Positions 1-31,041 of a stretch of DNA of 31,041 nt are shown piece by piece (position 1 is the stretch's first letter; the number at the start of each line of letters is the position of its first letter). A program made the translations under genes and the position numbers. Location of the stretch: the IMG/VR virus record IMGVR_UViG_3300048996_000101, positions 1 through 31,041 of that record. One strand, 5' to 3'. The DNA comes from a virus. The notes beneath the pieces were generated by a model, which had not been told where the DNA came from, searched no databases, and worked only from the letters and a program-made list of their open reading frames with translations.

Positions 1-1
1 C

Positions 2-583
2 ATCGAAACGGTAATTCCGCACAAACAGTCTGGCTACGGTCAGCCGAGCAGCCGTCAGAAACTTACCGCGTCCACCATTCCGTGGCACAGCGCTGCAGCA
101 AACCTCGCGCACGATCTCCATGCGGAAGTCCGCCGCCTGGAAGTCAACCTGAACTCCATGATCACAGGCATCCGTGGCGGCCGACGTGGCGGATCCGACC
201 TGAATACACAGCTCGCGATCCTCGCAATTGTCAATCTCTCCGAAGCGGTTGACGATCAGACCGTTCGTGGAGTTCTCGGGTTCTTCGACCGGTGGGTCCA
301 TCGGGCGGAAGCGGTGTTCTCCCCGGACAAAGGCCTGCACCGTGTACCCCGGAAACCCGGTGAAGAAGAACTGCGATGCCCGTGGTGCGAGTACCAGACC
401 ATGCGCTGGCAGCCCGCCACGGGAATCATTGTCTGTGTGAATCCGGAATGCCACACTGACGAGGGAATACGTCCTCGGTGGATAGCCGTCTACGAACTCA
501 CCGAAAACGAGATGTGCTTCACCTGGCGTCCGATGGACGGGGGAGAGACATGGGCCAGCGCGGCTGGACTGCACAAGGACTGA
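2..583 (+). CDS. Zinc-ribbon phage protein, 5' end cut by window edge
   Basis: The reading frame is open from base 2 with no stop, so the true start lies outside the window; the first in-frame ATG (158) lies mid-protein and is not preceded by a ribosome site. About 193 residues are visible. The N-terminal half is helical and hydrophilic, followed by two Cys pairs (CPWC and, about 19 residues later, CVNPEC) that form a likely zinc ribbon. The layout resembles the widespread actinophage small zinc-ribbon proteins grouped as DUF7341-like; that family name is from memory and not certain. Function is unknown. Its 3' end overlaps the next gene by 34 nt, so the two are probably co-transcribed. It points toward the minus-strand structural cluster. 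Confidence 0.75.
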   Translation: METVIPHKQSGYGQPSSRQKLTASTIPWHSAAANLAHDLHAEVRRLEVNLNSMITGIRGGRRGGSDLNTQLAILAIVNLSEAVDDQTVRGVLGFFDRWVHRAEAVFSPDKGLHRVPRKPGEEELRCPWCEYQTMRWQPATGIIVCVNPECHTDEGIRPRWIAVYELTENEMCFTWRPMDGGETWASAAGLHKD

Positions 584-810
584 CGCTCGTCGGCGAAGAC
601 GAGCGGCTATGGACCGTCGAAGAGGCTGCGAGGCTGCTGGGGCCGCCGTGTCTCAGCACGATCCAGGTACGCCAGCTGATCTCGATGTGGCAGCTGGAGC
701 CGGTAGGAACCAGGCGACCGGACCGGGATGAGCTGCGAGGGCGGCGTCCCCGGGTGTACCGGGCCATCGACTTCATCAAGGCGTACGACACCCTGTCGCG
801 GGCGGCGTAG
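550..810 (+). CDS. Small winged-HTH (MerR/excisionase-like) DNA-binding protein
   Basis: 86 residues. I chose the ATG at 550 because a purine-rich ribosome site (GGGGGAGAG, 538-546) sits just upstream; a longer frame from 478 would lie inside the previous gene without a ribosome site. Residues about 18-80 look like a helix-turn-helix with wing: a WTVEEAARLLG first helix, a second helix around VRQLISMW, then a basic stretch with RGRRPRVYR before a final helix. This is the pattern of phage HTH proteins that replace or assist excisionase or act as small repressors. Target and role are unknown. It overlaps the previous gene by 34 nt and its 3' end overlaps the convergent minus-strand gene by 35 nt. 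Confidence 0.7.
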   Translation: MGQRGWTAQGLTLVGEDERLWTVEEAARLLGPPCLSTIQVRQLISMWQLEPVGTRRPDRDELRGRRPRVYRAIDFIKAYDTLSRAA

Positions 811-1036
811 GAAGTCCTTGCAGCTCCATCAGCTTGTCAGCGCGCGCCTTCGTGTAGCGACTGTAGTAGAAGTCGTGCAGCTCGCGGATCTGCTTCTCTT
901 CCCAGATCTCGTCAGCCCACTCGGCCACGAGCTGCTGGGCTTCGATCCTGTCCCGCCCTCGAAAGCTACCGGCGTAGTCGGCGCCGTATGTATTGGTCAC
1001 CTTGACCCACGACCTGCGCCGCATCATCTTGGCCAT
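776..1036 (-). CDS. Hypothetical protein at the distal end of the lysis module
   Basis: 86 residues, last gene of the long minus-strand cluster. The protein is basic at its N-terminus (MRRRSW), has a central YGADYAG/FRGRDR stretch and an acidic-aromatic helix (EWADEIWEEKQ), and ends in a proline-rich tail. No domain recognised. The start ATG lies 9 nt after the stop of the collagen-like gene and its ribosome site is weak, so translation may be coupled to that gene. Its 3' end runs 35 nt into the convergent plus-strand HTH gene. It could be a shadow, but its composition looks like a real protein and it fills an otherwise empty interval. Confidence 0.6.
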   Translation of the reverse strand: MAKMMRRRSWVKVTNTYGADYAGSFRGRDRIEAQQLVAEWADEIWEEKQIRELHDFYYSRYTKARADKLMELQGLPTPPATGCRTP

Positions 1037-1045
1037 GCGTCAACT

Positions 1046-1708
1046 CTAGACGTACATACGCCGGTTGGGATCGAGACCGGCAGCCATCGGTGTAGCTGCA
1101 GTCGGGCTGGGATCCGGCGCCCCGTCCTTCCGGCACACCAGCGCATCAGGGTCATACGACGGGGCCTGCCAGCTGTAGCCGTCCGGGCACGACTGCCCGT
1201 CTTTGCCGTCCTGTCCGTCCCTGCCGTCCGCGCCAGCGGGACCCTCTGGTCCAGCCGGTCCGGGATCGCCCTGCGGTCCGGCAGGGCCAGCGGGACCGGC
1301 AGGGCCCTGAACGCCGTCGCTGCCGTTGGTACCCGGGCTGCCTGCGACCGCGTCGCCCTGCGAGCCGGTGTCGCCTTTGATCCCCTGGAGCCCACGGATG
1401 CCCCGCTCGCCTGTGGGCCCTGCCGGTCCTGGAGGCCCTGTGGGGCCCGTGTCGCCCTTCGGCCCGGTGATGGACTGACCGGGCTCCCCACGGCTGCCTG
1501 GTGGGCCAGCGACGGGCTTCTCGCCCAGCTGCTGGACCTGACGCGACAGTGCGTCTCGTGCGTCGTTGGAGATCCTCAGATCCCTGGAAAGTCCCTGCAC
1601 CCAGAGGGCCAGCACGGTGAGTGCCACGATGCCCATGAGGGCGAGGAGACCGAATACCAGGTCTACGCGCCGGTTGCTCCGCGTCTCATCCAAATGCTTT
1701 CCGCTCAT
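1046..1708 (-). CDS. Membrane-anchored collagen-like protein
   Basis: 220 residues. The short charged N-terminus is followed by one transmembrane helix at about residues 17-38 (LVFGLLALMGIVALTVLALW), a short coiled linker, then roughly 100 residues of Gly-X-Y collagen triplets (about 67-170, many GPAGPAGP and GDTGPTGPP units), and a C-terminal segment with two cysteines (SCPDGYSW and LVCRKDG) that could form a disulfide. Collagen triplets normally form trimeric triple helices. In phages they are common in tail fibres, but here the membrane anchor and the place after the holin suggest a host-envelope or lysis accessory rather than a virion fibre; that is inference. The ATG overlaps the stop of the upstream gene as ATGA. 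Confidence 0.8.
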   Translation of the reverse strand: MSGKHLDETRSNRRVDLVFGLLALMGIVALTVLALWVQGLSRDLRISNDARDALSRQVQQLGEKPVAGPPGSRGEPGQSITGPKGDTGPTGPPGPAGPTGERGIRGLQGIKGDTGSQGDAVAGSPGTNGSDGVQGPAGPAGPAGPQGDPGPAGPEGPAGADGRDGQDGKDGQSCPDGYSWQAPSYDPDALVCRKDGAPDPSPTAATPMAAGLDPNRRMYV

Positions 1709-2052
1709 GTACCGGCCCCTCGCGCGCTCAGGTACAACGTCAGGAAAAGCATAAGGATGGGCGCGATGATGGCTGTGAAGATCAGACGGCGATCAGCGGC
1801 CCGCCGGTCGGCCAGCCGCTGTTCGTCTTCTCTTCGTCGCTGCTGTTCCTGGTCTCGCGCTTCCTCGATGGCCTGAATCCTGGCGATGATCTGCCGGGCC
1901 ATCTCATCGCGCGACTGCTGTTCCAGCTGGTAGCGCTCCATGGAGACCTTCGTGTCGAGGATACGCGTGAGCTGGCGGATGTCTTCTTTGAGATCCTGAC
2001 GGACATCGTCCAGCCGACGCATCACCTCACCAAGGGTGACTTCGTTCGGCAC
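1705..2052 (-). CDS. Coiled-coil protein with C-terminal membrane helix, holin-like accessory
   Basis: 115 residues, GTG start at 2052 with ribosome site GGAGGC about 4 nt upstream. Residues 1-85 form a highly charged helical coiled coil (many R, E, D, Q at heptad spacing, with DEMARQIIARIQAIEEARDQ in the centre); residues about 88-108 form one membrane helix (IFTAIIAPILMLFLTLYLSA) ending in a short basic tail. This is the usual shape of the second membrane protein of actinophage lysis cassettes, often called a holin or membrane protein. It lies between the two-helix holin and the collagen-like gene, with which it overlaps by 4 nt. It could be an antiholin, a second holin or a spanin-like adaptor. 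Confidence 0.7.
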   Translation of the reverse strand: MPNEVTLGEVMRRLDDVRQDLKEDIRQLTRILDTKVSMERYQLEQQSRDEMARQIIARIQAIEEARDQEQQRRREDEQRLADRRAADRRLIFTAIIAPILMLFLTLYLSARGAGT

Positions 2053-2069
2053 GAGCGCCTCCGCTCAGC

Positions 2070-2327
2070 TCAGTCCTCAGGAGTGAGAACCACCGTGTCG
2101 GGACGCGGGGTGTGGCTGGCCTTCCAGCCGGACAAGAAGGTGACGACGGGCGGAACGACCAGGACGGCGAGGGCCTGCAGCCACGGGGGCAGCGAGCCCA
2201 TAAGCTGCGAGTCTCCCTGCGCCCAGTTCAGGAACGCCACGGCGAGGCCGACAAGCAGCGCGGCGCCAGTAGACGCCTTGACCTTCGTTTCGATCGGTGC
2301 TGAAGCCACAGCGTGTTTCCCTTCCAT
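2070..2327 (-). CDS. Holin, two membrane helices
   Basis: 85 residues. Two hydrophobic helices at about residues 20-36 (AALLVGLAVAFLNWA) and 47-67 (PWLQALAVLVVPPVVTFLSGW), with a short loop between and a polar C-terminal tail. Size, topology and place directly after the amidase gene are typical of actinophage holins, which accumulate in the host membrane and open it to let endolysin reach the cell wall. The ATG shares one base with the stop of the endolysin gene (TGATG), so the two are translationally coupled. Confidence 0.85.
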   Translation of the reverse strand: MEGKHAVASAPIETKVKASTGAALLVGLAVAFLNWAQGDSQLMGSLPPWLQALAVLVVPPVVTFLSGWKASHTPRPDTVVLTPED

Positions 2328-3244
2328 CAGGCGTCAGGTACGTCGAGCTTGATCGTGACCTTCTCGATGGCGCTCTCGATGCGGGCGACCAGTGCGTCCG
2401 GGTCGAGGGACGTCACGTTGGTGGACAGGCCTACGACGGCCTTCACCAGTTCCGCGATCGTGGCGCCCTGTGCGGCTATGTTGGCGTTGGCCCTGTCGAG
2501 GCGCTTGAGGATCTCCGTCTGGACGCTGCTGAGCGTCCACGTCGGATTGGTGGCCGGGGCGCCGGGGACGGCGATCACGCCGTCCAGCGTCAGTACCGCC
2601 TTTGCGACCTCATCAGCAGCAGGCATGTCGTCCACCCCGTTCGGGTTCCAGTTGGCAGAGTGAGCAAGCCGTGCGGCCACGGCGTCGCGGAAGGTGTCCA
2701 TGTCGAACGAGGGATCGATCTTTCGACGCGTCCCCTCCTTGTGGCCGATGACCGAGTTCGCCGACCAGCCATGCGCACGGCAGATCGCCGCCGCCCAGCG
2801 CACAGCCGCTTGGTACTGAGCCACCGGGTACGGGTCTTTGCCGTCGCCGAGGTTCTCGATCTCGATGCCGTAGAAATGCGCGTTGCCATCGACCGGCTCG
2901 GCCGCGTCGGGCCGGGGATGCTTCGAGGACTCATTCAGGACGGCGGTGAATGCGTTCTGGGCAAAGGTCCCCGCATGATTCGCCCGGCCGTTGGCGATCA
3001 TCGTCGCCGTTCCGTCCTTGGCGAGATGGGTGTGGCAGAGCGGACCGGGCAGAGCGGACGTTCCACTCCACACGATGTTCTTGCTGTCGCTGCCTGCGGT
3101 GTGGTGGATGGTCACGCCGTTCATCGGGCCCCAGGCGCCATGTCCGGCTCTGTTGTGCGTGCGCCACCCAGCGTGCTCAACGACGTGAATTCCTTCGTCT
3201 ATCAGGACCTTGAGGAAATGATCTGCCGTGAGTGGTGTGGCCAT
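2327..3244 (-). CDS. Endolysin, N-acetylmuramoyl-L-alanine amidase
   Basis: 305 residues. I chose the ATG at 3244, preceded by GGGAG at 3250-3254, over a longer open frame whose N-terminus is shadow-like. Residues about 25-185 form an Amidase_2/PGRP fold: the first zinc ligand His47 in TIHHTAG, the conserved GIEIEN strand (126-131), and the second and third ligands His168 and Asp177 in IGHKEG and KIDPSFD. Known members cleave the bond between muramic acid and the L-Ala of the peptide stem. The C-terminal 100 residues contain no LysM or PG-binding motif; they are helical with heptad-like spacing (TEILKRLDRANANIAAQ), probably an oligomerising or wall-targeting tail. No signal peptide, so export depends on the holin that follows. 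Confidence 0.93.
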   Translation of the reverse strand: MATPLTADHFLKVLIDEGIHVVEHAGWRTHNRAGHGAWGPMNGVTIHHTAGSDSKNIVWSGTSALPGPLCHTHLAKDGTATMIANGRANHAGTFAQNAFTAVLNESSKHPRPDAAEPVDGNAHFYGIEIENLGDGKDPYPVAQYQAAVRWAAAICRAHGWSANSVIGHKEGTRRKIDPSFDMDTFRDAVAARLAHSANWNPNGVDDMPAADEVAKAVLTLDGVIAVPGAPATNPTWTLSSVQTEILKRLDRANANIAAQGATIAELVKAVVGLSTNVTSLDPDALVARIESAIEKVTIKLDVPDA

Positions 3245-3266
3245 ATGATCTCCCGAGGTGTTACTC

Positions 3267-3827
3267 CTATGCGACGCGCTGAAGGCGCAGCCACGAATCT
3301 GTGTAGAGGGTGCAAGCGGTGGCGTTGCTGGCGAATTGCGCCCAGTCCAGGCTGTACGTACCGGCGGTGGTGCCGACGCGGAGCGTCCCTTGAATGGACA
3401 GGACGATGGGAACGATTCCTGTCCCGAGCGTTCCGAAAGACCGGGCTGATGTGACGTCATTCGCTTCGACGCGCATCAGATAACCGCGTGCATCCTGCGT
3501 ATCGCTTTGCAGAGCCGGAACGGATGAAGCACCGATCACAGGTGAGTGACCGGCACCGATGGCTACCCATTCACCGAGGGCGCCCGACGGTGCGGACCAG
3601 TCGAGGTTGAGGTCCGCTGCGGTGGGTCCGTCGTATTTGATCCAGCCGTCCATGATGTACACCGCGTTGGCCAAGACATCGAACTGCAGATGTGGATCTG
3701 CAGTCGTTACCGTCGTGGCCGAACGCGATGTGTCGGACGTCTTGCGCGCCACCATCGGCTGCATCGAAGAAAGCAGGGAAGCCGTTATTCGCTGCCCGGC
3801 AAGAAGCGTGGGATATGCCTCGCTCAC
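3267..3827 (-). CDS. Minor tail / tail-tip structural protein
   Basis: 186 residues, GTG start with AAGGAGG 5 nt upstream. Begins SEAYPTLLAGQRITASLLSSMQ, a short helical segment I associate with actinophage tail-fibre or baseplate-distal proteins, then a Ser/Thr/Gly-rich beta region, probably a jelly-roll of the type that presents a receptor-contact surface at the tail tip. There is no catalytic motif. It follows the large minor tail protein by 9 nt and precedes the endolysin, so by position it is the last virion gene of the tail module. Function is inferred from position and composition. Confidence 0.65.
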   Translation of the reverse strand: MSEAYPTLLAGQRITASLLSSMQPMVARKTSDTSRSATTVTTADPHLQFDVLANAVYIMDGWIKYDGPTAADLNLDWSAPSGALGEWVAIGAGHSPVIGASSVPALQSDTQDARGYLMRVEANDVTSARSFGTLGTGIVPIVLSIQGTLRVGTTAGTYSLDWAQFASNATACTLYTDSWLRLQRVA

Positions 3828-3836
3828 GCGGCCTCC

Positions 3837-6680
3837 TTACAGAGAGATGGCGATGGGATGGGCGAGGCGTACGTCTTCGCCAGCCACTTGCGACTTCACG
3901 ACGCCGTTGACGGACCGGCTGACGGTGAACGTCTGCGGATTGACTACCTTGAGGTTCTGGTAGCTGATCACCGGGTTGACGTTCGTGTTGGCGGCTGACG
4001 AAATGGACCGGATGCCGATGAAGCTGGCGGTCGTGACATCCGAATCGCTCACGGATATCTGCCATTCCGGCGTCTCTGCGTCAGTCGCCAGCCAGGCTTT
4101 TGCCTTGAGCGACGTCCCCTGGCTCTTGAACCGGACGCGGTAGTACGTGCCTGCGACGAAAACGTCCGTGAGCGTGTAGGTACCCAGGACAGTTTCGTTC
4201 GTGTTGACGCGTTTCCGGAGAGTCAAGATGATGGTGTTCGTCGTCGAGAATTCCAGCCGGGCCATGTAGAGGTTGTCGGAGTCGACGTAGCGCCCGACTG
4301 GGCCACCGGCCAGGAATCCACCGGTGGCCAGCGCACTGGCTGTGACATCGACGTAGAAATCGAAGTCCGTGACCGTGCTGTCCGTGAAACTACGGCGGCT
4401 CGCATTCGTGGTGGACAGGATGTGCGATCCTGCGCTACTGCCAACCGAGTAATCACCTGCTACACCGCCGCCTGTCGACCAGGCCTGCCCTGTGTCGGCC
4501 GTTCCCCATCCGTTCGAAACGGTGCGGCCGAACGTGTCGTTCAGGTACGGCGTGATCCCCGATACGCGCATCACTTCGCCTCCGACACGTATGTCGAAAG
4601 GCATGTTGGTGCTGTCTGTGGTCCACAGCCCCGTGTGTGTCCCTGACGGAACGACATCGATCGTCGTAGATCCGGAAGACACCGCTGCGCGCAACTCGGA
4701 CCCATCGGTGTCGATGATGGCCGAGGAGTTTTCGAAGACGCCTACGCGATACGGACTGGCAGGGGCACAGGTGAATGTGATGCGGTGCTCGAAGTAGGTG
4801 ATCGTCTCATCGAACCCGAGGATGATCTGGTCGATGTCGTCGGAAGGAAGCCACGCCGGTGGATTCTGAATGACGATCCGGTCGCCTTGCCGCAAACCGA
4901 GAACTGCCACTTTGAGGGCCGGGTTCGTGGTGAATGTGGAATGCGCCAGGTTGACCGAGATCTGCGGGAAGCGCGCCTCGTCGACCGTTCCCAAGTGCAC
5001 GCGCCAGGCAGCCTGACTCAAGGCATCCGAAGAACTTTTCAGGTTGAGCGAGACGTCCTGCCCGTATACGCCAACACCAGCTGGAGGAAGCGCTGTTGAA
5101 AGATGCCCCTCCGTCATCGTGTACGTCTGCGAGATCTCGTTGACGGTGACCGTCACCTGGTTCTGGACGTAACGGTCGTCCTCGACCGGCGTAGGTACTT
5201 CGGAGAGGTTGTACGCGGCGTAATTCAGGGTGAGTTGAGCGTCCTGGTTGCACAGAGCGTTGCGTGTGCGGTAGCCGAGTCCGAGAACGTTGAGGTTCTC
5301 GTACAGCATGCCGCCGTCGGCCAGCTCGGATTCCTGCATGAGGTCCAGGCGGTTCTGTTTGCCCTGGTTACCCATCAGCACGGTGTCGTCCAGGTCGCCG
5401 ATCGCGTCGAAGCCCATGCCCTCTTCGCTGCACAGGCGCTGGACACGGCGCCCAGCCGTCTCACCGATCGGGTTGAGGTGTAGGCCCAGAATGTCGATGG
5501 CGGTGATGGTGCTCTCGACGCTGACATGGCCGATGGCGACGGTCGGCAGTCCCCGCGTTCCGGCGGGGGTGGCGACGCTGCGTGTAGCTGCTCCGAAGGC
5601 CACCTTTGTGACACGTGTCAGCTGGGTCAGCGTCGGTGTGTCCGACGCGACGTAGCTGATCATGTTGGACAAGTCGACGATGCGTACGGCGCGGGTGATG
5701 CCCGTGCCCGACTCCTGGAACTCGATGGAGACGTACATCTTCTTGCCGCGCACATCGAAGGAGTGATCGAGCAGCGAACCCAAGTTGGTGCCGTCGGAGG
5801 CACACTGAACGATCGTCAGGGAGTGCGTCGTCGTGTTGTAGTACAGCTCCCAGAACTGCGTCGACCCGGCCGAGTAGTCGAGCTGGTCGACGGAGCAGAT
5901 GACCTTGCCGTTGGTCAGGCCGTCCGACGGGATGGACAGCAGGAACCTGACCTGAGTGGCCGTCGGATCGTCGTACTTCGGCACGCCCCCGGTCATGGAC
6001 GCGTCCGTGAGGTCCACGACGGGATCCGACGCGGGGAACGCGTCGTACGCGGCGAACGTCGGCGTCCCGGAGAACGTCATCGGTGAGCCGGTGATCAGCG
6101 CTGACGCGGCTGTGGAGGAGTCGGCGGGGTCTTCGCACGGCCAGTACGCCCGCAGCGAGTCCGATGCCTGACTCGTGAGCGCGGTGCGCAGGACGGAGTA
6201 CGCCGAGGCAGGTGCCTGAGCGAGACGCCGCAGAACACCAGAGCCCTGGACGTCGGTCCATACGTCGGTGCCGGTGGGGTCCCAGCCCTGTGGCCAGGTG
6301 CTGACGTCGCCCCAGAACCGGTAACTCTTGCCACCGAGCCCGTTGGGCACGGAGACGCGGAGAGGCTGGTTACGCCCGATCAATCCGTAGTACACGCCTG
6401 TCGGATTGCGGGGGCTGAAACGGCCGTCGCGGTTGTTCAGCAGGAGTCCGCAGGACGACTGCTCGGTCTCCGAGCCCTCGTCCTTGCGCCCGCGCGAGAT
6501 GGTTACGTTGCCGCTGTCGTCGCGGACCATGACGTACGACGTGATGTCGATCCAGACGCCGTTGATGAACAACTCGACCTGGACGGGGTTTCCATTGCTT
6601 GCTTCCCCGGAAGCAGACAACGGCCCGGCAATGCCGCTCATGCGGCGCTGCCAGGCCATTACCCGTGGTGCTATACCCAT
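3837..6680 (-). CDS. Large minor tail protein with two lectin-like modules
   Basis: 947 residues; ATG preceded by GGGGAG with good spacing. Residues 30-155 form the conserved actinophage minor-tail start (VELFINGVWIDIT, GLLLNNRDGRFSP, RNQPLRVSV), residues about 174-392 form a LamG-like beta sandwich beginning LRAYWPCED, and residues 395-710 the conserved tail core (ETAGRRVQRLCSEEGMGF, GLRQGDRIVI). At about 712-914 a second jelly-roll (YLNDTFGR through YQNLKVVN) sits inside what is otherwise the usual C-terminal end: it separates GGEVMRVSGI from QTFTVSRSVNGVV. The protein probably forms the tail tip or baseplate hub and contacts host glycans. Following genes are another minor tail protein and the endolysin. 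Confidence 0.85.
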   Translation of the reverse strand: MGIAPRVMAWQRRMSGIAGPLSASGEASNGNPVQVELFINGVWIDITSYVMVRDDSGNVTISRGRKDEGSETEQSSCGLLLNNRDGRFSPRNPTGVYYGLIGRNQPLRVSVPNGLGGKSYRFWGDVSTWPQGWDPTGTDVWTDVQGSGVLRRLAQAPASAYSVLRTALTSQASDSLRAYWPCEDPADSSTAASALITGSPMTFSGTPTFAAYDAFPASDPVVDLTDASMTGGVPKYDDPTATQVRFLLSIPSDGLTNGKVICSVDQLDYSAGSTQFWELYYNTTTHSLTIVQCASDGTNLGSLLDHSFDVRGKKMYVSIEFQESGTGITRAVRIVDLSNMISYVASDTPTLTQLTRVTKVAFGAATRSVATPAGTRGLPTVAIGHVSVESTITAIDILGLHLNPIGETAGRRVQRLCSEEGMGFDAIGDLDDTVLMGNQGKQNRLDLMQESELADGGMLYENLNVLGLGYRTRNALCNQDAQLTLNYAAYNLSEVPTPVEDDRYVQNQVTVTVNEISQTYTMTEGHLSTALPPAGVGVYGQDVSLNLKSSSDALSQAAWRVHLGTVDEARFPQISVNLAHSTFTTNPALKVAVLGLRQGDRIVIQNPPAWLPSDDIDQIILGFDETITYFEHRITFTCAPASPYRVGVFENSSAIIDTDGSELRAAVSSGSTTIDVVPSGTHTGLWTTDSTNMPFDIRVGGEVMRVSGITPYLNDTFGRTVSNGWGTADTGQAWSTGGGVAGDYSVGSSAGSHILSTTNASRRSFTDSTVTDFDFYVDVTASALATGGFLAGGPVGRYVDSDNLYMARLEFSTTNTIILTLRKRVNTNETVLGTYTLTDVFVAGTYYRVRFKSQGTSLKAKAWLATDAETPEWQISVSDSDVTTASFIGIRSISSAANTNVNPVISYQNLKVVNPQTFTVSRSVNGVVKSQVAGEDVRLAHPIAISL

Positions 6681-6705
6681 CTATTACTCCCCGGTGCGCC
6701 ACCTA

Positions 6706-7221
6706 CTACTCGTCGAAAACACACCAACAAACCATGTTGCTGGCCGATGTGGCGAAGGTGGCTCGAACGCGCAGGAACTTGGACACGGCGACGATCGGAC
6801 GCTCGTCCGGCATCCATTGGTAGTAGTACGAGAGATCTGTGGCTCCGGCCGTCAGGGGTATTTCCTTGACGTCGAACATCCTGGACGCCGTGGTGGTTCC
6901 CTCAGCACTCGCCGAATATCCGGTGAGAGCGGTGCCGCCGACACACAAGGACGCCGGAGCGTTGGGGTCCAGTGGCTGAATACCGGCCGCCACGTGGGCG
7001 GTTACGGTGGCGGCAACATCGGTCTGAAGCAATTCCACGACGGACGCCGCTCCAGGCGCCACGTCCAGCGTGAATCCCCAGGAGATCAGCTGAATCTGCC
7101 GGGTGCTGGGCGTGGCGACCTGAAGCATTGTCTTGATGGCCGTGCCCGTGGTGACCTTCGCCTGTGCGGCGGTGGTAACCATCGGGCCGTTGAACACCTT
7201 AAACCGGTGCAAAACGGACAC
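6706..7221 (-). CDS. Minor tail / virion structural protein
   Basis: 171 residues. Contains a beta-rich, Ala/Thr/Val-rich body with two paired cysteines near the end (VCWCVFDE). It lies between the tape measure and the big minor tail protein, where siphoviruses encode the distal tail or adjacent tail-tip components. No family recognised; a jelly-roll fold is likely from composition. The annotated GTG start (7221) directly abuts AAGGA, too close for normal initiation; the TTG at 7212, 8 nt downstream of AAGGAG, is an equally plausible start and would give 168 residues. The gene starts 3 nt after the tape-measure stop. Confidence 0.65.
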   Translation of the reverse strand: MSVLHRFKVFNGPMVTTAAQAKVTTGTAIKTMLQVATPSTRQIQLISWGFTLDVAPGAASVVELLQTDVAATVTAHVAAGIQPLDPNAPASLCVGGTALTGYSASAEGTTTASRMFDVKEIPLTAGATDLSYYYQWMPDERPIVAVSKFLRVRATFATSASNMVCWCVFDE

Positions 7222-7224
7222 TCC

Positions 7225-10200
7225 TTAGCTTGAGCGACGGCCAAGCGTGGCCTGAACATTTCCGCCGCGCGTACGTACGACGCGTCGGCCCGAGTCGAGC
7301 CAGAGTTCGTCGATGACCTTGTCGCCGATACGAACCTGAAGAATCATCGGAGAACCGGATCCACCGCCCGTGTACGGAGACACAGCAGGCGACGAGGACT
7401 TCGTCACGAGCATCGATCCCCACGCGCTGTCCTTGCTCCGGTTCTTCTTGATGCCGACGGCGAATCCTTCGGCGGTGAAGTGACCGACTTTCTGCATGAC
7501 CTTCGATGGGCTCTTGATGCCGAGAGCCTTCTTGATGGCCTTCTCCATCGCCAAGGCGATGTTCATCATCGCCTTCTCGATGGACTTCTTCTGCTTTGTG
7601 AGACCGGCTACCAAGCCCTCGGCAGCCTTGATTCCAGCGGCGTACATGGCGTCCGCAGCCGTCTTGCCAGCGCTTTTTGCAGAATCATTGATCTGCTTCT
7701 GCATTTTGTTCATCGTGGCGATCTCGGACGCGGATGCCGTCATCAGGGTTCCGGCGGTCTCCAGGCCACCGCCTTCGATGCCCGCTTCGGCGATCTGCTG
7801 AATGATCGTCGAGGAGACGCCCTTCTTCCTCAGACCGGCCAGAGCGTCGGAGAACGCCTTCGACTTGTCGCGGCTCTCCGTCATCGTGGACATGAGGTCG
7901 GCCACGGTGAGGTTCTTGTCGTCGCCGGACTTCCGAGTGATGTTCGTCGCCGACATCACGCCGGACGTGACGGAATCGCGCAGCGCAGCAGAAGCCTGCT
8001 TCAGACTGTCGAGCCGCTCCTTGGCCTTATCCAGAGAAGCGTTCACCTTGGTGAGCTTCTTCTCGTAGCCGATCAGCTTCTTACCAGCCGAGTCGAGAGC
8101 TTTCAGTAGTTTGCTCTCGGTCGCACCGTGCGCAGCCTTCAGGATGATGCCGCGCCATTTGTTCAGAGAATCGACAAGGCCGCTCAGTGAGTCCTGGATA
8201 GCCAGGTCGTGTTCGATCGGGTCCCGTTTGTAACCGGCCATCTTCCCGAAGTGGGAGATGTGGAACGATCCGGTCGCCTCGGTCCGTGCCTGGTGTTCCG
8301 CGTCGGCCTGGGCCTTCTTCTTTGCCTTTGCCTTGGCGGCCTTCTGCTTTTTGGTCAGACCGCCCTTTTTGAATCCAGGAAGCTCGTACGTTCCCTGGTT
8401 CACGTCCTGCATGAAGGACGGGCCGTACTTGTCGACGGCCGACGCCTGCATGACGAACTCGCCACGGGACAGACGGGCAACCAGACTGTCGGACTTCTTG
8501 GTGCCGGGGCCGTCCAGGACGCCACCGGCTATCGACCCGCCACCAGCGAACATCTTGCGCGGAAGGCTGGAAGCCTTACCACCGGAGGCACCGAAATGCG
8601 GAGATGCGGTGGAATCCACCTTGCGCATCTGCACGTTGATGTACGACGTTCCCAGAGTCCTGTTGACGAGAGAGCCGACCTGTGACCAGAACGAGCGAGG
8701 GTTCGCCGATATGGCAGCCGACTTCGACCTGAGCTTCGCACGGTTGGCCGCCGCGAGCCCTGAGTTGAACTGCCCAGCAGCGACATCGAACAGGCTGGTC
8801 TTCTTGCCGAGCTTTTTACCCTCTGCCCTGCCGAACTTGTCGAAGAACGGCGATGCATTGGCGTCGATCGTCGCGCTGGTCGTTCTCCCGTCGTAAGCAG
8901 AAAGGTCGTCCTGCGCCTTGCGAAGATCGGCTTCGGCTTTCGCCTTCTCGATCTCCAGCTTGGCTTTGCGTTCCTTGGTCAGCTTCGGGTCGTCAAGCTC
9001 GTGCTTGATGTAGTCAAGACTCGCCTTGGCCTGCTGAACGTTGAGAACGACTTTGCCGCGCTCAAGGTTCTTGCCCGCCTCCCTGGAGAAGGTATGAGCC
9101 TTGTCGCTCAGGCCGTCAAGAGTGTCCTTCCACGAACCAGCGCCAGCATCGAACTTGTCACTGGCTTCCTTGAATTTGGCACCGAAAACCGGGACGTCCT
9201 TGAACAGCGCAGCCAGTGCATGGAGCGTGGTACCCGCGCCGTCGATAACGGTCTTGAAGAGCATGACGAACGCGTCGACGAGAATGGGTACAGCCTTCAC
9301 TCCGCCCTGGACCATCTCGATCATGGCGATACCCATGTGGACGAATGCCAGACGGATGGCTGCCTGGTTCTCCTTGACCCATGCGGCGAAATGTGTCAGG
9401 TCGCCGTTGAAACTGCTCATGTCCGTGCCAGCGAAGGTGGCTATCAGGGCCTCGGCGAGCGACCCGCCGATGATCTTGATGAGATCCTTGGCGACAGAAA
9501 GACCGATGCCCATGTACTCGTTCATCGCCTTGAAAGAGTCCACGGCGATTTTCTTGAACGGGGTGAGCATGAGCGATATGCCTTGGAACCCGGCTTTCAG
9601 GCCGTCGAAAAGCGGCTGCGCCTTGTTCAGGACTCCGGAGAAAGCGATACCGATGGCGTCGAGCAGCTTCCCCATGACGGACAGCAGCTTGCCGAGGAGC
9701 GGACCGAACGCCTTCATGAAGGCGCCGGTGATGTTGCCCAGGGCGGGGAGGAGTCCACGGTTGATCGCGTCGGCGAGCCCGTTGAGGAAGTCGGACGATC
9801 CGCCTATTCCCTGCTCAAGGTTCTTGAACATGCCGGGCAGACCGGTGTCCAGGAATCCGCCGAGAAGGTTCTGCCATGCGTCGAGAGCGGGCTTCGACTT
9901 GGTGCCGAACTCGAAGAACTTGATCGTGAAGGTACCGAAGGACTTGGCGAAGTCCATCAGCCAGGAGGTACCCATCTTGACGTTCGTGAGGAACGGCCCC
10001 ATGAAGTCCTTGGAGGCGATGCCCCGGGCCATCTTCCCGAAGAGCTCACCGAATGTGTCACCGGCGACCTTCATGACGGGGTTCAGGGCCTTTACGGCCT
10101 TCTTGACATCACCGAAAGCCTTCGACATCTGCGGGAGAACAGCTTTGCGGGCGGTCGCCTGAAGGTTCCGGAATTCCTGGGTGACCGGCTTGAGCGACTT

Positions 10201-10965
10201 GAGGAATTCCTTCTCGTCCTTGGTCAGGAACTTGGTCGGCTTGTGCAGGCCAGCGAAGGCGAGAGCTGCGACGCCAGCCACAGCGCCGATACCGGCAATC
10301 ATGGGGGCGAGGGCGCCGATGGTCGGCAAAAGACCGGCACCGAGTACAACAGCCGTACCGATGAACCGCTGACGCAGGTTGGCGAACATACCGCCCATGA
10401 CCTTGCCGTTACCGGTGACGTGGTTGGCCGTGTTGCCGACCCTGTTCAGGTCGCGGGTGAACGTGTTGATGTAACGCGTGTTGCCGTGGACCGTACGGCC
10501 GGTTGTGTTAACGGATCTGACGAGTCCGTTGACACTGCGTACGGTCGTATTGACGGTGTTGTTGTGCCGTCGAAGACGGTTGGTGTTTCCGTCGAGTCCC
10601 CGCCCGAGAAAAGCCATCTGGTGACGAAGACTGCTGATTTCTCCATCGAGAGCACGGTATCGGTCGTGGGTGATTTCACCGGAGCGTGCCGCGTTCAGCG
10701 CACTGCGGCTCATCGCGTCCAGGCTGCCCCGGAGATGTGTCAGCTCGCGCCGTGACATGGAGCCGGTGCGCTGGAGCGTCTTGAAGCGCTCACCCAGGGT
10801 GTTGATGTCATCACCCAGGCGCTGCGAGTGCATACCGGCGCTCTCACCGTCACGGGAAACTCCGCGAAGGTTACGGCGCATACGGTCGAGCTGGTGGTCG
10901 AGCCGGTTGAAATCTCCCCGGGTCATGTCCCGTACACGGACTGTCAGTGTGATGTCATCAGCCAT
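7225..10965 (-). CDS. Tail tape measure protein
   Basis: 1246 residues, the longest gene here. I chose the ATG at 10965 because its A is shared with the TGA of the frameshifted chaperone (TGATG); the neighbouring in-frame GTG at 10968 is the alternative. Residues 1-200 are a charged coiled coil (RLDHQLDRMRRNLRGV), 202-240 form a hydrophobic segment (AVVLGAGLLPTIGALAPMIA) as usual for tape measures, followed by long helices and alanine-rich regions. Near the C-terminal third it carries the DSLVARLSRGEFVM block that recurs in actinophage tape measures. The protein sets tail length and is ejected with DNA; at about 1.5 angstrom per residue the tail would be near 190 nm. Confidence 0.95.
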   Translation of the reverse strand: MADDITLTVRVRDMTRGDFNRLDHQLDRMRRNLRGVSRDGESAGMHSQRLGDDINTLGERFKTLQRTGSMSRRELTHLRGSLDAMSRSALNAARSGEITHDRYRALDGEISSLRHQMAFLGRGLDGNTNRLRRHNNTVNTTVRSVNGLVRSVNTTGRTVHGNTRYINTFTRDLNRVGNTANHVTGNGKVMGGMFANLRQRFIGTAVVLGAGLLPTIGALAPMIAGIGAVAGVAALAFAGLHKPTKFLTKDEKEFLKSLKPVTQEFRNLQATARKAVLPQMSKAFGDVKKAVKALNPVMKVAGDTFGELFGKMARGIASKDFMGPFLTNVKMGTSWLMDFAKSFGTFTIKFFEFGTKSKPALDAWQNLLGGFLDTGLPGMFKNLEQGIGGSSDFLNGLADAINRGLLPALGNITGAFMKAFGPLLGKLLSVMGKLLDAIGIAFSGVLNKAQPLFDGLKAGFQGISLMLTPFKKIAVDSFKAMNEYMGIGLSVAKDLIKIIGGSLAEALIATFAGTDMSSFNGDLTHFAAWVKENQAAIRLAFVHMGIAMIEMVQGGVKAVPILVDAFVMLFKTVIDGAGTTLHALAALFKDVPVFGAKFKEASDKFDAGAGSWKDTLDGLSDKAHTFSREAGKNLERGKVVLNVQQAKASLDYIKHELDDPKLTKERKAKLEIEKAKAEADLRKAQDDLSAYDGRTTSATIDANASPFFDKFGRAEGKKLGKKTSLFDVAAGQFNSGLAAANRAKLRSKSAAISANPRSFWSQVGSLVNRTLGTSYINVQMRKVDSTASPHFGASGGKASSLPRKMFAGGGSIAGGVLDGPGTKKSDSLVARLSRGEFVMQASAVDKYGPSFMQDVNQGTYELPGFKKGGLTKKQKAAKAKAKKKAQADAEHQARTEATGSFHISHFGKMAGYKRDPIEHDLAIQDSLSGLVDSLNKWRGIILKAAHGATESKLLKALDSAGKKLIGYEKKLTKVNASLDKAKERLDSLKQASAALRDSVTSGVMSATNITRKSGDDKNLTVADLMSTMTESRDKSKAFSDALAGLRKKGVSSTIIQQIAEAGIEGGGLETAGTLMTASASEIATMNKMQKQINDSAKSAGKTAADAMYAAGIKAAEGLVAGLTKQKKSIEKAMMNIALAMEKAIKKALGIKSPSKVMQKVGHFTAEGFAVGIKKNRSKDSAWGSMLVTKSSSPAVSPYTGGGSGSPMILQVRIGDKVIDELWLDSGRRVVRTRGGNVQATLGRRSS

Positions 10966-11503
10966 CACATACCGCCTTCCGTGTTGCCCAGATCCTCGAT
11001 AGCGAGAAGCTGAAGAAATTCAACCGGCTCGTCGAACAGCTGACTCGGGAGAACATGAAACTGGCGACACAAGCCGAGGAGAAATTCGGCGCGCGACAAT
11101 TCTTCAGGCTTTACAACAAGCTCTCCGTCGGAATCGAAGCCACCAGGGTGGGCTCGCCAGCGAGTGACTTTTTTTCGGTGCTCGCAGGGGCCTTCGCCAT
11201 GGCGTCCGTCCAGGCGTCGATGATGTACATGTTCATCGCCAGGTCGTTGGACACGACGCCTTCGAAGGTGGCGGGGACGAATTCTCCGCTGTCCTCTTCC
11301 TGGAGGTTCCAGGCCACAAGGTGCTTGGCGAAGAGCTTGAGCAGCTTCTCCGTCTCGTTTCCCTCGTCACTCGTGGAACCGCTCAGTGCGACGATTTCGA
11401 GGTACTCGCCCGTGGTGAGTCCACGGACGCGTACCTCCAGACCCTCGTACTCGGTCTCCTCGAACACCAGGCGGTAGATCTTGCGCTTGCGCTGGAATGC
11501 CAT
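10965..11503 (-). CDS. Tail assembly chaperone G-T fusion by -1 frameshift
   Basis: Product of 179 residues made by a programmed -1 slip. The zero-frame G protein is read to Lys112, where GAA AAA AAG (11176-11168) presents the classical slippery heptamer A AAA AAG at 11174-11168. Slipping back one base opens a frame of 67 further residues, starting VTRWRAHPGGF and ending EDLGNTEGGM, whose stop TGA overlaps the tape-measure ATG. The extension (KPEELSRAEFLLGLCRQF, LPSQLF, FLQLLAI) matches the T-domain pattern of tail chaperones in which G and G-T coat the tape measure during tail assembly. The fusion spans 11503 to 10965 with one base read twice; no independent start for T exists in this interval. 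Confidence 0.9.
11111..11503 (-). CDS. Tail assembly chaperone G (zero-frame product)
   Basis: 130 residues. I chose the ATG at 11503, 4 nt after GGGGAGGAA, rather than the 12-residue-longer frame starting at 11539, which runs through a terminator hairpin. It begins AFQRKRKIYRLVFEE, followed by an acidic helical body (GLTTGEYLEIVAL, EKLLKLFAKHLVAWN). This is the N-terminal domain of siphovirus tail chaperones located immediately upstream of the tape measure. About 20 codons before its end lies the slippery sequence that makes the longer G-T protein. A stem-loop with a U-tract precedes its ribosome site. Confidence 0.9.
   Translation of the reverse strand: MAFQRKRKIYRLVFEETEYEGLEVRVRGLTTGEYLEIVALSGSTSDEGNETEKLLKLFAKHLVAWNLQEEDSGEFVPATFEGVVSNDLAMNMYIIDAWTDAMAKAPASTEKKSLAGEPTLVASIPTESLL
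11168..11174 (-). other. -1 frameshift slippery heptamer A AAA AAG
   Basis: The minus strand reads ACC GAA AAA AAG TCA in the G frame, so the heptamer is in the correct phase (xxA AAA AAG) for simultaneous tandem slippage, as in E. coli dnaX. The -1 frame after it is open for 67 codons up to the tape-measure start. I did not attempt to define a downstream stimulatory structure. Confidence 0.88.
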
Positions 11504-11527
11504 GTTTCCTCCCCGGAATAGGGCATG

Positions 11528-11553
11528 AAAAAAGCCCACCGCATCTGCGATGG
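11528..11553 (-). terminator. Intrinsic terminator upstream of tail chaperone
   Basis: On the minus strand an 8-bp stem (CCATCGCA / TGCGGTGG, one G-T pair) is followed by GCTTTTTTC and then CATGCCC. It lies after the tail-tube paralogue stop (11582) and 25 nt before the chaperone start (11503). It shares the T-tract-CATGCC ending with hairpins at 28408, 20043 and 13962. Read-through would be needed for tail genes downstream, so it probably attenuates. Confidence 0.75.
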
Positions 11554-11581
11554 ACTGCCGAAGTTCAGGCCTGATGAAGTG

Positions 11582-11971
11582 TCAGGACCAGGTGGGAATT
11601 GCGCCGTCCGCGAGGCTTCCCGGCACTCCCCACGTAAGCTCGCCGGAATCGGCGCGCGTGAGCGGGTAGTCGGTGAGAAGGCACTCGTTGGCCAGGGTCT
11701 GACCCGACACGTTGATCGAGATGGTGCGGTTCACGCTCGTCGAAGGAATCGTCTTGAAGACGGCGTGCGAGAGGTTTGCGGCGTCGTTGAAAACGCCGTT
11801 CATGGTGATCGAGAAATCGGCGAGCAGGAGCAGACGCTCCATGGCGGACTTGTCGATACCGGTGACGTCCTGAGTCGCTCGTGGGGTCGAGAACTCAAGG
11901 TTCGTGATGTCGTTGCGGATGTCCCGAGCGGTGCCACCACTGTCGTCTACCGACAGGGTGGTCCATGCCAA
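11582..11971 (-). CDS. Tail tube protein paralogue, short form
   Basis: 129 residues. TTG start at 11971, chosen because AAGGAG lies 6 nt upstream and the reading frame has no earlier start with a ribosome site. The segment VTGIDKSAMER (residues 37-47) and a following GVFNDAA match VTGINKSAFER and YFNDAA of the 458-residue gene two genes upstream, so both belong to the actinophage major-tail-tube family. This protein is nearly just the tube core and lacks the LamG insert. It likely polymerises into the tail tube around the tape measure; which paralogue dominates is not decidable from sequence. Downstream is the chaperone, preceded by a terminator. Confidence 0.75.
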   Translation of the reverse strand: MAWTTLSVDDSGGTARDIRNDITNLEFSTPRATQDVTGIDKSAMERLLLLADFSITMNGVFNDAANLSHAVFKTIPSTSVNRTISINVSGQTLANECLLTDYPLTRADSGELTWGVPGSLADGAIPTWS

Positions 11972-12044
11972 TCCTGACTCCTTGGCGATGACTACTGCCC
12001 TCCTTGATGAAAGAGCGGTGACTCCGCCCTGTGCCGGTTATGGC

Positions 12045-12075
12045 GAAGGCCCGCCGCATTGCGCGGCGGGCCTTC
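12045..12075. terminator. Perfect 13-bp inverted repeat, bidirectional terminator or RNA processing hairpin
   Basis: Arms GAAGGCCCGCCGC (12045-12057) and its exact complement (12063-12075) with a 5-nt loop, in the gap between the 146-residue gene and the short tail-tube gene. On neither strand is it followed by a long T-tract, but the strong stem alone can stop or protect transcripts. Confidence 0.65.
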
Positions 12076-12097
12076 GAGTTATGTGTGCAGTGGTGGG

Positions 12098-12538
12098 TCA
12101 GCCACGTTCCTGCGTCGCGCGGATCCGGTCGAGGTTCTCGCCGAACTCTTCGAGCCAGTGTTCGGACCGAGTGTACTGGCGGAAGTTCCCCGTCGGATTC
12201 CCTCGGAAGTCGCCGTCGCGGGCGATGAAGATCTCCTGCTTGTCGAGGGGGAGGGAATGCTGGCTGACGCGGAAGCAGGGCTGCCCGGCTTCGTACACCA
12301 GCCAGTTCTCGCCTTCTGCGACATGCAGTTCGGTGAACTTACGGCCCGAGGTCTTGGCGCTGTGCAGCATCTGCGGGTCGAGGCCTTCGACGCGTACGCG
12401 CCAGCCGTTCACGTAATCCCGGCAAAGGGTCTCTTCACATGTCGCCGGTCGCCGGTGCGATGAACGCGGCGCGAGGATCTGAAAGGTTCGGTATGCCTGA
12501 GCCGGACCACTGGGAGTAATACGGTTAATCGGACGCAT
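12098..12538 (-). CDS. Conserved actinophage protein between the tail-tube genes
   Basis: 146 residues, ATG with GGGGAGGAAT upstream. Begins RPINRITPSGPAQAYRTFQI, then RPATCEE, WRVRVEGLDPQM, a helical centre, and YEAGQPCFRVSQHSLPL before a charged C-terminal half. I recognise this layout as a conserved unknown commonly encoded by actinobacterial phages in the tail-tube region. Its function is not known; position suggests a tail or virion-assembly role. Two cysteines in the first third (TCEETLC) could bind metal but are not a complete zinc motif. Confidence 0.7.
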   Translation of the reverse strand: MRPINRITPSGPAQAYRTFQILAPRSSHRRPATCEETLCRDYVNGWRVRVEGLDPQMLHSAKTSGRKFTELHVAEGENWLVYEAGQPCFRVSQHSLPLDKQEIFIARDGDFRGNPTGNFRQYTRSEHWLEEFGENLDRIRATQERG

Positions 12539-12561
12539 GAATTCCTCCCCGGATGCGTACG

Positions 12562-13938
12562 TCAGAAGACCGTCGATGTGATGTTGTGGCAGAAGTTCAC
12601 GCTGAATACGGCGTTCGTGAAGGTGCCGGTAGTCACGAGACGTACGTACCGCTTGATCTCGATGGCGGCGGTAGCGATACGTTCGACGGTCGGTGCACTG
12701 GAGACAGTGGTGAAACTGGCTCCAGTAATGTCCGCGTAGGCGTCAGTTCCGCCGTTGTCGTGGGAGTGCTGCGCCTTGATGGTCACCGATGTCCCGGTGA
12801 AGCTGAAGACCTGGAGATACAGCTGCGCGCCGAAGGTGGTGTGCGAGCTGACGAACGCAGTTCCCTGAAGCGTCCACGTGCGGGGGGTGGCGTCAGTGAC
12901 CGTTCCGGATGCCGCCGAGGCAATGGGAGCCGCTACCGACGTGCCGCCGATTCCGGAAAGGACGCTTCCCTGGAAGAACTTTCCGGCGAACTGGTTGGTC
13001 GTACCGCCCGTGGCCGACCCGATTTCCAGAACGGCAGTCGAAGCGAAGATGGACGTGGTGCCTGCGGTAGTGACCGTCGCGCCGAGCTGGGTCCAGGTGG
13101 AGCCGTCTTCGCTGGTGTAGAAGGTCATGACGTGGTTTCCGGCACCGTCATCGACGTCCATGGTGGCGCGAATCCAGTGGGTGGATCCGTCGGTGAATCC
13201 CGTGGCTACGGTGGAGGCGGTGGACAGGGCGGCGGTGCCGTCATTGGACCAGCGCAGATTGAGAACACCCGTGGTGTCGATGGTCAGCGCGTACGACCGC
13301 TGGTTACCCGTCGTGGTGTATTTGGAGATGATGTAGTCTTCGGCGGCCGGAGTCCAGTCGTCGGCCGCTATGCGAGCCCGGATATCGATATCGCCGACAA
13401 TGTCCAGGGACGCGGCGTCCGGGGTGGAAACGTAGTTCCCGGCCGTGCCCGGAAGATAGACGAAGTCCTCACCGGTGTACCCGAACTCGACTCCTGTGCC
13501 GTTGGTGGCCGTGGTGTCGGTTCGCTGTCCGGCCGTGAGCTGCTTTCCCCACTCCAGGCCGAAGCCATTTCCTTCCACACGCACGGCAGCGGTGAGCTTT
13601 CCGTCATTGTCGCGTGTCAGGTCGTAGTTCAGCTGCTTGCCCACCAGGGAAGCTGCGGGGTTGCCGAGGGTAGTGCCACGGCAGTAGGTGAGAATGCGGT
13701 CGGTGGTGGGAAGCGAGGACAGCACGGGGTGTGCGTGACTAGCGGCATCGTTGAAGTATGAGGTCCACTCAACATGCCCGTCGCGTGTGCCGCCGATGCG
13801 CTCGAAGGCGCTCTTGTTGATACCGGTGACATCGATCAGGGCGATGCTGCCGCTGATCTCTCCGAGCGAATTCGTATCTCCGGAGAGGTCGTAGCCGCCT
13901 ACGAAAAAGTTGTCCCCGAGGCCGCTTTGTTTTGCCAC
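12562..13938 (-). CDS. Major tail tube protein with inserted LamG domain
   Basis: 458 residues, ATG with GAGGAGGGAAG upstream. Residues 1-145 are the tail-tube start (DVTGINKSAFER at 36-47, YFNDAA at 61-66), residues about 155-345 form a concanavalin/LamG-like beta sandwich (YVSTPDAASLD, DYIISKYTT, WIRATMDVDDG), and 350-458 return to beta strands (AAIEIKRYVRLVTTGTF) that can complete the tube fold. Tube subunits lining a siphovirus tail would therefore expose a carbohydrate-binding-like module along the shaft. The first 145 residues resemble the 129-residue gene near 11.6 kb. Preceded by a terminator-like hairpin, so it may be expressed at a distinct level. Confidence 0.8.
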   Translation of the reverse strand: MAKQSGLGDNFFVGGYDLSGDTNSLGEISGSIALIDVTGINKSAFERIGGTRDGHVEWTSYFNDAASHAHPVLSSLPTTDRILTYCRGTTLGNPAASLVGKQLNYDLTRDNDGKLTAAVRVEGNGFGLEWGKQLTAGQRTDTTATNGTGVEFGYTGEDFVYLPGTAGNYVSTPDAASLDIVGDIDIRARIAADDWTPAAEDYIISKYTTTGNQRSYALTIDTTGVLNLRWSNDGTAALSTASTVATGFTDGSTHWIRATMDVDDGAGNHVMTFYTSEDGSTWTQLGATVTTAGTTSIFASTAVLEIGSATGGTTNQFAGKFFQGSVLSGIGGTSVAAPIASAASGTVTDATPRTWTLQGTAFVSSHTTFGAQLYLQVFSFTGTSVTIKAQHSHDNGGTDAYADITGASFTTVSSAPTVERIATAAIEIKRYVRLVTTGTFTNAVFSVNFCHNITSTVF

Positions 13939-13961
13939 GTGTTCTTCCCTCCTCGGGGCAT

Positions 13962-13989
13962 GAAGAAGGCCCGCGCATCAGCACGGGCC
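13962..13989 (-). terminator. Terminator-like hairpin upstream of tail tube gene
   Basis: Nine-bp GC stem (GGCCCGTGC with GCGCGGGCC, one mismatch) with a 4-nt loop, followed on the minus strand by TTCTTCATGCCC and the tail-tube ribosome site. It directly follows the tail-terminator-like gene stop at 13998. One of the recurrent T-tract-CATGCC cassettes in this window. Confidence 0.65.
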
Positions 13990-13997
13990 ACTGGGTC

Positions 13998-14453
13998 TTA
14001 CGGAGCTTGCGTCCACAGGTCATCCACGATCATCGGTACGTTGATCGAGAAGACCCGGAACTCCTTGCCGTCCATGTTGATGAATCCGGTACGAGCATCC
14101 AGGCCTGGGCCGTATGCACCGAAAAGGTCAACATGCCTGATCAGGCCGCCGAGCGTGAAGTCGTTCATGTACGCCCGCATCAGAGCATCGAGAGCAGTCG
14201 TCAGATCGGTGTCAATGTCGTCGTACGGCTCCGTCATGGTTCCCGCGTAAAGCCGTACCTCGACCTGAAGACGCACCGACGTATTGGAAAGGCCGGATGT
14301 CTTGACCGGGCTGACGCGCTCGACCCAGATGGCAGCGGTTACTTCCTCGGGCGGCGACTGCTTCGACTCGTGCTCGTTGACCATGGAGAAATAACCAGTA
14401 CTCAGAGCGTGCGAAGCGAGAGCGTCGATAATTCCGTTGATGTCCAGGGCCAC
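13998..14453 (-). CDS. Tail terminator / tail completion protein
   Basis: 151 residues, GTG start with AAGGAGC upstream. The protein has an N-terminal helix (GIIDALASHAL), a beta core (AAIWVERVSP, SVRLQVEVRLYAG) and a helical stretch (LTTALDALMRAYM). That matches the compact fold of siphovirus tail terminators (gpU-like/neck class), which cap the tail tube. It lies between the HK97-gp10-like protein and the tail tube, the expected place. Family assignment is from position and size, not from a diagnostic motif. Confidence 0.65.
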   Translation of the reverse strand: MALDINGIIDALASHALSTGYFSMVNEHESKQSPPEEVTAAIWVERVSPVKTSGLSNTSVRLQVEVRLYAGTMTEPYDDIDTDLTTALDALMRAYMNDFTLGGLIRHVDLFGAYGPGLDARTGFINMDGKEFRVFSINVPMIVDDLWTQAP

Positions 14454-14462
14454 GACAGCTCC

Positions 14463-14870
14463 TTAAATGAGCATTCCCCGGGCCCTGTACGACCGCAGGA
14501 TGCGGCGAGCGATATTGCGGCGCTCATGCTTCATGTGGATCTCGGTGTACCGGAACGTCCAGTAGCCCTTGAACCGGGTGACGGGGTTCCGGGATCCGGT
14601 GCCCTCCAGCCAGTGGCCGTAGATGACGCCGTTGTCATGCAGTTCGTAGCGAGCCGCTCCGAGGCGTCGTGTGTTGATCCGCGTCGTGTAGTACGGAGTC
14701 TGATGCCTCAGTTTCTCGTCGAAGCGGTGAAGAGCAACATCTTCAGCCTTCTCGGCGATCTCTTTGGCGACGTCATCCGAGTAGCGGCGGGCGTATTCCG
14801 TCATGCGACCACTGCTGATGGGTCCCTGCACGCGTGAGTTGAAACTCCAGGTACGGGAAACAGAAGCCAT
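14463..14870 (-). CDS. Head-tail joining protein, HK97 gp10-like
   Basis: 135 residues, ATG with GAGGTGG upstream. Contains a helix-rich N-terminal half with IAEKAEDVALHRFDEKL, then the TPYYTTRINT and GHWLEGTGSRNPVTRF blocks common in HK97-gp10/neck proteins, and a basic C-terminus (ERRNIARRILRSYRARG). The basic end could face DNA in the connector lumen. Stop and start with the next gene are separated by 9 nt. Confidence 0.7.
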   Translation of the reverse strand: MASVSRTWSFNSRVQGPISSGRMTEYARRYSDDVAKEIAEKAEDVALHRFDEKLRHQTPYYTTRINTRRLGAARYELHDNGVIYGHWLEGTGSRNPVTRFKGYWTFRYTEIHMKHERRNIARRILRSYRARGMLI

Positions 14871-14879
14871 GACACCACC

Positions 14880-15956
14880 TCAGATGGTTCGCGTGCGGGC
14901 TTTGCGTCCGTACTGCTGGTATTGCATTTCCCGCTGATTGACGAGAGCTTCGATCGTGGCGGCGCGCTTTGCGGTACCACCGAAGTTGGACGAGGCGGAC
15001 ATGGTGCGGAACCATCCGGTCTGCTCCTGCATGAGAACGTTGATCGCTTCTCCCAGGTTCAGAACGCGTATGCCTGCGGGGGGATCCCAGCGATATACGG
15101 TGGCTCCGGTGAGATGTGCAGCTGCTGTCGTCCCGAACGCTCCGCGAATCACTGTCAGGGTTCGTGGAGCGTAGATGTCTGCCCCAACGGTGTGAGCGGC
15201 GAGAACTGATCCGTCATAGGCGCGAAGAACTGTGAGGTTGTTCCCGGTGATATCGAGGATCAGCATGCGCTCGGAGTCGATGGTGATGACCTCATCGACG
15301 GCAAACTGTGTTCCGTCGGCAACGGGGATCGTTACTTCGGCCTTGTTCGTCGTCAGTCCGGATCCTGCGAGGTTCTGCCCTGTATCCAGGGAGACTCGGC
15401 TGGAAACGATGACGCGCTCCGAATCAATGCGAAGGACCGACCCGACGCCTACCTCGGCGGATACGTTCGCGGATACATCGATGCCCGTCTCTGTGGTGTC
15501 CAGGGCTTCCACCGTGGTGCCGACGGTGTACTCGTCGTTGGTGTATCCCCACAACCCGGTGATGCCGATCGCCTGCTGATACGTCGATCCGCTGCTGAGC
15601 GCTGACGACGTACCGATGTTGATTTCCAGGCGGTTGTACGGAGGACCGACCCGGTTGGGCTCAAGGTTGTAGTTCGTCGAAGGCACGACCACGCCACCGG
15701 ATGTCACTGCTGTCGCGGAGATGAGTTCCGCGTCGTCCAGCCACAGCCGCCAGGGAACGGCGCCCTGGGAGTTCGGCCAGTCGAAGTACTTGGTCGCGAT
15801 GCGCGGGTAGAAGATGCGGTGGCAGTTTCCGTCCACGACGCGCGCCCCGGACTCCAGCGCCCGGTCGATGTTGTTGTTGTTCCTGGCTGTCTCGCCTATC
15901 TCCAGAGCGCGCTTGAGCATTTCACGGGTGGCGTATACGCCCGACGTAATCGTCAT
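14880..15956 (-). CDS. Head-tail adaptor protein with inserted beta repeats
   Basis: 358 residues, ATG with GCGGAGGC upstream. The ends are helical adaptor sequence (REMLKRALEIGETARNNNNI at 11-30; a C-terminal helix with EALVNQREMQYQQYG), while residues about 150-300 hold two beta segments with similar phrases (RIDSERVIVSSRV and TIDSERMLILDI), so an internal duplication is likely. First helices resemble gp6-like adaptors that bind under the portal. Unusually long for such adaptors, presumably because of the inserted beta domain. Follows the SAP/zinc-ribbon gene after a 91-nt gap. Confidence 0.7.
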   Translation of the reverse strand: MTITSGVYATREMLKRALEIGETARNNNNIDRALESGARVVDGNCHRIFYPRIATKYFDWPNSQGAVPWRLWLDDAELISATAVTSGGVVVPSTNYNLEPNRVGPPYNRLEINIGTSSALSSGSTYQQAIGITGLWGYTNDEYTVGTTVEALDTTETGIDVSANVSAEVGVGSVLRIDSERVIVSSRVSLDTGQNLAGSGLTTNKAEVTIPVADGTQFAVDEVITIDSERMLILDITGNNLTVLRAYDGSVLAAHTVGADIYAPRTLTVIRGAFGTTAAAHLTGATVYRWDPPAGIRVLNLGEAINVLMQEQTGWFRTMSASSNFGGTAKRAATIEALVNQREMQYQQYGRKARTRTI

Positions 15957-16047
15957 TTACGCCTCCGCCAGGAGGCCATCCGCCGAGTTGATCGCAACGG
16001 ACGACCTCCCTATTCGCGTCTGCGGGCAGTTGGTAGTAGGACGTGGC

Positions 16048-16668
16048 CTACGGTGTTTCGGTGTCCTCGGCAGGAGCAGCCGACTCGCGCAGCCGGTCGG
16101 CGAGTTGATTCTTGGTGCCGTACGCCGCAATGCCTCGGTCGGAGGCCAGGCTGCGCAGTTCGGCCAGGGTCATCCCGGCGTACGGGTCCCCGTCGTCCCC
16201 GGTATCCGCTTCGGCTACTTCCTGAGGAGTCTCGTCCTGGACGTCGTCCAAAGTGGGCTGCTCGTCCTCGGGAGTTGGACGCCCCTGGTCGGCCTCGGCT
16301 CCGACCAGGGGCTTGCTCGCATCGGCAGCCGGGGAGACGTCTGCATCGGCGCGAGCGTTCGTGGCACCGCCATGGACGGTGATCTTGGGAGACATCGGCT
16401 CCTCCTCGGGAGGCCAGGTGACCGGCACCCGGCTACCACACGAGGTACAGGCCAGTGTCGGAAGTTCGATGAGTCCGGACGTCACGGACTGAAGCCGGAC
16501 GGTCCAGGGTCCGCGCCCGCAGCCGGGGCAGGAGAGGGTGACAAAGAGAGGGAGCCGCTTGGTTACGGTTCCCTCTTTCTCTACGTAGTCACTGCTGCCA
16601 CAGTGCGGGCATGCAGCCAGGTCAAGCGCGTACTGCGTGGTGCAGTCGGCACATGTCCGCACGCTCAT
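16048..16668 (-). CDS. Two zinc ribbons plus C-terminal SAP-like DNA-binding segment
   Basis: 206 residues; ATG at 16668 chosen over a 25-residue extension because it starts 7 nt after the previous gene stop and the extension is out of place. Residues 6-23 carry CADC..CPHC and 47-77 carry CPGC..CTSC, giving two probable zinc ribbons. An acidic, Pro/Asp-rich linker follows and residues about 157-193 (MTLAELRSLASDRGIAAYG) look like a SAP or Rho-N-type helix-hinge-helix that binds nucleic acid. Such C-terminal segments occur in actinophage head-tail connector proteins. Role uncertain: head assembly or DNA-associated virion protein. Confidence 0.7.
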   Translation of the reverse strand: MSVRTCADCTTQYALDLAACPHCGSSDYVEKEGTVTKRLPLFVTLSCPGCGRGPWTVRLQSVTSGLIELPTLACTSCGSRVPVTWPPEEEPMSPKITVHGGATNARADADVSPAADASKPLVGAEADQGRPTPEDEQPTLDDVQDETPQEVAEADTGDDGDPYAGMTLAELRSLASDRGIAAYGTKNQLADRLRESAAPAEDTETP

Positions 16669-16675
16669 AGCACTC

Positions 16676-17836
16676 TCAATTCTTGAAGGTCCGGCGATTG
16701 CCTGCCGCCCAGACTGAGCCGTCGAACAGGCAGAACAGTTCACCGTTCGGTCCGGCGCGGAGCGGTTCTCCGCAGTTGAGGCACGCTACGGGGCGGCGTC
16801 CGCGTTCCTCGTTGTGCAGCTGTATGCCCTCGCTGACGAGGCTGAGCAGGCTGTACCACGAACCCGTGCTCACGGGAGCGGGTGTGCTGTCCCGTCCCGT
16901 TGCGGTCAGTCCACCGAGCGCGGCTGTCGCGGAGCCGGTGACGTGTGACGGCGCCGTCGCAGAGCCGGTGAGACCACCGAGTTGTGCTGACGCGGAGGCG
17001 ACGACGGTGCGCAGGCCGGTGACACTTCCGGTCAGGGAGCCACCGCTGAAGGTGGCTGTGCCGATGACTTTCGGCGTGCCGTTCGCCGTGGCGGTGAGTG
17101 CGCCGAACGCGGCAGTCGCAGTCCCGAGTACCTTCGGTACGCCGGATGCCGTGGCCGTGAGACTTCCGAAGGCGGCGGTGGCGGTACCGGTGACCGACCC
17201 GGAGAGCGGAGGGTCGGCTTCGGTGGACACCGCCGTCGAACCGGCAGACAAGTTACGGGCGTTGCCAGAGTGGTCGGTCAGGTCGGTGGAGTCGGTGAGC
17301 GGCCAGTCCGCCCACAGGCTCGCAGTGATGACCGGTGTGGCGCTTGCCCATTCGGCCTCGATCTGAACCTGCGTCAGCTCTGTGGTCCAGACGCGGACGT
17401 AGGCCAAGCGCCCATTGAACGGCTCCGAGGCGTCAGCCGGTGCACGCCCGCCGAGCGTGATGCCGTCGGGGGTTCCGACACCGACCGTGCCGGAGTCGAC
17501 CTCGGTCGTGCCGCCCACGGTGTTGACGTAGCTCTTGCCGGTCGTGCCGGAGCAGGAGATCGCGATCTTCCGCCAGGAGCCGACCGCCATGTTCGTCGCG
17601 TTGGTGACCGATCCGCCACCGGTGAAGTAGTTCGGGCCGGACAAGCCGTCGGACCCGGTGGCCCACGTAGCGACAGTGCTGCCACCAGACGACGAATGCA
17701 GTCGGCCGAACGTAGCGTTCGCATCGGTGTCGACCGACACGTACGCCCACGCGGTGATGGTGAATCCCGAGCCGACAGCGAACATGGTGCCTGCGAACGA
17801 GATTCTGTCGCCAGCGGCGTCGAAGCGCGTGGACAT
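16676..17836 (-). CDS. LamG-domain virion protein with beta repeats and C-terminal zinc ribbon
   Basis: 386 residues, ATG with GGAGGTG upstream. Residues 1-175 form a concanavalin/LamG fold (FTITAWAYVSV, LAYVRVWTTELTQ), then about residues 205-320 repeat a roughly 20-25-residue unit (TATAAFGSLTATASG, TATAAFGALTATANG, ATAALGGLTATG), and the end carries CLNCGEPLRAGPNGELFC followed by LFDGS, a three-cysteine ribbon (352, 355, 369). LamG domains bind glycans or decorate capsids. Location in the head-decoration interval suggests an exposed head protein. Read with the next gene (stop/start 7 nt apart). Confidence 0.75.
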   Translation of the reverse strand: MSTRFDAAGDRISFAGTMFAVGSGFTITAWAYVSVDTDANATFGRLHSSSGGSTVATWATGSDGLSGPNYFTGGGSVTNATNMAVGSWRKIAISCSGTTGKSYVNTVGGTTEVDSGTVGVGTPDGITLGGRAPADASEPFNGRLAYVRVWTTELTQVQIEAEWASATPVITASLWADWPLTDSTDLTDHSGNARNLSAGSTAVSTEADPPLSGSVTGTATAAFGSLTATASGVPKVLGTATAAFGALTATANGTPKVIGTATFSGGSLTGSVTGLRTVVASASAQLGGLTGSATAPSHVTGSATAALGGLTATGRDSTPAPVSTGSWYSLLSLVSEGIQLHNEERGRRPVACLNCGEPLRAGPNGELFCLFDGSVWAAGNRRTFKN

Positions 17837-17871
17837 GCGGATTCACCTCCGTCCAACGCTGGGATTCCTGG

Positions 17872-18237
17872 TCAGGCCGCGACGGACAGGCTGAGGGTGA
17901 GCGAGCCGGAAGGGATGGTGAACGTGTCACCGGTCACCACCGCGTTCGCCGTGATCGTCCCGGAGCCGCCGAAAGAACCGGCGGACGATGCCGTCCAGAG
18001 CGAGAAGTGGGTGAAGTCTTCGGTCCCGGCGACGCTCGTCCACACGAGGTCTGCCGAAGAGGACTTCGAGGCGCTGGATGCGGAGGCCCAAGTCGCCTGC
18101 TTGCGGGTCGTTTCGGTCGCCGCGTTCGAGGCGCCCGCAGCACCCGGGTCACCGACGTGCAACTTGACCCAGGAGTAGGTCGTGCCCTGGTTGTCCAAGT
18201 GGGTGTTCGCCGCCGCAGTGGAGAATCCAACAGCCAT
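17872..18237 (-). CDS. Small virion protein, tail-fibre/head-decoration type
   Basis: 121 residues, ATG with GGAG upstream. Starts AVGFSTAAANTHLDNQGTTYS and continues with WVKLHVGDPGAAGASNAA, a pattern I know from a widespread actinophage structural family whose exact site on the virion is not settled. Ends in beta strands (TFTIPSGSLTLSLSVAA). Function inferred only from position and the recurring LHVGDPG motif. Confidence 0.65.
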   Translation of the reverse strand: MAVGFSTAAANTHLDNQGTTYSWVKLHVGDPGAAGASNAATETTRKQATWASASSASKSSSADLVWTSVAGTEDFTHFSLWTASSAGSFGGSGTITANAVVTGDTFTIPSGSLTLSLSVAA

Positions 18238-18328
18238 GATCTACTCCGTGAATTACGTTGCCGCGATCAGGCCGCCGCCGCGAGCAGCGCCACGGTGACA
18301 GCGGGAATGGGCTACTGCCAAAGGGAAT

Positions 18329-18345
18329 CCCCTCGCGTATAGGGG
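18329..18345 (-). terminator. Short GC hairpin after the 166-residue head gene
   Basis: CCCCT and AGGGG (18329-18333, 18341-18345) with a 7-nt loop, 6 nt after the gene stop at 18351 on the minus strand. Stem is short and no clean T-tract follows, so termination is only possible. Confidence 0.35.
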
Positions 18346-18350
18346 AGGTG

Positions 18351-18851
18351 TCAGCTGACTTCCTGCCAGATGTACGTGATGCTCCACACCTGATCGACGT
18401 CACCGGCGGCTGTGCCAAAGGCGAATCCCTCCCCAGGGAGAGCCACGAGAGTGGCGTACGCCGGGGATGTGGCAATGGAATTCGAGACGCCGGGACCAGT
18501 AGCGATCACAGGTGGGAAAGAAGTAATGAGAGGCCCCGCTGCCGTCGTGGGAACGGTGACCGGATTGCCGACGCGTACCTGAGTGACAGGGTCTGGCCAG
18601 TTCGTCTGATGGCGGGCGATAAGTGCACCACTGATGGGAACTCCAGCCACATGACTGGTGATTCGCCAGACAACCATGCTCTTCGGGACGCTCGTCGCGC
18701 CCGTCGCATAGGACGACACAGTGGACATGAGAGCGATGTGCGTGACACCGCTGCCTGCCGGATTCATGACCGAGAGGAAGTTGTTCGCAGTGACAACTCC
18801 CGGTACATCGCTGATCGTGTACAGGTAATGGGCTCTGTTCGAGATTCCCAT
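18351..18851 (-). CDS. Hypothetical head-region structural protein
   Basis: 166 residues. I chose the ATG at 18851 because an upstream extension runs through a 14-bp hairpin; the ribosome site is weak (GGGCGATC). Composition is Ser/Thr/Val/Pro-rich with regular beta periodicity (TVSSYATGATSVPKSMVVWRI, TVPTTAAGPLITSFPP), and it ends DQVWSITYIWQEVS. No known family recognised; jelly-roll-like fold expected. It lies among head accessory genes and may be a decoration protein. Confidence 0.6.
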   Translation of the reverse strand: MGISNRAHYLYTISDVPGVVTANNFLSVMNPAGSGVTHIALMSTVSSYATGATSVPKSMVVWRITSHVAGVPISGALIARHQTNWPDPVTQVRVGNPVTVPTTAAGPLITSFPPVIATGPGVSNSIATSPAYATLVALPGEGFAFGTAAGDVDQVWSITYIWQEVS

Positions 18852-18880
18852 AATGATCGCCCGCTGCTTTCTGGGGCGAA

Positions 18881-18916
18881 GCAGGGGACTGCACGTGGGT
18901 GTGTGCAATCCCCTGC
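18881..18916 (-). terminator. Strong 14-bp hairpin between head accessory genes
   Basis: Arms 18881-18894 (GCAGGGGACTGCAC) and 18903-18916, complementary at 13 of 14 positions, loop of 8 nt. It directly follows the stop at 18928 on the minus strand and precedes the next start by about 30 nt. No long T-tract; likely transcript stabilising or partial terminator. Confidence 0.65.
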
Positions 18917-18927
18917 GATGCGATGCG

Positions 18928-19386
18928 TCAGGCTGCCGTGATGGCAGCCCCGTTGTCGATCGGGACGTAGGTCAGGACCCAGGTGATTCCACCGTCGGCA
19001 CCGGTGGCGGTGACCTGCTCGATGGTTCCCGTGTTCACGACGATCGGCTGCTTGATCGTCGGGACAGCGCCCGGACCCGTGAGAATGGAATCGCCCGTCA
19101 GTCCCTGAAAAGAGACCAGGTTCCCGAGAGGGGTGTCGGTCGTGCCGATGTCGGTCGCCGCGCACAAGTCCTTGGTCGTACCCACGGTGGGGTTCGCCTG
19201 GAGCTTCACGGTGTTGGCGACGGTGATCGCGGTCGTGACCTCACCGACGATCGAGGTGATCGCGACCTTGCCACCGGTGACGTTGAAGAGCGTCTTGGTC
19301 TCGACCACCAGCGGGTCGTACGCCTTGCTGACGCGCACGCCCAAAAGGACGGAACGAACCTGGTCGCCACTGATAATGGTGCTCAT
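18928..19386 (-). CDS. Hypothetical head-region structural protein
   Basis: 152 residues, ATG with AAAGGAGGAA upstream (strong). Contains a conserved-looking DLCAATDIGTTDTPLGNLVS core and ends in WVLTYVPIDNGAAITAA. Beta-rich composition with few charges suggests a virion surface protein. Neighbours are other accessory head genes; the strong ribosome site implies high expression. No function recognised. Confidence 0.6.
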   Translation of the reverse strand: MSTIISGDQVRSVLLGVRVSKAYDPLVVETKTLFNVTGGKVAITSIVGEVTTAITVANTVKLQANPTVGTTKDLCAATDIGTTDTPLGNLVSFQGLTGDSILTGPGAVPTIKQPIVVNTGTIEQVTATGADGGITWVLTYVPIDNGAAITAA

Positions 19387-19401
19387 GCGTTAGTTCCTCC
19401 T

Positions 19402-19923
19402 TTACGCGTTCGGGTTGGCGAGGTTCTGCGGCTTACGCTGCACCTCAAGGCCGTGGAGGATGTAGAACGCGCAGCCGAGCTTGGTGGCACCGGGCGTCGG
19501 AATGTTCACCGAGATCCACTCGTAGTCGTCGGACAGCTGCGTGGCGCTGACCTCGATGACAACGATCTGCGAGTGCTCCGCAGACGTACCGGCACCGCCG
19601 GTGTCGCTGATCTCGGAAGCCGCCGTCTGGCTGATCTCGGACCACGTGGTGGCCGCCGTCAGGGACAGCGCGTCCTTGATGTAGTACTTGGTGACGATGT
19701 CCAGGTCACGAATGGTGCCGCCAGAGGCTGCGTTCGCTTCCTGGACGTCGACAGCCAGGTCGGATGCGGCGGTACCGATCGACGCGAAGACGACGATGGT
19801 GACGCCAGAGCAGTTCTTCAGGTGAACTCGTTCGCCGGTGTTGGCGCCGGTGTTCAGGTTGACCGGGACAATCGCCGGGACAATATCGAATGCCTTGCCC
19901 AGAGCGCGTGCTCCAGTAGTCAT
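19402..19923 (-). CDS. Hypothetical head-region protein, candidate decoration protein
   Basis: 173 residues, ATG with GAAGGAGG upstream (strong). Sequence starts TTGARALGKAFDIVPAIVPV, has a central KYYIKDALSLTAATTWSEI stretch, and ends with GCAFYILHGLEVQRKPQN. First gene after the capsid and after two hairpins. Position and ribosome-site strength fit a capsid decoration protein needed in many copies; no diagnostic motif seen. Confidence 0.6.
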   Translation of the reverse strand: MTTGARALGKAFDIVPAIVPVNLNTGANTGERVHLKNCSGVTIVVFASIGTAASDLAVDVQEANAASGGTIRDLDIVTKYYIKDALSLTAATTWSEISQTAASEISDTGGAGTSAEHSQIVVIEVSATQLSDDYEWISVNIPTPGATKLGCAFYILHGLEVQRKPQNLANPNA

Positions 19924-19946
19924 GCCTTGCCTCCTTCAGGTGTGCC

Positions 19947-19978
19947 GGGTGCGGCGGGGTGTTAATGCCGCCGCACCC
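19947..19978. other. Perfect 11-bp inverted repeat after capsid gene
   Basis: Arms GGGTGCGGCGG (19947-19957) and its complement (19968-19978), loop 10 nt. On the minus strand it sits between the capsid terminator (20043-20072) and the ribosome site of the 173-residue gene. May be a second terminator or a 5' stabiliser for the downstream message. Confidence 0.6.
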
Positions 19979-20042
19979 ACGGCCCAGGGTTGGGTTTCAA
20001 TGCGCCCCAGGGCTGTGCGATACCGCTGCGCAGGACGGCATG

Positions 20043-20072
20043 AAAAAACGCCAGACCGAAATTCGGCTGGCG
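20043..20072 (-). terminator. Terminator after major capsid gene
   Basis: Stem CGCCAG / CTGGCG continued by CCGA/TCGG (about 10 bp with one bulge) followed on the minus strand by TTTTTT and CATGCC, 23 nt after the capsid stop. Same trailing sequence as three other hairpins in this cluster. Confidence 0.78.
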
Positions 20073-20094
20073 TCGTCTGTTGCGGCGCGTATTA

Positions 20095-21450
20095 CTAGCG
20101 CGTCTGCAGCTGGACGAAAGGCGAAAGGGTGTTGGTGCCCTGGTTGGGCGTGATGGCGGACTGGATCCACGGACGACCGTCGACACGCTCGATGAATCGA
20201 ACCGTGGTCTGGTCGTTCTGGAAACGGTAGTGCGGGCTCGTGTCCGCCTGGATCGCCTGACGGTCGCCGATCAAGTAGTACGAGAAATCGACGAAGTTGA
20301 TGTCGCCCGCCGTACCCAGGGAGTTGACCTTTTCGGTGAAGAACACCGGGCGGCCGAGAATGGTCATCGGAGGACCGGCGACACCGTTGTTCAACCAGAT
20401 CGCGGAGCCGCCGGTACCGACCGAGAGCGCCATGGTGGCCAGCTCGGGGAAGGTGTCGATGTGCGCGACCCACACGGCCGAGTCCAGGGAACTCGGAAGC
20501 ATGCGGGCGTACATCTTGACGATGTTCTCCCAGACGATGCTCGTCGCCGCCTGGCCGGTCTCCTTGGATACGGTGACCGTGGCCGCCGAGTTCAGGAATC
20601 CGAGAGGCTCGCCGACGCCGCTGCCGCTGATGAACGCGAGGTCTTCGAACCAGGCGATTGCCTCGGGGAAGATCTCGGAGATGAACATCTGCAGCGAGAT
20701 GATCGAGTCGGCGAAAAGCTCGTTCGGGATCTCGGAGTACGCGGTGAGCTTCTTGGCTTCGAGCTTCACGCGGCCGAACGTCGGCGAAGAATCCGTGAGA
20801 GACGCGGCCTCTTCGGTCCAGTACGCCGTCACGCCGCCGTAGATGTTCGACGCGTTGGAAGTCGTGTCGATCATCGGGAACGGGACGGTGAGCGTCTCCA
20901 TGGGAACGACGCGGGCGCGCGAGCGCACCAGCGCCTTTTCCAGAGCGACGCGAAGCAGCTCGGAGCGCAGGTACTCGGGGATCAAGAATCCACCGTCGGC
21001 CGGGACATTCGAGCCGAAGGAGTTCTGGATCTCGCGGATCTTGTGCTGAGCGGTGAGCGCCTCAGCGGTGCGGGCACCGTGCCAGATCGCCGACATGAAG
21101 TCGTTGATGTGCGGGAACAGATCGTCGAGCTTCGCGCCCGGCGCCAGCGGGTTGTACTGGTCGGCTATACGAGCGTGCTTGGCGCTCGTGGCCGGACGCA
21201 TGTCGAGGCGCTTGGCGTCGCCCTTGGCATCCTTGGAGCCGTTGTCGGCCAGGTACTTGATCAGGCCTTCCTGGACGCGCGCTTCGATCTGAGCGTCCAG
21301 GTCACCGCCCTCGGCCTGAGCCTTGTGGGCGTACGCGGTGATGAATTCCTTGAGCGACTGCCGGTTGGCGACGATGTCCTTGAGCTGGGACGCGTCGTCG
21401 AGCATCTCCGCGAGTTCGGTGTCATTGCGCGGAATGACGGGAGTAGTCAC
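20095..21450 (-). CDS. Major capsid protein, HK97-like
   Basis: 451 residues, GTG start with AAGGAGG upstream. The first 110 residues are helical and charged (TELAEMLDDASQLKDIVANR, LDAQIEARVQEGLI), typical of a delta/scaffolding-like N-terminus removed by the head protease. From about 150 the HK97 core follows: VPADGGFLIPEYLRSELL, AKKLTAYSEIPNELFADS, EDLAFISGSGVGEPLGFLN, and near the end FVDFSYYLIGDRQAIQ. It assembles the icosahedral head. The start overlaps the protease stop by GTGA, and two hairpins follow it. Confidence 0.95.
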   Translation of the reverse strand: MTTPVIPRNDTELAEMLDDASQLKDIVANRQSLKEFITAYAHKAQAEGGDLDAQIEARVQEGLIKYLADNGSKDAKGDAKRLDMRPATSAKHARIADQYNPLAPGAKLDDLFPHINDFMSAIWHGARTAEALTAQHKIREIQNSFGSNVPADGGFLIPEYLRSELLRVALEKALVRSRARVVPMETLTVPFPMIDTTSNASNIYGGVTAYWTEEAASLTDSSPTFGRVKLEAKKLTAYSEIPNELFADSIISLQMFISEIFPEAIAWFEDLAFISGSGVGEPLGFLNSAATVTVSKETGQAATSIVWENIVKMYARMLPSSLDSAVWVAHIDTFPELATMALSVGTGGSAIWLNNGVAGPPMTILGRPVFFTEKVNSLGTAGDINFVDFSYYLIGDRQAIQADTSPHYRFQNDQTTVRFIERVDGRPWIQSAITPNQGTNTLSPFVQLQTR

Positions 21451-22652
21451 AGTGCCTCCTTAAAGGCGTTGAATACGTCGTCCGCGCTGGGCGACGGCGA
21501 CTCGATGAGGTGGGCGGCGAGCTGGCTCCACTCGTCGTAGGTCTCCACGGATTCCACGGTGTCGCCACCGAGAGGAATTTCTTCCTTGACCGTTTCCTGG
21601 ACCTCTACAGCAGTTGGTCCCTCAGGGATTACCTGCTGCTCTTCGTCCGTCGAATCCGAAGACTTATCGGATTCGGCAGAGCCGGACACGTCTTCGTGGA
21701 CGGGGGCCTCTTCCTCGCCGCCGTCGGCGTCGAGGTGCGCTTGTGCTGCGCTGCGCTCGTCATCGGAATGGATGGCCTGGCGAACCGTGTCCCGGATCAT
21801 GTCCAGGAGCGTGGCTCCCGTGTTTTCCATGCCGAGCCTGACGATGAATTCGCCGGGCTGCAGAGCCGCCACAGTGCTCGCGGTGATCACGCTGCCTGCG
21901 GCAAACGGCGCAGGAACGACCGGAGCCGGGGCATTCTCACGCCCTGCGTACTTGTAGGCCGCCAGGTCCCAGGCGGCCTGCATGCGGGCGTAGACGGGAG
22001 TCGGGGCCTGCGCTGCAGGATCCTCGGCGTCCTCGCCCTTCTTCGGGATGGCCATGACCTCGTCGGCGAGACCGGCGTCCACGCATTCCTGCGCCGTGTA
22101 CCAGGTCTCGTCCTTCATGCGGGCGCGCCACTCTTCGGTGGTGCCGCCCGCTGCCGCCGCATAAGCCGCCGCGATGTTGTCGCTCTGCTTGTCCAGCAGA
22201 TTGCGCATGTACTCCATCTCGGCCGCATTGCCGTAGCAGCCGCCGGACGCGTCGTGAATCATGAACGACGTCTGGGGCATCATCACCAGCTTGTTGCCCG
22301 CGAGGGCGATAACGCTGGCGATGGAGGCCGCGAGACCGTCCACATACACGGTGACATTCGCCGGGTGAGAGCGGATCGCATTAGCGATAGCAACACCGTC
22401 GAAAACAGAACCACCAGGGCTGTTGATCCGGAGGTTGATGTTCGAAGAGGAAATGCCCTTCAGATCCTGGATGAATTCGTCGGCGTAGACGCCGAACCAT
22501 CCACCGATCGAGTCGTACACGTAGACGTCGGTGGCATCCGGGTCTGTCGCGTTGTTCTCGATGCGGTACCAGTCGGCAGCGTTTTCAGGCGGCTGCATTC
22601 CCGGCGGAGCCGTCGGCGGGCGGCGCTGCGCCACCAGCTCAATCCATGACAT
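21447..22652 (-). CDS. Head maturation protease (ClpP-like) with acidic C-terminal tail
   Basis: 401 residues. Residues about 40-205 form a ClpP-type serine protease: GGSVFDG at 80-86, nucleophile Ser110 in GLAASIAS, catalytic His133 in MIHDA, and Asp181 as probable third residue. The last 190 residues are Ala/Pro-rich then very acidic (DADGGEEEAPVHEDV, DKSSDSTDEEQQ), lacking any fold I know; such tails in phage prohead proteases can serve as scaffold. No separate scaffold gene is present. Start is coupled to the portal stop (TAATG), end is coupled to the capsid start (GTGA). Confidence 0.93.
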   Translation of the reverse strand: MSWIELVAQRRPPTAPPGMQPPENAADWYRIENNATDPDATDVYVYDSIGGWFGVYADEFIQDLKGISSSNINLRINSPGGSVFDGVAIANAIRSHPANVTVYVDGLAASIASVIALAGNKLVMMPQTSFMIHDASGGCYGNAAEMEYMRNLLDKQSDNIAAAYAAAAGGTTEEWRARMKDETWYTAQECVDAGLADEVMAIPKKGEDAEDPAAQAPTPVYARMQAAWDLAAYKYAGRENAPAPVVPAPFAAGSVITASTVAALQPGEFIVRLGMENTGATLLDMIRDTVRQAIHSDDERSAAQAHLDADGGEEEAPVHEDVSGSAESDKSSDSTDEEQQVIPEGPTAVEVQETVKEEIPLGGDTVESVETYDEWSQLAAHLIESPSPSADDVFNAFKEAL

Positions 22653-24001
22653 TACGGCGCCTCCTCGGGCGGCTTCTTGGGATCCGGCTCTTTGATCGGC
22701 TTGACCGGCCTGGTCTCATCCGGCGGCAGATGTGCCGGATGCTGGGGGTTCTCTTGCGTATTGGCCGGGGGAAGAGGTTCCGGACGTTCTTTCATGTCCG
22801 GCAAGCCGACGGCCATGAGGATGTCGGCCGGTTCCCACAGGCCGGTGTCCGCGAGGAACTTCGCCGACTGCGCCTTGTTGAAGAGAACGTTCGAGGAGAT
22901 CTCGTCGTCCTCGGGGACCGGGTTCACGAAGTCGAATTCCAGGCCGACGGCGGATGCGCCGTACATCGGCAGCAGAATCGTGTTGAGAGCTTCCTTCGCA
23001 CGGAGCAGACGAGGCTTCGTCATCCACCGTGCGAACATGACCTCGCCCGCGTAGGCATTCGCCTTGTTCACATCTTCGGTGGCTCCGGTCATGGCCTTCG
23101 GGAAACCGAAAGCCTCCCGGATCGTCTCGCGGCTGGCAGCCCGCATCTCCACGAACTGCATGTCGTCCATGGTGTATTTGCGGTCGACCCAGGTCATGCC
23201 GGATTCGAGTATCGCGACCCTGTGAGCGTTGGCGACACCCTTGTGGGTCTCGGCCCACCGTGCCTGGAACTGGTTGAAGTCCTCGTCCGAGATGTTGTTC
23301 TCGGACTCGATGATTCCGCCGGGGGTGGCCGAATTCAGGAAGAAGTTCCTGTTGTATTCGGTCGACAGATAAGCGGCGTCCAGATCCCCGAGGATGGCCT
23401 GGACGGCGCCGAGTCCCCGGTAGGGGTCCAGCGGGTGCGGGCGGCGCAGGAAGATGACGTCTTCCAGGGCCAGCGGGACGTCTTCACCGGCTGGCCCGTG
23501 GTAGATGTACCCGACGAGGAAGTTCTCCGCGTCGGGTATCGGCTCCATGCGGTCGGGCCGTACGAACCACAGTTCCTGTGGAAGGCCGAACTTGTTCCGG
23601 TCGATGACCCAGTACTGCTCGCCCGTCAGTTCCTCGTGCTGCTGCGCGCTTTCACGGAACGCGGAGCCGAAGAAGAACGGGTTGGGTCGGCGCCACAGAT
23701 CGAGCGCCGGGTGCCGGGTGACCTCGACTCGCGGATCCTGCACGCCGGATGTGCCGCTGTCGTAGCGACGGCGGCCGTCCTTCGGGACGCGGTACAGGCG
23801 CCACTCGACCTGGCTGTACGCGGTGATGATGCGGTCGGTGATCGCGAAGAGCGTGCCGACCTGGCCCTGCGCCCGCATCTGGGCTTCCATGCCGCCGGTC
23901 GCCGTCACGGAGCCGGTCCAGCCGCGCTTCCCTGTACCTCGCGGTACGTAGGGGACAGGTGCCTTGTTCCTGAAGACCGCGCTGAGCAGTGTGCGTGCCA
24001 T
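22652..24001 (-). CDS. Portal protein (HK97-like family)
   Basis: 449 residues, ATG with AGGGGAGC upstream. Begins ARTLLSAVFRNKAPVPY; core marks include the helical AITDRIITAYSQVEWRLYR, VIFLRRPHPLDPYRGLGAVQ, NFFLNSATPGGIIE, and the FGFPKAMTG / NKANAYAGEVMFARW block typical of siphovirus portals. The C-terminal 70 residues are proline-rich. The portal is the dodecameric DNA channel at one head vertex and anchors the terminase and the tail connector. A 232-nt non-coding gap separates it from the upstream small membrane gene. Confidence 0.94.
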   Translation of the reverse strand: MARTLLSAVFRNKAPVPYVPRGTGKRGWTGSVTATGGMEAQMRAQGQVGTLFAITDRIITAYSQVEWRLYRVPKDGRRRYDSGTSGVQDPRVEVTRHPALDLWRRPNPFFFGSAFRESAQQHEELTGEQYWVIDRNKFGLPQELWFVRPDRMEPIPDAENFLVGYIYHGPAGEDVPLALEDVIFLRRPHPLDPYRGLGAVQAILGDLDAAYLSTEYNRNFFLNSATPGGIIESENNISDEDFNQFQARWAETHKGVANAHRVAILESGMTWVDRKYTMDDMQFVEMRAASRETIREAFGFPKAMTGATEDVNKANAYAGEVMFARWMTKPRLLRAKEALNTILLPMYGASAVGLEFDFVNPVPEDDEISSNVLFNKAQSAKFLADTGLWEPADILMAVGLPDMKERPEPLPPANTQENPQHPAHLPPDETRPVKPIKEPDPKKPPEEAP

Positions 24002-24023
24002 GCGCGCTCCCCTTTGCTATTGA

Positions 24024-24113
24024 GTTGACACGTGCCAATGAGCGCTGCCGAAGGACCCAGCGGCCGTGCGGCCCGGGGTAGTTGACAGAGCAGGTTGACG
24101 CAGTAAGGTTGAC
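24024..24113. repeat. Four direct copies of GTTGAC upstream of portal
   Basis: Copies start at 24024, 24081, 24094 and 24108; the last three are spaced 13 and 14 nt, about 1.3 helical turns apart. They sit in the non-coding gap before the portal start. Regular spacing suggests a protein-binding array, but three to four short matches could occur by chance. Confidence 0.35.
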
Positions 24114-24175
24114 GAGCATGACCGCGTGACAGCCGGTCGGTCGTCCCAGCCCACTCCGGCCATATCCACGCGAGT

Positions 24176-24230
24176 GACACGGGCTGCTCGTGAAAAGGGG
24201 CTCCCCTGCGCCGTCCCGGCAGCCCGTGTC
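24176..24230 (-). terminator. 12-bp inverted repeat after small membrane gene
   Basis: Arms GACACGGGCTGC (24176-24187) and its exact complement (24219-24230), with a 31-nt loop that itself contains AGGGG/CCCCT. It begins 4 nt after the stop at 24234 on the minus strand. No T-tract follows. Could be a terminator or RNA-stability element between the terminase and portal transcripts. Confidence 0.5.
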
Positions 24231-24233
24231 CGT

Positions 24234-24437
24234 CTACTGACCGCCGAAGAACTGCCACTGCAGCAGGGCGAATCCCAGCCCGGCAGTGATGACACCGGCA
24301 GGCATGAAGATCAGCCCGACACCCAGGGACACGAGGGCGACGGCAGTAAGGGCGAAGAGCGCCGACATGATTGACCCTGCTGCTCCCTCGGGGAGACGGG
24401 GCAGCAGGGTTCGCCGGTTGAGCGTCTTGTCGTTCAT
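24234..24437 (-). CDS. Small two-helix membrane protein
   Basis: 67 residues. ATG at 24437 overlaps the preceding stop as ATGA. After a basic N-terminus (NRRTLLPRLPEG), two hydrophobic segments lie at about 25-45 (ALFALTAVALVSLGVGLIF) and 48-62 (AGVITAGLGFALLQW). The 5' half of the gene contains a 13-bp inverted repeat (24374-24386 with 24398-24410), and an internal ATG at 24368, just after it, would give a 44-residue form that is mostly membrane. Which start is used is unclear. Function unknown; small membrane proteins in this position occur in actinophages. Confidence 0.6.
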   Translation of the reverse strand: MNDKTLNRRTLLPRLPEGAAGSIMSALFALTAVALVSLGVGLIFMPAGVITAGLGFALLQWQFFGGQ

Positions 24438-24736
24438 GAGCGCCACGGCTTACGCAGCGGAATCAGCGCGGGCGGATCATCGTCCTCGACCTCGTCACCG
24501 TCATCGAGCCAGCGGTCCGTGTGCGTCCTGCACAACGGGCTGACCTTTCCTGACGGCGCGTGGACCCACAGAAATTCGGCGATGTGATCGCAGTTCGGCG
24601 GCCTCATCCGGTCGGCGTAGATGCACTGTTCGTGATACTGGCCGTCCGGGAGCTGTGCTTCGTCGAATGCGCGCATGCGTGCCATGCGTACGCCTTCGAA
24701 CACGCGGGCGTGCGCGCTCACGTGGTTCATGTCCAT
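24434..24736 (-). CDS. Hypothetical protein, Cys/His-rich, between terminase and portal
   Basis: 100 residues; ATG at 24736 with AGGGGAGAC directly upstream, although the ATG at 24730 has better spacing. Contains QCIYADRMRPPNCDHIAEFLW and LCRTHTDRWLDD: three cysteines and two histidines spaced like a small zinc-binding fold, followed by an acidic stretch and the end LIPLRKPW. Possible HNH-like or metal-binding small protein, but no complete HNH signature. Follows the large terminase by 9 nt. Confidence 0.6.
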   Translation of the reverse strand: MDMNHVSAHARVFEGVRMARMRAFDEAQLPDGQYHEQCIYADRMRPPNCDHIAEFLWVHAPSGKVSPLCRTHTDRWLDDGDEVEDDDPPALIPLRKPWRS

Positions 24737-24744
24737 GTCTCCCC

Positions 24745-26262
24745 TTACAGGAACCGCATCCGAGGTACGGCTCCGGAGTAATACGCGAGAAGCAAGGCGT
24801 CCGCGTTGTCAGGAGAGCGCCCGTTCCGCTTGATGATGTCGTCCTTGGACTCCACCTGGATACGGCCCTTGGAGTCGAGGAACCAGCGGGGCCAGAGCAG
24901 CTGAGCGCAGGCGGAGTCGGCGTTCTCCATGTGGGACAGATCCCAGAATCCGGCGGCCGAATTCTCGCGGCCGATGTTCCACCACATCTCGGCGCGCAGG
25001 TTCACGAACTTCTTCTTGTCGCGCGGATTTGTCGACACGTTCACGCCGATGATCTGCGCGTGGTGCTCGCCGCGCTTGGCAGCGTTGCGCAGCTCGCCGA
25101 TCACGCCGAAACCCACGCCGATCGAGTCGATCTTCACGGCTGTGGCGCCGGACTGCCGAAGCGCCCTGAGGACCAGCGGGGCGATCTTCTCCGGTCGGTC
25201 GGTGCGGATGCGCCACTCGCGACCGGCGACCATGCCACGGCGTTCGCGGATGACGGTCTCGTCCTGGCCACCACCGACGTCCACGCCGAGTTCCACCGGC
25301 GAGAGAGCGGCGGGCGTGTACTTGGCCTCCGGGTCGATGCGGCAGGTGGCCACATCGGAGGCACGTACGACGGTGTCGGCCGCGTCGACCGAGAACTCAC
25401 CCAGCACCTTGCTGCGGTACAGGGCGTTGTCCTCGCCCCAGTCGGCCTTCTTCTCCTCGACCCATACCTCGGAGACAAGGGAAGCGGCCACGTCCTCCGT
25501 CACCGGCTCACCGGTGAAGTTGGGGGAGTCGAACGCAGAGATGCCCATCGTGTGCCAGCCGGATCCCGGCTGGCACACCTTGAAAAAGTGCGTCGCCGAG
25601 TTATCAGGGTTTCCGATGGCGAGCTGCCTGCAGTCAGGGCCGGTAGCCAGCGCGTCGGCCGCCACCCAGAGCTGCTCCGGGACGCCGCACGCCTCATCGA
25701 TGACGACGAGGACGAAGCGGTCGTGGATGCCCTGGAAAGAGCTGTCGTCGTGATCGGCAGGCTTACGGCCGAACGCGACGATTTCCTCGTCGATCAGCCA
25801 CTCGGTTTGATTGACGCGGCCGGGCAGCCCAGCCGCCTTGTGCATGCGGCGTACGTAGCGCCAGAGGATCGCGCGGACCTGCGCCGTGGTAGGCGCGGTG
25901 GTCACCACGAAGGCCTGACCCGGCGGGTGGGAGTCCAGCCACCAGGAGATCGTGAGCGCTGCGGTGTGCGACTTGCCGATGCCGTGGCAGGAGTGGACCG
26001 CCGTGCGGCGGTGATCCCTCACTGAGGTGAGGATGTCCTTCTGCTTGGACCAGATCGACTGACCCAGACGTTCGGCCACCCACAGCTCGGGGTCCGACAT
26101 GTACTTCGACTGGCGTTCCGCCGCGTGCTTTCGGTCGGCAGCAGCTTTGAGCTGGTCGCGGACCGTCTTGAGGCGCTTGGTGTCGCCCGTGCGTATGAGC
26201 TTCTCGACGAGTGCGGTGAGTGCGTCAACATCAAGACCGCCGAGGTCTGTTGGCGTTGTCAT
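24745..26262 (-). CDS. Terminase large subunit
   Basis: 505 residues. N-terminal ATPase: Walker-A variant SCHGIGKS at 91-98, Walker B VLVVIDEA at 184-191, and LAIGNPDNSATHF (motif III region) near 214-227. C-terminal RNase-H-like nuclease: acidic residues Asp328 in LGVDVGGG, Asp379 in KIDSIGVG and Asp near 488 in SPDNADALLLA. The enzyme packages concatemeric DNA through the portal and cuts it to length. Start ATG follows a 52-residue membrane gene by 5 nt. Confidence 0.95.
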   Translation of the reverse strand: MTTPTDLGGLDVDALTALVEKLIRTGDTKRLKTVRDQLKAAADRKHAAERQSKYMSDPELWVAERLGQSIWSKQKDILTSVRDHRRTAVHSCHGIGKSHTAALTISWWLDSHPPGQAFVVTTAPTTAQVRAILWRYVRRMHKAAGLPGRVNQTEWLIDEEIVAFGRKPADHDDSSFQGIHDRFVLVVIDEACGVPEQLWVAADALATGPDCRQLAIGNPDNSATHFFKVCQPGSGWHTMGISAFDSPNFTGEPVTEDVAASLVSEVWVEEKKADWGEDNALYRSKVLGEFSVDAADTVVRASDVATCRIDPEAKYTPAALSPVELGVDVGGGQDETVIRERRGMVAGREWRIRTDRPEKIAPLVLRALRQSGATAVKIDSIGVGFGVIGELRNAAKRGEHHAQIIGVNVSTNPRDKKKFVNLRAEMWWNIGRENSAAGFWDLSHMENADSACAQLLWPRWFLDSKGRIQVESKDDIIKRNGRSPDNADALLLAYYSGAVPRMRFL

Positions 26263-26267
26263 CGCAC

Positions 26268-26426
26268 CTACACGGACTGTGCTGCGTGCACCAGGAACGG
26301 GATCACGAACACGGTGAAGGCAGCTGCCAGCAGCCGCGTGCGATCCAGGGGAGGCAGCGGCGGTCCGGCCATGACAGCCAGAGTGCCGAAGACAACTGCC
26401 AGGAGATAGCAGATGAGTTCAAGCAT
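26268..26426 (-). CDS. Small membrane protein upstream of large terminase
   Basis: 52 residues, ATG at 26426 with GGAAG 5 nt upstream. I chose this start over a 57-residue longer frame, which lacks a ribosome site. Two hydrophobic helices: LICYLLAVVFGTLAVMAG (about 4-21) and LLAAAFTVFVIPFLVHAAQ (about 31-50). No family recognised. Ends 5 nt before the terminase start, so it is likely co-translated with it. Confidence 0.6.
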   Translation of the reverse strand: MLELICYLLAVVFGTLAVMAGPPLPPLDRTRLLAAAFTVFVIPFLVHAAQSV

Positions 26427-26536
26427 GTTCTTCCGCTTTCTGCTAGTCTTCGATCGCTTGCCAGTCGCGCGCCTTTCAAGCCACGTACGGGGAAGACACC
26501 GGGTCAACGGCTGCAGATCCGCCCCGCGAACCGGAG

Positions 26537-26562
26537 GGCTCGTTCTCAGCGAGAGCGAGCCG
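26537..26562. other. 11-bp hairpin in the leader of the plus-strand island
   Basis: GGCTCGTTCTC (26537-26547) pairs with GAGAGCGAGCC (26551-26561) around AGC, with one G-T pair. Lies in the non-coding 26427-26668 gap before the plus-strand terminator, so it may be part of a structured leader or small RNA. Confidence 0.5.
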
Positions 26563-26615
26563 GACCGTGGAGAGTCGAAGCAGCAGGGCACGGCCATTGC
26601 GAAAGCGCGACAGGG

Positions 26616-26645
26616 AGGCCCCGGGAGACCGGGGCCTTCTTTATC
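26616..26645 (+). terminator. Plus-strand terminator with GAGA tetraloop
   Basis: Stem AGGCCCCGG / CCGGGGCCT (9 bp) with a GAGA (GNRA-type) loop, followed by TCTTTATCC. It is only about 10 nt upstream of the ribosome site of the small gene at 26669, an arrangement typical of attenuator leaders. Confidence 0.7.
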
Positions 26646-26668
26646 CGTCGGAAAGGAGAAGGCTGAAA

Positions 26669-26896
26669 ATGAAGATCGTCCGTCGTCTCGATCCGCAGGC
26701 GCACTGCGGTATGAACAACTCGTGTCCCGCTGCGTTCCTGCTCGACACCGGGGACATAGCTCTCATCGGTACCAAGGCCGGGCTCGATCTGGAAAACAGC
26801 GTTCAGGTGGAAGCGGGGATAGGGCCGGAAGAAGCGCTCATCACCGTGCCCCGGGATTTGCTGATCGCTCTGGGCTGGGCACTGCCCGAGCACTAG
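26669..26896 (+). CDS. Small Cys-containing hypothetical, lone plus-strand gene
   Basis: 75 residues, ATG with AAGGAGAAGG upstream (strong). Starts KIVRRLDPQAHCGMNNSCPA, then beta strands and an acidic loop ending in VPRDLLIALGWALPEH. The HCG/SCPA pair resembles small Streptomyces chromosomal proteins often encoded near helix-turn-helix regulators; that link is from memory and not proven. It is the only plus-strand gene inside the minus-strand cluster. Its 3' end faces the convergent gene at 26901, with 4 nt between stops. Regulation by the upstream hairpin is suggested by position. No function known. Confidence 0.6.
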   Translation: MKIVRRLDPQAHCGMNNSCPAAFLLDTGDIALIGTKAGLDLENSVQVEAGIGPEEALITVPRDLLIALGWALPEH

Positions 26897-26900
26897 GCGG

Positions 26901-27227
26901 CTACATACAGGTGATGGGTGTGAGCCAGTGCATCGGCGGGTCGAACGCCAGAGGCGTCCTCATGAATTCGACGTACGCCTCGTCCGGGTTGTCCGGGTCG
27001 ACCATGATGCATCCGTCCTCAGCACGCTGGTACTGCTCGTACTGGATCTCCCAGGACCCGTCAGTTCTCTCACTGATCATCACCGTGGAAGCGGCGGGGA
27101 CACTGCCGGGTGCGACGCCGTTCAGCTTGAGCCAGGCTCGGATCTCCGACTTGCGGAAGTCCAGCATCTTCTTCCAGATCTGATCGTCCGTCACCACCCA
27201 GTGGGTGATGTGCTGGGTCGTGGTCAC
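26901..27227 (-). CDS. Hypothetical protein between the Acb2-like gene and the terminase
   Basis: 108 residues; GTG start at 27227 overlaps the preceding stop by GTGA. Helix-rich N-terminus (QIWKKMLDFRKSEIRAWLKL) then beta and acidic segment CIMVDPDNPDEAYVEFM; the ending MHWLTPITCM has one cysteine. No domain recognised. Belongs to the coupled set of small genes following the small terminase, which in phages often carry accessory or counter-defence functions. Confidence 0.6.
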   Translation of the reverse strand: MTTTQHITHWVVTDDQIWKKMLDFRKSEIRAWLKLNGVAPGSVPAASTVMISERTDGSWEIQYEQYQRAEDGCIMVDPDNPDEAYVEFMRTPLAFDPPMHWLTPITCM

Positions 27228-27499
27228 TGCGTGTCCATGGCGGATGGATCGTCGTCCTCGCGGAACGTGGCAGGAAGTACCAAAGCGGAGCGAACCGCGC
27301 AGTCTTTGGACTCCAGCAACTTTCGCAGGGCGACGGTCAGTTCGGGGGAGTCTGGAAGAAGTCGCAGCAGCACATCCGCTGTGATGGCGAAGTGGCGTGA
27401 GACCTGCTGGAGATGGTCCGGCAGGTGGTGGTAGTCGAAGTAGCCGTGCAGTCGCTGTACTTCAGGGTGGCGCTTGGACACCGGCAACTGATCCGTCAT
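27224..27499 (-). CDS. Acb2/Tad1-like hairpin-domain protein, candidate cyclic-nucleotide sponge
   Basis: 91 residues. ATG overlaps the upstream stop as ATGA; GGAGG lies about 10 nt upstream. Residues 21-27 FDYHHLP, then a helical hairpin at about 28-75 with the signature spacing RLLPDSPE (46-53) and ALRKLLE (57-63), ending in ASSR-like small residues. This follows the family layout known for Acb2 (anti-CBASS) and Tad1 (anti-Thoeris), small oligomers that sequester cyclic oligonucleotide or ADPR-derived signals and so block host defence. It departs in YHHLP where the family usually has YHPP. Small neighbours are coupled by 4-nt overlaps. Identity is inferred by pattern; binding is untested. 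Confidence 0.68.
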   Translation of the reverse strand: MTDQLPVSKRHPEVQRLHGYFDYHHLPDHLQQVSRHFAITADVLLRLLPDSPELTVALRKLLESKDCAVRSALVLPATFREDDDPSAMDTQ

Positions 27500-27801
27500 C
27501 CGACCCAGCCTCCCGCCGCGTTGATCCGCGTGGTGCGGTCCATCCGCTCGTACTTCTCGTCCGTGGTGTGGCCGTCCCAGCTCTCCAGCAGATCCGTGCG
27601 CACGTGGGTGAAGAGGTCCATGTCGCTCTCCGCGATGTGCCAGGTGACCTGACCGGTCGGCAGCGTGATGTACAGCACCGGCCAGCCCGGTGCATCCGGG
27701 TCGGCGCGGTACTGAAGGTGCGAGGGATACAGCGTCGCCAGCAGCGCCAGCAGGTGGGCGCGCTCCCGGTAGAGAGCGTCGAGCCAGGCCTCGTTACTCA
27801 T
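27496..27801 (-). CDS. Conserved hypothetical phage protein
   Basis: 101 residues. ATG at 27801 chosen over the GTG at 27810 because it gives an 8-nt overlap with the terminase small-subunit stop; either is possible. Sequence begins SNEAWLDALYRERAHLL, then a central TLPTGQVTWHIAESDMDLF and WDGHTTDEKYERM near the end. That last block recurs in many actinophages next to terminases; function unknown. Could assist packaging or modulate host factors. Stop overlaps the Acb2-like start by 4 nt. Confidence 0.65.
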   Translation of the reverse strand: MSNEAWLDALYRERAHLLALLATLYPSHLQYRADPDAPGWPVLYITLPTGQVTWHIAESDMDLFTHVRTDLLESWDGHTTDEKYERMDRTTRINAAGGWVG

Positions 27802-28378
27802 CGATGCCACCGACCCCGGTGAGTTCGCGCACGGAGTCGTCGGTCGCGTTGATCGCGGCGATGAGCTGTGCGATCTCGCCGCCCAGCTGGTCCGCCTCGA
27901 CGGACAGCCGCACCTGCGCGTCCAGACCCAGGTACTTCGCCCTGCGCTCCTTGATCTTCAGGATGCGGTCCAGGGCTTCCAGGACGAAACGTTCATCCTG
28001 GACGGTCTGGCCCTCGATCATGATCACGCGGCCCTGCTGCACGAGGACGTGCTCACGGCGCAGCGACTTCCACAGGTGGCGTTCCATCTCGTCCAGGGAC
28101 TGCAGTTCGCCGAGCCGCGTCTCATCCACCGTGAACCGGTAGACCGCCGTCAGCCCGCGCTGCACCGCCTTGGCCGCGCGCCGTGGGTCCGGCTCGCCGG
28201 TGAGGGAGTCGGTCAGGGACAGCAGCTGGGCTATCTCTTCGAGATCGTGGCCGACCGCTTTCAGCCGGGCCGCTTCCCGGTCGCGCTTCCAGGAGTGGTA
28301 ACGGGGGTGGCCTTCGGGCGCCTTGTCCGGGAAGAAGTCGTCGTCGCCCTCGAACGGGGCGGGGAGATTGTCGTCCAT
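27794..28378 (-). CDS. Terminase small subunit
   Basis: 194 residues, ATG with AGGGGC upstream. N-terminal helix-turn-helix-like segment (RLKAVGHDLEEIAQLL, AAKAVQRGLTAVYR), then a long helical region with RHLWKSLRREHVLVQQ and a C-terminal ERRAKYLGLDAQVRLSVEA. Fits actinophage small terminases, which bind cos or pac DNA and recruit the large subunit. First gene of the minus-strand structural operon; its leader contains a strong terminator. Ends by overlapping the next start. Confidence 0.75.
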   Translation of the reverse strand: MDDNLPAPFEGDDDFFPDKAPEGHPRYHSWKRDREAARLKAVGHDLEEIAQLLSLTDSLTGEPDPRRAAKAVQRGLTAVYRFTVDETRLGELQSLDEMERHLWKSLRREHVLVQQGRVIMIEGQTVQDERFVLEALDRILKIKERRAKYLGLDAQVRLSVEADQLGGEIAQLIAAINATDDSVRELTGVGGIDE

Positions 28379-28407
28379 GTGCCCCTGCCGAGAGTGAAGA
28401 GGGCATG

Positions 28408-28434
28408 AAAAAAGCCAGCTCCTGGGGAGCTGGC
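28408..28434 (-). terminator. Terminator in the structural-operon leader
   Basis: Stem GCCAGCTCC / GGAGCTGGC (9 bp, loop 3 nt) followed on the minus strand by TTTTTT and CATGCCC, 30 nt upstream of the terminase small-subunit start. It therefore lies inside the untranslated leader of the operon rather than after a gene. Confidence 0.8.
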
Positions 28435-28445
28435 TGAAAAAGGTT

Positions 28446-28540
28446 GACGCGCTGACAGGATGGCCGGGCAGGGCGTTTGTCAGCGCGTCTGGTTCCAGTA
28501 TACGGATGTTCTATGTTTTATAAAAAAGACGCGCTGATGT
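28446..28540. promoter_or_regulatory. Three copies of GACGCGCTGA, two as a perfect inverted repeat
   Basis: GACGCGCTGACA (28446-28457) and its exact complement TGTCAGCGCGTC (28478-28489) with a 20-nt loop, plus a third copy GACGCGCTGATG at 28528-28539. The first two form a strong stem in RNA and a plausible operator in DNA. They sit next to the leader terminator, between the divergent operons. Confidence 0.6.
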
Positions 28541-28733
28541 GAGCCAGGTCACAGCACAAAGCGATCGGAGGCCTGCGCGGGCGGGGAGTTTTGCGGAGGC
28601 TGTGCGAAAAAATGAAAAATTTTCGGGAGACTACTTCCATCGCGTTGAGGATATGGGTATACCGTCTAGGTGATTGAGCTACATATCGACACTTGTTGAC
28701 GTCTTACCTATTACTTGATGCTTTGGAGAACAC

Positions 28734-29000
28734 GTGACTACTGAGATGGTTGACCTGGACGGCAATCCGATTCCTGTGGGGTTCGAGGCCCTGCTCAAGC
28801 CCGCCGAGGTCGCGCAGCTGATGCGTGTGGACCCCCGCACCGTCGCCAATTGGGCGAAGGAGGGCAAGCTGCGCTGCAGCCGCACGGCCGGTGGTCACCG
28901 GCGCTTTCCCGAGGACGCGGTGCGTGCCGCGCTGGCCGGTGACTGGGAGCGGGCCGCTCACGGCAAGCCCACGACCGACCTCATATTCGTCCCGGAGTGA
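28734..29000 (+). CDS. BldC-like MerR-family transcription regulator
   Basis: 88 residues, GTG with TTTGGAGAA upstream. HTH at about 20-48 (LLKPAEVAQLMRVDPRTVANW) and wing at 49-63 (TAGGHRRFPEDAV), almost matching BldC's pattern VDP-TV--WAK-GKL--RT-GGHRR. BldC is a small actinobacterial MerR-like protein that binds AT-rich direct repeats cooperatively. There is no effector-binding coiled coil, as in BldC. It heads the plus-strand early operon and may control itself or the divergent late operon. Stop overlaps the methyltransferase start by GTGA. Confidence 0.85.
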   Translation: MTTEMVDLDGNPIPVGFEALLKPAEVAQLMRVDPRTVANWAKEGKLRCSRTAGGHRRFPEDAVRAALAGDWERAAHGKPTTDLIFVPE

Positions 29001-29656
29001 CGCAGAAGCTCCCTCGGCTTCTTGATCTTTTCTGCGGACAGGGCGGCGCCGGTTGGGGATACCGCCTCGCGGGGTTCCACGTCACCGGTGTCGACGTAAG
29101 GCCGCAGCCACGGCATCCCCGGGAGATGGACTTCGTCCATGGGGATGCGCTGGAGTATCTCTACGCGCATGGACACGAGTACGACGTCATTCATGCCTCT
29201 CCGCCGTGCCGCGCCTACACCAAGGCACGGGGTGCGGCAACGGGCCGCTACCGGCATCCCGATCTGGTGAAGGATGTCCGCGCGGCGCTGGGTGCTATCG
29301 GCAGGCCCTGGGTCATCGAGAACGTTCCTGGGGCGCCGCTGCGCTGGCCTGTCGAGCTGTGCGGCACGATGTTCGGTCTGCCGATGTACCGCCACCGCCT
29401 CTTCGAGTTCCAGGACCCCTGGGTCGCCCACCCGGGCCATCCCGAGCACCGTGCGCGCGTCGCCAAGATGGGACGGCGCCCTGGGAAGGGTGAGTTCTGG
29501 TCGATCGCCGGGAACTTCTCCGGAGTGAAGGCGGCAGGTGAGGCGATGGGTATGCCGTGGGCGGATCAGGACGGTCTGCGTCAGGCCGTTCCGCCCGCGT
29601 ACACGCACTGGATCGGCGTCAACCTGCTGCAGCGCCAACTTGATGATGCCGCGTGA
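28997..29656 (+). CDS. Short DNA (cytosine-5) methyltransferase
   Basis: 219 residues, GTG overlapping the previous stop by 4 nt. Motif I LDLFCGQGGAGWGY (9-22), catalytic Cys71 in ASPPCRAYT (motif IV), ENV at 108-110 (motif VI), YRHR at 131-134 (motif VIII) and a motif-X-like AVPPAYTHWIG near the end. Only about 80 residues separate motifs VIII and X, so the target-recognition domain is small. The enzyme would methylate cytosine C5, probably to protect phage DNA from host restriction. It is compact but has all core motifs; specificity cannot be read. Confidence 0.9.
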   Translation: MTQKLPRLLDLFCGQGGAGWGYRLAGFHVTGVDVRPQPRHPREMDFVHGDALEYLYAHGHEYDVIHASPPCRAYTKARGAATGRYRHPDLVKDVRAALGAIGRPWVIENVPGAPLRWPVELCGTMFGLPMYRHRLFEFQDPWVAHPGHPEHRARVAKMGRRPGKGEFWSIAGNFSGVKAAGEAMGMPWADQDGLRQAVPPAYTHWIGVNLLQRQLDDAA

Positions 29657-29675
29657 TTACGGATACGATTGAATC
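29640..29675 (+). promoter_or_regulatory. Leaderless promoter for the toxin-antitoxin-like pair
   Basis: TTGATG (29640-29645), 18-nt spacer, TACGAT (29664-29669), then 6 nt to the ATG at 29676, exactly where a transcript would start. There is no ribosome site, so translation would begin on a leaderless message. Both hexamers are 4 of 6 to the sigma-70-type consensus. Lies over the 3' end of the methyltransferase gene. Confidence 0.6.
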
Positions 29676-30005
29676 ATGGCAATCACGAAAACTGCTGCCC
29701 GCAAGAGCGTGCCGTTGCACGCCAGCGACCTGCAAGAACTCCAGCGTGTGAGGCTCCACGGCAGCGACCAGGCCGTGGCCCTCCACGAACTCACCGGCGT
29801 CGAACTGGGGGAGCGGTCCTCCGAGTCCGAAGCTCTGCACGCCATCATCGAGGCCGGTCTCAAGGCCATCGCGGACAAGGCGCTGCAGATCGCCTACGCG
29901 CGCGCTGTCGAATTCGACCGGACCGACCCCGAACGACAGCAGTGGAAAAAGGCCATGCGCACCCGTCGTCTGCGCCCCTTCATGAGTGAGGCAGACGCCG
30001 CGTGA
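29676..30005 (+). CDS. Putative antitoxin (helical/RHH-like)
   Basis: 109 residues, ATG 6 nt after a -10 hexamer with no ribosome site (leaderless). N-terminus TKTAARKSVPLHASDLQEL, then a helical pair (SSESEALHAIIEAGLKAI and ADKALQIAYARAVEFDRTD) like an RHH or Phd-type dimer, and a basic tail (KKAMRTRRLRPFM). Position one base-coupled (GTGA) to a MazF-fold gene suggests an antitoxin that binds it and the shared promoter. No exact family recognised; could also be a small DNA-binding protein unrelated to toxins. Confidence 0.6.
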   Translation: MAITKTAARKSVPLHASDLQELQRVRLHGSDQAVALHELTGVELGERSSESEALHAIIEAGLKAIADKALQIAYARAVEFDRTDPERQQWKKAMRTRRLRPFMSEADAA

Positions 30006-30331
30006 GCATCATGGTTCCAGCTCAGCGTGCGCATATCTACCGGATCCAGTTCGACCCGGAGATCGCTGTACTCGGCCTCATCGTCTCTGCCGACTGGCTG
30101 AACGCCCAGAGCGACGAGTACATGGTCGCCCAGGTGACAGCCAGCGGCGCCGACCAGCGAGGAATGCCGGGATCGGTGCGTCTGACGTCAGGAGATCCTG
30201 CCTTCGGGTACATCGTGTGCCGCGACGTCGGGATGGTCGACCATGAAGAGGTGAAGGAAGACCTCGGCGAAGTTTCGATGGAGACCATGAACGAGGTCAG
30301 CAACGCACTGAAGCTGGTGCTGAGCCTATGA
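30002..30331 (+). CDS. MazF/PemK-like protein lacking the catalytic arginine
   Basis: 109 residues, GTG overlapping the previous stop. Order and spacing match MazF: HIYRIQFDPE (11-20), a strand LGLIVSADWLN (24-34), MVAQVTAS (41-48), SVRLTSG (58-64), YIVCRDVGMVD (70-80), and LGEVSMETMNEVSNALKLV (88-106). The Arg that follows the first strand in active MazF (as in RPVLVV) is replaced here by Val-Leu, while Thr46 or Ser48 can occupy the threonine site. It may be an inactive or repurposed toxin, or a growth inhibitor acting otherwise. Paired with the upstream helical gene. Confidence 0.68.
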   Translation: MSIMVPAQRAHIYRIQFDPEIAVLGLIVSADWLNAQSDEYMVAQVTASGADQRGMPGSVRLTSGDPAFGYIVCRDVGMVDHEEVKEDLGEVSMETMNEVSNALKLVLSL

Positions 30332-30341
30332 AGGTTCCCCG

Positions 30342-30803
30342 GTGAGCGACACAGAGTTCTGCGATCACCTCTGCCAGTGCGAGCACGAGCACCAGGACCA
30401 CAGCTCCTCCGGAGTCTGCAAGCAGTGCGACTGCGGGTCGTCCACCGGGCACTACCCGAGCGAGTGCTTCTGGGCCCCGGAGCATCACACCGATCCCGCG
30501 CCGCTCAGTGCCCGTGCCAAGGTCATCTACTTCCTCGAAGAGCACCCCGCGATCCAGGGCCGCGACATCATGGGCAGGCCGCTGGCCGAGGTGATGGCGG
30601 ACGATCTCGCCTATGAGCTGTCCCAGACGATCACGCACGAGGCCGAGGTGTGGGGACCACACTCCGGGGTGGGCAGGATCTGCGCCTACAACGCGGAGCT
30701 GATCAACCCCTACGTCAAGAAGAAGCCACGGCCGTGCTGCCCCATGCACCACGGGCAGGACTCCGTATGCCGCAGCAACGAATCCAGCGAGGACCACGCA
30801 TGA
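30342..30803 (+). CDS. Cys/His-rich hypothetical protein
   Basis: 153 residues, GTG start with AAGG upstream. N-terminal 50 residues have many Cys and His (FCDHLCQCEHEHQDH, CKQCDCGSS), probably binding zinc; the middle is helical (RAKVIYFLEEHPAIQ, EVMADDLAYELSQT) and a second CCPMHH cluster precedes the end. No family recognised. It ends ATGA-coupled to the next gene. Likely an early accessory protein by position. Confidence 0.6.
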   Translation: MSDTEFCDHLCQCEHEHQDHSSSGVCKQCDCGSSTGHYPSECFWAPEHHTDPAPLSARAKVIYFLEEHPAIQGRDIMGRPLAEVMADDLAYELSQTITHEAEVWGPHSGVGRICAYNAELINPYVKKKPRPCCPMHHGQDSVCRSNESSEDHA

Positions 30804-31041
30804 GCAATGAGGCCACCGAGGCGCCGGACGCCTGCGACATCGTCGTCATCGACGGGTCCTCCACTCTCGCCGCCGTCATCATCCGGACCGGGGAGAACGG
30901 CAAGATCGTTCTGAAGGCGTGGGCCAACGGGATGCGCAAGGACGACGCGGCGTACGTGCTGCGCCACATCGCCCGGATGTGGGACGAAGAGGCCGCTCAG
31001 GAAGAGGCCGAGAGCCGCGCGAAGACCGAGACCGCCCCGTG
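30800..31041 (+). CDS. Hypothetical protein, 3' end cut by window edge
   Basis: Begins at ATG 30800 overlapping the previous stop (ATGA). 80 codons are visible, ending in the last two bases TG, so the stop may lie just past the window. Sequence has a beta-rich first half (CDIVVIDGSSTLAAVII) and a helical, acidic second half (MWDEEAAQEEAESRA). Function unknown. Confidence 0.6.
   Translation, partial: MSNEATEAPDACDIVVIDGSSTLAAVIIRTGENGKIVLKAWANGMRKDDAAYVLRHIARMWDEEAAQEEAESRAKTETAP

Follow-up and report, generated by a model that had tools for sequence, protein, structure and literature searches.

Acb2 and Tad1 are phage 'sponge' proteins that sequester bacterial alarm molecules, and they demonstrate that one tiny hairpin is able to defeat both CBASS and Thoeris signalling. 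The known set of ligands for these proteins is 3',3'-cGAMP, cA3 and gcADPR. Acb2 binds cyclic di- and trinucleotides as a hexamer, and Tad1 sequesters gcADPR. The Acb2 protomer is made of one short N-terminal helix and two long antiparallel helices, while Tad1 has a four-stranded N-terminal antiparallel beta-sheet followed by two long helices (reviewed in PMC12043709). In the Acb2 of phage T4, mutation of Y8 disrupts dinucleotide binding (PMC12657218). PF24729, the Acb2/Tad1 hairpin family of Pfam, also includes a protein from Lactococcus phage 1706 and one from Mycobacterium phage Saintus, both in what is referred to here as the core branch.

Here we compare with these systems a 91-residue protein encoded in the window, which is the whole stretch of 31,041 bases of an IMG/VR virus record. 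A preliminary description of the sequence had called this protein a candidate Acb2/Tad1-like anti-CBASS or anti-Thoeris protein. Is it an Acb2, is it a Tad1, or is it something else built on the same hairpin? The resemblance is real, and it is highly probable that the protein represents a distant and previously unrecognised sister branch, homologous to the Acb2/Tad1 hairpin superfamily. An anti-CBASS or anti-Thoeris role is putative and rests on analogy with the characterised members.

The gene, its neighbours and its family

The gene begins with an ATG and lies on the minus strand at 27224-27499. The two terminase genes bracket it, the large subunit at 24745-26262 and what is probably the small subunit at 27794-28378. 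The order on the minus strand is that of an operon: the probable small subunit, a WDGH-domain protein (27496-27810; PF25311, E 1.9e-10), the 91-residue protein, a 108-residue protein of unknown function (26901-27227), a further small ORF (26268-26597) and the large subunit. The gene shares four bases with each of its two immediate neighbours. The large subunit is 39% identical to the Arthrobacter phage Amigo terminase; the small subunit matches PHROG 645, which carries the label RNase E, and is called a terminase by its position. In L002, the closest relative, the gene order is nearly the same but another small gene fills the WDGH slot. The 108-residue protein has a homologue at the same position in L002, and a scan for its relatives returned none.

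In one other locus (L219), too, a WDGH gene comes immediately after a hairpin gene, and in Lactococcus phage 1706 a WDGH gene occurs along with a PF24729 gene; a literature search yielded no paper on the WDGH domain. On the plus strand of the window, opposite to the virion genes, a MerR/HTH_17 DNA-binding protein (28734-29000) overlaps a DNA methyltransferase (28997-29656; PHROG 363, E 5e-39). Also on the plus strand, a PemK/MazF-like toxin (30002-30331; E 9e-10) overlaps an upstream gene of 109 residues without a family match (29676-30005), which may encode its antitoxin.

The 91-residue protein is a clear member of PHROG 5120 (E 5e-26) and PHROG 1761 (E 5e-23), neither of which has an assigned function in PHROG, and a literature search found no mention of either. 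By tblastn the family is present in 360 annotated phage records, from phages of Vibrio, Mycobacterium, Erwinia, Acinetobacter, Brevibacterium, Gordonia and other hosts, and among the matches listed nearly all are annotated as "hypothetical protein". A scan for the motif RKLLE[SA]KD confirmed the family on at least 593 IMG/VR contigs, and the motif also occurs on 35 bacterial or MAG contigs of many phyla. Comparison of the gene with its L002 counterpart over 66 aligned codons gave a dN of 0.18 and a dS of 0.91, a ratio of about 0.2, and the protein is therefore maintained by purifying selection. Because of the PHROG matches, the phage records, the motif-bearing contigs and this ratio, the ORF is a real gene rather than a chance reading frame.

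The genomic settings of the family vary widely. In Vibrio phage martha 12B12 the gene is directly between the two terminase genes, in Gordonia phage Ruthy it is between head-tail connector genes, and in an Acinetobacter phage it is near virion genes. Other phages have it in blocks of small hypothetical genes, beside minor tail genes, between lysin domains, after the holin or adjoining replication genes. The small size of the gene and its scatter over unrelated phages and genome positions are like those of a counter-defence gene.

One contig has an additional gene in which two copies of the domain stand in tandem (L011, 454-888), and another has a second, diverged copy overlapping the end of the first (L024, 3989-4395), which suggests duplication and divergence within the PHROG 5120/1761 family. 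In Ochrobactrum phage OH a protein with an anti-TRAP domain annotation has the hairpin as its C-terminal part (L128, 765-1133, plus strand) and is possibly a zinc-finger fusion. On a further contig approximately 1.1 kb separates a PF24729 gene (L173, 1665-1922, plus strand; E 2.4e-9) from a member of the PHROG 5120/1761 family, and here the two branches are together in one local cluster.

Relationship to the Acb2/Tad1 hairpin superfamily

The sequence elements on which the original call was based are all present in the ORF: FDYHHLP at residues 21-27, LLPDSPE at 47-53 and ALRKLLE at 57-63. The HMM comparison proposed as a check came out negative, since the 91-residue protein has no match at E<1 to PF24729, where membership is set by the Pfam gathering cut-off of 27 bits. 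T4 Vs.4, an Acb2 used as the positive control, matched at E 7e-20 and 71 bits. Only one of 36 relatives of the protein reached PF24729 at E<1, with a best E of 0.11, and single-sequence searches of Pfam, NCBIfam and, by sequence, the PDB gave no match. Taken alone, these searches would have rejected the call.

Profiles built from the family gave a different result. With an earlier set of loci, the family HMM had only two matches outside the family, both weak (E 0.1) and both Acb2/Tad1 hairpin proteins, one from Lactococcus phage 1706 and the other from Mycobacterium phage Saintus. Sequences of the core branch were gathered with a consensus probe, and only the real sequences that it retrieved entered the alignments. 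The resulting consensus is FTYHxPKxxQ...IR..AKxLA..I....PxSREKSLALTKLEEAVMWANAxIARNE. Membership of the core in PF24729 was found by Pfam at E 1e-14, 3e-10 and 2e-27 and was verified also on two real proteins. Iterated searches merged the family with the core, and these were set aside because inclusion can drift; strict one-round profiles were used instead. A strict one-round HMM of 125 family members, searched against 17,010 ORFs, returned PF24729-core proteins as its first 12 outside matches (best E 7e-5). In the reverse search the family proteins rank right after one known PF24729 protein, alongside T4 Vs.4.

Direct comparison of the family and core profiles with hhalign gave P 3e-6, a probability of 88% and a score of 31.2, against a maximum of 17.6 for 100 column-shuffled decoys and 9.0 for the reversed profile; other alignments of the two gave P 7e-6. 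In a second calibration family against core scored 30.5, Acb2 against core 28.5 (17.0 with smaller Acb2 alignments), and nine unrelated families at most 13.5, and the family is therefore about as near to the core as Acb2 is. PHROG 1761 was in turn matched by 9 of 30 core proteins, with a best E of 1e-3. The core profile matches the solved structure 9ptq, 'Acb2 homolog 43' (six chains, 5.6e-9), and Tad1 structures (0.003), and through these matches the group as a whole is connected with sponges that have been studied by experiment. Compared directly with the Acb2 branch, the family gave P values of 0.09 and 0.045, within the range of the decoys, and at the level of sequence profiles its link to Acb2 appears only by way of the PF24729 core.

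The proposed two-helix hairpin was borne out by modelling. An AlphaFold2 model based on 36 relatives (mean pLDDT 86) is predicted to have one short helix at residues 12-19 (27443-27466), two long antiparallel helices at residues 28-47 (27359-27418) and 52-74 (27278-27346), and no strands. A model of a core protein has helices at 13-34 and 39-62, with a turn equal in length to that of the 91-residue protein. When the latter was searched against BFVD with Foldseek, its own relatives came first, followed, among the matches listed, by many named Acb2/Tad1 hairpin proteins, with E-values of 0.27 or worse to the Acb2/Tad1 models. In the other direction the core model retrieved family members from Ochrobactrum phage OH (0.9 A over 43 columns) and a Dinoroseobacter phage. 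Foldseek found no significant match to the 91-residue model in the PDB, and no Acb2 or Tad1 chain was among the matches listed by Foldseek or VIA-align, where unrelated helical bundles were at the top. This negative says little, because the core model run as a control reached Vs.4 and Acb2 at Z 7.0 and 6.5, likewise level with unrelated helical bundles.

Where in the superfamily does the protein belong? With the PF24729 core it shares the hairpin, in which a four-residue turn joins two long helices, and residues aligned in register by hhalign: the F-x-Y start, LA in helix 1, P-x-x-x-E at the turn and K-L in helix 2. It differs from the core in an N-terminal linker four residues shorter, in a serine in place of the core arginine, and in LE(A/S)KDxxVR in place of EEAVMWANAxIAR, and the Pfam model misses the family. 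With Acb2, as found in T4 (Vs.4) and Pseudomonas phage p26, it shares the layout of the protomer and the status of a small stand-alone phage protein, but it has neither the GYRDLS motif nor the lysine 15 residues after the tyrosine. Absence of that motif and the non-significant comparison with the Acb2 branch rule out Acb2 proper. The C-terminal helical hairpin of Tad1 is related to the PF24729 core, but the 91-residue protein is all-helical in its model, and identity with Tad1 is ruled out as the beta domain is missing. The part of the original call that stands is thus homology to the superfamily, through the profile comparisons, the reciprocal HMM searches, the fold and the Foldseek matches in both directions; the protein is neither Acb2 nor Tad1. 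It does fall inside PHROG 5120 and PHROG 1761, and the link between these PHROGs and Acb2/Tad1 is newly drawn here.

A changed pocket region and what it may bind

The FxYxHLP motif (residues 21-27, 27419-27439) aligns in hhalign with FxYHxP of the core. Across the shorter linker, Y23 is opposite the core tyrosine that matches the Acb2 pocket tyrosine; position 23 is tyrosine in 78% of the family and otherwise mostly phenylalanine or tryptophan. In all 19 aligned Acb2 sequences a lysine follows 15 residues after the tyrosine, and the core has a tyrosine and an invariant arginine at equal spacing. The invariant Acb2 lysine, K26 in PaMx33 numbering, lines the pocket. In the 91-residue protein this basic position is Ser34, in the first long helix, and it is serine in 98% of 125 family sequences. 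The third helix, where the core has EEAVMWANA, carries instead LE(A/S)KDxxVRA, and residues 59-70 (27290-27325) form the signature RKLLESKDCAVR. Over the 125 members R59, K60, L61, E63, K65, D66, V69 and R70 are each conserved in at least 96%, with R59, E63, K65, D66 and R70 at 98-99%.

A family that had merely lost its function would not retain such a stripe on helix 3, and the simplest reading, we infer, is a changed ligand or partner. By analogy with the characterised members, the short N-terminal helix and tight hairpin of this divergent branch would assemble, most likely, into a small oligomer, which would bind a nucleotide-derived host signal during infection without cleaving it and thereby withhold it from its effector. 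We regard a sponge function of this kind as an even proposition. The ligand or partner would probably lie outside the set of 3',3'-cGAMP, cA3 and gcADPR, or not be limited to it, because the core Arg/Lys has become a serine and helix 3 has gained an invariant charged stripe. More tentatively, the family may constitute a fourth branch of hairpin sponges, beside Acb2, Tad1 and the PF24729 core, that uses the invariant Arg/Glu/Lys/Asp/Arg face of helix 3 to read a host immune signal taken by none of the known sponges. To our knowledge few genes of the core branch have a tested function, and homology to the core is for this reason no proof of sponging by itself. Several features speak against a sponge: a position among late genes is not the first expectation for a counter-defence gene, the basic residue of the pocket region is altered, the linker is shorter, and MWAN is replaced by K-D-x-x-V-R.

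Loss of the basic pocket-region residue beside an invariant charged stripe on helix 3 would also fit a hairpin that has lost nucleotide binding and been repurposed to bind a host or phage protein through the R-E-K-D-R stripe, as an inhibitor, adaptor or regulator. A separate PF24729 match is present on 4 of 47 contigs with the PHROG 5120/1761 family, two of the four above the cut-off, and on none of 48 in the reverse count, both counts being few and from fragmentary contigs. The two branches may accordingly not be interchangeable, and this too would favour repurposing. An invariant charged helix face would, however, equally be expected of a new ligand pocket, and no partner gene travels consistently with the family; we consider repurposing somewhat unlikely.

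An accessory role in packaging or assembly is less probable again. It is suggested by the position between the terminase subunits, here and in L002, and by the settings in Vibrio phage martha 12B12, Gordonia phage Ruthy and the Acinetobacter phage, but elsewhere the gene adjoins holin/endolysin or replication genes or is in blocks of small hypothetical genes, and it is carried by unrelated phages. Convergence is most improbable: helical hairpins are common and the Foldseek E-values and PDB search gave nothing significant, yet the profile scores hold against shuffled and unrelated-family controls, the HMM searches are reciprocal, and the residues shared with the core are in register.

The 91-residue protein is best classified in a sister branch of the superfamily, outside both Acb2 and Tad1. 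Hundreds of "hypothetical" members, from phages of actinobacteria, proteobacteria and other phyla, are now tied, with controls, to the Acb2/Tad1 superfamily. They offer many candidates whose pocket is altered, and so pose a direct question: which signal do they bind? A new specificity, if true, would indicate a host immune messenger that is not yet known.
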